64,000 bases of DNA from Rheinheimera riviphila (GTDB taxonomy: Bacteria > Pseudomonadota > Gammaproteobacteria > Enterobacterales > Alteromonadaceae). Positions 1-64,000 of this stretch are shown here, piece by piece. The notes below the pieces were generated by a model that ran no database searches, had not been told where the DNA came from, and saw nothing but the letters and a program-made list of their open reading frames with translations. The stretch's first letter is position 1. Every line of letters begins with the position of its first letter. The translations under genes and the position numbers were made by a program. The DNA is taken from contig NZ_SACS01000018.1 of the NCBI RefSeq assembly GCF_004005945.1, positions 1 through 64,000 of the forward strand. The letters run 5' to 3'.

Positions 1-35
1 AAATTCTGGCGCTGGATTTAACCTGAGTTCTATTC

Positions 36-546
36 GGCGTACTACCGCTTGCGCGGTGAGTACGCCCTACGCAAGCATCTGATTTGTATAAAAAAGTAGG
101 GCGGACTCACCGGAGGTAGTCCGCCATCGAGCTTTTAAATTGCATATCACCATTTGGCGTACTGCCGCTTGCGCGGTGAGTATGCCCTACGCAACCATTT
201 GATTTTGATAAAAAAGTAGGGCGGACTCACCGGAGGTAGTCCGCCATTGAGTTTTGAAATTGCATATCACCATTTGGCGTACTACCGCTAACGCGGTGAG
301 TACGCCCTACGCAAGCATTTGATTTTGATAAAAAAGTAGGGCGGACTCACCGGAGGTAGTCCGCCATTGAGCTTTGAAATTGCATATCACCATTTGGCGT
401 ACTACCGCTAGCGCGGCGAGTACGCCCTACGCAAGCATTTGATTTTGATAAAAAAGTAGGGCGGACTCACCGGAGGTAGTCCGCCATTGAGCTTTGAAAT
501 TGCATATCACCATTTGGCGTACTACCGCTAACGCGGTGAGTACGCA
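36..546. repeat. BIME-like tandem array, 120-bp period
   Basis: The same roughly 120-base unit begins at about 36, 156, 276, 396 and 516; the fifth copy is cut short. Each unit carries two imperfect palindromes: one starting GGCGTACTACCGC and closing GCGGTGAGTACGCC, and one starting GGCGGACTCACCG and closing GTAGTCCGCC. Two alternating REP-like hairpins in one unit is the usual form of a bacterial interspersed mosaic element. The right edge (about 547-570) is the reverse complement of a sequence in the 16.1-kb repeat, so both loci belong to one family. The unit is too uniform to be a CRISPR array. No gene was recognised in bases 1-643. Confidence 0.9.
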
Positions 547-643
547 ACCATATGAATTTATGTGGAAAAATGACGAACTCAGCGGATCCTGTGAGATCCG
601 GATTTTGATACCCATTTGCGCCTGAAACACCGCAACCACCCCC

Positions 644-1723
644 TCAGCCAGACTGCGCCACCTGCGCCACCACTTGTTTGGCTAAGGCGCGGGCGGTGGT
701 CCATTTACCGCCGGTGACCGTGAGTAATTGTTGTTGCCAATGCATGCTGTATTCACGACTGGCGGTGCTGGCCTGATCGCTGCCTCCAAGGAGTGGCCGC
801 ACCCCAGCAAATTCGCGCAAGATGTCGGTGTTGATGCGGGGTGTTTTAAAATAATGATTATAAAGATCAAGCAGATAAACTCGTTCAGCTGCACTGCAGG
901 CAATAGGCTCCGCCAGTGTTTGCCGCACTTCGGTGGTGCCAAGCAGCGTTAGCCCCTGATAAGGCAGCACAAACACAATCCGGGTTTCGCCCGGCACTTC
1001 CAGCATATGGCCGTAGCGGCCAACCGGCGGCAACAATAAATGGCTGCCACGGACTAAGTCCAGGCTCTGCTGCACCGGTAAACCTGACTGCTCTAATAAT
1101 TGATTACTCCAGGGCCCGGCTACATTGATCAGCCGATCGAACTGCCGCCATTCACTTTCGCCTTGCAGTTGCACCCCCGCACTGGCAGTCACCGCCTGCA
1201 CCGGACAATGTTGATGGATCACCACGCCCTGTTTTTCCGCTTGCGCCGCCACCCACAAACCAAGCTGTTGATCTTGCATCTGGCCATCAAAAAACAAAAA
1301 AGCACCGCGTAAACCTTCAGCTTTTAAATCAGGACTACAGCGCAAAGTTTGGTCGGCATTGAGCCAACGATGACGGCCAATCCCTTTACGGGCGGATAAA
1401 AAATCATACAGCCATAAACCAATTTTCAGCTGCCAGCGCGGCCGGCGTCCATCGCGATAGATCGGATAAAGAATGGGTAACCGCCGGGTCAGATGCGGTA
1501 CTTTTTTGATCCACCAGCGCCGCTCCTGTAACGCTTCATGTACCAGACGCAGCTCGCCTTGCTCCAGATAACGCAACCCACCATGCAACAACTTACTGGA
1601 GGCGGCGCTGGTCGCTTGCATCAATGCATCACGCTCAAACAATTCCACCTGATGCCCGGCCAGCGCCAGCTGCCACGCTGATGCCAGGCCATTAATGCCG
1701 CCGCCGATCACTGCTATCCGCAC
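644..1723 (-). CDS. FAD-dependent glycerol-3-phosphate dehydrogenase-like oxidoreductase
   Basis: A 359-residue protein of the DAO/GlpD superfamily. The N-terminus carries the FAD dinucleotide-binding glycine motif (IGGGINGLASAW) followed by an acidic ELFERD strand end. The segment SAASSKLLHGGLRYLE at about residues 39-55 matches the GlpD signature. The family oxidises sn-glycerol 3-phosphate to dihydroxyacetone phosphate and feeds electrons to quinone. It is shorter than typical GlpD (about 500 residues) and appears to lack the usual C-terminal helical domain, so the substrate could differ. No glpK or glpF lies nearby. The start ATG directly precedes the FAD motif. Confidence 0.8.
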   Translation of the reverse strand: MRIAVIGGGINGLASAWQLALAGHQVELFERDALMQATSAASSKLLHGGLRYLEQGELRLVHEALQERRWWIKKVPHLTRRLPILYPIYRDGRRPRWQLKIGLWLYDFLSARKGIGRHRWLNADQTLRCSPDLKAEGLRGAFLFFDGQMQDQQLGLWVAAQAEKQGVVIHQHCPVQAVTASAGVQLQGESEWRQFDRLINVAGPWSNQLLEQSGLPVQQSLDLVRGSHLLLPPVGRYGHMLEVPGETRIVFVLPYQGLTLLGTTEVRQTLAEPIACSAAERVYLLDLYNHYFKTPRINTDILREFAGVRPLLGGSDQASTASREYSMHWQQQLLTVTGGKWTTARALAKQVVAQVAQSG

Positions 1724-1837
1724 TTTGTGTCACCTGTTAGCTAAGCCATTGTTACAGCAAAGCAAATTAAATGGTATTTGTCGAATGCCGCAACAAATTG
1801 CCTGCCAGTTGCGGTATATTTATCTTGAACGGAAACA

Positions 1838-2023
1838 GTGGCAACGGCATTAAAAACAGCTAGAGTTGTTGAACTTGCGGTACCGCAGTTTGACGAACTC
1901 AACATGCTCTACCCACAACCGCAGGATTTTTATCTATTGCATCGACTGCCCGGAACTGATGTGCTGAAGTCGCAGGGAAATACTCTGACTGATCCGCTGG
2001 CAGATGTGTTGGCAAGGACTTAA
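1838..2023 (+). CDS. small hypothetical protein upstream of HD-GYP-like gene
   Basis: A 61-codon GTG-started reading frame that stops four bases before the ATG of the next gene, which suggests translational coupling. No signal peptide, membrane segment or known motif was recognised. The spacing is the main support; it could be a chance frame. Confidence 0.35.
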   Translation: MATALKTARVVELAVPQFDELNMLYPQPQDFYLLHRLPGTDVLKSQGNTLTDPLADVLART

Positions 2024-2027
2024 CTCA

Positions 2028-3494
2028 ATGAATCAATCTCAGTTTGGCAATACTGCGGCCACCAAAAGTGTCAAAGATTTGCTGAGCAAAATATATGATG
2101 CCACGTCACGCAAAGACTCAGTGTATGAGCAGGCCGCTTTTTATTTTTCTGGCGCCGAGCAACAGGAAATTGACCTGCTCCAGGAGCGGGAAACCACCTT
2201 ACAGCGTCGGCTGGATGACGCCAACAAAGGCTCCCGCAACAAGCTCGAAACGGCTTTGCTGGAAGTCCGGCAAGAATTAAAAGAAAAACTCCGCCAACAA
2301 CAAGACAACCGCATCGAACGGGTGCGTCAGTTAAAGCAACTCGCCAGACAGCTGTTAACTTTAATCAGCGGCGACACCCCATTGGAAACCCGGCAGCTGT
2401 CAGCCCGCGCCCTTGGCACTATTCAATTATTATCATCAACCCGTGGCCGCCACGTTGCCGTGATCAATCAACGGCATAAACATGCCTATAAAGCCATTCT
2501 GGCGATCCGGTTGCTGGACCAGCTGTTAGCCGATCAGCTGATTAAAAATCGTTATGTGCTGAACAAATTTAACGACAGCCAGCAAGCTAATGAAGCGGGT
2601 GAAGTACTGTACTCGCCCTTTTTAGAAGAAGTGCAGCTGCCACTGGTGATCGCACTGTTGTTGCAGGATATTGGTCTACAACATCCACAGGCGCAGCACA
2701 TTTTACGCGGCGAAGATGGCTCGCTGGATGAATATCGCACGCTGTCACCAACAGAGCGGCAGCAACTGCTCACCGTCAGCTATGAACAAAGCCAGTTGTA
2801 CCTGAAAGAAGGGCTGGGACTGGATACTTATGTCGGCAACTCGAAAGCGGAGCGGGATTTGTTTGTCTATATGGAACAGGATAAACAGAACTTTATCAGT
2901 CACTTACTCAAAAGTGCGATTCAGCCGGAAGACGGCATTGGCAATTTGCTGAAAATCCCACAAGTGTATGTGTCGGTGGTACTGCCATCTAAAGCCAACT
3001 ATCACTATGGACAACTACCCAAAGTCAGCGCTTTACTGAAAGCCGGTGTGACCAAAGGCTGGTATCCGGCAGCAATTGTGGAAAGTCTGCTAAAAATTAC
3101 CGGTTACTTTCCGCAAGGTTATGGCATTACCTATATTCCTAAAGACTCCGACAAACAGGATCTGGACCGCTACGAATATGCCATCGTCAACGGCCTATAT
3201 CCGCTGGAACCTGAGCAGCCGATTTGCCGCACCGTGACCCGCAATCTGACGTACAACACCTTTGGCATTAACGTGGTGGTCAGCGTCGACAACAATCTTT
3301 ATTTCCAAAGTGCACAGCAAAAGCTGGAGAAAATGAGTGAAGAGCGGCTGAAAGAAATTCTGAGTAAGTTGGTGTCAAATCTGGAAGAACGTACCACCAT
3401 GGATTTAATCCCCAAGTGCTGGCATCCGGATGAGTTTTTTACCTTTTTGAAAAACCAGAATTTGTGGAATAGGGTTGATACCATTCGTAATTAA
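2028..3494 (+). CDS. degenerate HD-GYP-like protein
   Basis: A 488-residue soluble protein. The ATG at 2028 is preferred over the one at 2004 because AAGGA lies just upstream. The N-terminal 110 residues are charged and helical (probable coiled coil). The middle reads ALLLQDIGLQHP followed by ILRGEDG, an ER..L segment and SQLYLKEGLGL, which follows the HD-GYP phosphodiesterase layout. The C-terminal part has LLKITGYFPQGYGITYIP, like the G-x-YPPGS region of HD-GYP proteins. However, the metal-binding HD is replaced by QD and no GYP-type motif is obvious. It is probably catalytically inactive, perhaps a c-di-GMP-related scaffold; this is inferred from layout only. Its stop overlaps the stop of the convergent gene by four bases. 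Confidence 0.6.
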   Translation: MNQSQFGNTAATKSVKDLLSKIYDATSRKDSVYEQAAFYFSGAEQQEIDLLQERETTLQRRLDDANKGSRNKLETALLEVRQELKEKLRQQQDNRIERVRQLKQLARQLLTLISGDTPLETRQLSARALGTIQLLSSTRGRHVAVINQRHKHAYKAILAIRLLDQLLADQLIKNRYVLNKFNDSQQANEAGEVLYSPFLEEVQLPLVIALLLQDIGLQHPQAQHILRGEDGSLDEYRTLSPTERQQLLTVSYEQSQLYLKEGLGLDTYVGNSKAERDLFVYMEQDKQNFISHLLKSAIQPEDGIGNLLKIPQVYVSVVLPSKANYHYGQLPKVSALLKAGVTKGWYPAAIVESLLKITGYFPQGYGITYIPKDSDKQDLDRYEYAIVNGLYPLEPEQPICRTVTRNLTYNTFGINVVVSVDNNLYFQSAQQKLEKMSEERLKEILSKLVSNLEERTTMDLIPKCWHPDEFFTFLKNQNLWNRVDTIRN

Positions 3495-4222
3495 TCGGTA
3501 GTCCCGGCCAGGGTCTGACAACGCGGCGGGGTCACGGCAAACAATCTGCGATAGGCCTGCTGTAACCGTTTTATGTTGTCCGGATCAGTTTGGAGATGTG
3601 CTGCCAGAAATAAGGTTCGTTCAAGTTCGGTCGCACTGAACACTTTTCGCAGCTCAGTCTGTCCGGGATGACGCAGGTTTTGTTGCTCCACAAAATTCTC
3701 GGAAACCAGAATTAAATCAACCCGTTTTAGCGCCAGCATTTGCCGTAGCTGATGATTCTGTCCCACCACCACCAGATTTTTCGATTCGCGAAAACCATGA
3801 TTAATTAAATACTTGTAGTTAGCCTGCCCTTGTTCAATACCCACAATAAAATTATGGGCTTCGTTGATGTTACGTGGTGCAACATCGGTTCGGGAGGCCG
3901 CTGCATAAAATGAAATCCGCATCGGACACAAAGGAACCACCCAGTGATACTTTGATAGTCGTTCGTCGGTTTGTAGCAACGAAAATATAAAAGTACCTGG
4001 CTGTTCATTGGCCATTTTTACCGCGCGTGGCCAGGGTAACACCTGAGTTTCATAACCCAGACCGGCTTCGGCAAACAGTTGCTGCACTATGTCGACTGAC
4101 CAACCATGTAACTGGCCCTGGGCATTTAACTGCTGATAAGGTGGAAAAATTTCTGTGACCAGCGGCACCGGCGTCGCCAGTGCTTGGAAACTCAGCCCCA
4201 GCAACCACCCATAACATCGCAT
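3491..4222 (-). CDS. periplasmic amino-acid-type substrate-binding protein
   Basis: A 243-residue protein with a short cleavable signal (MRCYGWLLGLSFQALA) and the fold signatures of the SBP_bac_3 family: an early EIFPPYQ strand, GWSVDIVQQLFAEAG, and a late block in which a conserved residue (DLILVSENF) precedes the closing strand. Such stand-alone proteins in Alteromonadales-type genomes bind amino acids or act as sensors. No ABC permease or ATPase lies nearby, so transport is not shown. Convergent with the HD-GYP-like gene. Confidence 0.75.
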   Translation of the reverse strand: MRCYGWLLGLSFQALATPVPLVTEIFPPYQQLNAQGQLHGWSVDIVQQLFAEAGLGYETQVLPWPRAVKMANEQPGTFIFSLLQTDERLSKYHWVVPLCPMRISFYAAASRTDVAPRNINEAHNFIVGIEQGQANYKYLINHGFRESKNLVVVGQNHQLRQMLALKRVDLILVSENFVEQQNLRHPGQTELRKVFSATELERTLFLAAHLQTDPDNIKRLQQAYRRLFAVTPPRCQTLAGTTD

Positions 4223-4417
4223 GTACCTTTCCTGCTTGTTCAGATCTTATATAAGCATAGAATGATTTACTTAGGACGCCAGTGCCGGCTGGATTGCTGG
4301 TTGTCCGATGGTCGTCCGATAACCGCTGTCACTTCAATCATTTAGTGCGGTATGGCAACGAGCAGTCTGCGGCGAATGGGTTCTGCAGCAAGACATGCCA
4401 CTTTGATCAGGAAAAAT

Positions 4418-5449
4418 TCAGCGGCTACCAACCGCACTTTGTTGTAAATATTGCGCCAGACTTAGATCAGTGTTCCCCAAAGCACGTTGGTATAACCAGC
4501 TAAAAGCCCGGTCGTCCCTCGGCATGTCCAGTTGTTCGGGTAGACCACGGACTTGTTGCTTTGAATCCAGTGGCAATAAAAACCGGAAACTATACCCAGG
4601 CTCCATCCCCATCCGCAGATCGGTTAATACCAGCGCTTGATCAGATTGTTTGGTCAGCGTGAAAAAACCATGACTGAACCAATGCAAGCGGGCCACTGCC
4701 GGTTGTTGTTGCCACTGTTGCCATAACGCCGCATCACGCGGATAGGCTTGCCACTGAATGGTTTGGGTTTTATCCAGCAGTGAATAATAGCCTTCGAAAT
4801 ACTGACCTTCCTCAACCACCAACAAACGCCACAACAGCGTATTAAAAGGTGTGGCCGTGACCAGTAATTTGGCGTTGGTGGCGGTCTGTTGAGACGGAAG
4901 TTGCGATAGCGCCAACGTTGTCACTTGCTGCTGTGCCAAAAGGCCAAACCCAAGGTAAGCGGTACTGAGCAGTAATCCCACACTATTCCAGCGTAATCGT
5001 CTTCCAGCCAGCGCCAACCCAGTCCCAATCAATAACGGCACCGTATAAAGCGGGTCAATAACAAACACACTGCCAGTGCCAAAAGGGTGATCGGTAAACG
5101 GTAAACCGAGCTGAGTGCCGTAAATCGTGAGCATATCGAGCAGCGGATGAGTGATGAGGACCAGCCATATTGCCAGCACGCTCGCTTTAAATAACGCTAA
5201 ATGGCCACTCATTTTCAGCCACAACCAGGCCAACAGCGGCGACACCAGCGTCAGATAAAACAATGCATGACTTTCGGTGCGGTGATAGGTCATGTCGCTG
5301 ATCGGATCACCGTGGGAAATCAACACGTCTAAGTCCGGTAAAGTTCCAACCACGGCGCCCAGCAAAGCGGATTGCCACAACGGCTGTTTGCGCCTGAACA
5401 CCGCCACACTGACGGCGGCGCCTAAAGCAATTTGCGAAAGAGAATCCAT
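4418..5449 (-). CDS. YdjM-like inner-membrane putative metal-dependent hydrolase
   Basis: A 343-residue membrane protein. The ATG at 5449 is preceded by an AGGAG ribosome site five bases away; an in-frame upstream extension to 5584 has no such support. N-terminal MDSLSQIALGAAVS, GTLPDLDVL, then YHRTESHALF and ITHPLLDMLT give the histidine/aspartate pattern of the DUF457/YdjM family (H46, H56, H61). Several membrane segments fill residues 60-190, followed by a soluble C-terminal half. In E. coli YdjM is a LexA-regulated membrane protein; no LexA box was identified here. Confidence 0.8.
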   Translation of the reverse strand: MDSLSQIALGAAVSVAVFRRKQPLWQSALLGAVVGTLPDLDVLISHGDPISDMTYHRTESHALFYLTLVSPLLAWLWLKMSGHLALFKASVLAIWLVLITHPLLDMLTIYGTQLGLPFTDHPFGTGSVFVIDPLYTVPLLIGTGLALAGRRLRWNSVGLLLSTAYLGFGLLAQQQVTTLALSQLPSQQTATNAKLLVTATPFNTLLWRLLVVEEGQYFEGYYSLLDKTQTIQWQAYPRDAALWQQWQQQPAVARLHWFSHGFFTLTKQSDQALVLTDLRMGMEPGYSFRFLLPLDSKQQVRGLPEQLDMPRDDRAFSWLYQRALGNTDLSLAQYLQQSAVGSR

Positions 5450-5715
5450 AGGGCTCCTGTGGGGTGAAGAGAGAATGCCGGGTATGGCTACAACGTTTGG
5501 ACTAACCCCATCTTCCATACCGATACAAGGGATACGCAACAGTACCTGAAAAAGCCTAATAAAGATTTGGCCAGGTATTAGCAACGCGCTTAAATTGCGC
5601 TGAAAATAAACAATTTATTTATTTTACAGCAACTTATGCTTGACAGCTTTCGCCATAGCCCAGAAGATAACTTTAGCAATGTTCCAGTTGCATCAGGATC
5701 AGGGAAGTCTGTTTC

Positions 5716-7260
5716 ATGTTATACATTTTGCAAAATTATGACCTGCAATACCAACCCAATTGTTTATGGCCGGTCGGCGAATTTCATGCGTATGAAACGC
5801 TGCAATTTGAGCCTTTACCCAGCGCAGAGAAAATTGCCCTGCTACAGCAATTTCAGCCCACTTCACCGGCGCTGCAATTGTGGCAACAACTGCATTTCAT
5901 CTTATTGGGTGCAGACGCCGCTGACTTTGCACTCTTTACCCGGTTATTCAGCGAGTTACCTTTTTTGCAGCAAAATATGGTTTATAGCCAGCTGATGCGA
6001 TCGACCTTTATCGGTAAGGCTGTTGGTCTGGATCTGGCGCCATTGTACCGGCTGACCATTGAATCTTTTTGCCGCGAAAATGCTGAGCGTTGTCAGGTGC
6101 TCCCGTTACAAGGGAGTGGCAACGAAGAGTTTGCGGTTTTTATTACCAATCAGTTTGTCTCTTCGTTGCACGGTCCAACCCTCACGGTGCTGAATTACGC
6201 CAGTGCGCTGAAGCACATCGGTATGCACCCTATAGTCATTTGCACCACTTCGGTCGCCAAATCGGCGCATTTAGTATACCCACTGCCAACGCCGGTATTT
6301 TTTGGCACCGTGCGTGATGAATATTTTGCCAGCAATACCTTGTTTGATTTGGATCTGAACCAAACGCAGCCCAATCCGGGTGGTTCAGCGGTGAAGTGCT
6401 GGGGTCAACAATTTGATTTTATGCAAACCACGCCGATGGACGACCCGGCGCATCTGATTGATTTAGTGAATTTTATTAATCAGCTCAACCCAAGATTTAT
6501 TATCGGTGTCGGTGGCTTAAACCCGGTGCTGGAATTTATTGCCAAAGCGCGTCCAGTGCTGAGCGTACCTTGTGTCACCTCTTTGGTGCTGCCGATTTAC
6601 GCAGTGCCGGTGCTGCATCGCGACCTGACCGCACACGACCAGCAGCGAGTCGAATCCTTGGGCATCCAACATCCGGTGCTGAGCAGCCGTTTACCCTTTC
6701 GGCTACGCCCTTTTGATTGTGTAAAAAGCAGCCGCGTTGACGACAAAGTGCTGAAATTTGTGGTGGTGGGCTATCGACTGGAAGACGAAATCCGTGGTGA
6801 GTTTATGCAGACCATGCTTTGCATTAAACAGCAGTATCCACAGGCGTCTTTTATATTGATTGGCCCCACAGCCATTGCCGATTACCCGGCGGCGCTTGAG
6901 CATTGCACTTTATTTACCGGCCGGATCAGCAATGCCATTGATTTGATTGCCGATTGCCATTTTATGCTCAATCCAAAACGTCAGGGCGGCGGTACTTCAG
7001 CGGTTGAAGCTTTGAGCCTCGGCATTCCGGTGTTGACTCAGGCCTTTGGCGACGTTTATCAGTATATTGGCGACCCTTTTGTGTTTGAAACCGACGCCGA
7101 GCGGCTGGAATTTATCAGCCAGTACTTAACCAATCCGGAATTTGCCGCGGCCTATCAGGATATTTGCCTGGAAACCGCCGCGCAGGCGACGGACACGGCG
7201 GCAATAGTGCAAGAGTTGCTACTGACCTATGACGCTTATTTGCAGGAATATCCGGCTTAA
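5716..7260 (+). CDS. GT-B-type glycosyltransferase-like protein
   Basis: A 514-residue soluble protein starting nine bases after an AGGGAAG ribosome site. The C-terminal half has a Rossmann-like strand series (KFVVVGYRLEDE, ASFILIGPT) ending in LNPKRQGGGTSAVEALSLG, the glycine-rich nucleotide-sugar-binding loop and conserved Glu of GT4-type glycosyltransferases. The N-terminal half (about 1-250) is unlike named families. It is a single gene with no polysaccharide cluster around it, so the acceptor is unknown. An overlapping upstream frame in another phase (5636-5995) is a shadow. Confidence 0.7.
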   Translation: MLYILQNYDLQYQPNCLWPVGEFHAYETLQFEPLPSAEKIALLQQFQPTSPALQLWQQLHFILLGADAADFALFTRLFSELPFLQQNMVYSQLMRSTFIGKAVGLDLAPLYRLTIESFCRENAERCQVLPLQGSGNEEFAVFITNQFVSSLHGPTLTVLNYASALKHIGMHPIVICTTSVAKSAHLVYPLPTPVFFGTVRDEYFASNTLFDLDLNQTQPNPGGSAVKCWGQQFDFMQTTPMDDPAHLIDLVNFINQLNPRFIIGVGGLNPVLEFIAKARPVLSVPCVTSLVLPIYAVPVLHRDLTAHDQQRVESLGIQHPVLSSRLPFRLRPFDCVKSSRVDDKVLKFVVVGYRLEDEIRGEFMQTMLCIKQQYPQASFILIGPTAIADYPAALEHCTLFTGRISNAIDLIADCHFMLNPKRQGGGTSAVEALSLGIPVLTQAFGDVYQYIGDPFVFETDAERLEFISQYLTNPEFAAAYQDICLETAAQATDTAAIVQELLLTYDAYLQEYPA

Positions 7261-7319
7261 GACGGTGTCGGGTGCAGCGCACAGACCGCCTGAACCGGTC
7301 TTGGGTCAGGGGCAAAGGG

Positions 7320-7916
7320 TCAGGGCGTCAGTGTTTTACGGTACTCGACAATTTCTGCAGTCCACATCGGATCCTGATGCAAACGCTGACTGACAAACTG
7401 CATCCCCAGCCGTTTCATCACGGCAATCGAAGGTAAATTATCGGGCACCGCCAATGCCGAAAAAGCCTGCACCGGCGCAGTAGAGGCCGCGCCGTACTTG
7501 GCCACAGCCTCTGCCACGGCCTGAGCGGCTTCGCTGGCAAAACCAAAACCCCAGGATTCACGCTTAAAGCGCCAGCCAAGTTCCAGATTATCCAACTGCG
7601 GGCTTTCGGTAAAAAATGCCATCGGGCGGACTAAAATCCAGCCAATATAACTTGAAGGTAATTGTGCGCAATCGGCGCGGGTCGAGACGTACCAAATACC
7701 ATGGCCAAGCTTTGGATTGCGGTAAGCCAGCATTCTGGGCAGCATCCGCTGTTCAATTTGCTCCATCGTGGTACAGATCCCGGCATTCAAATAACGCATC
7801 ACCTCCGGATCCTGATCCAGTTCAAACAGCGCTTGCGCATCGTCTGCGCCCATGAGACGAAAACTCAGCCGCGTGGTATCTGGAACTTGTAAAGTTTGTT
7901 CAATCGTTTGATTCAC
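7320..7916 (-). CDS. GNAT-family acetyltransferase (RimJ-like)
   Basis: A 198-residue protein with the RimJ/RimL-type pattern: TTRLSFRLMGADDAQALFEL at residues 14-33, LELGWRFKRESWGFGFASEA as the acetyl-CoA-binding motif A, and ALAVPDNLPSIAVMKRLGM as motif B. It transfers acetyl from acetyl-CoA to an amine; the substrate is not predictable. The start is GTG, with GGAG eight bases upstream. Single gene, head to tail with yajD on the same strand after a 40-base gap. Confidence 0.85.
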   Translation of the reverse strand: MNQTIEQTLQVPDTTRLSFRLMGADDAQALFELDQDPEVMRYLNAGICTTMEQIEQRMLPRMLAYRNPKLGHGIWYVSTRADCAQLPSSYIGWILVRPMAFFTESPQLDNLELGWRFKRESWGFGFASEAAQAVAEAVAKYGAASTAPVQAFSALAVPDNLPSIAVMKRLGMQFVSQRLHQDPMWTAEIVEYRKTLTP

Positions 7917-7956
7917 GATGTGACTCCGATGGACAGGCTGTTTAGGCGAATTGCCG

Positions 7957-8295
7957 TTACTTCGGTTTATTTAGCAAGGCTTTTAAGTCCGCAAACGGAT
8001 TATGCGTTGCCGCAGCAGTTTTTTGCTCTGAGGTACCGCCGTACATCACATACTCGTGGTATTTATTGTGTTCATTGTCATGGCAATAAATACACAACAG
8101 TTCCCAATTGCTGCCATCGGCCGGGTTATTGCTGTGATTGTGGTCAATATGATGCACCGTGAGTTCACGTAAATTCGAATACACAAATTCGCGGGCACAA
8201 CGGCCACAGACCCAAGGATACAATTTCAGGGCTTTATCGCGATAACCCTGTTCCTGTTGCTGATAGGCCTGCGCCCCGTTGCTGGTTTTACTCAT
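7957..8295 (-). CDS. yajD: YajD-like HNH endonuclease
   Basis: A 112-residue protein. The ATG at 8295 has an AGGAAAG ribosome site and gives the length usual for YajD; the longer frame to 8394 lacks support. Residues 29-78 contain CGRCAREF, then HHIDHNHSNNPADGSNWE and LCIYCHDNEH, a zinc-ribbon HNH nuclease fold with all metal-binding cysteines and the catalytic histidine. The C-terminus carries a short FADLKALLNK helix. The cellular role of YajD is not well established; the nuclease assignment is by family. Confidence 0.88.
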   Translation of the reverse strand: MSKTSNGAQAYQQQEQGYRDKALKLYPWVCGRCAREFVYSNLRELTVHHIDHNHSNNPADGSNWELLCIYCHDNEHNKYHEYVMYGGTSEQKTAAATHNPFADLKALLNKPK

Positions 8296-8502
8296 AACTT
8301 TCCTGATCTTCTCTGATGTACCGAAGTGCTCAAACACCCGGTAGGCTGACCGCCTGGGATGGTCGGATTTTAGCAGCCTTGAGCGGTGAAGCAATCACTG
8401 ATTTTGAGTCGTTCTTTTCTGCAGTCGCCGACTGGTCGCGCCTGCTTGCAGAAAGATTTACTGTTATAGTTGGCGTCTTTTGTGGTTTATTTCAGGTGTT
8501 TT

Positions 8503-9474
8503 ATGACAGCAACAACTCCGCCACTTTATGCCATTGGTACGCCGGGCCAGCCTTGGGCCGACACTGAAATCAGCTTATGGCGCTCGCAACAACAGATCAA
8601 ACGCAGTTACCGGGAGCTGGTGCTACAGCCGCTCTTTGCCTTGCTGCAACAACCGGAAATCAGTGCCCAAGCGGAGCTTATTCAATACGGTACCCTGGAT
8701 TATCAACAATTTGGTTTAGGTCAATATCCGCTGTATGCAGTGCGCAGCAAAGATTGGCAAGCAGAGAAACCGCTGGCACTGGTGACCGGCGGCGTGCATG
8801 GTTATGAAACCAGTGGCGTACTGGGCGCACTGGATTTTATCGGCGGACATTTTACGCAGTATGCAGATAAGGATCTGAATTTATTGGTGTTGCCTTGCAT
8901 CAGCCCCTGGGGCTTTGAAACCATTAACCGCTGGAATCCGCATGCAGTGGATCCAAACCGTTCTTTTAATGCGGCAGGCCGCGAGTCCGGATTAGCGCAG
9001 GAAGCGGCCGCTGTGATGCAATTGCTGCAGCCATCTGTGGCGAAAGTGCTGGTGCACGTCGATTTACATGAAACTACCGATTCAGATAACAGCGAATTCC
9101 GTCCGGCCAAAGCGGCGCGCGATGGTACCGTCAATACCAACTGGAATATCCCGGATGGTTTTTACCTGGTCGACGATCTGGACAACCCGCAACCGGCGTT
9201 TCAACGCGCTATTATCGAAGCCGTTGGAAAAGTCACCCAAATCGCCCCAGCCGATGACGATGGTTGCCTGATTGGCGAAGTGTTACAGCAATTTGGGGTG
9301 ATCCATTACCCAAAAAAATCACTGGGTCTTTGCGGCGGCCTGACGGCAGCGAAATTCGTCACCACCACCGAAGTCTATCCGGATAGCCCCAATGCCACAC
9401 CGGCACAGTGTAATTTGGCGCAGGTCACTACAGTGGTCACAGCGTTGGAGTTTGCGCTGGCGACAATGGTTTAA
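8503..9474 (+). CDS. M14-family zinc carboxypeptidase
   Basis: A 323-residue protein without signal peptide, hence cytoplasmic. Zinc ligands fit the M14 pattern: GGVHGYET gives H99 and E102, VHVDLHETTD supplies the third ligand H189, and TTTEVYPD near residue 300 supplies the probable catalytic Glu. The segment DPNRSFN corresponds to the substrate-binding NPR/DPNR motif of the family. It probably removes C-terminal residues from peptides. The ATG at 8503 follows an AGGTG ribosome site; an upstream in-frame ATG at 8470 is less likely. Confidence 0.85.
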   Translation: MTATTPPLYAIGTPGQPWADTEISLWRSQQQIKRSYRELVLQPLFALLQQPEISAQAELIQYGTLDYQQFGLGQYPLYAVRSKDWQAEKPLALVTGGVHGYETSGVLGALDFIGGHFTQYADKDLNLLVLPCISPWGFETINRWNPHAVDPNRSFNAAGRESGLAQEAAAVMQLLQPSVAKVLVHVDLHETTDSDNSEFRPAKAARDGTVNTNWNIPDGFYLVDDLDNPQPAFQRAIIEAVGKVTQIAPADDDGCLIGEVLQQFGVIHYPKKSLGLCGGLTAAKFVTTTEVYPDSPNATPAQCNLAQVTTVVTALEFALATMV

Positions 9475-9623
9475 TCGATATTTATTTGGGGCGGGATATC
9501 TTCAGCCGCATCTCGTGCTTGCACCACAAATGCAGGCAGTGGTTGATGCGGCTGTTGCTGGCGAGGTCGCAGGCGATAAGACAGCAACACCCCGGATGCT
9601 GATTCGTTTGATGTTGGATTGAT

Positions 9624-10325
9624 ATGCGGTTTTGTTTATTGATATTTTTACTGTTGCTGCTGAGCGTTCGGGTTTTCAGTCTGTTTGATTCGTTTATGAT
9701 GCTGAAAAGCTGGGCAGTAACCCTTGTGGTAACCATGGTTGTATCCATCATTGTTGTCTGGTGGCGCAAAAGCGTTGTTTGGGCACTGTCGCTCACACTG
9801 ATGTATCCATTGGCATTACATTTTTACCTGAAAAATCCAGATTTTGTCGGATATTCAGTGGATTACATTGACCTCTCTCGCACCGACAATTCAAATAATC
9901 CAACGATCCAGCATGGCGATTTTATCATTTCCAAGCACTTTAACGTTGTGATGCAACGAGGCGCTATGTATGCCGTGTTCGTCGACAACAAACTATATAG
10001 AAAACGGCTTCATGGCATCCCACAAGACAATATTCATGTATGTAACCTGAGGGTGTACGTGAATGGCAATAACTACAGTACTGACCAGCAGTGGATTGGC
10101 AAAGGTATTTCCGATTTCAGCCAATGTCAAAACACCAACCACGCCTTTAAGCTCAAGGACGGAGAATATTACTTGCTTGGTGACCATATCTATAACAGTA
10201 ATGATTCCAGAAACTTTGGTCCGGTTGAAAAAAGCCAGGTGATTGCAAAAGCCTTATATCTCATCAACTCAAAGGGCATTGTAACTGAGTTGGAAGTTCG
10301 CTTTAAAAAACACCCTGTGCCTTAG
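9624..10325 (+). CDS. signal peptidase I (S26)-like membrane protease
   Basis: A 233-residue protein with three hydrophobic N-terminal segments (about 4-22, 30-46, 51-68), then an S26 core: TDNSNNPTIQHGDFII (candidate nucleophile S90), YRKRLHGIPQDNI (candidate general base K127) and YYLLGDHIYNSNDSRNFG, the box-E GD..S.DSR motif. The catalytic dyad therefore appears intact. Housekeeping LepB normally sits beside lepA and rnc; neither is here, so this is a paralog, perhaps for a special substrate. Its last 23 bases overlap the convergent LysR gene. Confidence 0.8.
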   Translation: MRFCLLIFLLLLLSVRVFSLFDSFMMLKSWAVTLVVTMVVSIIVVWWRKSVVWALSLTLMYPLALHFYLKNPDFVGYSVDYIDLSRTDNSNNPTIQHGDFIISKHFNVVMQRGAMYAVFVDNKLYRKRLHGIPQDNIHVCNLRVYVNGNNYSTDQQWIGKGISDFSQCQNTNHAFKLKDGEYYLLGDHIYNSNDSRNFGPVEKSQVIAKALYLINSKGIVTELEVRFKKHPVP

Positions 10326-11229
10326 AGCTATGTGGCGGTAATAACGATTTTTGTTGTACGAACTCCAGAAAAGTTTGCAGCAATGGGCTTTGATATCCCG
10401 GCTGCAACACCAGACTTAAGTGCCGTTTAAGTTGTAACGGGTTTGGCAGCAGCAATAGCTGACCGGCGGCCAGTTCATCCTGCACTGCCAACAGCGGTAA
10501 ACAACCGATGCCAAGCCCTTGTTTTACCGCTTGTTTAATTGCCTCTGGCCGTTGTAATTCCAGCACTGTTGCCGGTGTCCAGCCAAGGCGGGTTAGTTCA
10601 TTTTCCAGCACAGCGCGGGTACCTGAACCGCGTTCCCGCACGATCCAGCGCTCGGCTTGTAATTTCACTTCACTCTGCGCGCCAGGTTCGTTCGCTAATG
10701 CGGCAAAAGTCGGATGAAACTGCGGCGAACCAATGAGCACCAGCTGATCCTGCTGCCAATATTGCACCGAAAATTCGCTGGTCAGTACCGGTCCTTCAAT
10801 AAACCCCAACTGCGCCTGTTGTTGGCGTAACTGCGTTTGCACTTCGCTGCTATTGCAAATTTGCAGTTGGAAACTGATCTCCGGATAAAGCGCGATAAAT
10901 TCCGCCAACAGCGCCGGTAACAGATAACAACCAATGGTTTCGCTGGCCACCAACCTTAATTCACCGCGTGACGGCGAAGGCTCCACCAGCTCTTGCTGTA
11001 ACTGTAATAACTGCTGCAGTTTGGGTAATAAATCGAGAGCCGCCTGCGTCGGTAACAACTGGCGGTTTTGCCGTAAAAACAATGGATAACCCAGGCGTTG
11101 TTCTAATTCTTTCAGCGCCTGACTGGCGGCCGGTTGGCTCAGCGCCAACTGATCAGCGGCTTTACTTAAGCTTTGCCAGCGACAAATCGCATCGAGTAAT
11201 AACCAATGGCGTGGACTCGGATAATTCAT
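10303..11229 (-). CDS. LysR-family regulator, YeiE type
   Basis: A 308-residue LysR regulator. The ATG at 11229 starts directly before the winged helix-turn-helix (residues 5-65: ICRWQSLSKAADQLALSQPA and ASQALKELEQRLG). The effector-binding domain follows from about 90, with ELRLVASETIGCYLLPALL as its first strand and helix. It is divergent from a YeiH-family exporter gene, the arrangement seen for YeiE/YeiH in enterobacteria. It probably controls that exporter from the 75-base intergenic region; the ligand is unknown here. Confidence 0.85.
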   Translation of the reverse strand: MNYPSPRHWLLLDAICRWQSLSKAADQLALSQPAASQALKELEQRLGYPLFLRQNRQLLPTQAALDLLPKLQQLLQLQQELVEPSPSRGELRLVASETIGCYLLPALLAEFIALYPEISFQLQICNSSEVQTQLRQQQAQLGFIEGPVLTSEFSVQYWQQDQLVLIGSPQFHPTFAALANEPGAQSEVKLQAERWIVRERGSGTRAVLENELTRLGWTPATVLELQRPEAIKQAVKQGLGIGCLPLLAVQDELAAGQLLLLPNPLQLKRHLSLVLQPGYQSPLLQTFLEFVQQKSLLPPHSSKAQGVF

Positions 11230-11304
11230 TCGACTTCCCAATGCATCATATTGAATAAATCCATTATTGTTATTTTTATCCTTCACTACAATAGCCACAT
11301 CTGA

Positions 11305-12429
11305 ATGAGCAAAGCGGTAACTTTGATGCGACGCTACGACCAGAAGCTGTGCAAGAATCCCCACTGGCAACCCCGAATGTCAGGACAAACTGCCCCGCTG
11401 CTGTTATTGCTACTGAGCCTGATATTGCTGCTGGGGTATCAGCTGGACTCGACCTGGCAAACGCACTTCAATCCGATATTTGCGGCGTTAATCTTAGGCT
11501 TGGTGGCGGCATTTCTACTGAGCTTGCTCAGCACTGGGCGACGCTGGTTAGCGTCACTGGCAAAACCGGCAGCGAAACAAACGCTGGCGTTGTGGCAACA
11601 ACAGGCTTTGCGTTTGGGCATCGTGCTATTTGCGCTGAATATTGCGCCTTCGGCCTTGTTGGGCATCGAACCCTGGCAATTGCTAAAACTGGTCATGCTG
11701 GTGGCCTTGGTATTTACCCTGGCGTTATGGCTTGGCCGTCGCTGGTTTAAATTGCCACCCGAGCTGGTGCTGTTGGTTAGTGCCGGGATCAGCTTTTGTG
11801 GTACTTCGGCGATTTTCGCCACCCATTCGCTGCGTTTAAGCGCTAATCATGATGACTCAGCACAAGCTTATCTGACGCAAAGTCTGGCGGCAGTGTTGTT
11901 GGTTGGATTGCTGGCGCTTGGCATCTATAGCCTGTTGTTACAACAACCATGGCTTGGTAGCGCTGAATTGGCGTGGCTGATTGGCAGTACCGCGCCGGAA
12001 GTGGCGCAAGCAGTAGCGGCCGGTAGTCAGCTGGCCGAACACGCCCCTCAAGCGATTATCGCCAAACTCAGTCGGGTTTGTTTGTTATTGCCATTTTTAT
12101 GCGGGCTGAGCCTGTTACTTCGCACACAGCAGCGCAAACGGCAATGTAAACAACAGCCCGGGCAAGCCCCACAAAATGCTGTGGTATTTCCGTGGTTTAT
12201 TCTGCTGTTTATCGGGTTGCTATTGTCGCAACTGCTGGTAACGATCCCAAGCTGGCTGCAACATTTTGCCAGCCTGCTGTCACAAGGCTGCCTGATCTTT
12301 GCCATGCTGGCGACCGGCCTGCAAACCAGAGCGCAGGATTTACGCCAGTGCAGTGTGCGGCTGTTTGGTTTTGCCACGCTGGTGCTGGTGCTGTTGTTTG
12401 GGCTGGCGCTGGCCCTATTGCAGCTGTAG
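11305..12429 (+). CDS. YeiH/UPF0324-family putative sulfate exporter
   Basis: A 374-residue, very hydrophobic protein with about ten membrane segments. LRLGIVLFALNIAPSALLGI and ISFCGTSAIFATHSL (compare the family C-G-x-S-A motif) are UPF0324 signatures, as is the internal STAPEVAQAVAAGSQ segment. The family is predicted, not shown here, to export sulfate or related anions. It is divergent from the YeiE-type LysR gene. The start is uncertain: ATGs at 11305, 11324 and 11377 are in frame, and none has a strong ribosome site. Confidence 0.8.
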   Translation: MSKAVTLMRRYDQKLCKNPHWQPRMSGQTAPLLLLLLSLILLLGYQLDSTWQTHFNPIFAALILGLVAAFLLSLLSTGRRWLASLAKPAAKQTLALWQQQALRLGIVLFALNIAPSALLGIEPWQLLKLVMLVALVFTLALWLGRRWFKLPPELVLLVSAGISFCGTSAIFATHSLRLSANHDDSAQAYLTQSLAAVLLVGLLALGIYSLLLQQPWLGSAELAWLIGSTAPEVAQAVAAGSQLAEHAPQAIIAKLSRVCLLLPFLCGLSLLLRTQQRKRQCKQQPGQAPQNAVVFPWFILLFIGLLLSQLLVTIPSWLQHFASLLSQGCLIFAMLATGLQTRAQDLRQCSVRLFGFATLVLVLLFGLALALLQL

Positions 12430-12529
12430 CTGTCGCGCCCACCACAGTGCACCAGCCCTAAGGTCGGATCAGTGGCATTGCCAATTTTCTGTCTTCATTT
12501 TTGGCACTAAAGTTGCAAAATATTTGCAG

Positions 12530-13069
12530 ATGTTTTTACAATTGGCCTCTATCGTGAAATTAGATCAATCCGTGTCCTACACCCTGCAACAAATCCGCGC
12601 AGGGCAACACATCACTAAATATCAGACCACGAAGCCTGCTGACAGCACCACCACTCCAGCGACTGGCTCGACCGGCAATACCCCGGTGACCAACCCCAGT
12701 AAACCGGTCACCGACCCCAGCACCGGCAAAGACGACAGTACCACCAAACCCAAAACCCATCTCGATTTTACCGGAATGAGCCGCACCCAACTTAACGACT
12801 GGGTCAGCAAAGCCAAAGCCGCAGGTAAGCTCACCAGCGAGCAGGAAACTGCGTTTAAAGTACTGACCTATTCGTCAAAAACCAGCAGCTCGTCGAGCTC
12901 CGAAACACAAGACAACGAACAACTGAATTTCACCGAAAAAGCAAAACAAGGGTTACAAAGTGCAGTGAAACGCCGCGATCGCAGCGCTATTATGTTTTGG
13001 GCGAATACACTGTCTGTGATGAAAAATTTTCAGGGTGAAAAGCTGGCCACCACCGAAACGAAGTCGTAG
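12530..13069 (+). CDS. hypothetical protein with Thr/Pro-rich linker
   Basis: A 179-residue protein of unknown function. A short N-terminal segment (about 1-35) is followed by a Ser/Thr/Pro/Gly-rich linker (about 38-80) and a helical C-terminal domain (LNDWVSKAKAAGKLTSEQ, then KAKQGLQSAVKRRDRSAIMF). No signal peptide or membrane segment is seen. The ATG at 12530 and a GTG at 12554 are both possible starts; longer upstream frames overlap the preceding gene. No family was recognised. Confidence 0.6.
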   Translation: MFLQLASIVKLDQSVSYTLQQIRAGQHITKYQTTKPADSTTTPATGSTGNTPVTNPSKPVTDPSTGKDDSTTKPKTHLDFTGMSRTQLNDWVSKAKAAGKLTSEQETAFKVLTYSSKTSSSSSSETQDNEQLNFTEKAKQGLQSAVKRRDRSAIMFWANTLSVMKNFQGEKLATTETKS

Positions 13070-13129
13070 CCAATACTTTAACCTGAGCCCGCTGCGACTG
13101 CTGGCGTGGGTACGACGGCACTTCCCTTG

Positions 13130-14602
13130 TTACAATTTTTGCACCAGTTCAACCCGGCGATTCAATTGCTTACCGGCGGCGCTGGTATTGTTGCTGGCTG
13201 GCGCGAAGGGCCCAACGCCATGCGCTTGCAACCGGCTCGCAGCAATCTGGTAGCTGCCCGTCAGCTTCGCCACAACAGCGCTGGCACGTTGCTCCGATAA
13301 TGTTTGATTGGCAGCACTGTCGCCGGTATCGTCGGTATGCCCCACCACATAAAGTTTCAGGCTGTGATGTTGCTGCAATAGCTTGGCAATTTCGGCCAGC
13401 GCAGCGTCTGATTCAGGTTTAATTTCAGCTTTACCAGTATCAAAATAAATGCCGTAAATCAGCGCTTTACCTGCACTATCCAGCTGCCGTTTTAACTCGC
13501 TGGCGTCGGCTTTGACTAAATCGGTTTGCACCGTTTTGGTCGACAAAATCAGCTGTTGTACCCGCACTTTCCCATCATAAGCGCCGATCAGCAGCGCCAC
13601 ATAATGCTCTTGCCCGCCCACGCTGAGCTTACTCAGTAAATAATACGGATTGCGGTGAAAGTTGTAGACCGAGTTCTGCACCGAAAGAGGCCCGCCTAAT
13701 GCTTCGACAGTTTGAGTGTCACCACATTCGGCCAACTTACATAGTGCCAGCGCGCTAAAACCAGCCTTTTGCAATGCATGTTGATAGTTTTCAAACACCT
13801 TCAGGCTGGACACCTGGTCAATTTCATAGGTGTGGCGGGCTAAATCACCTTGCAGATTGAGCGCAGCTTTACCCGGCACCGGCACTTTGGCAATTTCGGT
13901 ATCGATCTTCTCGAAACCTTCTAAATCGGCGCCCGGATAACGCGACAACAACGGATGATCTTTGGCCAGCTCATCGGCTGAAATCGCTGCCACTGGCTGC
14001 TCTTTCACCGTTAACGCTGTGGTATCGACTTTGATTAAATCAGTGACCAGTTTTTTGCCTTCAATAATCACCTGATGGGCCCAGACATTCTCTTCATAAC
14101 TGCCGATATACCAGGCCGCATACACCGGACCTGTGGCAGCGCCTTTTTTCGTCAGCAGATAATAAGGTTTACGGAAGTAGTTATAGACATTGTCGCGGAT
14201 CGACAACAGGCTTCCAATGGCCTGCCCGTCTTCAAAACCACAAGCGGCCAGTTCACAGCTGAACACCAGGCTAAAACCGGCAGCTTTCACCGCCTGCAGG
14301 TAATTCTGATACACCTGCGTCGTCGAGACTTGTTTGATTTCATACAGATGGCGAGTGACCGCACCTTGTGCGCTGATGCTACTAAAGGTGTTGTCGGCGA
14401 CAACAGCACTGGTTGGCAGCTGAAACTGGTCATAATCAATGTGACGATAATAATCGGCATCCGCACCAGGGTAGGCACTGAACAACGGATGGGCTTGTTC
14501 ATTGGCGTGCGCTGAAGTTGCCAGCAACGGGTTCAGGCTGATCACGGTCGTGGCACAGATCACGACAGAAGTTATAACGCGGCGGGCGGCGGTGAATAAC
14601 AT
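13130..14602 (-). CDS. OmpA-family outer-membrane protein with duplicated N-terminal domain
   Basis: A 490-residue exported protein; the ATG at 14602 follows AAGGAC and starts a clear signal peptide ending near SAHA. Two similar domains follow: HPLFSAYPGADADYYRHIDY then HPLLSRYPGADLEGFEKIDT, each with a VSxxxVxxNYxxAxxxAGF helix, a Cys-containing CELAACG or CKLAECG turn, and a YYLL(T/S)K strand. This pattern resembles the DUF4892 family. The C-terminal domain has the OmpA peptidoglycan-binding signature (IYFDTGKAEIKPES, LYVVGHTDDTG, NRRVELVQK). It probably links the outer membrane to peptidoglycan. The exact role is unknown. Confidence 0.85.
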   Translation of the reverse strand: MLFTAARRVITSVVICATTVISLNPLLATSAHANEQAHPLFSAYPGADADYYRHIDYDQFQLPTSAVVADNTFSSISAQGAVTRHLYEIKQVSTTQVYQNYLQAVKAAGFSLVFSCELAACGFEDGQAIGSLLSIRDNVYNYFRKPYYLLTKKGAATGPVYAAWYIGSYEENVWAHQVIIEGKKLVTDLIKVDTTALTVKEQPVAAISADELAKDHPLLSRYPGADLEGFEKIDTEIAKVPVPGKAALNLQGDLARHTYEIDQVSSLKVFENYQHALQKAGFSALALCKLAECGDTQTVEALGGPLSVQNSVYNFHRNPYYLLSKLSVGGQEHYVALLIGAYDGKVRVQQLILSTKTVQTDLVKADASELKRQLDSAGKALIYGIYFDTGKAEIKPESDAALAEIAKLLQQHHSLKLYVVGHTDDTGDSAANQTLSEQRASAVVAKLTGSYQIAASRLQAHGVGPFAPASNNTSAAGKQLNRRVELVQKL

Positions 14603-14876
14603 GCGAAGTCCTTTTAGCAAAAACTGATGATGTTCATGGTGTTGCGGTTGAAGATGACCGCGAGTTGCTGAATATATAATGAATCGAATATAAGGTTAAG
14701 CTGAAGTTGCAAATTGGAAACTTTATCGGTACGTGGTAGCCCACAACTGAGGTTCGCCAGACATTTTTCCCGATACTGGCCGTACTTGTTGTTTTACATA
14801 CTTTATGCTTACATGTGATTTACTTTTAGTCTCACCAAGCCAGCGCTCGTTGCTGATCATCACACCGGAGCCAACG

Positions 14877-15572
14877 ATGACGGAACCAACTATGACCGAT
14901 CAACATTTCCCCCTCACCGATTTTGAACAAGTCGACGGCGATATTATGCAGCAGCGGGCGGCGGCGCATCTGGCGTTAATGCAACGCCGGCATACAGTGC
15001 GTAGTTTTTCGGCCGAGCCGGTGCCGCAGCAAGTGATTGAACAGGTGATCCAGATTGCCGCCGGTGCTCCCAGTGGTGCTAATCATCAGCCCTGGCATTT
15101 TGTGGCAATTAGCGATCCAAAGGTGAAACAACAAATCCGCCAGGAAGCCGAGTTACAGGAAGCCGGTTTTTATGGCGGCCGCGCCGGTGAAGAGTGGTTA
15201 CAGGCACTGAAACCGCTGGCGACCGATGCGCATAAACCTTATCTGGAAACCGCGCCGTGGCTGATTGTGATTTTTTCGCAAAAACGCGGTGGTATCGACA
15301 ACAACGACAACGACACCAATTACTATGTGCATGAATCTGTGGGCATTGCCACCGGCTTTCTGATTCAGGCCTGCCATCAGGTTGGGCTGGCAACGTTAAC
15401 CCACACGCCAAAACCGATGAGTTTTTTAAGCAAAATTTGCAATCGCGACAATGACAACGACCGGCCCTATATGCTGCTGGTGGTGGGTTATCCGGCGGCA
15501 GATGCGACGATCCCGGCGCATGCGCTGAAGAAAAAACCTTTTGCGACGATTTGCACTTTGCTGACTGAATAA
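14877..15572 (+). CDS. nitroreductase-family flavoprotein
   Basis: A 231-residue FMN enzyme. The ATG at 14877 follows a CGGAG ribosome site. RRHTVRSFS at about residue 37 is the FMN phosphate-binding arginine motif; GAPSGANHQPWHF follows; VHESVGIATGFLIQACHQVG and a final GYPAADATIPAHALKKKPF are typical of the family. It probably reduces nitro or quinone substrates with NAD(P)H; the substrate is not known. Single gene with a large upstream region (14603-14876), in which no regulatory site was identified. Confidence 0.88.
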   Translation: MTEPTMTDQHFPLTDFEQVDGDIMQQRAAAHLALMQRRHTVRSFSAEPVPQQVIEQVIQIAAGAPSGANHQPWHFVAISDPKVKQQIRQEAELQEAGFYGGRAGEEWLQALKPLATDAHKPYLETAPWLIVIFSQKRGGIDNNDNDTNYYVHESVGIATGFLIQACHQVGLATLTHTPKPMSFLSKICNRDNDNDRPYMLLVVGYPAADATIPAHALKKKPFATICTLLTE

Positions 15573-15692
15573 TCTCAGCGACAACCTAAGGCTGTGCAGG
15601 TGTGCGAATGATATTTAAGGCCTCGGCGCAGCTGACAACTTTACCAGGCTTCAGGTATGGTACAGCGGCGTTAAATTTTACGGACCAGCTTT

Positions 15693-16076
15693 ATGTACAG
15701 CCAAACCATTCAACCGCGTTTTAATGAAACTGACGCCTTAGGGCATATTAATAATACCGTCGTCGCCGCTTGGTTTGAAGGTTGTCGCGACCCGCTATTC
15801 CGGCTGTTTACGCCGGATTTAAACCCAGCGCAGTGGCGGCTGATTCTGGCCAAATTTAGTGTCGAGTTTCACGCTGAGTTGTTTTATGGCGAGCCGGTGG
15901 AGATCCGGACCTGGGTCAGTCGGGTTGGTAGCAGCTCGTTTGATGTCAGCCAGCAAGCCTGGCAGCTGGGTAAACACTGCGCCAGCGGCGTGGCGGTGAT
16001 GGTGCATTATGATTTTTACGCCAAACAAAGTGCGGCGTTAACTGATGGGCTAAAAGCGCAGTTGCTGGCGCTATAA
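15693..16076 (+). CDS. hot-dog-fold acyl-CoA thioesterase (4HBT/YbgC-like)
   Basis: A 127-residue single hot-dog domain. RFNETDALGHINNTVVAAWF at residues 9-28 is the 4HBT active-site block with the catalytic Asp equivalent and the GH.NN turn. A mid-protein strand series (SVEFHAELFYGEPVEIRT) fits the family. It should hydrolyse short- or medium-chain acyl-CoA esters in the cytoplasm. No lipid or Tol-Pal genes adjoin it. Confidence 0.87.
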   Translation: MYSQTIQPRFNETDALGHINNTVVAAWFEGCRDPLFRLFTPDLNPAQWRLILAKFSVEFHAELFYGEPVEIRTWVSRVGSSSFDVSQQAWQLGKHCASGVAVMVHYDFYAKQSAALTDGLKAQLLAL

Positions 16077-16080
16077 CCAA

Positions 16081-16315
16081 CTTTTTCCACATCAATTCAT
16101 ACAGTTGCCGTATGGTGATGTGAAACCTCGTAACTCAACGGCGGACCCGGTGAGTCCGCCATTTTTCCACATAAATTCATAAAGTTACCGTAGGACGACA
16201 CTCACCGCGTTAGCGGTAGTGCGCCGTATGGTGATGTGAAACCTCGCAACTCAACGGCGGACCCGGTGAGTCCGCCCTACTTTTCCCATGTAAATTCATA
16301 AAGTTACCGTATGAC
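16081..16315. repeat. BIME-like repeat, two 116-base units
   Basis: The 312-base gap between the thioesterase and katG is filled by two diverged units that repeat at a spacing of about 116 bases. Palindromic cores lie at 16140-16160 and 16256-16276 (GGCGGACCCGGTGAGTCCGCC family), with a third, different core at about 16193-16225. The unit flanks (a TTTTTCCACATAAATTCATA-like edge) match the reverse complement of the array edge near 550, so this is the same family in opposite orientation. Confidence 0.85.
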
Positions 16316-16389
16316 GACAACACTGCGTCGCCGGTGCCAATCTGTCTCCGTCATTCGTGAAGCAGCCGGGTTATTGTCGGCAATACCGC

Positions 16390-18624
<2,235 letters not shown>

Positions 18625-18899
18625 CTACCTGTCCGGTGATGGCTGCACTGCGTCGGCTCAGCCTGAGTTATTGGAATACAGCCCATTAAGTAAAGTCGCT
18701 TTAAAATCCTTTTCATCGATTTAAACAGATTGAGTCAATCGATTATTCTGATAAAAACCCGCTGTTTTTCACGATAACCGCAGTCGTGTCACTGAGATAG
18801 TTGATGCCGAAATCGCCAACAGCCAGTACAATGCCAAAACGCATTTATTTCAAAATCGCCGGGAAAGCTGGCGTATTCATCAGCAGCAGGAAAGAAAAA

Positions 18900-19892
18900 A
18901 TGGCAGCATTTGGTAGTGTATTTATGCCTGAAATGGCAATGGCTCAATTCGATGGTAGTGCCTGGGATGCCGCAACAATAGTCCCGGCCAACAGCATCAG
19001 CCTGCACCCGGGCGCCCATGTGCTGCATTACGCCAGTACCTGTTTTGAAGGGCTCAAAGCCTTTCGCCACGAAGACGGTTCAGTCGCCATTTTCCGGATG
19101 GACAAAAACATTGCCCGGATGCTGCAAAGCTCAGAGTTATTATCACTCCCTAAATTCGACCCGGCCTTGTTAAGCCAGATGATTATCGACATCGTCCGCC
19201 ATTATGCCGCTGACGTACCGACACCTCCGGGTTCGATGTATATCCGCCCAACGCATATCGGTACTGAGCCAGCCATCGGCAAAGCGGCGACACCAACGTT
19301 GACCTCAATGCTGTATGTGCTGTTATCGCCGGTCGGTGATTATTTCGCCGGTGGCAGCCGCGCTTTACGTTTATTGCTGGAAGACAACGCCCGCTGCGCA
19401 CCACATATGGGTATGATCAAAAGCGGCGGTAACTACGCCAGCGCCCTGCAACCAACGATGCAGGCCAAAGCCAAATATCAGGCCGATCAGGTGCTGTTCT
19501 GCCCGAACGGCGATGTCCAGGAAACTGGCGCCGCCAACTTCCTGTTGATTGACGGCAACGAAATCATCACCAAAGCACTGGACACTTCGTTCCTGCACGG
19601 CGTCACCCGCGACACCATTTTAACGCTGGCCCGTGATTTAGGCATGACGGTATCTGAGCGTGAATTAACGGTCGAAGAGCTGCTGGAACGCGCTGCCAAA
19701 CCAGGCACCGAAGCGGCGTTATCCGGTACTGCCGCAGTATTGGCACCTGTCGGCACGCTGATTTATCAGGGCAAAGAAATCAAAGTCGGCACTGGTGAGC
19801 CTGGCGCTACCACTGCGAAATTACGCCAGGCGCTGAATGATATTCAGTGGGGCAAAGCAGAAGATAGACATGGTTGGTTGACGAAGATTTAA
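18900..19892 (+). CDS. ilvE: branched-chain amino-acid aminotransferase
   Basis: A 330-residue PLP enzyme that makes valine, isoleucine and leucine from their 2-oxo acids. The ATG at 18900 follows an AGGAAAG ribosome site; the longer frame from 18801 adds an unsupported extension. The Schiff-base lysine is K174 in HMGMIKSGGNYASA. GSMYIRPTHIGTEP, LFCPNGDVQETGAANF and ALSGTAAVLAPVGTL are class-IV aminotransferase blocks. The length and block order fit the eukaryotic-like (BCAT class II) group. It lies about 40 kb from ilvGMDA. Confidence 0.93.
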   Translation: MAAFGSVFMPEMAMAQFDGSAWDAATIVPANSISLHPGAHVLHYASTCFEGLKAFRHEDGSVAIFRMDKNIARMLQSSELLSLPKFDPALLSQMIIDIVRHYAADVPTPPGSMYIRPTHIGTEPAIGKAATPTLTSMLYVLLSPVGDYFAGGSRALRLLLEDNARCAPHMGMIKSGGNYASALQPTMQAKAKYQADQVLFCPNGDVQETGAANFLLIDGNEIITKALDTSFLHGVTRDTILTLARDLGMTVSERELTVEELLERAAKPGTEAALSGTAAVLAPVGTLIYQGKEIKVGTGEPGATTAKLRQALNDIQWGKAEDRHGWLTKI

Positions 19893-19922
19893 GCCAGTCA
19901 ACTGACTACCTACACCTCACGA

Positions 19923-19948
19923 AGCAGGCATCATGCCTGCTTTTTTTA
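19923..19948 (+). terminator. rho-independent terminator after ilvE
   Basis: A 7-base-pair GC-rich stem (GCAGGCA/TGCCTGC) with a 3-base loop is followed by seven T residues, 30 bases after the ilvE stop. It should end ilvE transcripts. Confidence 0.9.
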
Positions 19949-20125
19949 CGCCGCCTGTTAGGCAATACCAGAAACATCGTTCCTCCTTTTACAAATCCAT
20001 CCAAAAAAACCTTGCGGCCAACACAAAAAAAGAACAATATACTTGCGCAATCAAGCATTGATCAATCTTATATGCAAATTTATGCATTTAAGAACCAGCG
20101 ACTTAATATTGGCAAAGGACAATTC

Positions 20126-20545
20126 ATGGACATACAAAACCCCGCCGTAGATTTAGTGCTGCAAAGCGCCTTGCTTTGGTCCGGCATGATTAAAAAAGCC
20201 GATTTACAGCTGAGTGTGCATGGCATCAGCTTCAGTGAATTTTGTATTTTGCATCGACTCTTTCAGGCACCGCAACATCGGCTTAGCCGGATTGAACTGG
20301 CAAGTGCCGTTGGCCTCAGTGCTTCAGGTGTGACCCGGTTGTTGCAACCTCTGGAAAAAATGCTGCTGGTGGAAAAAGAACAAAATGCCCGCGATGCCAG
20401 GGTTAGTTTGGTGAAATTATCCGACAGCGGCCAGCAGATTTATCAGGATGCACACCAGACCTTTGGTTTTTTTGCCAACCAGTTTATGTCGCCACTCACT
20501 TCCCGCCAGCAGGACACGCTGGCTGAATTGTTAGCCCGGCTATAA
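20126..20545 (+). CDS. MarR-family transcriptional regulator
   Basis: A 139-residue regulator starting at 20126 after an AAAGGAC ribosome site. The winged helix reads SRIELASAVGLSASGVTRLL followed by QPLEKMLLVEKEQNARDARVS, with the MarR DxR wing motif. It lies 23 bases upstream of the MATE pump gene on the same strand, so it is probably cotranscribed with and regulates the pump. The ligand is unknown. Confidence 0.88.
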   Translation: MDIQNPAVDLVLQSALLWSGMIKKADLQLSVHGISFSEFCILHRLFQAPQHRLSRIELASAVGLSASGVTRLLQPLEKMLLVEKEQNARDARVSLVKLSDSGQQIYQDAHQTFGFFANQFMSPLTSRQQDTLAELLARL

Positions 20546-20568
20546 ATAGCAAAATAGACAGGAATGTT

Positions 20569-21921
20569 ATGACCGATTTAACCCAAGGCTCGTTACGCCG
20601 TCACGTGTGGACGATGGCGCTGCCGATGATGGTTGGCATGTTTGTGCAGTCGCTGTATTTGTTTGTTGATTTGTATTTTGTTGCCGACCTTGGCGCAGAA
20701 GCCATTGCCGCCGTCAGCGCCGCCGGTAATTTGATGATGTTGATCATGGCGTTAACCCAAATGCTGAACGTTGGCTGCGTGGCGCTGATCGCCCGCTACA
20801 CCGGCGCCCGCGAGCACCAACAAGCCAATATTGTGTTTCAGCAGGCGATGCTGATGGGTTTGGCTTTGGCCGTGCTGACGTTAGTGTTGGGCTTTGGGCT
20901 GAGCGGTCTTTATATACAACTGCTGACCGCTGATCCTGTGGTGCAACAACAGGCGCAGCAATTTCTGCAGGCCTATTTGCCGGGGCTGGCGTTGATGTTT
21001 GTTTCAACCGCTATTGCCGCCGCACTACGCGCTGTCGGCGTGGTGAAACCGACCATGCAAGTGCAACTGATCACAGTGCTTATGAATATCGTGCTGGCGC
21101 CGGTGCTGATCGCTGGTTGGGGCACGGGTTACCCGCTCGGCGTGTTTGGCGCTGGCCTGGCCAGCAGTATTTCAGTAACCCTTGGTGTGCTGCTGCTTTG
21201 GGGTTATTTCCTGAAAAGCGACCATTCGGTGCTACAAGTGCCGAAACAGTGGCGATTTGAGGGCAAAGTCTGGCGGCAAATCACAGCGATTGGCGTGCCA
21301 GCCGGTGGCGAATTTGCGCTGATTTTTGTATTTACCGCTTTTGTCTATTGGGTGATCCAGGACTTCGGCACCGCGACTCAGGCCGCTTTTGGCATCGGCA
21401 ACCGCATTTTACAGGCGATGACCATGCCGGCGATGGCCATTTCTTTTGCGCTACCGGCCATTGTTGGCCAGAACTTTGGTGCCGGACAGGCTGAACGGGT
21501 ACGGCAGAGCTTTCGAATTGGCATGCAGCAAATGGCCATGGTGATGGGATTATTATTTATCCTCTGCCAATTGCTGGCCCATCCGCTGATGGCGTTTTTT
21601 AGTGACGACCCTTTAGTATTGGCCGAAGGCGAGCTTTTTATGCGGATCATCAGCTTCAATTGCCTCAGTGTGGTACTGGTGTTTAGTTGTTCCGGGATAT
21701 TCCAGGGGCTTGGCAATACCTGGCCGTCATTGGCGAGTTCATCACTGCGGGTATTTGTGTTTATGTTGCCGGTATTGTGGTTATCCGGACGCAGCGATTT
21801 TTCACCAGCGATGGTCTGGTATTGCTCAGCGGCCAGCGTCTTGCTGCAAGGGCTGTGCAGTTGTTATCTGGTGCGCTGGCAACTGCGCAGCAAATTAACC
21901 GGCTTGCAGGTGGTGGCCTAA
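20569..21921 (+). CDS. MATE-family multidrug efflux protein
   Basis: A 450-residue, 12-segment membrane protein with an AGGAA ribosome site. The MATE fold is recognisable from the two pseudo-repeats starting LRRHVWTMALPMMVGMF and WRQITAIGVPAGGEFAL, plus ALPAIVGQNFGAGQAERV in the second half. It should exchange cationic compounds for Na+ or H+. It follows the MarR gene in one operon; its last four bases overlap the convergent parE stop. Confidence 0.92.
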   Translation: MTDLTQGSLRRHVWTMALPMMVGMFVQSLYLFVDLYFVADLGAEAIAAVSAAGNLMMLIMALTQMLNVGCVALIARYTGAREHQQANIVFQQAMLMGLALAVLTLVLGFGLSGLYIQLLTADPVVQQQAQQFLQAYLPGLALMFVSTAIAAALRAVGVVKPTMQVQLITVLMNIVLAPVLIAGWGTGYPLGVFGAGLASSISVTLGVLLLWGYFLKSDHSVLQVPKQWRFEGKVWRQITAIGVPAGGEFALIFVFTAFVYWVIQDFGTATQAAFGIGNRILQAMTMPAMAISFALPAIVGQNFGAGQAERVRQSFRIGMQQMAMVMGLLFILCQLLAHPLMAFFSDDPLVLAEGELFMRIISFNCLSVVLVFSCSGIFQGLGNTWPSLASSSLRVFVFMLPVLWLSGRSDFSPAMVWYCSAASVLLQGLCSCYLVRWQLRSKLTGLQVVA

Positions 21922-22211
21922 AGCTCAAAAAAATGCTTCATCGGCTCCATTTGCTGATGAAGTATTCTGATGATAAAAATATCATTCTGCCGCGGTCGGT
22001 AAAAAATGGCGTGCCGTTGATGATCATGACGGCGAACTTCAGCGGCGATGTCAGGGCACTGATATCCCATCAGCGGCGAGATGGCAAGCAGGCGAAACAC
22101 CTTGTCCAGTTCGTTGGTGTACTCATCGGCCTTAACGCTGCCGAAGTTCAACAAGGTATATTCGTAGATGGCCGCGAAATCTTCAGCGGCAAGCCTCGAA
22201 AGTTTATACAT
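21918..22211 (-). CDS. parE: ParE/RelE-superfamily toxin
   Basis: A 97-residue toxin of the ParE type (MYKLSRLAAEDFAAIYEYTL; late block YRPRQNDIFIIRILHQQM). The ATG at 22211 lies inside the end of the antitoxin gene (8-base overlap), typical of type II modules. ParE members poison DNA gyrase, but some relatives cleave mRNA; the target is not shown here. It ends tail to tail against the MATE gene with a four-base overlap. Confidence 0.9.
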   Translation of the reverse strand: MYKLSRLAAEDFAAIYEYTLLNFGSVKADEYTNELDKVFRLLAISPLMGYQCPDIAAEVRRHDHQRHAIFYRPRQNDIFIIRILHQQMEPMKHFFEL

Positions 22212-22446
22212 GGTGTTTTTGTTTAACCTGAGCAGCAATGTCGTGCAGTGACAGGTCACTTTCACCACTTCGCTCACCGGCTTCTACGGCATTCCTTAAT
22301 GCAGCGGTTTGATGTTCCTGACGCTCCAGCAAACGTAATGCAGTACGCACAATTTCGCTGGTGGAGCCGTAGCGTCCAGACTCAAGCAACTTACTGACAA
22401 AATCGTCGAGTTGAGCGCCAATGGTGACACTGGTAGTTCTAGACAT
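22204..22446 (-). CDS. parD: ParD-type ribbon-helix-helix antitoxin
   Basis: An 80-residue antitoxin. The N-terminal ribbon and helices (TTSVTIGAQLDDFVSKLLES then YGSTSEIVRTALRLLERQE) form the DNA-binding RHH domain; the C-terminal tail wraps the toxin in known complexes. It is first in the operon and overlaps parE by 8 bases. Autorepression is expected through the palindrome immediately upstream. Confidence 0.93.
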   Translation of the reverse strand: MSRTTSVTIGAQLDDFVSKLLESGRYGSTSEIVRTALRLLERQEHQTAALRNAVEAGERSGESDLSLHDIAAQVKQKHHV

Positions 22447-22457
22447 GATCTGGCCTT

Positions 22458-22505
22458 TTGTGTGAATAGTTCACACAAGTATAATGCGCACGTCAGCTGC
22501 GTCAA
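22458..22505 (-). promoter_or_regulatory. parDE promoter with ParD operator palindrome
   Basis: On the minus strand a -35 box TTGACG (22500-22505) and a -10 box TATACT (22478-22483) are separated by 16 bases. Immediately downstream lies a perfect 9-base inverted repeat with a 3-base centre, TTGTGTGAA/TTCACACAA (22458-22478), overlapping the -10 edge. Position and symmetry fit an autoregulatory operator. Confidence 0.85.
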
Positions 22506-22558
22506 TGCCAGCTGCAGTCGTGTAAACGCTACACAGCCACCCCATTCTGATCACCATG

Positions 22559-24064
22559 CTACTTCCGATACAGCAACTCCAGCACCAACATATATAACTC
22601 CTGCGCCTGCTGGTTGGGCAAAGCTGCCAGCGTCACGGTGCCATTGGCGGTGCTCAAATGAACCTGCACCAGTTGCTGCCGGCGGAAAAATAGCGACTGC
22701 GTCAACTGCACTTTTTGTACTTGCTGCAGCGGCAGCACTTGCCAGTGTTGGCCGATGCCGCCATGCCAGAGGTACAACACCTGATCCTGCACCAAAAAAC
22801 CGTGCCAGCGACGATAAGCCCACCAATCCGCCAGCTGCCATAACCCCACAACTAACAGCCCCGTCACCGCCAGCTCCGCTGTTGTCGGGCTGATTGCCAC
22901 GATGTTGGTTTGCCAAATGACCCACCACAGCAAACCGAGCATCACCGCTGCCACTAAAAAAATGCTGCCCCAAACGACGAGCAACCGCCGGAAATAGGCC
23001 GGAGCATACTGCTGCAAAGGCATTTGCCGGATATCCGACAACCGGACTCGTTGCTGCGCGCCCAATTGCTGATCGATGTCGGCCATGGTTTGCCCGAGCA
23101 GCACAAACTTGCTTTTTTGTTCCTGCGAATTGGCAAAACCATGAAAAGCAAGTGAAAAGTGACCTAGCCACCGCGCCAGCCATGGTTGATTAATGGTCAG
23201 CATCTGCACCCGTTTGGTCTGGATCCGCTGCGACTTTTTCAGCAAGGTGCCTTGTACCAGCTGTAATTGCCGTTCATCGCGCACAAAATGCTGTGGGTAC
23301 AACCAAATCAGCGTCATCAATAACAGCGCTAATCCGACCATCAGCAATACACCCAGGCCAACCACCAATTGCAGCTCAAAACTATGTTGCAATCCGGATT
23401 GCTGCAGCAGTGCCCGGCCTTGTGCCCACAGGCTTTGAAACAAATCGCCATTCAGCTGGGATTGAACAGCGCCAAACACCGCCAGTAGTGGTAACCATAA
23501 ATGTTTGTTGTAGAGCGTCGCCAACCAAATCCGGAACAATGGGGTAGAAGGCGCGCGGTGCTCAACTTGCTCGCCGCCTTGTAGCAAAGCCAATTGCAGT
23601 GAGGTCAGGCCGGTCAGATAAAATTCCTGCTGTTGGCTGCCGGCACTATCAAGACTGACGGCATAAAGATGCAGCGGTCGAAAGTAAAAAGGCTGTTGTA
23701 CCTGCAGCTCCTGAATCCGCGATTTCGCTAACTGTAAATGTTGTTTATGCAGCAATCCGCGCCGCAGCTCGATGCCTTGGGCAGTCACCCGAAACCGGGT
23801 ATAACGCCAATTCAACACTGCGCTGCCAAGAATCAGCAGCGCCAGGCCAACAATCAGCAATGGCACATAAGCGCTAAAACGATCGCTAAAGGATAAATAA
23901 GCACCACCAATAATAGCCCCAGCCCATTGCACCACAGCTTTAATCAGCAGCGGCAACAGCGCCCAAATGGAGCTACGCTGCCAAGGCTCAGATAACGGTT
24001 CAGATGCATGTTCAGCTGAATGCTCAGGCGTGGCCGGCGACTCTGGTGTCTCAATGTTCGGCAT
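22559..24064 (-). CDS. YdbT-like bacterial PH-domain membrane protein
   Basis: A 501-residue protein with several membrane pairs (about 35-80, 175-250, 360-410) and three soluble PH-like (DUF304) domains marked by strands such as ARFRVTAQGIELRRGLLHKQ-type segments. The ATG at 24064 has GGAG upstream; a GTG at 24076 is an alternative. It overlaps the end of the YdbS-like gene by 14 bases, so the pair is coupled. In E. coli ydbS and ydbT are adjacent; roles in membrane resistance are suggested but not settled. Confidence 0.82.
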   Translation of the reverse strand: MPNIETPESPATPEHSAEHASEPLSEPWQRSSIWALLPLLIKAVVQWAGAIIGGAYLSFSDRFSAYVPLLIVGLALLILGSAVLNWRYTRFRVTAQGIELRRGLLHKQHLQLAKSRIQELQVQQPFYFRPLHLYAVSLDSAGSQQQEFYLTGLTSLQLALLQGGEQVEHRAPSTPLFRIWLATLYNKHLWLPLLAVFGAVQSQLNGDLFQSLWAQGRALLQQSGLQHSFELQLVVGLGVLLMVGLALLLMTLIWLYPQHFVRDERQLQLVQGTLLKKSQRIQTKRVQMLTINQPWLARWLGHFSLAFHGFANSQEQKSKFVLLGQTMADIDQQLGAQQRVRLSDIRQMPLQQYAPAYFRRLLVVWGSIFLVAAVMLGLLWWVIWQTNIVAISPTTAELAVTGLLVVGLWQLADWWAYRRWHGFLVQDQVLYLWHGGIGQHWQVLPLQQVQKVQLTQSLFFRRQQLVQVHLSTANGTVTLAALPNQQAQELYMLVLELLYRK

Positions 24065-24584
24065 CAGTCTCTCCACGCGGGATCAGCCGACTCAGTTGTT
24101 CAGAGAGCGCCTGTGCCAGTTGATGCTCAATATCCGCCAGCGAGGCTTCAGCATCCAGACCACCGGCGGTATACACTTTGAGTGTGGCCAACCCAAAGCG
24201 TTTTTGCAGTGGCCCCTGACTGATGCTGACATGCTGCACCCTTTGCAGTGGGATCAGCACCGCCTTGCGCCATAACACACCGGATTGCAACAGAAAATCC
24301 TGGGTACGGAGTAAAAACCGCTGATGGCGGATTTGCAGTGGCAGCCAACACCAGCTCACGATAAACACCAACGCGGTGACAGCCCAAAGTAGCCAACATA
24401 TCCAATGTGAACCGCGCCACCAGTGCACCATCGCCAATCCGCACACTACGATCACGAACCTCAGCAACCACACCCAACGCCGTTTGGCCAAAGCTTGTGC
24501 CGGTAATAACAACCAATCGTCCGGTAACGGACCGGACAAAGCCTGATCGTCCAAAAATCCGGCATCAAGCAGCTGATTAGTCAT
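24051..24584 (-). CDS. YdbS-like PH-domain membrane protein
   Basis: A 177-residue protein with two adjacent membrane segments (about 38-75) and one PH-like DUF304 domain (LPLQIRHQRFLLRTQDFLL, then VLIPLQRVQHVSISQGPLQ and FGLATLKVYTAGG). It starts at an ATG with GAGG upstream and is the first gene of the pair. Function as for its partner; no catalytic residues are expected. Confidence 0.83.
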   Translation of the reverse strand: MTNQLLDAGFLDDQALSGPLPDDWLLLPAQALAKRRWVWLLRFVIVVCGLAMVHWWRGSHWICWLLWAVTALVFIVSWCWLPLQIRHQRFLLRTQDFLLQSGVLWRKAVLIPLQRVQHVSISQGPLQKRFGLATLKVYTAGGLDAEASLADIEHQLAQALSEQLSRLIPRGETDAEH

Positions 24585-24720
24585 GGCATAGCCTCAGAAA
24601 ATTGCAAAGCGACAGCATATCGCAATGGTTTCACTGATGGCTAACCAATGTGAAACATGTTGTGAATAATGTACTGAATTTCTTGGGGCGGCGGGTCAAC
24701 GCTGCCGATCAGAGGTAGAA

Positions 24721-24749
24721 CACGCCTTTTGTCATGCAAAAGGCGTGCT
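24721..24749 (-). terminator. likely hairpin terminator after amylase gene
   Basis: An 11-base-pair inverted repeat (CACGCCTTTTG/CAAAAGGCGTG) with a 5-base loop lies 17 bases beyond the amylase stop. The following T-tract is weak on both strands, so it may act as a transcript-stabilising hairpin instead. Confidence 0.55.
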
Positions 24750-24765
24750 TTCTAACAAATACCCG

Positions 24766-26760
24766 CTAAGGAAAATTCTCAATCAAAGCAGCATGTTGGC
24801 CAAAACTGAACACATTCAGTTTGCCGCATTGCGCCATGTGGTTTTGACTGGCGTAGGGCGCACCGGGTTGGTTGATATTGCCTTCCCAGCCCTGACCATT
24901 TTTGACAAAAGCCTTTAACTCGAACCAACCATTGCTGGTTTTGCTGCAGTCCATGTCGACGTCGAGCATCCAGTAATGGGCACCAAAGCGGTTTAACGCC
25001 TCAACACCATAACCGTCAGCGGCTACGGTGCGGATGGCGCCCCAGCCTGCTGGCCAGCTGTTGGTGGTCCAGTCCAGCGCTGTGCCCTCGGCGGTGGCAG
25101 TCTGACTGGCTTCGCGGCCATACCAATCCAGGAAATTATCATTACTTTTCCAGGGCGTGGTGGTGGCATTTTTCAGATTCCGATGGCGGATCGGCATGGC
25201 ACATACCAGGTTGGCGGCGGTACAAGTGAGACCCAGCTGTTGCTGCGCTGAAACATGATCCAGCCCACCGCGGACAAACATATCCTGGCCACTGAGGGTT
25301 TGTGCCTGAATAAACACCACAGTGCGCTGATAATTGCCGTTTTGCGGTGGTTGGCTGCTGCCAATTTTCGCCTGATGGTGAATGGCAAACGCATCCGATG
25401 CTGGCACATTGGCCTGGATCCGGCCATCGGCGCCAACACTGATCACTTCGCCACTACAAGCGGTTTTAGCGCTGTTGAGCTGGCCTTTTAACACGTTACA
25501 ATACTGGCCCGGCGCCATGCCGGTTGGCAGCGATGTATTCAAGGCGTAACCTTCGCGGTTAATCACCACAAAACCTAAACCTGCGCGGCCAAAAGCAATC
25601 TGATTATTGCCATTGTCCCACCAATGGGTGGTGCGCCATTCGGCGGCAGTGTGATTGCGAAATTGCACCGCGCCTGCGATATACCCCCAGCGATGTTCAC
25701 ACTTCCAATCGTTGCCAAAGCAATTCAGGTTGCCGTTTTGATAAACCGCAGCCGCCGGCGGCCCCTGATCACCATTGCTAAAACCATAACTCGACATCAC
25801 CTGCGGATAACCATAGGGGTAAGCCAGCATAAAAACGTTGGCCAAATCGTACAGTCGGCCGTCTTTGTAAGTCACCACATTGCCGGCGCCACCATGCCCC
25901 CGCTGATTATCATGGTTGTCGACAAACACCACCGCCTGCGCACTCGGCAAAAAGCCCCAGCCTTCACCAAAGTTGGAAAGACTCGCCAAGCGACCGGCTT
26001 TAAACACGTTGCCAAGCTGCACTGAGTATTTAAATTCAGTCACTAAACCAACGCCGATATATTCGTTGGCTTTGACCGCTTCATCGCCTTGATCAATCAC
26101 TTCCTGATAAATCAGCGGGCTGGAGGTTAATTTGCCCTTGATCGCGGCAATATCGGCCACTGCCATATGCTTGGCCGCATCAATCCGGAATCCCTTCACG
26201 CCAAGCGCCAGCAAGTCATTTAAATAGGCCGCCAGCGTGTTTTGTACATAAGGTGCGCCGGTGTTTAAGTCCGGCAAGCCCACTAACTCACAGTTTTGTA
26301 CCCGCCAGCGGTCATTGCCATAGTCACTGCCATTGATGGTGCAGCTGTTGTGAAAATCCTGCGTCGAGTACATCGGGTAAGAACGGTTACCATAATTGGA
26401 GCCTGCAATACCGACACCGCCGCCACTGGCCATATGGTTAATCACCGCGTCGACATAAATATCAACGCCCGCCGTGTTGCAGCGCTGCACCATATTGATA
26501 AAGGCGGCGCGATCACCACTGCGGCTTTGCAGCTGATAACTGACCGGCTGATAGCGCGTCCACCAGGCACTGCCCTGAATATGTTCAGAAGGCGGGGATA
26601 CCTGAATGGCGGCATATCCCTGCGGCCCCAGATAATTTTCGCATTCGCTGGCAATATCGCTCCAGCGCCATTCAAACAAATGCACAAACGTGGTTTTTTG
26701 TGCCGCAAAGGCCGGACTGACCGCCAGCAGAGCGCTGGCGGCTAATGGGATGTAGTTCAT
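24766..26760 (-). CDS. secreted alpha-amylase, GH13 chloride-dependent type
   Basis: A 664-residue starch-degrading enzyme with a signal peptide ending near AFAA. The (beta/alpha)8 barrel carries the GH13 residues D194 ([10 protein letters not shown]), E220 (YQEVID) and D284 ([10 protein letters not shown]). [12 protein letters not shown] followed by VTEFKYS matches the animal-type amylases also known from cold-adapted marine bacteria. After the catalytic part a roughly 170-residue C-terminal domain ([21 protein letters not shown] onward, several Cys) may be a binding module. Single gene, divergent from a secreted esterase. A partial alpha-glucosidase at the window end may complete maltodextrin use. 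Confidence 0.94.
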
Positions 26761-27071
26761 ATTTTTCCTCGTCGTTTTTGGGATTTTTAGTTCTGGCAGG
26801 TGCCTGTGTGGGCGTGCAGCTCTTCTTGGCTACTGCGAAAGACCTTAGTCGCTCGCGCCATGATTAAAAAACAATCAACCATTGAATACGTTTGCAGGAA
26901 TTTTACATCTACTACACAGCTGGATAATGTGCTGAGATGGCACAGAACTTAAGCGTAAAACTGTAAATGAAGCCGCCATAAGGTTTAAATCATGTTTTAA
27001 TCCTGTTTTATTTATGTCTCTTCACGATGTTGTGCCGGATGCTCAGGCTGCAATTTCAACAGGAGAATCAA
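26761..27071. other. divergent intergenic region between amylase and esterase genes
   Basis: A 310-base AT-rich gap between divergent starts. It must contain promoters for both genes, but no convincing -35/-10 pair, CRP site or operator was identified by eye. Confidence 0.4.
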
Positions 27072-27992
27072 ATGAAAAATACCATCCTTGCAACATTCGT
27101 CGGCCTGAGCGCTTTAGGATTAACCGCTTGTGGCAGCAGTGGCAGCAGCGATAGTGCCGTTGTCACTAATCCACCACCACCGGTACAAGTTGCGCCAAGT
27201 GCCTGCGGCGTTTTAAAAGCGAATGAACAGTGTCTACAGATCAATAATCGTCATTTTATGTTGATTAGCCCGGCGGCCAAAACCACACCTTCGCCGATTG
27301 TGCTGGCCTTTTACGGCTCGCCGCCTTCTTATGGCACACCGCAGGAACTGGACTCCTTTTTAGGTTTACATGCGCTGGCCGACAGCAAAAACTACTTAAT
27401 TGCCTTGCCATTGGGTGGTCAGGATTGGACCTGGGAAAGTAATGTGCAAGAAGGCAGCAATCCAAGTGCCGATACTGCGCTCAGCCTCGCCATCATCGAC
27501 AAACTGGTTAATGAGCATCAGGGAGACAATAACAAAGTCGCGACTGTTGGTTTTTCTGCAGGCGCCATGATGTCGTATCAATTGGCTTGTCAGGTACCGC
27601 ACCGGGTCAAAGCTGCTTTTGCCGTGTCCGGTCAACTTCGGGGCAGTTTGCCAGCCTGCAAACCGTCAGTTCCGGTGGTGCTGCACCATTTACATGGCAC
27701 TGCCGACACTGATATGGCGTTAGAAGGCAGGGTGGCGCTGTCAGGCAATGTGATCAACAGTCTTTCAGGCACCTTGGAACGCTTCCGCCAGATCAATGGC
27801 TGTAGCACCAATACCATCGTCAGCGATGCTTTCAAACTCACGGCGAAGGATCAAACGGCCAAAACCACCAGCTTTCAGGGTTGTATCAAGCCAACACAGT
27901 TCACGATGGTTGAAGGCGGGCAACACCATCCGGAGTATCTGAAACCGGTGTTGCATCAATTATTAACCACCAGTTTTACCAGCGGTTTTTAA
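27072..27992 (+). CDS. lipoprotein alpha/beta hydrolase (PHB-depolymerase-like esterase)
   Basis: A 306-residue lipoprotein. The ATG at 27072 follows AGGAG and opens a lipobox signal (FVGLSALGLTACGSSG, lipidated Cys near 21) and a Ser/Pro-rich linker. The catalytic triad is visible: nucleophile in VGFSAGAMMS, Asp in LHGTADTD, His in EGGQHHPE. It resembles LpqC/PHB-depolymerase-type esterases; the polymer or ester substrate is unknown. The next gene on the same strand is a second enzyme of the same superfamily. Confidence 0.8.
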   Translation: MKNTILATFVGLSALGLTACGSSGSSDSAVVTNPPPPVQVAPSACGVLKANEQCLQINNRHFMLISPAAKTTPSPIVLAFYGSPPSYGTPQELDSFLGLHALADSKNYLIALPLGGQDWTWESNVQEGSNPSADTALSLAIIDKLVNEHQGDNNKVATVGFSAGAMMSYQLACQVPHRVKAAFAVSGQLRGSLPACKPSVPVVLHHLHGTADTDMALEGRVALSGNVINSLSGTLERFRQINGCSTNTIVSDAFKLTAKDQTAKTTSFQGCIKPTQFTMVEGGQHHPEYLKPVLHQLLTTSFTSGF

Positions 27993-28061
27993 GCCGGGAT
28001 CGGATTGCTAAAATCACCGTGGTGCGTCAGGATTATCTAACCAATCCGCTGGCGATCACTG

Positions 28062-29075
28062 ATGCCTATGACTTTGACTTGGACTTTGACCCTGACTCGC
28101 AGAACAATGCAGCCGCTGTGGTGGCTGCTTTTTTTACCTTGGTACGGTATTGCGGCAACTGAGCGCATTGTCGATACCAAGCCGGACGCAGGCCTGCAGA
28201 TAACGGCACTGCAGCCCGGCGAATACCAGCGTAAAGTCGCCAATCACCGAAAATACCTGCTGTACGTGCCGCGCTCGTTAAATGCCGGAATGAAAGCCGG
28301 GAGCAAAGCCGGTACAGCAGTGCCGCTGGTGCTATTTTTCCACGGCGGTGGCGGTCATATGGAGCAAGCGGCCAAAGCTTATGGCTGGCGCGAAACCGCT
28401 GAGCGCGAAGGCTTTGTGCTGGCGTTCCCCAATGGTTCCAGTGCGTTTCCACGCAGTCATCTTGCCACCTGGAATGCCGGACATTGTTGTGGTTATGCCC
28501 GCGATGAACAAGTCGATGACATCGCTTATGTGAAAAATGTGCTTCAGGACATCCAGGCGCAACTGCCGATTAACCCACAGCAAATTTTCGCCAGCGGCAT
28601 GTCGAACGGCGGCATGTTGGCGCATCGTTTAGCGTGCGAGATGGCGGATACTTTTCGGGCAGTCGCCGCCGTTGCCGGTACCGACAATACCGTGCAGTGC
28701 CAACCAAGCCGCGCCATTTCGGTGCTGCATATCCATGCTCAAGATGACAGCCATGTGTTGTTTCAGGGTGGCGCTGGCGAAGATGCTTTTCGGGATAAAA
28801 GCAAAGTCACTGATTTCACTTCGGTTGCTGACACAATCAAACGCTGGCAACAACGGCTGCAACTGCCCGCCAACGCCAACCGGGTGCTGCAACAGCCCGG
28901 CGTGTACAGCGATCGCTGGCAAAGCACGGATGGCCGGATTCAACTGCAATTGGTGGTCACCGAAAGCGGCGGCCACTCATGGCCCGGCGGCAAAGCAGTG
29001 CGCGGCAAACAACCATCAACGGCGATTGATGCCAATACACTGATTTGGCAGTTTTTTCAGGCGCAGTTGCTGTGA
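28062..29075 (+). CDS. secreted PHB-depolymerase/feruloyl-esterase-like hydrolase
   Basis: A 337-residue secreted hydrolase of the LpqC family: oxyanion loop VLFFHGGGGHMEQA, then FPNGSS and WNAGHCCGYA, nucleophile ASGMSNGGMLAHRLAC and C-terminal GGHSWPGGK with the catalytic His. Such enzymes cleave polyhydroxybutyrate oligomers or feruloyl esters. The start is uncertain: ATGs at 28062, 28071 and 28107 are in frame, and the last begins a good signal peptide (MQPLWWLLFLPWYGIA). An in-frame low-complexity TLTWTLTLT stretch precedes it. Confidence 0.85.
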   Translation: MPMTLTWTLTLTRRTMQPLWWLLFLPWYGIAATERIVDTKPDAGLQITALQPGEYQRKVANHRKYLLYVPRSLNAGMKAGSKAGTAVPLVLFFHGGGGHMEQAAKAYGWRETAEREGFVLAFPNGSSAFPRSHLATWNAGHCCGYARDEQVDDIAYVKNVLQDIQAQLPINPQQIFASGMSNGGMLAHRLACEMADTFRAVAAVAGTDNTVQCQPSRAISVLHIHAQDDSHVLFQGGAGEDAFRDKSKVTDFTSVADTIKRWQQRLQLPANANRVLQQPGVYSDRWQSTDGRIQLQLVVTESGGHSWPGGKAVRGKQPSTAIDANTLIWQFFQAQLL

Positions 29076-29209
29076 AGTACTTTTCATTTTCGGCACATCT
29101 TGTATCCGATATACCGAAGTGGAATGACCACAGCAAAACCACAGGTTGTGACTGGCAGTTAAGGCCGTTACAATCGACGGCATGACCAAGCCACGGGTGT
29201 AATACAGTA

Positions 29210-29626
29210 ATGCAAACCGATATTCGCTGGCAGCAACGATTTGCTAATTTTCAACAAGCGCTGCGAGAACTAACTGAAGCCGTTGATTTGGCCAATCATC
29301 GACCACTCTCCAAGCTGGAGCAACAAGGTTTGATTCAGGCGTTTGAATACAATTACGAACTGGCCTGGAACTGTATGAAAGACTTTTATCAGTTTCAGGG
29401 CGAAACCGATTTGCAGGGTTCGCGCGATGCGATTCGGCTGGCCTTCAAACGCGGTTTGATTAAGGACGGCGAATTATGGATGGACATGATTAAAAGCCGC
29501 GCCTTAACGTCTCATACTTATAACCTTGAAACGGCGCAGGCTATCGCCCGGCTAATTTTGCAAAGCTATTACCCGGCTTTTTTGCAACTGGCTCACGATC
29601 TTGGTACACACCTCGATGGTCACTGA
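29210..29626 (+). CDS. hepT: HepT-type HEPN toxin
   Basis: A 138-residue all-helical protein of the nucleotidyltransferase-substrate-binding (HI0074) family. It carries the complete RX4HXY motif (R97, H102, Y104 in KSRALTSHTYN), the RNase centre of HepT. In characterised MntA-HepT systems the partner adenylylates this Tyr to silence the toxin. It overlaps the MntA-type gene by 11 bases. Confidence 0.88.
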   Translation: MQTDIRWQQRFANFQQALRELTEAVDLANHRPLSKLEQQGLIQAFEYNYELAWNCMKDFYQFQGETDLQGSRDAIRLAFKRGLIKDGELWMDMIKSRALTSHTYNLETAQAIARLILQSYYPAFLQLAHDLGTHLDGH

Positions 29627-29927
29627 ACATTTTGGTTTGTCTGGCTGCATGGTGCAGCAAATTCAACAAGTTCTGGCGGCCTATCCTTCGATTGAACAAG
29701 TGCTCCTGTACGGCTCTCGTGCGATGGGAAAGGAAAAGTACGGCTCTGATATCGATTTGGTGATTGTCGGCGCGGATTTTAGCCATCAGCAATTGCTGCA
29801 TCTGTTGACGGCGCTGGACGATTTATTATTACCTTATTCTTTTGATATCAGCAGATTAGATGACATCGCCAATCCTGAACTTCATGCGCATATCCAGCGG
29901 GTTGGCCAAGTTTTTTACCAGCGCTGA
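29616..29927 (+). CDS. mntA: MntA-type nucleotidyltransferase antitoxin
   Basis: A 104-residue minimal nucleotidyltransferase with the GSX10DXD motif (G33, S34, D45, D47 in LYGSRAMGKEKYGSDIDL). It is expected to adenylylate the HepT-type partner encoded just upstream. The ATG at 29616 gives the overlap usual for TA pairs; an upstream TTG at 29601 is possible. A related module lies at 44.4-45.2 kb. Confidence 0.88.
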   Translation: MVTEHFGLSGCMVQQIQQVLAAYPSIEQVLLYGSRAMGKEKYGSDIDLVIVGADFSHQQLLHLLTALDDLLLPYSFDISRLDDIANPELHAHIQRVGQVFYQR

Positions 29928-30014
29928 CGCATGGTTGCACCTTTGACCAAAAGCAACTTAAACCCTAAGATGGCGCTTACTTCTGGCCACATTTATCAAT
30001 AACCCGGACCCAAT

Positions 30015-30485
30015 ATGAAAATAGCGTTAATTGTCATCATCATCGCCTGTGTTGCTTATTACTTTTACAACAGCGCCAATAATCAGAAAAATTCAGTGGT
30101 GAATCAGGAACAAGGTAGTGTTTTCCTTGCCGAAAACGCGCAAAAAGAAGGGGTAAAAACCACAGCTTCCGGCCTGCAATACCAAGTATTACAAGCGGGC
30201 AGTGGTGACCGTCACCCAACAGCCACCAGCACAGTGCGGGTGCATTACCACGGTACTTTAATCAACGGTACCGTATTTGACTCTTCAGTAGAGCGTGGTG
30301 AAACCATCAGCTTCCCGTTAAACCGGGTGATCCCAGGCTGGACCGAAGGTGTGCAACTGATGAAAGTTGGCGACAAATTCCGCTTTTTTATCCCGTCAGG
30401 TCTTGGCTACGGCAACCGCAGCACCGGTAAGATCCCAGCGGGTTCGGTGCTGATTTTTGACGTGGAATTGTTTGAGATCCAATAA
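30015..30485 (+). CDS. FKBP-type peptidyl-prolyl isomerase
   Basis: A 156-residue protein with one N-terminal membrane segment (about 3-19) and a single FKBP domain: VRVHYHGTLINGTVFDSSV, ISFPLNRVIPGWTEGVQLM, FFIPSGLGYGNRS and GSVLIFDVELFEI. All core residues of the FklB/Mip type are present. It is anchored in the inner membrane, facing the periplasm, where it should speed proline isomerisation during protein folding. Confidence 0.93.
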   Translation: MKIALIVIIIACVAYYFYNSANNQKNSVVNQEQGSVFLAENAQKEGVKTTASGLQYQVLQAGSGDRHPTATSTVRVHYHGTLINGTVFDSSVERGETISFPLNRVIPGWTEGVQLMKVGDKFRFFIPSGLGYGNRSTGKIPAGSVLIFDVELFEIQ

Positions 30486-30511
30486 AAAATCAGCACAGAA
30501 CCGCTTCAGCA

Positions 30512-31678
30512 TTACTTCAAGCCTTCCAAAATCCGATACGCCAGTTCCACCCGCTGTGCGTTCGGATAACGTTTGTTCGACAGCATCACAATGCCAACCT
30601 GGCGTGACGGAATAAAAGCAGCATAAGCGCCAAAACCGCCGGTCGCGCCAGTTTTATGCACCCAGCTGCTTGTTACCGCAGCGGTTGGCGGGGATATCAA
30701 GGTCGCGGCACTGCCCTTTACAAAATCCGGATCGGTCATCGCGGTCAGCGCCGAGAGCGGCAGCGGATAATCGAGCATTTCCCAGCCCAATCCCTGATAC
30801 ATCTGTCCAGCTTTTGCATAACGTTGTTGGGCGCGCGCAATTCCCGCCTTCAGCACTGGAGCCGTGACTTTCTCCGGCTGCAGATTGGCCTGCACCCAGC
30901 TCGCGACATCCCGCACACTGGCCTTGGCCCCGCCCGCTTCGTCCAGCAACACGCCGGTTCCAATCCGCACCGGCTTGCCTTCGTTGTAGCCCCAGGCATA
31001 TTGCGCTGCCGAAGCTGTTGGCACCTGTAAAAAGGTCTGCTGAAGCTGTAAGTCCTTCTTCAACCCGTCGAAGGCATCGGCATAAGATTTGCCATCGGCG
31101 GCAACCGCCAAGTGCGCAAACAAGCCAATACTGGTATTGGCGTAAACCCGTTGCGTACCAGCTGCATATTGCGGCTGCCACTGCTGGTAATAGTTTTGCA
31201 AACTGGCTTTGTCGGTGACGCTATCCGGCATAAATAACGGCAGGCCGCCAGCGGTGTAAGTCGCCAGATGCTGCATCTGAATTTGCTGCCACTGCGGGCT
31301 GGTCAGCGCTGGCCAGTGTTTGGCCACTGGATCAGTGAGCGCAATAGCGCCACTTTCAATCGCCATCGCCCCTAACACGCCGGCGTAGGTTTTGCTGATC
31401 GAGCCCAGCTCAAACAGGGTATCCGGTGTCACCGCAGTTTTTTTGGCAAGGTCGGCCTGACCAAAACTGTAATGATAGGTTTTACCCTGCCACAACACGG
31501 CGACCGCCATGCCGGGGATTTGCTGCTGTTGCATCAACTGACTCACTTGCTGATTGACTGCAGCTTGTAACGCCGCTTCGTTTTCAATGACGTTCGTGCG
31601 AGCCTGCACCTGGCTGGCAGATACCAGGATGAACGGCAGTGCGCACCAAAGTGCCACACGGGTTTTGCTGAAAGACAT
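30512..31678 (-). CDS. ampC: class C beta-lactamase
   Basis: A 388-residue periplasmic serine beta-lactamase with a signal peptide ending near VQA. Active-site motifs are complete: S93-I-S-K96, Y179-A-N181 (the family usually has YSN or YAN) and K342-T-G344 in VHKTGATGGFGAY. It hydrolyses penicillins and cephalosporins; the spectrum cannot be read from sequence. It is divergent from an AmpR-type gene, the classical inducible arrangement. No mobile element flanks it, so it looks intrinsic to the chromosome. Confidence 0.95.
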   Translation of the reverse strand: MSFSKTRVALWCALPFILVSASQVQARTNVIENEAALQAAVNQQVSQLMQQQQIPGMAVAVLWQGKTYHYSFGQADLAKKTAVTPDTLFELGSISKTYAGVLGAMAIESGAIALTDPVAKHWPALTSPQWQQIQMQHLATYTAGGLPLFMPDSVTDKASLQNYYQQWQPQYAAGTQRVYANTSIGLFAHLAVAADGKSYADAFDGLKKDLQLQQTFLQVPTASAAQYAWGYNEGKPVRIGTGVLLDEAGGAKASVRDVASWVQANLQPEKVTAPVLKAGIARAQQRYAKAGQMYQGLGWEMLDYPLPLSALTAMTDPDFVKGSAATLISPPTAAVTSSWVHKTGATGGFGAYAAFIPSRQVGIVMLSNKRYPNAQRVELAYRILEGLK

Positions 31679-31803
31679 AAAGATTCCTTGGCTGGTTGAG
31701 TTGATAAATTGGTTTGCCGGCGACAGTTAGATTGCGCCAGTTGACATCGCCGTACAAACGGTTAATTTGCACATCAGCTGTTAGAAAAACTTACAGGAAA
31801 GCC
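31679..31803. promoter_or_regulatory. ampC-ampR intergenic control region
   Basis: A 125-base gap between divergent starts, in the position where AmpR binds in known systems. An AGGAAAG ribosome site for ampR is clear. A unique T-N11-A operator could not be chosen by eye. Confidence 0.5.
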
Positions 31804-32709
31804 ATGACTCGTCGTTATATTCCGCTTAAATCACTGCGCGCCTTTGAAGCTGCCGCCCGGCATTTAAGTTTCACCCATGCCGCCATCGAGCTGAACGTGA
31901 CGCACTCGGCGGTCAGCCAACAAGTGAAATTGCTGGAGGATCAGCTGCATTGCCCGCTGTTTTTGCGGGTACCTCGTGGTCTGGCGCTGACACCTGAAGG
32001 GGAACATTTGCTACCGGTACTGAACGAGTCTTTTGATCGGATCGCCCAGCTGTTAGATTATTTTGCTGGTCGTAAAGTGCAGGAGAAACTGAAAATTGGG
32101 GTGATCGGCACTTTCGCCACCGGTTTTTTGCTGCCGCGACTCGCTGCTTTTTATCAGAAATTCCCGCATATCGAACTGCAAATTTCCACCCACAACAACC
32201 GGGTTGATGTAGCCGCCGAAGGGCTGGATTATGCCATTCGGTTTGGCAGCGGCGCCTGGCATGGCACGGCGGCTTTGTATTTATGCGACAGTCCGCTGAC
32301 GCCGTTATGTACACCGGAGATCGCCGCCCAGCTGAGGCAACCTGCCGATCTATTGAACTTCCGGTTGCTGCGCTCGTACCGGCGCGACGAATGGACCGCC
32401 TGGCTGCAACAAGCCGCAGGCCCGCAGTTGCCGCCGACGCATCCGGTGATGGTGTTTGATTCCAGCATCACCATGCTCGAAGCGGCCCAGGCCGGTGTTG
32501 GCATTGCGATAGCGCCAGCACGGATGTTCAGTCATCTCCTCAGTAGTGGCCGGATCAAACGACCGTTTTTGCCTGAAATCAGCCTCGGCAGCTACTGGCT
32601 CACCCGGCTGCAATCCAAAGTAGAAACCAGCGCCATGCGCGAATTTGCCCAGTGGCTTAGCGCGGAATTGGTTGCCAGCGCGGAGCTGATGCCAAGCACA
32701 GAGCTTTAG
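31804..32709 (+). CDS. ampR: AmpR-type LysR regulator of beta-lactamase
   Basis: A 301-residue LysR regulator. The N-terminus (IPLKSLRAFEAAARHLSFTH, then AAIELNVTHSAVSQQVKLLE and LPRGLALTPEG-like VPRGLALTPEG) closely follows the AmpR/GcvA group. The effector domain starts near 90. In the family, peptidoglycan precursors and degradation muropeptides decide whether ampC is activated. The start ATG at 31804 has an AGGAAAG ribosome site; its ampC target is 125 bases away and divergent. Confidence 0.92.
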   Translation: MTRRYIPLKSLRAFEAAARHLSFTHAAIELNVTHSAVSQQVKLLEDQLHCPLFLRVPRGLALTPEGEHLLPVLNESFDRIAQLLDYFAGRKVQEKLKIGVIGTFATGFLLPRLAAFYQKFPHIELQISTHNNRVDVAAEGLDYAIRFGSGAWHGTAALYLCDSPLTPLCTPEIAAQLRQPADLLNFRLLRSYRRDEWTAWLQQAAGPQLPPTHPVMVFDSSITMLEAAQAGVGIAIAPARMFSHLLSSGRIKRPFLPEISLGSYWLTRLQSKVETSAMREFAQWLSAELVASAELMPSTEL

Positions 32710-32822
32710 GCCGAACACAGCGCATTTTAAATAACCGGGGGCTGCGACATCCTCGCCCCCGTTTCGACACTTTCTACCGAACATTCCCACTTATTCCCAA
32801 ATACCAATACACCAATACACCA

Positions 32823-32876
32823 TTTGCCTTTGCATTTGCCTTTGCCTTTGCCTTTGCCTTTGCCTTTGCCTTTGCA
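32823..32876. repeat. hexanucleotide microsatellite (TTTGCC)9
   Basis: Nine consecutive 6-base units, seven TTTGCC and two TTTGCA variants, lie in the gap between ampR and the phosphatase gene. Such tracts can change copy number by slippage. It is intergenic, so a change would affect only regulation or spacing. Confidence 0.95.
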
Positions 32877-32894
32877 CAAAAAACACACTACAAA

Positions 32895-32938
32895 TTACTT
32901 TGCATTACAAAGTAACTTTGTTATACATAGCATAACAA
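32895..32938 (+). promoter_or_regulatory. two adjacent palindromes upstream of phosphatase gene
   Basis: A perfect 8-base inverted repeat TTACTTTG/CAAAGTAA with a 5-base centre (32895-32915) is followed by a 7-base inverted repeat TTGTTAT/ATAACAA with a 7-base centre (32918-32938). They lie 37-80 bases before the ATG, in operator position. No cognate regulator was identified. Confidence 0.6.
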
Positions 32939-32974
32939 CAACCTGCTCATTCACAAAAAACAAAGGATCCTAAG

Positions 32975-34249
32975 ATGTCCCTACTTTTGACCAATCTAAA
33001 ACACTTCGGCATCACTTTTTTGATCTTGCTGAGCGCTCTGGTCTGTTTTGGCCTGAGCATTGGCGCGGACGCCCATTTATTTGAAGATAAGCTCGCCTAT
33101 CAGCTGGAGGGCGAAGTGCATGTATTTTTTGAAGATGGCCAAACCGTCGCCCACGTGATCAAAGGGGATAATGATCGTGGTTTTACGGTGGAGACTGTGG
33201 TGCTGGCTAGCGCAGCTGCCAACGGCTTGGTTGCCGGAGATCAGGTTGATCCGAACGGTCAGGCCAAACCCTATATCGAAAAAAGCAGCGCCGGCGCAAC
33301 CAAGCTGAAGCTAGTTTTCCCCGAAGATGGCAGCCATTTTGACGTGGATATCTCCAGTCTCGCCAATATTGACGACAGCCTGACTATACCGACCATAACA
33401 ACACCGGCAGACCTCTTTCAGGACGGTGAACCTATCATTGCGATTTCCGATATCGAAAGTGGTTTTGGCGCCTTCCGACAATTTTTAGTGGCGCACGGCG
33501 TTGCCGACTTGCAGCTGAACTGGACCTTCGGCAAAGGCCACTTAGTACTGGTGGGCGATTTTGTCGACCGTGGCGCCTCCACCACGCAGGTGCTGTGGGC
33601 CATTTATAAACTGGAACAAGCCGCGCGCGAAGCCGGTGGTCAGGTGCATTTTATTATTGGTAATCATGAAATTAAGAACCTACAGGGTAACTTTCAGTCC
33701 GCCAACGAAAAGTACTTTTATATCGCGGGTATGCTGGGTAAACAGCAATATCAGTTGTTCGATGACAACGCGCTGCTCGGCCGCTGGCTGGCCAGTAAAA
33801 ATGTGCTGGAAGTGATTAACGGCGTGGCTTTTGTGCATGGAGGGCTGCATCCGGATTTAGCTAAATATCAGATGTCGGTGGCCGAAATTAACCAGATTGT
33901 CCGCAGCGGCTACCGCACTTTGTATTATTCACCGGCCACCGTCAGCAAAACTTCGTTCCTACAATCCAGCACCACCGGCCCTGCCTGGTATCGTGGTTAT
34001 TTTAAAGACGATTTAACCCAGCAAGCTGTCGAACAAGGCTTAACCGCTATCGGCGCCACAGCCGTGGTGGTCGGCCACACTTTGCAAAGCGAGGTTAACG
34101 CCCGCTTTAACCACAAAGTTTTTGCCATCGACGTCAAACACCCCAAAGACTACCTGACCAGCTTCCCGCTTCGCAGCAGCGAAGGCTTGTTGATCAAAAA
34201 CGGCCAGTATTTCCGGTTAACTGAAGATGGGGAGATAGCGGCTTTGTGA
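32975..34249 (+). CDS. membrane-anchored calcineurin-like phosphatase
   Basis: A 424-residue protein with one N-terminal membrane segment (about 13-31), an uncharacterised 130-residue periplasmic part and a metallophosphoesterase domain from about 150. Metal motifs GDFVDRG (D195), IGNHE (N230, H231), GGLHPDL and VVVGHT are present, but the first motif reads SDIES, with E161 where the family normally has His. It resembles the Shewanella-like phosphatase group of Ser/Thr or Tyr phosphatases. The replaced ligand may alter metal use. Palindromes lie just upstream. Confidence 0.8.
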   Translation: MSLLLTNLKHFGITFLILLSALVCFGLSIGADAHLFEDKLAYQLEGEVHVFFEDGQTVAHVIKGDNDRGFTVETVVLASAAANGLVAGDQVDPNGQAKPYIEKSSAGATKLKLVFPEDGSHFDVDISSLANIDDSLTIPTITTPADLFQDGEPIIAISDIESGFGAFRQFLVAHGVADLQLNWTFGKGHLVLVGDFVDRGASTTQVLWAIYKLEQAAREAGGQVHFIIGNHEIKNLQGNFQSANEKYFYIAGMLGKQQYQLFDDNALLGRWLASKNVLEVINGVAFVHGGLHPDLAKYQMSVAEINQIVRSGYRTLYYSPATVSKTSFLQSSTTGPAWYRGYFKDDLTQQAVEQGLTAIGATAVVVGHTLQSEVNARFNHKVFAIDVKHPKDYLTSFPLRSSEGLLIKNGQYFRLTEDGEIAAL

Positions 34250-34287
34250 TGCAGGAATTTAAGCAAGTCCTTGGCAAATCACCATCC

Positions 34288-34325
34288 GGCGTACTGCCGC
34301 TGACGCGGCGAGTAGCGCTCTACGA
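34288..34325. repeat. single REP-like element
   Basis: One diverged copy of the GGCGTACTGCCGC...GCGGCGAGTAGCGC palindrome, with the same ATCACCA left flank as the 120-bp array at the start of the window. It lies downstream of the phosphatase gene. Confidence 0.75.
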
Positions 34326-34404
34326 TCCCAAGTAAAACCCAACTCAAACAAGGTCGGATAAACGCGAAGCGTGCCATCCGACAGGCGGTCGACATCATTT
34401 TGTT

Positions 34405-34462
34405 TTGTCCCGAAAAATACTTTGTATTCCGGTAAAAGCTGCTTTAATTTAATGACATCCCA
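34405..34462 (-). other. decayed coding remnant shared with 50.2 kb
   Basis: Read on the minus strand, this stretch gives DVIKLKQLLPEYKVFFGTKQ; a similar stretch near 50222-50282 gives VDDLTKLKQLL, a stop, then KDKLFFGTKP. The shared pattern suggests tails of a once-repeated gene. The gene itself was not recognised. A 77-codon frame here (34259-34492) runs through the REP and is probably not functional. Confidence 0.4.
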
Positions 34463-34509
34463 TGCTGTAAAACAACAAGTTAACAACAACACAAGGAATG
34501 GAGTCCATC

Positions 34510-34833
34510 ATGCAATCACTAAAAACCCTCAGCCTGATAACGACCTTTTTATTCGCCTCGCAATTTGTCGCCACTCAGGCTGTTGCTGAAGGCTTGCGTT
34601 GCAATAGCGATATCGTCAATACCGGTGATGCCAAAGCTTCAGTGCTGCAAAAATGTGGCGAACCGATGCTGAAGGATTCGTTCTGCAATCCAACAACTGT
34701 GGTGAACGATGGCAACGAATGCGAAAAAATTGAAACCTGGACTTACAACCCAGGCTCCGGCAAGTTTCTGACGACCTTGAAGTTTTCTCAGGGAAAAATC
34801 ATCGCCATCGAGTATGGTGCACGCGTTCCTTGA
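34510..34833 (+). CDS. DUF2845-family secreted protein
   Basis: A 107-residue small exported protein. The ATG at 34510 has GGAG six bases upstream; an ATG at 34498 is less well placed. A signal peptide ends near AVAEG. The mature part has LRCNSDIVNTGDAK, VLQKCGEPM and WTYNPGSGKFLTTLKFSQGK, the DUF2845 pattern with paired cysteines. Function is unknown; it may sit in the periplasm. Confidence 0.82.
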   Translation: MQSLKTLSLITTFLFASQFVATQAVAEGLRCNSDIVNTGDAKASVLQKCGEPMLKDSFCNPTTVVNDGNECEKIETWTYNPGSGKFLTTLKFSQGKIIAIEYGARVP

Positions 34834-34976
34834 TCAAGCCTGCAAATGGCAGGCAGTTGCATAGCTCTGGCCGATAGACTACTGTGACTAGGTATCAAAT
34901 GCAGAATGGTCATCGCTACAATTCATATCTGGAAACGATAATCTACTTTTAAAACAACGTGTTCAAGGATAAATGA

Positions 34977-35351
34977 ATGATGAATAAATTGGTAAAAGCC
35001 AGTATTGCCTGTTCGCTGCTGATGTTCGGTCTGGGACAGGCAACGGCCGACGTCTACAGTTCTGATCAGGTCATTTCCCATCAACAATTTAACTATGACA
35101 AACAACAAGTATTGTCCTTTGTTGGTAATGCCCAGGTGCAGCAAAAACTGATTGAGCTGGGTGTTAGCCCTGCCGATGCGCAGCAGCGTATCGCCAATAT
35201 GACTCAGCAAGAAATCAACGCCTTAAACAGCCAGCTAAACGAAATGCCGGCCGGTGGTATCGTGGGTGTTGTGGTCACTGTGCTGGTGGTCGTGGCCGTG
35301 CTCGATCTGATGGGGCTTACCGACGTGTATCCTTTTATTAACCCTATTTAA
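34977..35351 (+). CDS. PA2779-family protein
   Basis: A 124-residue protein with an N-terminal signal (about 1-25), a helical middle (VQQKLIELGVSPADAQQRIA, NMTQQEINALNSQL) and a C-terminal membrane segment rich in Val (about 95-115). This layout is that of the PA2779 family, which is regularly found directly before PA2778-type peptidases. The next gene is such a peptidase, two bases away. An AAGGA ribosome site precedes the start. The role is unknown. Confidence 0.82.
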   Translation: MMNKLVKASIACSLLMFGLGQATADVYSSDQVISHQQFNYDKQQVLSFVGNAQVQQKLIELGVSPADAQQRIANMTQQEINALNSQLNEMPAGGIVGVVVTVLVVVAVLDLMGLTDVYPFINPI

Positions 35352-35353
35352 GG

Positions 35354-36367
35354 TTGCTGTTGTTGCATTCCTGGTGGCAGTTCTACCGCTCCCCGAGCCT
35401 GAAAATGGCTCTAACGGCGGCTCTGCTGCTGGTGCTGGGTGGCTGTCAAACGCCACCCCAAACCCAACAATTAAAGACTGATCCGCCAGATATTGCCCGG
35501 CAACAGCTGATTGCCAATGTGCCATTTTTTCCCCAACAACAATTTTTTTGCGGCCCCACCACCTTATCGGAAGTAGCAGGTTTTTATGGGCTGCACAAAA
35601 GCCCCAACACTATCGCACCCAGCACTTTTATCCCCGGCCGCGAAGGCACCTTGCAGATTGAAATGGTTGCTGCAACCCGCCAACTGGGCTTGGTCGCATA
35701 CGCAGAGCGTTCCAGCATGCAGCAGTTATTAAGGCTGGTAGCCGAGAATATCCCGGTGATTGTGCTGCAGAACAATTCGATTGGCTGGTTTCCGCAATGG
35801 CATTATGCGGTGGTGATTGGCTATGACCTGAATACCGCCGAAGTCATTTTACATACCGGAGTCACAGCACAGTATCGGCTGAATTTCTCGACCTTCGAAC
35901 GCACCTGGCAGCGCGGAAATTACTGGATGCTCGCCATGTTACCCAGCAGCAAAATCAGTGCGCAGCTTGACCCTTTCATCTACACCAAAGCCTGTCAGGA
36001 CTTGCTGAACACGCAACAAACCGCCACCGGCATTGCCGCTTTGCAAACAGCGACGCAGCAATGGCCTGATTATTGGTTACCCTACTTTTTACTGGGCAAT
36101 CATTATTTTGCGAACCAGCCGCAACAAGCAGCCCGTTGGTTTGCCAAAGGTTTACCTTTTGCACAGCAACAAGTGCCATATCTGAACAATTATGCCATGT
36201 TGCTGAGCAAACTAAGCTGCCACCCGCAAGCCAACAAATTGATTCAAGCAGCACTGCAGCTAGCGCCAAATGACCGCAAGTTGCTGGATAGTCAGGCGCA
36301 AATAACGACCGCAGCGCGTATGGATATGGATGGTAAAGCACAATGCCAGGTTACAGCTTTGCAGTAG
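35354..36367 (+). CDS. PA2778-family lipoprotein C39-like cysteine peptidase
   Basis: A 337-residue protein with a short hydrophobic lipobox signal (ALLLVLGGCQT), then a C39-like papain fold: QQFFCGPTTLSEV (active Cys), QWHYAVVIGYDLNTAE (active His) and a TPR-like C-terminal half (YFLLGNHYFANQPQQAARWF, KLIQAALQLAPNDRKLLDS). It directly follows the PA2779-type gene. The start is unclear: TTG at 35354 opens the frame, and an ATG lies at 35405. Substrate unknown. Confidence 0.82.
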   Translation: MLLLHSWWQFYRSPSLKMALTAALLLVLGGCQTPPQTQQLKTDPPDIARQQLIANVPFFPQQQFFCGPTTLSEVAGFYGLHKSPNTIAPSTFIPGREGTLQIEMVAATRQLGLVAYAERSSMQQLLRLVAENIPVIVLQNNSIGWFPQWHYAVVIGYDLNTAEVILHTGVTAQYRLNFSTFERTWQRGNYWMLAMLPSSKISAQLDPFIYTKACQDLLNTQQTATGIAALQTATQQWPDYWLPYFLLGNHYFANQPQQAARWFAKGLPFAQQQVPYLNNYAMLLSKLSCHPQANKLIQAALQLAPNDRKLLDSQAQITTAARMDMDGKAQCQVTALQ

Positions 36368-36517
36368 GAAATCGATCCGCGAGACTAGTATCAGAAACTT
36401 GGGGTCAGCACTAAATCATTCATGCCCGGCGCCTCATTCATCCAACAAATAACACACAACCTGCTTACATAGCAAAAATCAGACTGGTACACTCTCCTGG
36501 CAAAGTTAATTAATTCT

Positions 36518-37201
36518 GTGTTGACGGGATACATCGTGATAAACGTTGGTTGGATGCAGTTACCGGGAATATTGTGGGTCGGGCTGCTAGTCGGCTTGAG
36601 TGGTTGCACCCAGACGGTGGGGGTGCAAGGCCAGTTGCTGGTGGTTGCCGCGCCGCAAATCGATCCGGCTAACCCTGGGTTGGCGCGTTTTCAAAGCGGA
36701 CCGGCGCAAACCAAACTCGAGGTAGTTCCGGACAGTAAAATCGTCAAATCAATGTCCATTTTGCAAGGGCCACACCAACAGTTGATCAAGCTCAAAGGGG
36801 TGAACTGGGGCCAAGGCTCGTTGCTGGTACATCTGACGCAAGACCAGCTACATGGCAGTTTGCGGCTTGACTGGGTGCACGATAGCCAGCCGCTGGTCAG
36901 TCACAGCACCAGCCTTTGTACCTTTTCCGGCATTTGCGCTTATGAAGCCGAAGTCGAAGTTGAGAAGTGCGACTACATCGACAATGTATACACTTGCAGC
37001 AAACATAAGGAAACACGCAGCGAATATGGCCATTACGATTCCTGCTCTGGGGAGCAAGAAGTGGCTGTAACTGAACAATACAGTCATGCCATGTTACGGC
37101 TGCAGCTAAAAGATGTCGCTGGCAGCCAGTTGGATTTCAACGGCCAAAGCTCATCGGAGCTGTTTGAGCTGGACCGGCAGACGATCAGCGAATGTCGTTA
37201 G
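36518..37201 (+). CDS. putative lipoprotein, unknown function
   Basis: A 227-residue frame with a hydrophobic segment ending in the lipobox LVGLSGC. The mature part has no recognised domain; a cysteine-rich region (CTFSGICAY, EKCDYIDNVYTCSK, DSCSGE) at about 135-180 suggests disulfide bonds and a periplasmic location. The start could be GTG at 36518 or 36536, or ATG at 36554. Its neighbours are also envelope proteins. Confidence 0.6.
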   Translation: MLTGYIVINVGWMQLPGILWVGLLVGLSGCTQTVGVQGQLLVVAAPQIDPANPGLARFQSGPAQTKLEVVPDSKIVKSMSILQGPHQQLIKLKGVNWGQGSLLVHLTQDQLHGSLRLDWVHDSQPLVSHSTSLCTFSGICAYEAEVEVEKCDYIDNVYTCSKHKETRSEYGHYDSCSGEQEVAVTEQYSHAMLRLQLKDVAGSQLDFNGQSSSELFELDRQTISECR

Positions 37202-37427
37202 TGCGGCACAGCGGCTCAAAAGTGACACAGGCTTGTCAGCAGCGGCGGATTATTTAAATATCACGCCAAGCTCAATAAAAATGGGCAGAGGTCATTAGCG
37301 TCGTGGTGCCTCCCCCCAAACTTGCCCCCATGCTTTGCTGAATGTCCTGTTATTTTTAGGCGAAAGTAGCCGAGCATCGCAATCGGCTGTTGCTGAAATT
37401 TAGCAGTCGAAAAACGAGGTCTGTTTG

Positions 37428-38030
37428 ATGAAATTGTTGAATTTGTACATCGGGCGCGGTGTTTTTATCTGCGTCGCACTCGGACTGTTAAACGCTTGTT
37501 CGAAACAATACGACGTGGTGGATGGAGCTGATATTCGGATTATTCAGAAAAAGGAGTACATGAGCCAGGTCACCCGGTTTGAAACCAGCAATCAACAGAA
37601 AATCCGGTACGTGGTCACTACCACGCTAGATAACAAACATTTGATCATCAGTCTTTCGTCGACCTTTGTGGCAAGAGATACCGGTTTCGCAATCGCGGTA
37701 CACTGTGCTTCAGCCACACTGCACTATCGGGGCAAGGATTACTCGCCAGTCGCATATCAGACACGGCTAAACATCAAAAACTGTGATCAAAAAGGCTGGA
37801 TTTCAGCAGCGGGTAGCCGTTTTCCGGATGCGGATAATGGCGACCTCGACATTGTCTTTTCGCTCGATGAAGCTTTAACCGACGATTTTCAAATTACCCT
37901 GCCCGCGATTTTAGAAGTCGACACCATGGACACGCTGCCTGCGGCGGAAAATTTTGCCAACATCCACCAAACTAAACTCACCATGCACCGCCAATGGTTT
38001 AGAGAAAATTTGTATAGTGGGATCCGGTAG
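37428..38030 (+). CDS. putative lipoprotein, unknown function
   Basis: A 200-residue protein with a lipobox signal (CVALGLLNACSKQ, lipidated Cys near 24). The mature part is mostly beta-strand-like (IRYVVTTTLDNKHLIISLSS) with a cysteine pair (HCASATLHY, IKNCDQKGW). No family was recognised. It ends before a bidirectional terminator. The ATG at 37428 is chosen; the upstream TTG at 37425 adds one residue. Confidence 0.65.
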   Translation: MKLLNLYIGRGVFICVALGLLNACSKQYDVVDGADIRIIQKKEYMSQVTRFETSNQQKIRYVVTTTLDNKHLIISLSSTFVARDTGFAIAVHCASATLHYRGKDYSPVAYQTRLNIKNCDQKGWISAAGSRFPDADNGDLDIVFSLDEALTDDFQITLPAILEVDTMDTLPAAENFANIHQTKLTMHRQWFRENLYSGIR

Positions 38031-38084
38031 AAAACTCAGAGGGCACTGGTTGCTGAATAGCTGCAACCGTTGGTAACTAAAATG

Positions 38085-38116
38085 AAAAAGCCCGCAACGA
38101 TGTGAGGGCTTTTTTG
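38085..38116. terminator. bidirectional rho-independent terminator
   Basis: A 9-base-pair stem (AAAAAGCCC/GGGCTTTTT) with a 12-base loop lies between two convergent transcription units; A and T tracts on both sides let it work in both directions. Confidence 0.9.
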
Positions 38117-38163
38117 TCAGCAAACTAAGCTCCGGACGCGCCGGCAATCAAGTGTGTCTAAAG

Positions 38164-38838
38164 TTATTGTTTTGATTTTTCTTTGCCGTGTTTGGGTGAG
38201 CGCGGGCCATATAACAACCCATTGTGCGCTTCTGGCGACAGCAAACGGGCTGATGCGATGCCGGCAATCTCAAAGCCGGTGTCCAGGGCGGTTTCAAAAA
38301 TCTGCGTCACTGCCGCTTCGACCAACATCCCGACGACACCAAAGCCGTTGCTATTGTCAGAGTTTTGTTCGCTGCTGGCAGCGCGGGCACTGCCTTGCCA
38401 TAAGATTTCGTTGGTTTTGTTATCAACAAGTTTCGCCTGCACTACCACCACAGTATCGCTGGAGAGTATGGCGTAAGAGGTACCGTATTCCTGCACTTCG
38501 ATATACATCACCGCATCAGCACCAAAGATTTCACCGAGCTTCTTTGAAGGAACCGCATGAATGTCTTCGGCAACGGTGAGGCCGTTGTTTTTGAAGGTTT
38601 CATCGACCAAAGCCACCGGAAACACATAATAACCCGCTTCCGCCAGTGGTACTGTCACATTCGCTAACACCCCGTAAGGCGCAATGATTTCAGTGGTATG
38701 GTTGATCGGTGGCAACACCAAAATTGACTTTGGATTACTCTGTTTAAAGGCAGTGTAATCCATGGCCGTTGGAGCCGTCACACAACCGGTTAGCATGATG
38801 GCTAATACTAAAGCGGCAAATAATTGAATGTTTTTCAT
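38164..38838 (-). CDS. DUF799-family (GNA1162-like) lipoprotein
   Basis: A 224-residue lipoprotein with a lipobox (LAIMLTGCVTAP). The mature part (ILVLPPINHTTEIIAPYGV, LAEAGYYVFPVALVDETFK, IFGADAVMYIEVQEYG) fits the GNA1162/DUF799 family of outer-membrane lipoproteins. Its ATG overlaps the stop of the DUF4810 gene (ATGA), making it the third gene of a CsgG/DUF4810/DUF799 operon. The operon may form an outer-membrane assembly; its function here is unknown. Confidence 0.88.
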   Translation of the reverse strand: MKNIQLFAALVLAIMLTGCVTAPTAMDYTAFKQSNPKSILVLPPINHTTEIIAPYGVLANVTVPLAEAGYYVFPVALVDETFKNNGLTVAEDIHAVPSKKLGEIFGADAVMYIEVQEYGTSYAILSSDTVVVVQAKLVDNKTNEILWQGSARAASSEQNSDNSNGFGVVGMLVEAAVTQIFETALDTGFEIAGIASARLLSPEAHNGLLYGPRSPKHGKEKSKQ

Positions 38839-39212
38839 GATTTACCTGCTTTAGCATTTTTCAGTAAAAAGTCGATAAATTGTGCCGACTCCGGATATAG
38901 CGCTTTTTCTTTGTTTAGATAAGCAACACCCACATCCATTTGACCACTTTCAATATACAAGTAGCCCAAGTGAGCATTTAATCCCGGGCCCACTTGCAGA
39001 TTTTTAGCAGAGCTTTTAGCGATGGCTTTTTCCAGCGCTTCAATTTCCTGCGTCACCGACGAATCTTCGTTTTTAAAGTGCGTATAGACAGCGTCTTGAT
39101 AATCGCCGTAATGATATAACGGTTTGGTGGTTTGGCAGCCGCTGAGCGTTGCCACCGCCACCACCACTGCTAAAAATTTTAGCGGCATCACCATTGGCAT
39201 CACCATTGACAT
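38835..39212 (-). CDS. DUF4810-family lipoprotein
   Basis: A small lipoprotein (about 125 residues) with the lipobox VVVAVATLSGCQ and a TPR-like helical body (HLGYLYIESGQMDVGVAYLN). Several in-frame ATGs crowd the start because a 12-base ATGGTGATGCC unit repeats there; the ATG at 39212 has a GAGG ribosome site, and the frame can also begin at 39239. Middle gene of the CsgG/DUF4810/DUF799 operon. Confidence 0.82.
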   Translation of the reverse strand: MSMVMPMVMPLKFLAVVVAVATLSGCQTTKPLYHYGDYQDAVYTHFKNEDSSVTQEIEALEKAIAKSSAKNLQVGPGLNAHLGYLYIESGQMDVGVAYLNKEKALYPESAQFIDFLLKNAKAGKS

Positions 39213-39223
39213 CAAAGAGGACC

Positions 39224-39907
39224 TCACTGCGGTTGCCATTGGTTATTTTGGATGCCTTCAACCAGTTTGTTCACTGCTTCGCGCATGGCCAAATCTAACA
39301 CTTTACCGTTTAAGGTCGCGTCATAGCTGGCGGTGCCGCCAAAACCAATCACTTCACGATTTTCCAGACTAAATTCACCGGCGCCCATCACGGAGAACAC
39401 CACAGCTGAGGTTTCTACATCCACAATATTTAATGCAACTTTGGCATAAGCCACTTGCTCTTTGCCTTTGCCAAGCAGACCAAACAATTGTTTGTCGCCG
39501 GTTTGTTTCCGACCAAATTCAGTGACATCACCCGTCACCACATATTTTGCACCTATCACTTGTTGAGTGGCGCCAGCAAACTGCGCTTCTTGTGATAATT
39601 CAGCCATATTGGCGCGGTCCATCACCAAAAAACGATTGGTTTGTTGTAAATGGGTCAGCAGAATGGTTTTGGCTTGAGAACCAAGTTGATCGGTGTCTGC
39701 GTTAAAAATGCCATTTTGAAAGTTTGAGCGGTTTTGGAATTTACCAACCACCAGTTTACTTTTTTGGCCTTGGTAAGCCTGATAGCTGGCGTTTACTTTA
39801 GGGGCTTCAATAGTGCGGGACGACTCAGTAGCGCTACAGCCAGCCAAAACAATGACTGGCAGTAAAAATCCTAATTTGTGGGGTAATTTATGGAACGTAC
39901 TTTTCAT
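39224..39907 (-). CDS. CsgG/HfaB-family outer-membrane lipoprotein
   Basis: A 227-residue lipoprotein (lipobox VIVLAGCSAT) with the CsgG/HfaB pattern: KLVVGKFQNRSNFQNGIF, AKTILLTHLQQTNRFLVMDR, YVVTGDVTEFGRK. CsgG relatives form export pores or assist envelope assembly. No curli genes (csgA, csgB) lie nearby, so a curli role is not supported. First gene of the three-gene lipoprotein operon, with an AAGGAC ribosome site. Confidence 0.88.
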   Translation of the reverse strand: MKSTFHKLPHKLGFLLPVIVLAGCSATESSRTIEAPKVNASYQAYQGQKSKLVVGKFQNRSNFQNGIFNADTDQLGSQAKTILLTHLQQTNRFLVMDRANMAELSQEAQFAGATQQVIGAKYVVTGDVTEFGRKQTGDKQLFGLLGKGKEQVAYAKVALNIVDVETSAVVFSVMGAGEFSLENREVIGFGGTASYDATLNGKVLDLAMREAVNKLVEGIQNNQWQPQ

Positions 39908-40176
39908 TTAAATGTCCTTTTCACGTCAAAATGGAGGGAATAACTACAAGCTATCTACATTTAACAGCACTATTTTTATACGCAGCCTGAACAAGCCAGG
40001 GCTTTTTTTAACCGGATTTTTGCCGGATCAGGCGCACGGATTGCAAATACTGTGGCAGCAAGCAGCACTTTGCAAAGGGTTTACTCAGCATTGGGGGCGC
40101 GTCTCATATCTAATGTGACAAACCTGTTCGAAGATCCCCAAAAGAGCTTGCCACAGGCAGTCATGTATCCCCAAAA

Positions 40177-40911
40177 TCAACCTAGTACAGTGCGTAGCGC
40201 CCTTTGCACTTCAGCACTGCTGCTGCGTGGCGACAAACGTAAGGTTCGGTAACTGTCACCACGGAAACTGCGATCAACTTCAACCACCAATAACATGTCG
40301 GCGCCGTCTGGCAAAAACGACAATTCCACTTCTTTCACCCCTGACAACCACTGGCGCGGGCGGAATTCAAATTCCTGATAACAGCCAACTTTGCTGCGTT
40401 TACCTGGCACTTGCAGAAAACCTTTTTCCACATCCACTTTTTGCAGCTGATAACCCAAAACCAGCATAGCGTCGATGCAATTGAGCATCAGCGGGGTGGC
40501 ATCGATGCGCAATAAATCGTTGTCGGTTGGATCCAATGCCATATCGATATCGGCTTCGCTGGTTAACCAAACTTTGCTCACAGTGTGATGTGGCAAATGC
40601 GTCACCGGCAGCTCGTCGATTAAACGCAATTCAAACGGCAACTGATGCCGTGCACCAGGCTCCACCAGCATGGCCTCGGCCAACCGAAAACGTTGCAAAC
40701 AAAAATTCTGATAAAACTCGCCGTTGTCGGCTTTGACCTTCACCCGCGTCATCAACGCTAAATCAAAACCATTAATTTGCTGCGCCACAGCGCCACCCTG
40801 GATCTGAATGTGGCCTTTCAAGCTACCACCAGGCACACACTGATTCGTCTGCAGTTGGGTATCAATTTTACAAGCGCCAATACCGGCTGAAGCAAGGAGT
40901 TGTTTAAACAT
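40177..40911 (-). CDS. Spo0M-like (sporulation-control) arrestin-fold protein
   Basis: A 244-residue cytoplasmic protein of the SpoOM family: MFKQLLASAGIGACKIDTQL, VPGGSLKGHIQIQGG, FELRLIDELPVTHLPHHTVS, VWLTSEADIDMALDPTDND. The arrestin-like fold is all beta. In Bacillus Spo0M affects the onset of sporulation; in non-sporulating proteobacteria its job is unknown. The ATG at 40911 follows a CAGGAA site; the longer frame to 40962 is not favoured. Confidence 0.88.
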   Translation of the reverse strand: MFKQLLASAGIGACKIDTQLQTNQCVPGGSLKGHIQIQGGAVAQQINGFDLALMTRVKVKADNGEFYQNFCLQRFRLAEAMLVEPGARHQLPFELRLIDELPVTHLPHHTVSKVWLTSEADIDMALDPTDNDLLRIDATPLMLNCIDAMLVLGYQLQKVDVEKGFLQVPGKRSKVGCYQEFEFRPRQWLSGVKEVELSFLPDGADMLLVVEVDRSFRGDSYRTLRLSPRSSSAEVQRALRTVLG

Positions 40912-41032
40912 CTGATATTCCTGATTAATGAAGATTTTTTCCTGCGCCTTATTTATGGCCAAAGCGCAGTTTTGACAAGCTCTGCCAGAGTTTTAATTGT
41001 TAGCAAATGTGATGTGTTTCCGGAACAGAAAT

Positions 41033-41072
41033 AAGTGGCTGTCCAAGATTACTGTGGCCCAAGATTACTGGG
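41033..41072. repeat. 16-bp GTCC repeat, site a (two units)
   Basis: GTGGCTGTCCAAGATTACTG followed by GGCCCAAGATTACTG: two imperfect copies of the 16-base unit. It is the only recognised element in the 497-base gap 40912-41408 between Spo0M and the M6 peptidase; a 62-codon frame there (41105-41293) is probably spurious. Confidence 0.8.
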
Positions 41073-41408
41073 TGACATGGTGCCTGCATACTAATTGCTG
41101 AATATTGCCGGTTTCTTTGGCCCCTATGCCACGTCTTTTAATGTTCTGTTATCTCTATAATCCTGCAGCTGCCGTTCCGGCGAAACACGAACAATCAACA
41201 AATCCCCTTGTTTGGTCATCGTTTTTTTTCGAAAGTAAAAACAAGTTTCGAAATATCACGCATTTATCATTTTTTTGCCTTATGTCTGTTTAGTTTCTGT
41301 GCATCGGTGCGCCTAGGCTGCTATGACCGGCTCAAACCACCCGCACAGAGGCCGGAATATCCAGCAGCAAAGCTGCCATAAAAATCTTCCGATGCAATAA
41401 GGAACAAC

Positions 41409-43316
41409 ATGATGAAAATCCACTTACCTGGGCTGGCGCTTGCGCTGAGCTTTGTTTTACCTGTGAGTCAGGCAGCCGTACCTTTTGTCGATCACCCCCT
41501 GCAGTTTCGTCAACCGAATGGCCAAAAATTGACGATTTATTTATCCGGCAACAACTATTTTGCCGAACAGCGGCTGGCCGATGGCAAACTGGTGGTCTAC
41601 GACAATAACCTCAAAGGTTATGCTTACGCTGTGGTGAGCGCCAATGGCAGTGCACTCCAATCCACCGGGCAATTGGCGCAACCGCCCATTGGCAGTAAAC
41701 AGAGCACCCCCGGTTTATTGCAAAACCAGCAACCGGGTTTAAGCCCGGCAGCCAAAGCAGCGTTAGTTAAGCAAGCGCAACAACAACTGCTTGGCAACGA
41801 GGAGCCACACCAGCATGGTCCGCAACATCTGACCGATGGTTCCCCCAAAGCCGCCGATGACGTCCCTATGGCGTTACCGGCAACCGTGCGTGGCCTGACG
41901 GTCATTATTCAGTTTCCAAATCAAACCGGTACCATCAGCAAAACCCAGGTGGAAAGTTTCCTTAATGATCTGACGTACACCGGTTTTGGCAACGCGCAGT
42001 CCGTCCGCGGCTACTTCCAGCAGGTGTCTGGCAGCAAGCTCGATTACCAAAATACTGTTACCCGTTATTACACGGCGAAGAAAAACAAAAGTTATTACAC
42101 CGATAACAGCCTCTCGTCGTCCGTGCGTTCGCAGGAACTGATCAGCGAAGCTCTGAACTGGTTGGAATACACCGAAGGTTTTAATTTCTCCACCCTGACC
42201 ACCAATAGCAGCAAACAAATCCTCGGTTTGAATTTTTTCTATGCCGGCGAAGCAGATAGCGCCTGGTCCAAAGGTTTATGGCCACATATGGGCGGTTTAT
42301 CACCGCGCTTTTGCGCCGACGGTGTCTGTACCTCGCTTTATCAAATCACCAACATGGGCACAAACATGGCGATCGGCACTTTCATTCACGAAAGTGGCCA
42401 TCTATTGCTCGGCTGGCCAGATTTATATGATTACGACGGTAGCTCAGAAGGATCAGTCGCGGCATTTTGTGTGATGGGTTATGGCGCCATTGGTGTGCAA
42501 AACAAGTTTAAGCCCACGCCGCCGGTGGGCGTATTCCGGCACTTAGCTGGCTGGGATACCGTCACCGAACTCAATCCAGCCCTGAACAGCCAGGCACCGA
42601 CCGGTCAACTGAGCCATACCTCCGGCGCCCGCCAACTGTATCGTTGGGGAAATCCGGCCAATACCAAAGAAGCGTTTTACATTGAAGCCGTTCATCAAAG
42701 TGGCCAGAACCAGTATCAACCGGATCAAGGGTTGGCGATTTGGCACGTGGATCCAAGTGGCAGTAATTCGAACGAATGGAAACCTTATATTCAGATGGAG
42801 CATGCCGACGGCAAACGGGATCCGGAAAATAAACGCAATCGCAGCGACGCCACCGATCTCTATGATGGCAATACCACTGCTGAATTTAATAAAATTTTCC
42901 CCAATGCGCTGACCAGCCGCGGCACCAACGCTCTGTGGTGGAACGGCAGCGATTCCGGACTGAATATCAGTCAGATCAGCAGTCCGGCCAGCACTATTAA
43001 CTTTACCCTGGCAGCCGCCAGCGCAGGCGACACCTATAGTGGAACGCTAGCGGTGGGCGCACAGGCAATAGTGCCAAATAACAGTTATTTTCAATACAAC
43101 GGCGGCACCCTGCGCCTGACATTGAGTGCTGCCACCGGCACCAATTTTGATTTGTACCTACAGCGCTGGAACGGCAGCAGTTGGGCCAACGTCGCGCAAT
43201 CGACCGCCAGTAACTCGAATGAAAGTTTAAGTTATGCCGCAAGCAATGGTTATTACCGCGCTCTTGTACGGTCAGTCACAGGTGCGGGCAGTTATCAGCT
43301 GAATATCCGGAAGTAG
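41409..43316 (+). CDS. secreted M6-family metalloprotease
   Basis: A 635-residue secreted protease with a signal peptide ending near SQAA. The M6 (immune inhibitor A-like) domain has the zinc site GTFIHESGHLLLGWPDLYDY (H327, E328, H331 and a downstream Asp). The region 150-230 (VRGLTVIIQFPNQTG, SVRGYFQQVSGSKL) is typical of M6 domains. The C-terminal 100 residues (GDTYSGTLAVGAQAIVPNNS to the end) look like a PPC beta-domain. It probably digests extracellular protein. The start has an AAGGAACAAC upstream segment. Confidence 0.9.
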   Translation: MMKIHLPGLALALSFVLPVSQAAVPFVDHPLQFRQPNGQKLTIYLSGNNYFAEQRLADGKLVVYDNNLKGYAYAVVSANGSALQSTGQLAQPPIGSKQSTPGLLQNQQPGLSPAAKAALVKQAQQQLLGNEEPHQHGPQHLTDGSPKAADDVPMALPATVRGLTVIIQFPNQTGTISKTQVESFLNDLTYTGFGNAQSVRGYFQQVSGSKLDYQNTVTRYYTAKKNKSYYTDNSLSSSVRSQELISEALNWLEYTEGFNFSTLTTNSSKQILGLNFFYAGEADSAWSKGLWPHMGGLSPRFCADGVCTSLYQITNMGTNMAIGTFIHESGHLLLGWPDLYDYDGSSEGSVAAFCVMGYGAIGVQNKFKPTPPVGVFRHLAGWDTVTELNPALNSQAPTGQLSHTSGARQLYRWGNPANTKEAFYIEAVHQSGQNQYQPDQGLAIWHVDPSGSNSNEWKPYIQMEHADGKRDPENKRNRSDATDLYDGNTTAEFNKIFPNALTSRGTNALWWNGSDSGLNISQISSPASTINFTLAAASAGDTYSGTLAVGAQAIVPNNSYFQYNGGTLRLTLSAATGTNFDLYLQRWNGSSWANVAQSTASNSNESLSYAASNGYYRALVRSVTGAGSYQLNIRK

Positions 43317-43346
43317 CTTAGGTGTAAGATTAATCAGAACTTCACC

Positions 43347-43375
43347 AAAGCCAGGCTTTTGTCTGGCTTTGTTTT
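43347..43375 (+). terminator. rho-independent terminator after M6 peptidase
   Basis: AAAGCCAG/CTGGCTTT stem with an 8-base loop, followed by GTTTT, 30 bases after the stop. Confidence 0.85.
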
Positions 43376-43485
43376 ATCGGGTGCGATTGAAAGGACTGCA
43401 AGAGGACAGCCCCAGCTACCCGCTGAGTGCACAACTTATGTTGGTGGTGTAATTTTGAGGCATTATTGCACCCAAGGAGCTAAAC

Positions 43486-43710
43486 ATGGCCCGTCAAAGT
43501 ACTTCCCTCAGCCAGCCCAATGATGAATGGTTGCAACAACAAGTCAGTGCAGGCGGTGAATACAGCAGTAAAAGCGAGCTGATCAACGAACTGATCCGTA
43601 ACGCCCGTCGTGCCGAGGCGCTGAACCAGAAACTCGCAACGGCTGAGCAAAGCGGTTTTACTAACCAAAGCCCGCCCGACATGCTTCATTTAGCAAAAAT
43701 GATTGTCTAA
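43486..43710 (+). CDS. orphan ParD/CC2985-type antitoxin
   Basis: A 74-residue ribbon-helix-helix protein (STSLSQPNDEWLQQQVSAGG then YSSKSELINELIRNARRAEA). The C-terminal tail is short, and no ParE-type toxin follows; instead the convergent regulator gene overlaps its last 50 bases. It may be a remnant of a ParDE pair or an orphan repressor. Confidence 0.75.
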   Translation: MARQSTSLSQPNDEWLQQQVSAGGEYSSKSELINELIRNARRAEALNQKLATAEQSGFTNQSPPDMLHLAKMIV

Positions 43711-44284
43711 GGTCATCCTTGTCTCCTGCAATCATCAGTAGCGGACTTTCCAATAGCGCCGTGATAAAACCAGATGGTGCCGCCAACGCTTTTTGCCATT
43801 CGGCCAAAGAATAGAGTTTAGGATTGATCTCGCGGCCAAGTTGCTGCTGCGCCGGATACAGCTGTTTGACCGCCGCCGCAAAACTTAAATCGCCTACCAG
43901 CAGCAAATCAATATCACTGGTCGCGGTGGCTTTGTTACTTGCCACAGAGCCAAACACCGCAGCAAATTGCAATTGGTCGGCGACCGGCAACAACGCCTGT
44001 CGCAACACATCCGCCAAACCGCTGGTTTTTCGCAGAATACTGGCCAGCTCTTCAAACACCACACAACGGGTGTCCGCCTGATACCAAAGCTGATTGCCCT
44101 GTTCAGTTTTTTTCAGAATGCCCGCCTGCGCCAACTTGGTCAGTTCTTTATGCAAAGTACCAGGCTGAGTGTGGGTTAACCGGGCAATCTCGCGCACATG
44201 CCACGCCTGATCGGGTTTAAGCAACAACAACCCCAACACCTGGCGGCGATAGCCGGTAAAAAGCAGATCAACAAGCGCAAACAT
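43661..44284 (-). CDS. HTH regulator fused to MNT nucleotidyltransferase
   Basis: A 207-residue two-domain protein. An N-terminal winged helix (LLLKPDQAWHVREIARLTHT, then PGTLHKELTKLAQAGILKKT) is followed by a minimal nucleotidyltransferase core with the full GSX10DXD motif (G112, S113, D124, D126 in FGSVASNKATATSDIDLL). Such fusions are thought to be regulators of mobile or TA-type functions; the substrate is unknown. The ATG at 44284 is chosen; the frame extends to 44305. Confidence 0.82.
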   Translation of the reverse strand: MFALVDLLFTGYRRQVLGLLLLKPDQAWHVREIARLTHTQPGTLHKELTKLAQAGILKKTEQGNQLWYQADTRCVVFEELASILRKTSGLADVLRQALLPVADQLQFAAVFGSVASNKATATSDIDLLLVGDLSFAAAVKQLYPAQQQLGREINPKLYSLAEWQKALAAPSGFITALLESPLLMIAGDKDDLRQSFLLNEACRAGFG

Positions 44285-44389
44285 CACACCACCAAATGAA
44301 GCCAAATAAGCTACGAATGCAGCCTTTTAGGCTTCATTGGTCAAATGTTGGGAAAAGGGAGAGAGCCAAATGGGCAGCCACAGGGAAAA

Positions 44390-44412
44390 AAGTGGCTGTC
44401 CAAGATTAGTTT
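44390..44412. repeat. 16-bp GTCC repeat, site b (one unit)
   Basis: AGTGGCTGTCCAAGATTAGT lies two to three bases beyond the stop of the MntA-type gene on the minus strand. One unit of the family. Confidence 0.8.
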
Positions 44413-44414
44413 AC

Positions 44415-44750
44415 CTACTGCAACACCAACTTCCGGGCCAAAATTCGCTCCCGAAACACTTGCGATGTCGTCGCCCAGTCAAGCAAATCGACTTTCCAGG
44501 GCAAATCCGACTCACTAAAAGCTTCGGCAACTTCCGCGAGCAATTGCAACGGCAAAGGTTGCGTGCCGACAATGGCCACATCTAAATCTGAGTAAGGTTT
44601 ACAAGGGCCACCCACTCTGGAGCCAAAAGCCCAGACAGCATAACCCGGCAGATATTGCTGCAAAATACGCTGGATGATTTGCCACTGCTGCGGGTTCACT
44701 TGCAACAGGGCCGGCACTGTTGGTAAATCAGCAGGCATTGCATCAGTCAT
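44415..44750 (-). CDS. mntA: MntA-type nucleotidyltransferase antitoxin (second module)
   Basis: A 111-residue minimal nucleotidyltransferase with the GSX10DXD motif (G43, S44, D55, D57 in AFGSRVGGPCKPYSDLD). Its start overlaps the HepT-type stop by eight bases. It should modify the HepT-type partner encoded upstream. It differs clearly from the module at 29.6 kb, so it is not a recent duplicate. Confidence 0.87.
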   Translation of the reverse strand: MTDAMPADLPTVPALLQVNPQQWQIIQRILQQYLPGYAVWAFGSRVGGPCKPYSDLDVAIVGTQPLPLQLLAEVAEAFSESDLPWKVDLLDWATTSQVFRERILARKLVLQ

Positions 44751-45153
44751 CTGATAACCGCTGCGCTAAAGCGGCCGCAAGAAACTGCGCTTCCGCTAAA
44801 AAAGCCGGAATACCCGCCACCACTTGCAGCGCAATATCTTCATCGTAGGTATGACTGGTTTTACTGCGCATATCGCGATAACCGCGCCAAACCGGCCAGT
44901 CTCCAAGCAACAAGCCTTGCTCGTTAGCAGTGCGAATGAGATCAGCAAAAGGCATCTGATCAAATTGCTCAGGGCTGGCTGCGGTTTGTTCCAGAAAGCG
45001 CTTCAGCATTTTGTGGCTTATTTCGTAAGTAAATTCAAAACGTTGCACCAAGCCATCGCGGATTTGCGTATCGGAAATATCCTGCTGATACCGTAGTAAA
45101 CCTTCTTCTAAGCGGGCAATCGCTTTATGCAGCGGCGTAAGATCCAAAGTCAT
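44743..45153 (-). CDS. hepT: HepT-type HEPN toxin (second module)
   Basis: A 136-residue helical protein with the RX4HXY motif (R96, H101, Y103 in MRSKTSHTYDE). It is encoded upstream of its MntA-type partner. The toxin cleaves RNA in characterised homologues; activity here is inferred. The ATG at 45153 is used; a TTG lies one codon upstream. Confidence 0.87.
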   Translation of the reverse strand: MTLDLTPLHKAIARLEEGLLRYQQDISDTQIRDGLVQRFEFTYEISHKMLKRFLEQTAASPEQFDQMPFADLIRTANEQGLLLGDWPVWRGYRDMRSKTSHTYDEDIALQVVAGIPAFLAEAQFLAAALAQRLSDD

Positions 45154-45284
45154 CAAAGTACCTGTTCAGTCAGCTGGAACTCGAGCAAGAATACCTGAAC
45201 CACCGGGAGTCGGCTACTCTGGAAAAAACGCAGCCCATAGGGTCAAAGTTACATTTAATCGACAGGGGTTTAGTCGACTAAACG

Positions 45285-45306
45285 AAGTGGCTGTCCATGA
45301 TTGGTT
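45285..45306. repeat. 16-bp GTCC repeat, site c (one unit)
   Basis: GAAGTGGCTGTCCATGATTG, one unit, 46 bases before the start of the NAD(P)-binding gene. Confidence 0.75.
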
Positions 45307-45351
45307 GATTTTCGTTACACTGGATTTTATTGCATCCACGAAGCACTCCAT

Positions 45352-45999
45352 ATGAAAACTTTATTAATCCTCGGCGCGAGTGGTGCCGTTGGCAGCCAAT
45401 TACTGGCGCAAGCGTTGCGTCACCCTGATGTTGCCAAGGTGGTTGCGCCCACCAGACGCCCCTTAAATCCACATCCAAAGTTAGAAAACCCTATTGTTGA
45501 TTTCGAAGCTCTGCCGGCAGATGCATCATGGTGGCAAGCGGATGTCACATTTTGCGCCTTGGGGACTACGCTTAAGCAAGCGGGCTCAGCGCAAGCCTTT
45601 TATCGTGTTGACCACGACTATATTCTGCACATCGCCGAACTGACACATGCCGCTGGCACTCAATCTTTCGTGTTGAACTCCACCCTTGGCGCAGATGTGA
45701 ACGGCTTTGGTCTTTATCTTAAAACCAAAGGTGAAACTGAGCGCGATGTCGGATCTTTGGGTTTTTCTTCGCTGAGCATTGTGCGGCCGTCTTTACTCGA
45801 TGGCGCTGTCCGAACTGACAAACGCACTGGTGAAGCGGTTGGTTTATTGCTCAATCGATGTTTAAGAAAACTGATACCCATCACATGGCGAGCCATTTCT
45901 GTTGCGAAGGTTGCGCAGATGATGCTCAGCGCCGGGTTATCCGCAAATCCTGGCATTCGGGTGATTGAATCTGCTGAAATTCATCAATCTGATGAGTAG
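45352..45999 (+). CDS. NAD(P)-binding atypical SDR-type protein
   Basis: A 215-residue Rossmann protein: TLLILGASGAVGSQLLAQAL gives the GxxGxxG cofactor motif, VVAPTRRPL the end of the second strand, and VTFCALGTTLKQAGSA, FVLNSTLGADVN, YLKTKGETERDV and LSIVRPSLLDG the atypical extended SDR pattern (compare HTATIP2-type proteins). It probably binds NADPH; the substrate is unknown. It is the only plus-strand gene among the small modules at 44-48.5 kb. Confidence 0.84.
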   Translation: MKTLLILGASGAVGSQLLAQALRHPDVAKVVAPTRRPLNPHPKLENPIVDFEALPADASWWQADVTFCALGTTLKQAGSAQAFYRVDHDYILHIAELTHAAGTQSFVLNSTLGADVNGFGLYLKTKGETERDVGSLGFSSLSIVRPSLLDGAVRTDKRTGEAVGLLLNRCLRKLIPITWRAISVAKVAQMMLSAGLSANPGIRVIESAEIHQSDE

Positions 46000-46070
46000 A
46001 GATGTTTTTGGCGGGTGGACTCCATGGACATCCATCGACTGCGACAACCTTCCATGACTGCTTCAGTTAA

Positions 46071-46127
46071 AAAAGTGGTTGTCCAGGATTACAGCTGTCC
46101 AAAATTGCTGTTGTCCAAGATAGCTGG
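46071..46127. repeat. 16-bp GTCC repeat, site d (three units)
   Basis: Three consecutive 16-base units: TGTCCAGGATTACAGC, TGTCCAAAATTGCTGT and TGTCCAAGATAGCTGG, preceded by AAAGTGGT. They end seven bases from the stop of the next minus-strand gene. This is the clearest tandem form of the family. Confidence 0.85.
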
Positions 46128-46133
46128 CCGCGA

Positions 46134-46661
46134 TCAAGTCCATGGAAATAAATGATTAAAAGAACTGTTGAGCCGCTGTGCTCGCCTTGTCTGCCGTGCT
46201 ACATAAGCGAGATAGCCACCCGAGCAGACGAAAAACCAACCTAACCAGGGCTTGAGTTTTTCACCAGCTGCGATAGCAGATGCTATTTGGGGGTAAGATC
46301 TGACCAACTGCTGATTAATTTGTATTTCCCAGACCGAATGGTATCTGTCATCCGAAAAAATCGGGCCATGTGTCGCTTTTTCATATCGAAGCACCACGAC
46401 CTTACCACCGGCGACTTCCAAGGCTCTTCTAACCCGATGCGCAGCACCTGCACCTTTCGAATAACTAAAGACCTGCGGGTGTTCTTTCAAGGCAAAATTT
46501 ATGCTGTACCTGTGTGTTTCCACCCAGCTCACCTGACCACTGACTTGTAATAAATCGGCTTCAGCCTGAAGTTGTGATTCATGAAAAAACAGAAAAAAGA
46601 TGCCAAACGCCATGGATAACGTCGATAGGACAACCATCCCGATCCAGTTAGCTTGTTGCAC
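46134..46661 (-). CDS. membrane protein, DUF3592-like
   Basis: A 175-residue protein with two membrane segments (about 7-27 and 138-155) and a beta-rich loop between them (VSGQVSWVETHRYSINFALK, VVVLRYEKATHGPIFSDDRY), the DUF3592 layout. GTG start at 46661 with a CAGGAA ribosome site. Function unknown. A single-gene module between two 16-bp repeats. Confidence 0.65.
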   Translation of the reverse strand: MQQANWIGMVVLSTLSMAFGIFFLFFHESQLQAEADLLQVSGQVSWVETHRYSINFALKEHPQVFSYSKGAGAAHRVRRALEVAGGKVVVLRYEKATHGPIFSDDRYHSVWEIQINQQLVRSYPQIASAIAAGEKLKPWLGWFFVCSGGYLAYVARQTRRAQRLNSSFNHLFPWT

Positions 46662-46711
46662 TGCAGTTCCTGTGGCTATCGGTAAAAGTGAATTAAACTA
46701 CCACTGCGGGG

Positions 46712-46757
46712 AAAAAAGTGGCTGTCCAAGATAACAACTATCCAAGATTACCCCCTG
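46712..46757. repeat. 16-bp GTCC repeat, site e (two units)
   Basis: TGTCCAAGATAACAAC followed directly by TATCCAAGATTACCCC, preceded by AAAAAAGTGGC. It ends close to the stop of the next minus-strand gene. Confidence 0.83.
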
Positions 46758-46763
46758 GTCTCG

Positions 46764-47120
46764 TTACAGCACGCCGGCACTGCGGTGGTTATAAATGCGG
46801 ATAGTCATCAGGATCAGGATGGTCGCAATCAGGGCTGATACGGCATGATGCATCACCAGATGGCTGAGTAGGAAAGTCGGGACGTCTTGCCAACCATCGA
46901 TCAACCACATTTTACTGAACAACATCACGTAAGTGGCCAGATGCAGATACAAACCGGTACGGAAAATTTGCCGGATCCGCCGTTGCAGCGGTTGGCTTAA
47001 GCCTGAACCAAACAAACGCAAACTGATGAGTGCGGCGATACAAAGCCCGAGCGACAATAATCCCAGCCCTAACAACGACGTTTTCGCCACAACGGCGCTC
47101 GCGATATACCAAGGTACCAT
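46764..47120 (-). CDS. small membrane protein, unknown
   Basis: About 118 residues with three membrane segments (ASAVVAKTSLLGLGLLSLGL, a middle segment near YLHLATYVMLFSKMWLID, and HAVSALIATILILMTIRIYN). No family recognised. The start is uncertain: ATG at 47120 begins MVPWYIAS; a longer frame to 47213 has no clear ribosome site. A single-gene module flanked by 16-bp repeats. Confidence 0.6.
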   Translation of the reverse strand: MVPWYIASAVVAKTSLLGLGLLSLGLCIAALISLRLFGSGLSQPLQRRIRQIFRTGLYLHLATYVMLFSKMWLIDGWQDVPTFLLSHLVMHHAVSALIATILILMTIRIYNHRSAGVL

Positions 47121-47254
47121 CTGGACATTCTCATATGGGTTACGATGCGCGCATCCTGCAGCCGGACGGGTTTGATTGTCAACGTCGATCCGTTTGATGG
47201 CCAAAAAAACCAAACAGGATACCTACCAAATACCCACCAAATAAAGGATAAACC

Positions 47255-47291
47255 AAGTGGCTGTCCAGGATTACGGTCCAAAATTACGCTG
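47255..47291. repeat. 16-bp GTCC repeat, site f (two units)
   Basis: AAGTGGCTGTCCAGGATTAC, then GGTCCAAAATTACGCTG, two shortened units, 40 bases from the stop of the next minus-strand gene. Confidence 0.8.
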
Positions 47292-47330
47292 ACACGCTGT
47301 AGTTAACGACAACAAAAGACCACGTAGTTT

Positions 47331-47759
47331 TTAATTCATGGATGGGTTTACGACAATTGCGCCGGGTGGAAGACGCTCTGCCAGTTGTTCGCGACACCAC
47401 TGCTCCGCTTCTGCCTGAGTCGCAAACCCTGCCAAATTCATCCCAGTTTTATGCCGGGTGTGCTCAAGGATCTGCCGTTGGATCGATGTCGAACATACAG
47501 AGGCTATCGCCACACAATCATGCTGCAAGCACCACTTATAGCTCGCACCAATCACTTTCATCACCTCAGGCGCCCCCAAGGTTTCTTCATCCAGCACATC
47601 AATGCGTGCCCACGCGCTGCGTTGGCATTGACTGACACTGTGCTGGATCTGCAAAAAACCAGCAGTGACACCTTCCAGATTAAAAGGCCCCCTCACATCG
47701 ATATACAAAAAATCCGCATCCCAACGCAAAAGAAGCTGACCATGAGACTTTAAAGCCAT
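47331..47759 (-). CDS. hypothetical soluble protein
   Basis: A 142-residue soluble protein with a strand-rich start (GQLLLRWDADFLYIDVRGPF) and helix-strand alternation resembling STAS-type folds, but no family was confirmed. Cysteines at CLQHDCVA and CSTS are not in a known motif. A single-gene module of the repeat-bounded region. Confidence 0.55.
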   Translation of the reverse strand: MALKSHGQLLLRWDADFLYIDVRGPFNLEGVTAGFLQIQHSVSQCQRSAWARIDVLDEETLGAPEVMKVIGASYKWCLQHDCVAIASVCSTSIQRQILEHTRHKTGMNLAGFATQAEAEQWCREQLAERLPPGAIVVNPSMN

Positions 47760-48001
47760 AGTGGTGATAGCCGACTGCTAAAAATTGATACTTAAGCAAA
47801 GGCTAGCATAAATCAACGCCGCGTTATGCGACAGGCAGCAGATAAGCCAGTGGTGATTGTGGTGTGTGGGGATTGTTGCTTATTGCCGGGCGTGGGTTCT
47901 CAAATTGTACAATCGCTGCACATTTCCAACGAATTTGCCAAAGCCATTTGCATCTTTACCAAGCTGGCTTTAGTGGCGGTTCGAAATAATGCAGGACAGC
48001 C

Positions 48002-48031
48002 ATAAATTGAACTGCAATACATGTCTGTCCG
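48002..48031. repeat. 29-base direct repeat, left copy, with GTCC end
   Basis: ATAAATTGAACTGCAATACA followed by TGTCTGTCC; a near-identical copy starts at 48446. The pair brackets the lipoprotein gene. GGACAG at 47994 and CTGTCC at 48025 also form an inverted pair around the left copy. Confidence 0.75.
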
Positions 48032-48034
48032 GTT

Positions 48035-48328
48035 TTATCCTCCCGTTTCAACCGGTGCCAGACCATGTTTGCGGTCTTTGGCTTTTTCGATGGCCTCGTT
48101 CAATTCTTTCACCACTGGATCGTTCGGACGATTTGACCCGCCATTTTGGCGTTGTTCAGCGCTGAGTTTTTTCTGCAACTTAGCCCCTGCAACCACATAA
48201 GACGCGGCATCCAGCACGTCGTTGCCGGTATCGAGAGTGACGGCAGTGTGCTTGCCAACGTGATGGACAGTGCAGGCGCTGAAACAAAGTGGGCTTAACA
48301 ACAGGCAGTAGCGGAAAAACGTTTTCAT
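48035..48328 (-). CDS. small lipoprotein, unknown
   Basis: A 97-residue lipoprotein with the lipobox LLSPLCFSACTVHHVG, followed by a short helical mature domain (VLDAASYVVAGAKLQKKLSA, then EQRQNGGSNRPNDPVVKEL). No family recognised. The ATG at 48328 begins the signal; the frame extends to 48397. It is bracketed by the direct repeats at 48002 and 48446. Confidence 0.7.
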   Translation of the reverse strand: MKTFFRYCLLLSPLCFSACTVHHVGKHTAVTLDTGNDVLDAASYVVAGAKLQKKLSAEQRQNGGSNRPNDPVVKELNEAIEKAKDRKHGLAPVETGG

Positions 48329-48445
48329 GGAATGTCCATATTGTAAAAAAACTGAGGCTAACCGCTTAAAAATGAATTTTATCTGAATCGGCAGCATGCC
48401 ATAAGTTTAAGCGCAAGGCGCCAAAGCAATAATTCAGGAGAGGCT

Positions 48446-48496
48446 TAAATTGCACTGCAATACATGGCTGTCCTGTTTATCTGGCAGTCCAAGATT
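48446..48496. repeat. 29-base direct repeat, right copy, plus GTCC units (site g)
   Basis: TTAAATTGCACTGCAATACA, TGGCTGTCCTGTTTATCTGG and CAGTCCAAGATTGCTC follow one another: the right copy of the 29-base repeat merges into two diverged 16-base units. It lies in the 321-base gap 48329-48649, where nothing else was recognised. Confidence 0.75.
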
Positions 48497-48649
48497 GCTC
48501 TATGATTGCTTAACTGGGACGTGGGTTGTATGTTCTAAAAACGAATCGGAGACACCCACCCATTTCTACCCTTTGCACAAAAACCGCTTGTACTTAACAC
48601 ATCGCTGCTTTATTTTTAATCAATAACAACAAGTTGCAGGGAATGGACA

Positions 48650-49369
48650 GTGCTTGAAGTGGAAGAACTGCAAGAAAAAGCCACTCAGGGCCGGACCGAG
48701 CCTTACCTTTGTCGGTTGTCTGACGAGCAGCTTTATTACATCAAAGGCCCACAAGCCACCACCAAAGGCTTAATCAATGAAGCAGTTTGTGCATTTTTAG
48801 GTACGGCTTTTGGCCTGAATGTCCCACCCTATCAAACCGCTTATCTACCGGCGCAGTTACTGAAATATGACGACGCCGCCCGCCGCATACTGGGCGATGG
48901 TGACTCCGTCGTGTTTGCATCAAGACATTTGCCAAGCTTGCTGGAACTGACACCTTCGCTACAGCAAACAATGCCCATCCAGTTCGCTAAAGACTTGTTT
49001 TTGTTTGATTATTGGATCCAAAACGAAGATCGCACCATGAGCCTCACCAGTGGCAACCCGAACTTATTCCTGGATGCTCGAGCCCAAAGTTATGTGGTAG
49101 TCGACCATAATTTGGCATTTGATCCGCAATATGACTTTACCCGGCACGCACCTTTGCATCTAAGCTACCACTACTGGTTTCATCAGCAGCATGATCAACT
49201 CTGGCGTGATTATTACCAGCCTAAGCTAGAGATTGCGCTGCATGGCTTTGCCCAGTATGCTGCCAGTCTGCCGCAAGAATGGCTGTTGGTAGAGCCTGAT
49301 TATCTGGCTCAGATCACCGCCACTTTGGCACTATTCAGAACAGACAAATTTTGGGAGGCTCTGATATGA
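48650..49369 (+). CDS. HipA-like kinase-fold protein
   Basis: A 239-residue protein with the compact HipA/kinase features: a glycine-poor N-lobe (LYYIKGPQATTKGLINEAVC), catalytic loop FDYWIQNEDRTMS (N125, D127), a metal-binding Asn near NPNLF (N138) and VVDHNLAFD (D152) in the DFG position. It starts at GTG with a GGGA site upstream. Its stop overlaps the ATG of the DUF3037 gene, so the two form a unit; such HipA-like/DUF3037 pairs recur in genomes. Toxin or kinase activity is inferred, not shown. Confidence 0.75.
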   Translation: MLEVEELQEKATQGRTEPYLCRLSDEQLYYIKGPQATTKGLINEAVCAFLGTAFGLNVPPYQTAYLPAQLLKYDDAARRILGDGDSVVFASRHLPSLLELTPSLQQTMPIQFAKDLFLFDYWIQNEDRTMSLTSGNPNLFLDARAQSYVVVDHNLAFDPQYDFTRHAPLHLSYHYWFHQQHDQLWRDYYQPKLEIALHGFAQYAASLPQEWLLVEPDYLAQITATLALFRTDKFWEALI

Positions 49370-50205
49370 AAACTTTGTATCAGTACGCAATAGTCAGGTT
49401 TTTACCTCATGCACAGACGGGCGAATTCGCCAACGTCGGCATTGTGCTATGCGCCCCCGATCAAGCTGTATTTGAATTCCGGCTGGCACCCGCCCGCTTT
49501 GCCCGCGTCACGGATTTTTTTGAAGATGTCGACGGCAAGTTATACAAAACCACCATCAACACAGTGCAAACCGAGTTAACCCGCCTCAGAGACTATGCCG
49601 CCACAGTGTTGCCCAAAGAGTTGGTCGCCGTGATGCAGGAATTAGTACGGCCACGGGAAACGTTGGTGCGTTATTCAGACCTTCGCACTGTGCTGGTGGA
49701 TAAAAAACCTGCGGCCATTGCCGACCAGTTATTTGAACAACTGGTCCACCGTACTTTTTTAACAGAAGCCTATCAGGAACAGCTGATGGTGCGCGCCATT
49801 CGGGCACAGCTGAAAACAGAAAAGCTGACCCATTTTAAACAGCAGCCGCTGGTCGGTCGTTTTGAAGAGATCACCTTGCCACTGGTCGCTAAAACCAACG
49901 ACACCTTTGTGATCCGCCCGCTGGCCTTCCAGCAACAAAACGCCACCAAAATGATGGACCACGCCCAAACCTGGCTCGGTCGCTTCGCCCGTTTGGCGCA
50001 AAATGACGTGCTGAAAAAACAAAATATCCTGCTGCCGCTGCAAGGCCCAACCAATACCAACCCAAAACTCATCGGCGCATTTTTTGAGGTCAGCCGCGAG
50101 TTCGACCAGTTAGGTTTTTATACCATCCCACACCATGACACCAAAGCCATTAGCACCTTTGCTAAACAGGCTTTAGTGGCAGATGGGTTTGCGCTTCAGC
50201 ATTAA
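49366..50205 (+). CDS. DUF3037-family protein
   Basis: A 279-residue protein with the DUF3037 opening (TLYQYAIVRFLPHAQTGEFA, then NVGIVLCAPDQAVFEFRLAP). The ATG at 49366 overlaps the preceding HipA-like stop (ATGA). Function unknown; the linkage suggests a partner or antidote of the HipA-like kinase. Confidence 0.82.
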   Translation: MKTLYQYAIVRFLPHAQTGEFANVGIVLCAPDQAVFEFRLAPARFARVTDFFEDVDGKLYKTTINTVQTELTRLRDYAATVLPKELVAVMQELVRPRETLVRYSDLRTVLVDKKPAAIADQLFEQLVHRTFLTEAYQEQLMVRAIRAQLKTEKLTHFKQQPLVGRFEEITLPLVAKTNDTFVIRPLAFQQQNATKMMDHAQTWLGRFARLAQNDVLKKQNILLPLQGPTNTNPKLIGAFFEVSREFDQLGFYTIPHHDTKAISTFAKQALVADGFALQH

Positions 50206-50221
50206 TTCTATGTTGATGGTT

Positions 50222-50282
50222 TAGTCCCGAAAAATAGTTTGTCTTTTTACAAAAGCTGTTTTAGTTTGGTTAAATCATCGAC
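50222..50282 (-). other. decayed coding remnant shared with 34.4 kb
   Basis: Read on the minus strand it gives TKLKQLL, a stop codon, then KDKLFFGTK, similar to the remnant near 34405. Probably the tail of a lost gene between the DUF3037 and HEPN genes. Confidence 0.35.
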
Positions 50283-50342
50283 ACTCATTATTGACACGCT
50301 GCGTTATGGACTTTTCACCGCAGTATGGCCAGCAGGGATTTT

Positions 50343-50873
50343 ATGGCGTCACAATCTTACCAATTATTTCAAACCGCCATTGCTGATGCTGAAAAGTTAA
50401 TCAGCATCTTTGATCAGCTGCCAAACCAAGAATCACGCCAACAAAACGAAGTGTTAAAACGCGCCGCCCTGGTGATGACTCTCACGGCCTGGGAAAGTTA
50501 TATCGAAGCGTTTTTACTGGAACAACTCACTAAAAAAATCAGTGGTATTAAAGGCAGTTTCGCCGGGGACTTTATTCAGAAAAAACTCGATATTGAAATT
50601 GGCAGGCTACATAACCCCAGATCCGACAAAGTAAAACAACTGTCCCAAGAGTTTTTGCAATACGACCTTACCGAGCAATGGCGTTGGGCAAATACCGAGC
50701 CCGAGCAAGCCCGCACACAACTGAACCAATGGCTAAATAAACGCGGCGATGCTGTGCATAAAGCATGCGCCAGCGATGACCCGAAAAAACCACATTTGGT
50801 GAAACGGGACGATTTGGATAAAGCGGTTAGGTTTTTTAAAGAATTGGTTAGGGTTACGGATGGGGTTTTGTGA
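50343..50873 (+). CDS. HEPN-domain protein (RiboL-PSP-HEPN-like)
   Basis: A 176-residue all-helical protein. The helix AALVMTLTAWESYIEAFLLE and the late motif NKRGDAVHKA (R134, H139: RX4H) fit the HEPN superfamily RNase group, in particular the RiboL-PSP-HEPN type. The ATG at 50343 has an AGGGA site. No nucleotidyltransferase partner adjoins it; the next gene, 150 bases away on the same strand, is an AT-rich P-loop ATPase. RNase activity is inferred from the motif. Confidence 0.72.
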   Translation: MASQSYQLFQTAIADAEKLISIFDQLPNQESRQQNEVLKRAALVMTLTAWESYIEAFLLEQLTKKISGIKGSFAGDFIQKKLDIEIGRLHNPRSDKVKQLSQEFLQYDLTEQWRWANTEPEQARTQLNQWLNKRGDAVHKACASDDPKKPHLVKRDDLDKAVRFFKELVRVTDGVL

Positions 50874-50888
50874 GCTGGTAACAGGCAA

Positions 50889-50955
50889 AATTCAAGACCT
50901 GCCCCCGAACTTCAATCAATTCAAGTTGCGATAAATTTGGTGGGAGGCTTGAATT
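50889..50955 (+). promoter_or_regulatory. spaced AATTCAAG octamers upstream of ATPase gene
   Basis: AATTCAAG occurs at 50889 and 50918, and its complement CTTGAATT at 50948, at spacings of 29 and 30 bases, in the 151-base gap before the ATPase gene. An AT-rich promoter-like stretch follows. Operator function is inferred. Confidence 0.5.
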
Positions 50956-51024
50956 AAGCGACAATATTTAATACACCAGTTATTATTTTAATTTGGGTGT
51001 TCTGGCAAAATAATTTAATTATTT

Positions 51025-53142
51025 ATGGAGACAACTTTGATTACAAATAGGAATAAATTGTCAGATACGTTTCTATCAATGACAGATTCTTTAAGCAAAT
51101 ATAGACGTGCAGATCTCAAAGACGAGGATGGGAAAAACCTTATTGAAGATCTTTATGTCGACCCCTTAGAAAACAATTTAATCCTTAAATCAATGCTAAA
51201 AGACAATACTACACTTCTGATGGGTAGAAAAGGGACAGGTAAGTCCACTATAATAAATCGATTTCAACACGAGGTGAGAAAATCCGATAAAAAACTATCA
51301 TTATATATTGATGTCAAAGCACTTTTTGAGCAGTCAAAAAAATCATATTTCACCCTAAACACCGTTGATATAGGACTATCACCAGAAGACTCAGATCGTT
51401 TGAGTCTATATGTCTACTTTATTGAAAAAATAATAGATGAGATAAAAAATGAGATAAATGTATGTGTATTTAAATCAGCGTTTGAAAAGATTTTCAAAAA
51501 ATCTGGAATAACAGAAAAAAAATTCCATGAGCGATTAAATCAGTTATTTACTTCTGTTAAAATGCCATACTTTGTAGATCTAACAGCATCGAATCACATT
51601 ACAAAACATGAAGAAGATAAAGTATCAAAAAACAAAGATTCATCTATTCAATTTGAATTAGGCGCTTCGAAATTATCCTTAAGCGGAGGAACTAAGGAAT
51701 CATCACAAAATGAATCACTAGAGTCTAAACAGTTCACACGTGTGTTAGGAAGGTTTTTCGACATTATTGGATTCATGAACAACTTAAAAAATCTGCTTAG
51801 AGAAATACCAATAGAAACTGTTTTCATATGCCTAGATGATATGTCAGAGATTGACAAAGACTCTATGGAAGTATTCACAGATTTTATCATCGGCCCGTTA
51901 AACAATCTTTCAGATGAATTTTTCAAATTTAAAATTTCTTTATATCCTGGCAGAGACTATCTTCCTTCCATTGACAGACAAAAGGTCAAAACGCATTGCC
52001 TCGATTACTATGATTTATATTCAGCTGGCAGTGTTGATAAAGTAGAAGACTCTGCAATAAAATACACTAAAAGACTATTAGAGGCGAGATTTAACTATTA
52101 TTTCAAAGGGATAGATCTAAATAACTTTTTTGATTTAAACCAAGTTGAATCAATAGAAGAATACTATAAGTTGCTATTTCAGATAAGTGCCAACGTGCCG
52201 AGAATAATTGGTAAAGTCCTTGAAATATCTTTACAAAAAACCAATGGATTCGAAAAGAAAATAAACAGGAATATACTTCAAGAGTCTGCTCGCCAACATT
52301 ATAAAAATGACATAGAGTTCGTTCTAACAAAAAGCGAATATATTGAATACAAGAGCTACAATGAGACATTCGAAAAATTTCACCTTTTGGATCTTTTAAA
52401 AAAATTAATATCAAAAGCTATTAGTAACAAAAAGCACATTGGTAGTTCATCAGCTAAAATTTTCTCTCAATACACATCCAACACAGCACCTTCAAATTAT
52501 CTTTATGTCGCTGAAGATTTAGAAGACATCCTTAAGACACTCGAGTTTAATTTCTTCATGACCAAATTCTCCCAACAAAAAGACAAAGATGGAGAAAGTA
52601 TTAGTATTTTTTCTTTGAATTATGGGTTATGTGTTGAAAACAACATTATTTTTGATGAAAAAAGCGATCGAAAATTCCGTATTGAACGAGTATTTGATGT
52701 AAATAAGATAGTCGCTGACTGGATGCGAGGTTCGCAGGAGTTATGCTGCCTGAGCTGCGGTGAACTGTATGACATAACTAAAAAAGAAGTTTTCATTGAC
52801 CACAAGATACCATGTTTAAAGTGTCAAGGAGTAGTTACCCTAAGATCGATAATAGACGAAGACCAGAAAATCAAGATCGAAAGAAATATAAGAATCCCAA
52901 TGAAAGAATTCGAGATACTAAACGTTTTAAAATATAAAAATTCGTTAACCGCCACTGAGTTAGGAGATGAACTAGACCGAAAATATCAGTCTATTAACCA
53001 CAGCATTGGGAACAACAGCAAAATAAGTCATTACGAGTTTATTGAACGAAAAGAAATATCTAAGAAACCATATTTTTCACTATCTACAAAAGGTGAAGCA
53101 TACTTAAATGGTCAAGATATAGATCCTTCCAAAATTAATTAG
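51025..53142 (+). CDS. AT-rich P-loop ATPase with zinc ribbon and likely winged helix
   Basis: A 705-residue protein whose base composition is visibly AT-richer than all neighbours, a sign of transfer. Walker A is LLMGRKGTGKSTII (G67 to S74), Walker B is ETVFICLDDMSEID near 270. A charged insertion (about 190-225) separates them. A CxxC...CxxC zinc ribbon (CCLSCGELYD, IPCLKCQG) lies near 573-605, followed by a likely winged helix (FEILNVLKYKNSLTATELGD). The layout resembles the Sll1717-type P-loop ATPases, some of which occur in defence islands. The start is uncertain: ATG 51025, or TTG 51037, which has GGAGA upstream. Confidence 0.7.
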   Translation: METTLITNRNKLSDTFLSMTDSLSKYRRADLKDEDGKNLIEDLYVDPLENNLILKSMLKDNTTLLMGRKGTGKSTIINRFQHEVRKSDKKLSLYIDVKALFEQSKKSYFTLNTVDIGLSPEDSDRLSLYVYFIEKIIDEIKNEINVCVFKSAFEKIFKKSGITEKKFHERLNQLFTSVKMPYFVDLTASNHITKHEEDKVSKNKDSSIQFELGASKLSLSGGTKESSQNESLESKQFTRVLGRFFDIIGFMNNLKNLLREIPIETVFICLDDMSEIDKDSMEVFTDFIIGPLNNLSDEFFKFKISLYPGRDYLPSIDRQKVKTHCLDYYDLYSAGSVDKVEDSAIKYTKRLLEARFNYYFKGIDLNNFFDLNQVESIEEYYKLLFQISANVPRIIGKVLEISLQKTNGFEKKINRNILQESARQHYKNDIEFVLTKSEYIEYKSYNETFEKFHLLDLLKKLISKAISNKKHIGSSSAKIFSQYTSNTAPSNYLYVAEDLEDILKTLEFNFFMTKFSQQKDKDGESISIFSLNYGLCVENNIIFDEKSDRKFRIERVFDVNKIVADWMRGSQELCCLSCGELYDITKKEVFIDHKIPCLKCQGVVTLRSIIDEDQKIKIERNIRIPMKEFEILNVLKYKNSLTATELGDELDRKYQSINHSIGNNSKISHYEFIERKEISKKPYFSLSTKGEAYLNGQDIDPSKIN

Positions 53143-53255
53143 ATAATTAATATTTTATTTGTATTTTCAATACAATATTCTGGACAAAAATTAAGGGAAA
53201 ACCTGCGGGGCATTTTTTGAAATTTGCCGACAAGAATAGTCGAATAAAACCAACT

Positions 53256-53333
53256 ACCGGCAACAGCGGAGTGAGCATTCAAAAGTGAGCGCGGGAGGCG
53301 CGAACGGGCGAACGCAGTTGTTGCCGGTTTTTG
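53256..53333 (+). other. long-loop hairpin, possible RNA or terminator
   Basis: A 10-base inverted repeat ACCGGCAACA/TGTTGCCGGT (53256-53265 and 53319-53328) encloses 53 GC-rich bases and is followed by TTTTT. It lies in the 282-base gap after the ATPase gene. It could be an attenuating hairpin, a small RNA end or a mobile-element end; nothing recognisable matches it. Confidence 0.4.
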
Positions 53334-53425
53334 GTTTCGTGCCGTTCAGTCTTTCTGCACGCACAACAGTGATTGGTTGAGCAGCGACCAGCAACGACAC
53401 TCAACCAACACCGCCAACATCAAGA

Positions 53426-53873
53426 CATCAAAAACGTCCGATAAGCCCTATTCCCACTCACCAACCCCAAAGCCTCCAAATGCCCTTCAATCTCAGCCGG
53501 ATCAGCAATCTCAAACCCTGCCAACACATCGCCAGTGGCAGCACCATGGTTGCGGTAATGGAACAAGGTGATATTCCACTTTTCGCCCAAAGTATTGAGG
53601 AAGTTCATCAGTGCGCCGGGATATTCCGGGAAGTTAAATTGGTAGACCTGCTCTTGCACTAAACGTGGTGGCATGCCGCCGATCATGTAGCGGACGTGCA
53701 GTTTGGCGAGTTCGTCGTCGGAAAGATCCTGGAAGTCGTAACCGGCGTCGAGGAGTGGCTGGGTGACTTGTTTTAGCTCTTCCGCGCCGCTGGGTAATTA
53801 AACTCAGTCATGGCGCGGCGGCCGAGAGTTTCGCAGAAGCGGCGGAAACTGCCTTTTTCTTCTGGAATGGCCA
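53426..53873 (-). pseudogene. broken duplicate of the ilvA 3' end
   Basis: A roughly 450-base copy of the ilvA C-terminal region (intact at 55276-55785). It lacks about 12 bases encoding YPYQ near the end, has an internal deletion of about 50 bases near 53798, and shows an in-frame stop upstream of that. Only 88 codons (53420-53686) remain open. Many silent differences from the intact copy suggest divergence or origin from another strain. Confidence 0.9.
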
Positions 53874-53917
53874 CGCCCTACACCAGGGCGGAGCTGAGAG
53901 CCATTGGTCTTAGGCCG

Positions 53918-55186
53918 CTACTCGGCGGCATAAAAGGCGTTCACGGCGCTGGTCGCAGCTTTCACCATGTCGCGTTCGGCCTTGGACAGCAGCGGGTTCC
54001 ACACGTCGAAGATCAGCACCACCCGCAACAGGTCACTATCGTTACGGGCCTCATGTTCGATGGTGTCATCGAACACCAGCACCTTGCCCTCCTGCCACCG
54101 CCGTTGCTCAAACCCGACCCGGTACAGGCATTTTTCCGGGATGATCAGCGGTAAATGCACTACCAGCCGGGCATTGGTCTCGCCAGTGTGTGGCGGAATG
54201 GCCGTATGCGGCGACAAAACCGAAAACATGGCGTTGGGGCACAAGCCGCCAATATCCGCCATCTCCACCGCTTGTAAGGCGGCGGCCGTCGCCGGACACC
54301 GGGCCAGATTGGCAGTATCCGGTACCCCCGCCCGCCATAAGGAATAACTGGCCCAGCGCGTCGACTGGTTCAGTTCCTGCCATTGGTTCACCGGCTGACC
54401 GTCGCGATAGTTGATATAGGGCGTAAAGTCGGCCCCATGGTCGCTCAAAACCCGCATCATTTCCGCGCGGATATCGTCCGTGCGGGCCTCTAAATCGGCA
54501 ACCCACGGAAACAGCTCGGTATTATAAAAAGGGATGGCCGGCAGGCGCGGGACATGCAGCTGATTGCACACCGAGTGATAAGGTGCAGTCTTGCCCGACA
54601 GGATCGACACAGCCTCGTCCCAGCGCTCCAAAACCGACGCCTCTAACGCGGCGCGGGTGCTGCCCAAGGCGCCCTGCAAGTGAGCCGTCAGCTCCTGCAT
54701 GTGATCGTAAACCACCTGGCGCGCCTCCGCCAACGGGGTTTTCAGCCATTCCGGGCACTCGCTGGGGAGTGGCGCGATCTTGATGGCATTGCGAAACATC
54801 GACGCCGCTGCGCGTTTTTTGCCCTGGCTATACAATATTTGGCCCTGGCCCAACAAGGCCGGCATGAAATAGGGGTCGATCGCCAGCGCCTGTTGCAAAG
54901 TATCCCATTGGCCTTGCACATCGCCCGTCTGCGCCCGGGCATTTGCCAGATGTAACAGCACCATCGGTTCCGTCGGCGCGGCCTGATGGGCGGATTGCAA
55001 CAGCCCCACCGCAGTCGCTACATCGCCATTGGTCATGGCGATGATGCCCAGATTGAACAGTGCCTCAACATGAGTGGGCTTCAGACGGAGAACCTCAGTC
55101 CAAAGCTGATAGGCCTCCCGCACGCGCGCTTGCGCCGTGGCTTGCTTGGCACGCGCCAACAGATCCTGAAATGACTGACCCAACAA
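53918..55186 (-). CDS. TPR-aspartyl/asparaginyl beta-hydroxylase-family protein
   Basis: A 422-residue protein with N-terminal TPR repeats (about 1-130: EALFNLGIIAMTNGDVATA, MVLLHLANARAQTGDVQG) and a C-terminal aspartyl/asparaginyl beta-hydroxylase domain. The motif HTGETNARLVVHLPLI holds the first iron-binding His; VLVFDDTIEHEARND holds the second. It should be an Fe(II)/2-oxoglutarate dioxygenase acting on a protein or peptide. The gene is richer in GC than its neighbours and sits between the intact ilvA and a broken ilvA tail, so it was probably acquired, perhaps from an alphaproteobacterium. Confidence 0.85.
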   Translation of the reverse strand: MLGQSFQDLLARAKQATAQARVREAYQLWTEVLRLKPTHVEALFNLGIIAMTNGDVATAVGLLQSAHQAAPTEPMVLLHLANARAQTGDVQGQWDTLQQALAIDPYFMPALLGQGQILYSQGKKRAAASMFRNAIKIAPLPSECPEWLKTPLAEARQVVYDHMQELTAHLQGALGSTRAALEASVLERWDEAVSILSGKTAPYHSVCNQLHVPRLPAIPFYNTELFPWVADLEARTDDIRAEMMRVLSDHGADFTPYINYRDGQPVNQWQELNQSTRWASYSLWRAGVPDTANLARCPATAAALQAVEMADIGGLCPNAMFSVLSPHTAIPPHTGETNARLVVHLPLIIPEKCLYRVGFEQRRWQEGKVLVFDDTIEHEARNDSDLLRVVLIFDVWNPLLSKAERDMVKAATSAVNAFYAAE

Positions 55187-55268
55187 CTGAACTCTCCCTT
55201 ATCCGTACCTCGACGATACCGCAGCATACCTGAGGTGATGGTCCAACGAAATAGGATAGGAAGTATAA

Positions 55269-56960
55269 TTAAGGCATCAAAAAAGTCCGATAAGCCCTAT
55301 TCCCACTCACCAGTTGATAAGGATATCCAAGCGCCTCCAAATGCCCTTCAATCTCCGCCGGATCAGCAATCTCAAACCCTGCCAATACATCACCAGTCGC
55401 GGCGCCATGGTTGCGGTAATGGAACAAAGTGATATTCCACTTCTCGCCCAAGGTGTTGAGGAAGTTCATTAACGCACCGGGATATTCCGGGAAGTTAAAT
55501 TGGTAGACCTGCTCTTGCACTAAACGTGGTGGCATGCCGCCGATCATGTAGCGGACGTGCAGTTTGGCGAGTTCGTCGTCGGAGAGGTCCTGGAAGTCGT
55601 AACCGGCGTCGAGCAGTGCCTGAGTCACTTGTTTTAGTTCTTCTGCGCCGCTGCGCAGTTTGATGCCGACAAAAATATGCGCTTTATTGTCCGAAGCATA
55701 CCGGTAGTTAAACTCGGTGATGGCGCGGCCGCCAAGCGTCTCGCAGAAGCGGCGGAAACTGCCTTTTTCTTCCGGAATGGTCACCGCAAACACCGCTTCT
55801 TTTTTCTCGCCGAGTTCACAGCGCTCGGACACGTAGCGCAGGGTATCAAAATTCAGGTTCGCGCCCGACAGCACAGCGGCAAAGTTTTGGCTGTGATCGG
55901 CGGTAGCGGCGTATTTTTTCAAACCCGCCAAGGCCAAAGCACCTGCCGGTTCAGCGACGGCGCGTAGGTCTTCAAAAATATCTTTAATGGCGGCGCAGAT
56001 TTCGTCGCTGGAAACTGTGACCACATCGTCGCAATACAGCTGCGCCAGCTTAAAGGTCTCGTTGCCGATACGTTTGACTGCCACACCGTCGGCGAATAAG
56101 CCGACTCTTGGCAAAGTGACCGGCGCGCCGTTCAGCATCGCCACTTCTAAACAATTGGCGTCATCGGGTTCGACGCCAATCACCCGCACATTCGGCAGCA
56201 CGGCTTTGATATAAACCGCCATGCCCGCCAGCAAACCACCGCCGCCGACCGGAATAAAGACCGCGTCTAGCTTGTTGTGCTGGGTCAGTAATTCTTTGGC
56301 GACTGTGCCCTGGCCTGCGATGACGTCGGCATCGTCGAACGGCGGAATGTATACCGCGCCTTGGGTTGCCGCCAGTTCAATGGCAAACCGGTTGGCTTCA
56401 TCAAAGGCCGTACCGTGCAGCATCACATGGCCACCGCGCGCGCGCACCGCCGCCACTTTAATTTCCGGCGTGGTGATGGGCATCACAATAGTGGCATTCA
56501 GGCCGAGCTTGCTGGCCGACATCGCCACGCCCTGGGCGTGATTGCCAGCCGAGGCACAGATCACACTCGGCGCTTCGGCGCTTTTATCACCAGCTGCCGC
56601 GGCGCTTGCTTTATGCTGCGTCGCCACTTTATGCAGTTTATGAAAAGCACCACGTAATTTAAACGAATACACCGGCTGGTGATCTTCACGTTTTAAATAC
56701 ACATGATGACCCAGCCGCTGCGCCAGTTTGGGCATGGCTTGCAGCGGCGTTTCCACCGCCGCCTGGTACACCGGCGACAGCAGAATTTCGCGCAAATACT
56801 GCTGTTGCAATGCTTGCGCTTCGCTTTCGGATAAATCGCTTGGCGGATAATTCGGGTTGCGGATTGATGCTGATGCTTGAACCGCATGAGTTTCAACCGA
56901 AAGCGTTTCGACCGCCGGATCGACCAATACCACCGAGTTTTTTAAGGCCGCCTGACTCAT
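55269..56960 (-). CDS. ilvA: threonine ammonia-lyase (threonine deaminase)
   Basis: A 563-residue PLP enzyme making 2-oxobutanoate from threonine, the first step to isoleucine. The N-terminus is extended by about 45 residues. K101 in [12 protein letters not shown] holds [14 protein letters not shown] and [12 protein letters not shown] follow. The C-terminal regulatory part (about 370-563) has two ACT-like domains for isoleucine feedback. Its ATG overlaps the ilvD stop (ATGA). Last gene of ilvGMDA; a broken copy of its end lies at 53.4-53.9 kb. Confidence 0.97.
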
Positions 56961-58810
56961 ACATCTTCCAGCTTCGATAAATCGCGCACTGCACCTTTGT
57001 CGGCCGAGCTTGCCAATAAGGCGTAAGCTTTCAGCGCCGGGCTGACCGAGCGCACGCGATCAAGGGGTTTCCAGCCGAGTTTGCCTTTGGCGTTCATCGC
57101 ATCACGGCGGCGCTGTAATTCGGCGGCGTCGATACGAATTTGAATCGAGCGGTTTGGAATATCGATATCAATGCCGTCACCTTCCTGCACCAGCGCGATG
57201 GCGCCGCCGCTGGCTGCTTCTGGTGATACGTGGCCAATCGATAAACCCGAAGTGCCGCCCGAAAACCGGCCGTCGGTGATTAAGGCGCAAGCTTTGCCCA
57301 AACCCATCGATTTTAAGTAACTGGTTGGATACAACATTTCCTGCATACCCGGGCCGCCTTTTGGCCCTTCGTAGCGGATAATAACTACATCACCGGCCAC
57401 GACTTTGCCGGCCAGAATGGCCGCGACTGAATCGTCCTGGCTTTCAAAAATGCGCGCCACGCCTTTAAACACCAGGTTGTCTTTATCGACACCGGCAGTT
57501 TTGACGATACAGCCGTTCGGCGCTAAGTTGCCGTATAGCACGGCTAAACCGCCATCTTGTGAATAGGCGTTTTCTTTGCTGCGGATACAACCTTCAGCGC
57601 GGTCGTCGTCCAGACTTGGGTAACGGCAGCTTTGTGAAAAGGCCTGCGTCGTGCGGATCCCGGCAGGTCCTGCGCGGTAGAATTCTTTTACCGCTTCATC
57701 TTGCGTGGTCATGATGTCAAAGCGTTCTAACACATCGCCTAACGAGCTGCCCGCTACGTGTGGTGTATTGGGGTTCAATAAACCAGCACGATTGAGTTCG
57801 GCCAGAATGGCAATCACGCCGCCTGCTCGGTGCACATCTTCCATATGATATTTTTGCGTCGACGGCGCCACTTTGGATAAATGCGGCACGATGCGCGATA
57901 AACGGTCGATATCGTTCATACCAAAATCGACTTCGGCTTCAATGGCGGCAGCGAGTAAATGCAGCACCGTATTGGTGGAGCCGCCCATCGCGATATCCAG
58001 CATCATGGCGTTTTCAAAGGCAGTTTTATTGGCGATGGAGCGTGGCAGTGCGCTCACATCATCGTTTTTATACCAGCGGTTGCACAGGTCCATAATGCGC
58101 GAACCGGCACTGATAAACAGCGCTTTACGGTCGCTATGGGTGGCCAGCATCGAACCATTGCCCGGTTGGCCTAAACCTAATGCTTCTACCAAACAGTTCA
58201 TCGAGTTGGCGGTAAACATGCCCGAGCAGGAGCCGCAGGTTGGACAGGCGCTTTTTTCAATTTTTTCGCTGTCTTCGTCACTGACGTTGGGGTTAGCCGC
58301 TGAGACCATGGCGTCGACCAGATCGAGTTTGATAATTTGATCAGACAGCTTGGTTTTACCGGCTTCCATCGGCCCGCCTGAGACAAAAATGGCTGGGATA
58401 TTCAGGCGCAGCGCGGCCATCAACATGCCAGGGGTGATTTTGTCGCAGTTGGAGATACAGACCATGGCGTCGGCGCAGTGGCCGTTGACCATATATTCGA
58501 CCGAGTCGGCAATGATTTCACGCGACGGCAGGCTGTACAACATACCGCCGTGGCCCATCGCGATGCCGTCATCGATGGCGATGGTATTAAATTCTTTGGC
58601 GATACCGCCCGCTTCTTCAATGGCTTCGGCCACTAGTTTGCCGAGATCGCGTAAATGCACATGACCCGGCACAAATTGGGTAAAAGAGTTCACCACGGCG
58701 ATGATTGGCTTACCGAAATCGGTATCTTTGACGCCGGTAGCGCGCCATAAAGCGCGGGCGCCCGCCATATTGCGGCCTTCGGTGGTGGTGGCTGAACGTA
58801 ATTTAGGCAT
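56957..58810 (-). CDS. ilvD: dihydroxy-acid dehydratase
   Basis: A 617-residue Fe-S dehydratase that forms the 2-oxo acids of valine and isoleucine. Cluster-binding cysteines lie in [12 protein letters not shown] and [39 protein letters not shown] in the C-terminal domain is typical. Standard length. The start precedes [19 protein letters not shown]. It is followed by ilvA with a four-base overlap and preceded by ilvM after a BIME-containing gap. Confidence 0.98.
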
Positions 58811-59023
58811 GCGGTTTACTCCTGCATTTCTTTAAAAATAGGCTGACGTGTTGTTCAAGGCTCGTCAGCGGATAATTGTGCAAATTGTTCAGGGCCACTT
58901 GGTTGTTTGCCATCGCCTGTAGCGATAGTCGTGCCGGGCTTTGCCCGTGCTGTTATGGGTCGAGCTTATTCTATAGTCTTTTTTCGAAACAATTAGTTTT
59001 GTTATTCGATGGTGTTTTCGTAC

Positions 59024-59132
59024 GGCGTACTACCCTTCGGGTGAGTACGCCCTACTGTGGTACGACGAATTTTTCATAAAGCGTATGTCCATCGAGCGTA
59101 GGGCGTACTCACCGCGTTCGCGGTAGTACGCC
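59024..59132. repeat. paired REP elements in inverted orientation
   Basis: In the 352-base gap between ilvM and ilvD, a GGCGTACTACCC...GGGTGAGTACGCC palindrome (59024-59053) faces a second, oppositely oriented one (about 59096-59132). Same family as the array at the start of the window. It sits inside the ilv operon and could shape or stabilise the transcript. Confidence 0.85.
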
Positions 59133-59162
59133 GAACATGCCGAAAGCCCAAAAAACACTCCA

Positions 59163-59438
59163 TCAAGCCCGCAGCGCAGCCGTGGCTGGTGCATGCAATT
59201 CCAGATGCTGTACATCGTATAACTTATTCAGCTGTGCCGTCAGCAGGCTGATTGGTTTGTCGCTTAGAATATTTAAAGTCACTAATAAACCATTGTTGTC
59301 GGCCAGTGGTTTCATTTCCAGGCCGCACAGTTGAAAACCGCGGTAACGGGTGACTTGTAATAACCGCTCTACGGCCACCACTTCCAGGCCGGTCTGGATG
59401 GTTAAGGTATGTTGGGTGCTCATTGAATTGGTGCTCAT
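59163..59438 (-). CDS. ilvM: acetolactate synthase II small subunit
   Basis: A 91-residue ACT-domain subunit (HTLTIQTGLEVVAVERLLQV, RYRGFQLCGLEMKPLADNNG, LLVTLNILSDKPISLLTAQL). It starts two bases after the ilvG stop. It stabilises and regulates the large subunit. The frame extends upstream inside ilvG to 59510, but the ATG at 59438 fits the family length. Confidence 0.93.
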   Translation of the reverse strand: MSTNSMSTQHTLTIQTGLEVVAVERLLQVTRYRGFQLCGLEMKPLADNNGLLVTLNILSDKPISLLTAQLNKLYDVQHLELHAPATAALRA

Positions 59439-59440
59439 GG

Positions 59441-61108
59441 TTAATCTTCCCACTGTGGCAAATCGGTCATCATGTCGTGGTTGGCGGCGCCTGGTGGTAC
59501 TAACGGCCAAACGTTGTCGGTTTCATCAATCCGAACATGCAATAAATACGGGCCGGGCCAGGTGAACATGGCGTCGAGCGCGTCGGCGACTTCGTCTTTG
59601 CGGCTGATGCTGTGGCCCGGAATGGCAAAAGCGGCGGCCAGCGATACAAAATCCGGGTTATCCGATAAATCGGTTTCGCTATAACGGCCATTAAAAAACA
59701 GCTGCTGCCACTGTTTCACCATGCCAAGGCGCTGGTTGTCGATCACCACAATTTTCACCGGCAAACGGAAGCGTTTGATGGTGGCCAGTTCCTGCACATT
59801 CATCATAAAAGAGCCATCGCCGCTGACTACAATCGAGGTATCGTTCGGCCGCGAGATTTTCGCGCCAATCGCCGCCGGCAAACCAAAACCCATAGTCCCC
59901 AGGCCACCGCTGCTTAAATGATTGCGCGGGGTGTTAAAGCTCATATGCTGCGCCACCCACATCTGGTGCTGGCCCACGTCGCAGCTGACCACCGAATTGT
60001 CCGGCATCCGCTCGCTCAGTTGTTTCAACAGCAACGGCGCATAGATCCGCTCGCCCGGATGATCGTACCGCCAGCCGTGTTGCAGCTTCAGATTCAGACA
60101 ATGTTGTTGCCAGTCGGCGCAATTGGTTGCCACCGCCATTTGTGGCAGTAACGCGCGTAAATCGCCGAGCATGGCGCAGTCGGCACGGCGTAATTTATTC
60201 AGTTCGGCGGGGTCGATATCGATATGAATAACCTTGGCTTCAGGCGCGAATTTCTGCAAATTGCCGGTGACGCGATCGTCAAACCGCGCGCCTAAGCAAA
60301 TCAGTAAATCGGTTTGTTGCACCGCGATATTCGCCGCCTGAGTGCCGTGCATGCCCAGCATACTTAAATAATACGGATTGCTTTTATCGACCGAGCCCAT
60401 GGCTTTTAAGGTAGTCACGCTTGGCATGCCGGTGGTTTGCAAGAAGTCATGCAGCTCGGTCAAAGCACCCGCCATATGCACGCCGCCGCCAATGTAAACG
60501 ATTGGTTTCTTGGCGCTGGCGATCAGCTCGCGGGCTAATTGCAGTTGCTGCAATGGCAATACAGCCTGGGAAGTTTCCACCGCCGCCAACGAGCGTGGGG
60601 CAACATACTCAACCTGCGCCAGCTGCACGTCTTTTGGAATATCGACCAGCACCGGTCCCGGCCGACCGCTTTGCGCCAGCACAAAGGCCTGACGTAAGGT
60701 GTCAGCTAAGTCATTGACATTTTTCACTAAAAAGCTGTGTTTGGTCACCGTCAGCGATAAACCCAGTACATCCACTTCCTGAAACGCATCAGTGCCAGCA
60801 ACGGCTTGCGACACCTGACCGGTGATGGCAACTACCGGCACAGAATCCAGCAAAGCATCGGCTAATGAAGTGATGAGGTTGGTCGCACCAGGGCCTGAAG
60901 TCGCCATACAGACGCCGGTTTTACCGGACGCGCGGGCAAAACCAATGGCGGAAAAGGCGCCGCCTTGTTCGTGGCGACAGAGGTAATGTTTGACCGGGCT
61001 TTGGTAGAGCGCGTCGTAAATCGGCATGATAGCGCCGCCAGGATAGCCAAAAATGCTCTCCACACCGTGCTCTGTCAGCAACTTGATCACTAATTCCGCG
61101 CCCGTCAT
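59441..61108 (-). CDS. ilvG: acetolactate synthase II large subunit
   Basis: A 555-residue TPP- and FAD-dependent enzyme that condenses pyruvate with pyruvate or 2-oxobutanoate. The catalytic Glu is E47 in [17 protein letters not shown]; the TPP motif is [18 protein letters not shown]. Complete and intact, so unlike the frameshifted ilvG of E. coli K-12. First structural gene after the leader; ilvM follows at two bases. Confidence 0.98.
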
Positions 61109-61169
61109 ACCTTTTCCTTTTTTCCTGACTTACATTTGACCTGCTGCTCAACACATTTTCACAGGCCCT

Positions 61170-61210
61170 AAAACGACAAAACCCCCGGACCTTTCGGTGC
61201 GGGGGTTTTG
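61170..61210 (-). terminator. ilv attenuator terminator
   Basis: An 11-base-pair stem CAAAACCCCCG/CGGGGGTTTTG (61177-61187 and 61200-61210) with a short extra pairing in its loop, followed by a U-rich run on the minus strand. It lies between the ilvL leader and ilvG, the position of an attenuator. Confidence 0.92.
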
Positions 61211-61230
61211 CTGGTATCTGGTTTCTTCGT

Positions 61231-61320
61231 CTATCTGAAACCCAAACGGCAGCCCCCGCGGCGACTAATAATCACCACGACGAGGACCACAATAATGTTC
61301 AGGTTGTTTACTAAATTCAT
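61231..61320 (-). CDS. ilvL: ilv operon leader peptide
   Basis: A 29-residue peptide rich in branched-chain residues: MNLVNNLNIIVVLVVVIIS then RRGGCRLGFR. Of its 29 residues, 15 are Ile, Val or Leu. Stalling here when charged tRNAs are scarce should prevent the downstream terminator. Too short for standard gene finders. Confidence 0.92.
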   Translation of the reverse strand: MNLVNNLNIIVVLVVVIISRRGGCRLGFR

Positions 61321-61392
61321 TTTGGTATTAATAACTCTGTTGGTTATCTATTGAAACAAGTTGCCCAGCGGAGCTGGTGCGAATGACTATTA

Positions 61393-61421
61393 GAAATAGC
61401 CGTCTGAAAGGCCTAAGTCAA
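61393..61421 (-). promoter_or_regulatory. possible ilv operon promoter
   Basis: On the minus strand TTGACT (61416-61421) and TATTTC (61393-61398) are 17 bases apart, about 75 bases before ilvL. The -10 box is weak. The wider gap 61321-61614 shows repeated AATAGCCGT segments; nothing else was recognised. Confidence 0.45.
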
Positions 61422-61614
61422 TCGTTTTTTTGCTTTAAGTCGAAAATAGCCGTTCAAATGGCTATTGGCGGCCGCTGAATGTTAAATAAACAGCATTTCA
61501 GGGAAAGATGTAACCAGTTTCGACCGCTGTTTCACGCTGGCAAGCCAAGCGACAATTGAGTAGACTCAAATCAGCAACCTCATTCACCTTCGCCGCCGGA
61601 GCTGTGCACAAGCG

Positions 61615-61875
61615 ATGGATCAACTCGAGCTATTCGACTTACCCAACCCCTGCATTGGGGTCTGCCAAAGCAATAATCGCGGTTATTGCATTGGGTGTCT
61701 GCGCTCGCGGGATGAACGTTTTAACTGGCCGCAAAAACCAGCAGCGGAACGGGCTAAAATTCTGAAACTGCTGGAACAACGCCGCGCCCGCCGTGATGCC
61801 GCGCGCCTCGCCGGAAAACCAGATAGCGGCTTTGAAGCCGACCAAACGCCTTTTACCCCCGACTTATTCGGCTGA
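61615..61875 (+). CDS. DUF1289-family small cysteine protein
   Basis: An 86-residue protein with the DUF1289 cysteine pattern PNPCIGVCQSNNRGYCIGC (C13, C17, C25, C28) followed by a Trp-containing RFNWPQKPAAERAKIL helix. It may bind a metal or iron-sulfur cluster. It lies 39 bases upstream of the sensor kinase frame. The frame is short but well formed. Confidence 0.88.
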   Translation: MDQLELFDLPNPCIGVCQSNNRGYCIGCLRSRDERFNWPQKPAAERAKILKLLEQRRARRDAARLAGKPDSGFEADQTPFTPDLFG

Positions 61876-61914
61876 TTTGCGGCCAGATTTCACTGCAACT
61901 GATTTGCCTAATAT

Positions 61915-63648
61915 TTGCCTAATATTGCCGCACTCTATACATTTAAAGCTGGATACAGCTTACCGGATCACTCCTTGACCAAAGCACCCGAAAATTCGTC
62001 CAGCGCCACTGCCCGCGCCGACTTACAACAACAACTGCTGGCAATCAAACATCGCTTTGTCGATGCTATCTGGCGCAGTTTTATTATCATCATTTTGATT
62101 GGGGTGCCGCTGTCGGTTTCGCGTTCCTTTACCAGCGGCTGGTTACCGATTTATACCCTGCATCTGGCTTATGGTCTATTGATTATCCTGATTGCACTGA
62201 ACACCAAACGTTTGTCATTGCCGCTGAAATCCATGTTGTTGCTGTTTACGTTCTGGCTGATTGGGGTGCCGGGGATCTTCACTTTTGGCATGGCATCACC
62301 CGGCGTTTGGTGGCTGGTAGCCAGTTGCCTGGTGGCGCATGTGCTGTATTCCATCAGAGTCGCTATTGCTATGGCACTGCTGACGCTGCTGACCTTAAGT
62401 CTGATCGCCTTTGGTTTTGTCAGTGGCCTGTTGCAACTGCAGGTCGATGCCAATGTCTATTTGCGGCAGGCGTCGTCCTGGGCGACTTATATTATTGTCA
62501 ATTCAGTGATGTTTTTTGTGGTGATCCGCGCGCTGCTGTCGTACAACGAAGCCAGTAAAGTCACCACCAAACACCAGTTCCGGCAATGGATTGACGATTT
62601 ACCTCTGGGCGTTTTAGTTCGCGACAAAAACGGTCAGCCGTACTATCAAAACCAGGCCGCCAACTCCATGCTTGGCCCGTTATTGCAGCCTGATGCCAGT
62701 GGCAATGACAAAGTGGTGATCAGTGGCACCGAACTGCCTTACCCACCGCAGGATATGCCGGGCATGCGCGCCCTTCGTGGTGAAACCTGCATTGTCGACG
62801 ATATCGAAATCATTCAAGAGGGTCAGCGCCGCCAACTGCAAGCCTGGGGTCGCCCCGGTTACAACGCTGATGGCGAACTGGCGTATGGCATTGCTTCGTT
62901 TCAGGATATTACCGAACGCAAGCGGCTGGCGCTGTTAAAAGACCAATTTGTCTCCACCGTCAGCCACGAACTGCGGACGCCACTGACCTCCATTCGCGGG
63001 GCGCTGGGGTTAATTTTAGGCAATACGCTGGGTGAGCCGCCGCCCAAAATGCTGAATATGCTGCAAATTGCTAATCAAAATTCGCAGCGCTTATTGCGGA
63101 TCGTCAATGACATTCTGGACTTACAAAAGATTGAAGCCAATCAGCTGGAATATCAGTTTCAGCCGGTTGATTTGGCGCAGCTGCTGCACGATGCCGTGCT
63201 GGAACTTGAAAGTTACGCCAGCGCGCATCAGGTGAGTTTTCATGTCACCGTCACTGCTACAGACGCCACTTTGACGGCTGATCCTAACCGGCTGATGCAA
63301 GTGTTGGCGAATCTGATGTCAAACGCCGCCAAATTTTCACCCGCCAACAGCAGCGTGTCGTTGCATCTGGAACAGACCACACCGGATCAACTGCGCCTGA
63401 CCGTCACCGATCAGGGGCAGGGCATTCCGGATAGCTTTAAAACGAGGATTTTTCAGCCTTTTAGTCAGTCAGACGCCGCCGACAACCGCGCTCGCGGTGG
63501 CACCGGGCTTGGTCTGACCATCAGTAAAGCGATAGTCGAAAAACATGGCGGACAGATCCGCTATGTGAGCGCGACTGGCGAAGGCAGCAGTTTTATTATT
63601 GATTTACCGAGGCAACGGCGAGAGCAGCCCGAACTGCCGCAAGATTAA
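61915..63648 (+). CDS. membrane sensor histidine kinase
   Basis: About 577 residues: six to seven membrane segments (about 50-205), a PAS domain (about 220-340, QFRQWIDDLPLGVLVRDKNG), the dimerisation helix with the phospho-acceptor in TVSHELRTPLTSIR (H351), and an ATPase domain (LMQVLANLMSNAAKFSPANS, GGTGLGLTISKAIVEKHGGQ). No partner response regulator lies in the window, so it is probably an orphan or works with a distant partner. The start is uncertain: the frame opens with TTG at 61915, and another TTG lies at 61975. Confidence 0.9.
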   Translation: MPNIAALYTFKAGYSLPDHSLTKAPENSSSATARADLQQQLLAIKHRFVDAIWRSFIIIILIGVPLSVSRSFTSGWLPIYTLHLAYGLLIILIALNTKRLSLPLKSMLLLFTFWLIGVPGIFTFGMASPGVWWLVASCLVAHVLYSIRVAIAMALLTLLTLSLIAFGFVSGLLQLQVDANVYLRQASSWATYIIVNSVMFFVVIRALLSYNEASKVTTKHQFRQWIDDLPLGVLVRDKNGQPYYQNQAANSMLGPLLQPDASGNDKVVISGTELPYPPQDMPGMRALRGETCIVDDIEIIQEGQRRQLQAWGRPGYNADGELAYGIASFQDITERKRLALLKDQFVSTVSHELRTPLTSIRGALGLILGNTLGEPPPKMLNMLQIANQNSQRLLRIVNDILDLQKIEANQLEYQFQPVDLAQLLHDAVLELESYASAHQVSFHVTVTATDATLTADPNRLMQVLANLMSNAAKFSPANSSVSLHLEQTTPDQLRLTVTDQGQGIPDSFKTRIFQPFSQSDAADNRARGGTGLGLTISKAIVEKHGGQIRYVSATGEGSSFIIDLPRQRREQPELPQD

Positions 63649-63697
63649 ACTTGCGGCAGGTGTTCGAACCTTTTGTTGTGATCGTGAGTTGTGATGG

Positions 63698-64000
63698 CTA
63701 GTTGTGATAAATCCGCAGCTGCCACGGCGCAATGGTGGCGGCAGCAGCAGGGTCAGCCTGTTCAGTCCACACCAACTGATAACTACTATCCGGCAACTGG
63801 GCGGCGGTTAAGATCTGCGGTTCCGCCGACAGATTCAGCACAAATACCGTGCTTTTGCCGTTTAGTTGCCGGGTGATTTGCAGCAACTTGCCCGAGGCAT
63901 CGGCAGTGGCTTGATATTCACCAGCTACACCTAACTCCGACCGCTGTTTTTTCAGCTGGATCAGTGTTTTATACAAGGACCACAACGAAGTGGCTTGTTG
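63698..64000 (-). CDS. alpha-glucosidase C-terminal end (partial)
   Basis: The last 100 residues of a GH13-type protein, open to the window edge. QQATSLWSLYKTLIQLKKQR resembles the end of the catalytic barrel, and FVLNLSAEPQIL to the end the C-terminal beta-domain of alpha-glucosidases. The catalytic residues lie outside the window. With the secreted amylase it may serve maltodextrin breakdown. Confidence 0.7.
   Translation of the reverse strand, partial: QQATSLWSLYKTLIQLKKQRSELGVAGEYQATADASGKLLQITRQLNGKSTVFVLNLSAEPQILTAAQLPDSSYQLVWTEQADPAAAATIAPWQLRIYHN

Follow-up and report, generated by a model that had tools for sequence, protein, structure and literature searches.

The seven repeat sites between 41033 and 48496 of the window (the whole stretch of 64,000 nucleotides analysed here) are probably the ends of an HUH/Y1 element of the TnpAY1 subclass-2.3 type, present as solo, truncated copies laid down in one direction. 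Each 16-nt unit would correspond to the outer end of such an element, with ~8 element-specific nucleotides followed by the core GGACAGCCA on the bottom strand, and some of the truncated copies would have been stuttered in tandem. According to this model, the transposase would cut at a fixed point ~8 nt outside the core, the inner limit of the copied or joined DNA would vary, and an end-anchored single-strand reaction would lay copies near each other in one orientation. The cluster itself sits in a hotspot of gene gain and loss, and the cognate transposase would no longer be nearby. We infer that a subclass-2.3-type transposase makes the cuts and that the single orientation comes from strand-specific activity.

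A one-strand repeat array in the window

A pattern search of the window revealed 12 units of the 16-nt repeat across seven sites, all on a single strand, in agreement with the original prediction of seven loci with one to three copies in one orientation. When both strands were searched with TGTCCAAGATTACTGG, allowing up to 3 mismatches, we found 7 matches, all on the plus strand and all inside 41033..48496, while 0.42 were expected by chance and 7 was reached in 0 of 100 shuffles. The same kind of search with TGTCCAAGATTA (up to 2 mismatches) gave 13 matches, also on the plus strand, 12 of which lie at the seven sites (2, 1, 1, 3, 2, 2 and 1 units from R1 to R7) and the remaining one at 2069. 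The exact start positions are 41033, 44390, 45285, 46073, 46716 and 47255; two of the predicted coordinates, 46071 and 46712, were a few bases off. AAGTGGC, described as the usual preceding sequence, stands before sites 1, 2, 3, 5 and 6, and AAGTGGT before site 4. At sites 2, 4 and 5 the repeat is separated from a minus-strand stop codon by 5, 9 and 12 nt, respectively, so the predicted distance of about seven bases was roughly right. The sites and the genes between them are listed in Table 1.

Table 1. Repeat sites and genes of the array region (window coordinates)
Feature	Position	Strand	Basis
R1: two end units, bottom-strand AGTAATCTT-GGACAGCCACTT plus one 16-nt stutter	41033..41069	-	
R2: one end unit, 5 nt past the stop codon of 44415-44750	44390..44410	-	
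R3: single end unit at a synteny break, upstream of the epimerase-like gene	45285..45305	-	
R4: three tandem end units, 16-nt period; 9 nt past the stop of 46134-46661	46073..46125	-	
R5: two tandem end units	46716..46752	-	
R6: two end units spaced 13 nt	47255..47288	-	
R7 (last site): ATGGCTGTCC, a degenerate end, and a clear unit at 48484-48499	48463..48499	-	
Possible miniature element, 37 bp: GGACAGCCA ... TGTCTGTCC	47994..48030	+	sequence, core match
M6-type peptidase gene, R1-R2 interval; G137 has it beside the same flank	41409..43316	+	
Small antitoxin-like gene (our reading; no Pfam match)	43486..43710	+	
Nucleotidyltransferase-type gene, PADLOC candidate PDC-M05A	43661..44305	-	
R2-R3 pair: nucleotidyltransferase (44415-44750) and NTase_sub_bind (44743-45156)	44415..45156	-	
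NAD-binding epimerase-like gene, R3-R4 interval	45301..45999	+	
Small uncharacterised gene, R4-R5 interval; G192 and G111 have it in their hotspots too	46134..46661	-	
Small uncharacterised gene, R5-R6 interval	46764..47213	-	
Two small genes, R6-R7 interval: 47331-47759 and 48035-48397	47331..48397	-	

The unit is not genome-wide, and its near-exact form is confined to the array. In the host's own 4.75-Mb genome, AAGTGGCTGTCCARGATT with up to 1 mismatch is found at 6 places, 6/6 of them here and on one strand, and AAGTGGCTGTCCAAGATT with up to 3 mismatches at 10, of which 7 are here and 3 elsewhere (3 mismatches each), against 1 for the backwards control. The 19-mer TAATCTTGGACAGCCACTT (up to 2 mismatches) has 6 matches in this genome; of 393 other genomes in the order, 16 have a single match each, against 28 for the backwards control. 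No exact match to the repeat was present in the viral contigs searched, a plasmid search gave matches only at E ~9, and Rfam returned nothing at the gathering threshold for 36-56 kb of the window.

Folding of the seven sites as single strands gave no consistent structure. The bottom strand folded better than shuffles at R2, R3 and R4 (z -1.9 to -2.7, against -0.2 to +1.3 for the remaining sites), and the top strand at R2, R4 and R7 (z -2.2 to -2.5, against -0.5 to +1.4 for the remaining sites); R2 could form a hairpin with GGGCAGCCAC on its left. The repeats contain no palindrome with a GT[AG]G tetranucleotide at its foot, and there is no consistent hairpin. The GTAG type of REP was ruled out because of the missing foot. 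More generally, it is improbable that these are ordinary REP/BIME-like intergenic repeats, selected after genes for a role in transcription or chromosome structure: the sites are indeed intergenic and three of them stand just past stop codons, but they lack the foot, exceed shuffled sequences in folding at some sites only, and form an array limited to 7.5 kb and to one direction. The fallback of the original prediction, a RAYT-type or other non-autonomous element, was right as to the class, if these are Y1-element ends, but the ends would be of a kind lacking the GT[AG]G-footed palindrome by which REPs are defined.

An end core at HUH/Y1 transposase genes

The core is associated with HUH/Y1 transposase genes. 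(G/A)GACAnCCA lies within 200 bp upstream in 66/77 Y1 loci, compared with 52 of 2857 control segments, and TGGnTG(T/G)CC is found 80-400 bp downstream of the gene in 46/71, so that the LE core is missing in 11/77 loci and the RE core in 25/71 (2 of the 79 loci were dropped upstream and 8 downstream for insufficient flank). Terminal inverted repeats thus surround the Y1 gene, as in a TIRtron/TIRYT. Furthermore, the 8 nt outside the two cores show a modest symmetry within an element, with a mean of 4.08 identical positions out of 8 versus 3.06 when shuffled and 0/2000 shuffles as high (42 of the 46 right-end loci were supplied, and the 38 elements with both ends were used).

Extra copies of these ends cluster in the same orientation and have a fixed outer and a variable inner edge. 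Among those chosen by their inward match only, 74 had the orientation of the parent and 10 the opposite one; an outward match of 7-10 nt was present in 37 of the 74 same-orientation copies and in 1 of 84 random positions. The outer edge is located ~8 nt beyond the core, and the inward match extends up to 356 (LE) or 546 (RE). A less strict count gave 81 same and 25 opposite. By end, there were 79 same and 28 opposite LE copies (the opposite ones include the elements' own right ends) and 56 same and 16 opposite RE copies; for LE copies more than 300 bp off the numbers were 38 and 11. Apart from the less strict one, the counts cover 69 of the 79 loci (without L079, L087, L088, L090, L102, L114, L140, L144, L147 and L152), with an end found in 65 (LE) and 44 (RE) of the 69. 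An array built like that of the window is present in Cycloclasticus (L109), where six copies of AATTATATAAGACACCCAT lie on one strand within 1.4 kb and nowhere else in 2.2 Mb; one of them belongs to the intact gene as its end, and four stand at the start of pieces of that gene truncated on the 3' side. Nested self-insertion was put aside for this array because no 5'-truncated right-hand pieces occur in the 1 kb around and after the gene end. The single orientation and clustering of solo ends are not strict, as copies in both orientations are found in G260 (contig C58) and 7 of the 12 copies in the L100 genome are on other contigs.

The Y1 protein, of 327 aa, has a long HUH-Tyr region and ~145 aa after the Tyr, and its HUH and Tyr motifs (N68 H69 x H71 and Y181 x D L N P) are invariant in 12/12 aligned sequences. 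It resembles TnpAY1 subclass 2.3 in these motifs, and its length, the long stretch between them and the C-terminal part would fit that subclass. Some protein searches speak against this reading: a family profile found nothing significant in the PDB (the best match was a helicase at E 0.27, and the putative transposase 2f4f had 0.38), Pfam Y1_Tnp misses L020, and NCBIfam REP_Tyr_transpos gave 43 bits, below its cut-off of 80.

The window repeats may be assigned to this subclass-2.3-type family because they share its core and because of the solo ends of G260 and the relics in the host genome. G260, a MAG of the same genus, contains four such Y1 genes and the solo end CTAATCTT-GGACAGCCACTTTTT. 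The search for a RAYT gene suggested with the original prediction found none on the window's contig, but on other contigs there are intact transposases that are more distantly related, and also broken relics of the closest type. Such relics are found at C18:100466-101098 (72%) and C18:57451-57675 (79%), with one stop in each, and the second is beside a GGACAGCCACTT end. The core and inner part of the window repeats match the relics and the G260 ends; the outer TAATCTT equals that of the G260 solo ends and not the listed ends of the host's own intact elements, and no intact Y1 gene with this exact end was found. The tandem-end pattern GGACASCC-N6..36-GGACASCC, which does not catch the window sites, gave 15 matches at eight sites in the host genome with 0 in backwards controls, 4 in relative G137 and 0 in G192, where there are only weak partial Y1 matches. 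As the window's contig has no Y1 gene that we could find, local deposition of the ends is proposed here by analogy.

Gene turnover around the repeats

The array sits in a gene-turnover hotspot, where both gene content and order vary among relatives. The two outcomes named as refuting the original prediction, a unit found all over the genome and a conserved gene order, were not observed. Homology to G137 around R1 ends at 41018 and restarts at 41185, and homology to G192 stops at 46709, 7 nt from R5. In G137 the homologue of 43486..43710 follows the epimerase gene and precedes an end unit; in G223, G272 and G083 the epimerase-like gene stands next to the 38-41 kb genes, and homologues of 46764..47213 are elsewhere in G045, G083, G223, G248 and G272. 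The leading reading of the original prediction, a gene-cassette array, gains from this turnover and from a synteny break that falls on a repeat (R3), but it was not established: the crude attC scan was negative, the above-cut-off integrase is elsewhere, and relatives that lack near-exact copies reshuffle the region too.

An integrase search found none beside the array, although the genome does have an integron integrase at C20:55326-56270 (479 bits, cut-off 265); it is the only one above the cut-off, and the window is on contig C24. The original prediction saw no R''/R' attC core, and our crude scan likewise detected none of the expected pairs between 40 and 50 kb of the window; it also detected none near the C20 integrase, so the scan may have little power. 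It is hardly credible that the array is a CALIN, that is, the remnant of an integron array with diverged attC sites, since the repeat matches Y1 ends and the crude scan of the window was empty, in spite of the single small genes and of the integrase that the genome does contain.

A Y1-run, integron-like cassette system, in which an end plus a gene (on the bottom strand) is inserted beside an existing end, seems unlikely; such insertions would stack genes one way with no need of an integron integrase. Read on the bottom strand, 6 of the 7 sites have a sense gene start 44-131 nt after them, and a sense stop lies at most 60 nt before 4 of the 7, in three cases at 5-12 nt. At the R3 break, the window and G137 share the right side and have an end copy each, with different genes on the left, and no end copy was seen at the equivalent place in G223 and G083. 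The window, G137, G192 and G045 differ in gene order while the genes keep their relative orientation, and in G137 this hotspot contains four end copies that point as in the window, with other genes around them. However, G137 also has one opposite one-mismatch match beside these four, and no gene bounded by two ends was seen at two places in the genus among the loci examined, non-systematically. Solo ends in other hosts seldom sit tightly against genes: 5 of 31 have a sense stop no more than 60 nt away (hand-picked ends, to which ten points at window sites were added). Moreover, G192, G045 and other relatives reshuffle the hotspot without any near-exact copy, and repeat-driven movement of cassettes is therefore not established. 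This last observation would also suit repeats that serve recombination only as short homologies, the hotspot itself having arisen in another way; this is very improbable, as it leaves the origin and single direction of the ends unexplained, and 16-23 bp is short for homologous recombination. Returning to Y1 ends, it is a speculative and rather doubtful idea that a ~20-nt end separated from its transposase acts as a portable start signal with which a subclass-2.3 enzyme carries the gene behind it and stacks it next to a resident end, building integron-like arrays that need no integron integrase. If the ends do also move neighbouring genes, they would represent a second route to gene-cassette arrays.

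Comparison with known systems

Integron gene cassettes present same-orientation sites between small, variable genes. The array is alike in this and differs in having no adjacent integrase and no attC in the crude scan. Our search of the literature with the end strings and with Y1 and cassette topics, which covered the main texts of mostly open papers, showed these ends in none of the papers listed. One of the exact strings occurs in 1,390 papers, and of the 15 listed none has a title on Y1 transposases.

REPs are described in PMC2817692 and PMC3686654 as dispersed palindromes with a GT[AG]G foot, often in inverted pairs. The window repeats share with REP/REPIN sequences and their RAYTs an intergenic, non-autonomous nature and the tie to a Y1 transposase, but they are non-palindromic, clustered and one-way. 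With IS200/IS605, as presented in PMC6006769, the proposed element has the HUH/Y1 chemistry in common; the transposase class is different, and no hairpin with a guide tetranucleotide has so far been evident here. TIRtrons/TIRYTs likewise have a Y1 gene between terminal inverted repeats which may occur solo, and some of these repeats share GGGGWSAS (PMC3733652), whereas the core here is GGACANCCA (seen among 40 listed of the 79 loci) and not GGGGWSAS. GGACA and GTGTCC are absent from the main text of that paper, whose TIR sequences stand in a figure outside that search. According to PMC6006769, 20 of its 26 examples belong to subclass 2.1 and the other 6 to subclasses 2.2 and 2.5.

In protein features the likeness is probably to TnpAY1 subclass 2.3, with a median of 325 aa in PMC6006769 (327 here), HUH and Y...NP motifs, a long C-terminal tail and, in one genome, several copies that are dissimilar. 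The hosts given there are mainly Chromatiales and Alteromonadales, and those found here include Rheinheimera, Alteromonas and Shewanella. The difference lies in the DNA, as that paper found no REP-like sequences at these genes, whereas the genes here are accompanied by an inverted end core that is short, and by solo copies with stutter. A subclass described there as having no identifiable repeats of its own now has a candidate DNA signature, and the conserved end core, the fixed outer edge and the mostly one-way solo ends provide a concrete substrate.

Repeat array and the integron question

The repeat array with a common orientation that had been claimed for this region is real. With up to three mismatches, TGTCCAAGATTACTGG matched the window seven times, always on the plus strand and always inside the region (0.42 matches expected), and 12 of the 13 matches to the shorter form TGTCCAAGATTA (up to two mismatches, both strands searched, all hits on the plus strand) fell at the seven repeat sites (R1 to R7, 41033-48499). 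The unit reads AGTAATCTTGGACAGC on the bottom strand, and scanning of this strand revealed 12 units with up to four mismatches at 36-56 kb. When the whole genome (4.75 Mb, 114 contigs) was searched, the near-exact form (AAGTGGCTGTCCARGATT, at most one mismatch) was present in six places, every one in the window array and on a single strand, and a spread across the genome was not seen. The same form was detected in three of 294 other genomes of the family, namely G137 (one match), G260 (four) and G064 (one). In the order-wide search, the bottom-strand 19-mer (up to two mismatches) gave six matches in the own genome and one match each in 16 of 393 other genomes, with 28 matches for the backwards control. 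As the near-exact copies of the own genome are confined to the window and to one strand, the repeat is a local array running one way and not a genome-wide repeat.

The original prediction had reported neither an integrase nor an attC core. An integron integrase does exist in this genome, on another contig (C20:55326-56270, locus L267; 479 bits vs a curated cut-off of 265). Near it, a transposase-like gene and a toxin-antitoxin-like gene pair were observed, with ORFs as read here. For attC, a crude scan found nothing in the window at 40-50 kb and nothing beside the C20 integrase either, so the scan demonstrates no attC site but does not fully rule such sites out.

Gene turnover in the hotspot

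Window positions 38-52 kb were compared by blastn with 22 genus genomes, the own one among them, and 15 regions fetched from relatives were compared with the window; the region proved variable in gene content, and its gene order is not conserved. The genes at 38-41 kb are directly followed by an epimerase-like gene in G223, G272 and G083, while in G137 an M6 peptidase lies between them and a small antitoxin-like gene comes after the epimerase. In window coordinates, the order is 46.2-46.7, 43.7-44.3, 48.6-50.2 kb in G192 and 48.1-48.4, 44.4-45.1, 50.4 kb in G045, with unchanged relative orientation. At R3 (45285-45305), the window and G137 agree rightward from 45308 and differ leftward; both have an end copy at this position, and none was seen there in G223 and G083. 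The G137 hotspot contains four end copies in the direction of the window and one opposite one-mismatch match. A near-exact copy is absent from 13 of the 15 other genus genomes searched, and in the fetched regions the 10-nt core was matched by scattered one-mismatch sites only. The turnover of the hotspot therefore needs no near-exact repeats.

Among 10 proteins scanned, two match PDC-M type candidates of PADLOC (PDC-M05A and PDC-M66A); the gene at 44415-44750 has matches to a type I specificity model as well as to PDC-S09. Another dispersed repeat is the stretch 53243-53337 (∼95 bp): of the five genus genomes searched, all but G192 contain partial copies of it (81-93%) at many positions. The blocks 53426-53884 and 55275-56000 are both hit by the same stretches of relatives, which suggests gene duplication at the distal border of the hotspot.

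Transposase family and its conserved ends

In G260, a MAG, the repeat lies near a gene (327-aa product) whose upstream edge is GGACAGCCACTT. A search with this protein returned at least 576 stretches encoding a relative, of which 80 were kept (79 loci, gammaproteobacterial by title except one labelled Proteobacteria alone). The HUH and Tyr motifs are invariant in the 12 aligned proteins of the family, and the G260-type protein scores 43 bits against NCBIfam REP_Tyr_transpos, under the cut-off of 80. Pfam Y1_Tnp alone gave three matches in the own genome and missed most of the members and relics listed below, none of which was found on the contig of the window.

Transposase family members and relics in the R. 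riviphila genome
Feature	Position	Match (to G260 protein for the intact members)	Remarks
Intact member	C20:82049	58%	
Intact member	C17:12373	57%	
Intact member	C18:739	48%	
Relic	C18:100466-101098	72%	One stop
Relic	C18:57451-57675	79%	One stop; adjoins GGACAGCCACTT

Upstream of the transposase genes of the family, GGACA(C/G/T)CCA occurs in sense in 47 of 78 loci (-100 bin) and 24 of 74 (-200 bin), and in antisense 0-1 times per bin. In 66 of 77 loci, the 200 bp preceding the gene contain the looser core (G/A)GACAnCCA, compared with 52 of 2857 random 200-bp segments from the same loci. On the other side, TGG(C/G/A)TG(T/G)CC lies 80-400 bp downstream in 46 of 71 loci (+200 bin: 36/72 sense vs 3/72 antisense). 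In 38 elements, the 8 nt outside one core agree with those outside the other at 4.08 of 8 positions, a value that falls to 3.06 after shuffling across elements. Both cores are absent from the 2.1-2.4 kb loci of two other Y1-type genes of the own genome, on C43 and C34. On C43 (L017), a Y1 gene of another kind was seen close to several copies of GCAAGACCTGACCC, which form a repeat family of their own. For tandem ends, the own genome yielded 15 matches, which fall at eight sites outside the window, and G137 yielded four; G192 and the backwards controls gave none. At C20:77107-77289 (L268:13207-13389), a further end family (TGAATTAC-GGACACCCA) is present in five tandem copies, immediately upstream of an unrelated gene.

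Extra end copies, for which ≥9 nt of inward match was the sole selection criterion, were in the orientation of the parent in 74 cases and opposite in 10. An outward match of 7-10 nt was found in 37 of the 74 same-orientation copies vs 1 of 84 random positions, and the inward match ranges from the 9-nt core up to 356 nt (left end, LE) or 546 nt (right end, RE); therefore, the copies have a fixed outer and a variable inner edge. The bias persists in copies that lie outside the element at a distance of >300 bp from the parent end (same vs opposite: LE 38 vs 11, RE 23 vs 3). The 2.2-Mb genome of Cycloclasticus (L109) contains six copies of AATTATATAAGACACCCAT in total, all on one strand within 1.4 kb; one is the own end of the intact gene and four head gene pieces cut at differing points. 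The MAG of locus L100 has five copies in the same direction within 6.3 kb and seven further copies on other contigs, and end copies run in both directions on contig C58 of G260, so both the confinement and the common direction have exceptions. In L100:2193-8749, a candidate second gene-bearing array, small ORFs, mostly on one strand, lie between the end copies, and the dense two-way copies around a small gene on C58 (L020:9777-10869) look more BIME-like than the window array.

Proposed mechanism and relation to known Y1 transposases

The data agree with an end-anchored HUH reaction as the most likely mechanism, which would cut ∼8 nt outside the core, join or copy a variable inward length near the parent, mostly in one direction, and leave truncated, stuttered ends behind. 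The window array would then be a set of such ends in a tolerant hotspot, with the parent since lost. As to the proposed gene-cassette array, the variable genes and the same-way sites have been borne out, and on the bottom strand a gene starts 44-131 nt after six of the seven sites and a stop codon lies within 60 nt before four of them, a layout in which the ends may once have stood at the head of the intervening genes and carried them along. However, the hotspot also turns over without near-exact repeats and such packing is found at only 5 of 31 solo ends in other hosts, which gives this cassette idea a low probability. The suggestion of a RAYT-type or other non-autonomous element has fared better, as the most plausible interpretation of the window repeats is that they are solo ends from a subclass-2.3-type Y1 element.

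By length, layout, hosts and copy number, the transposase fits TnpAY1 subclass 2.3 as described in PMC6006769. At subclasses 2.1 and 2.3, according to that paper, REP-like sequences turned up in neither automatic nor manual searches. In contrast to subclass 2.3 as presented there, the genes analyzed here have conserved ends, and that Y1 genes of the subclass-2.3 type possess them is new.
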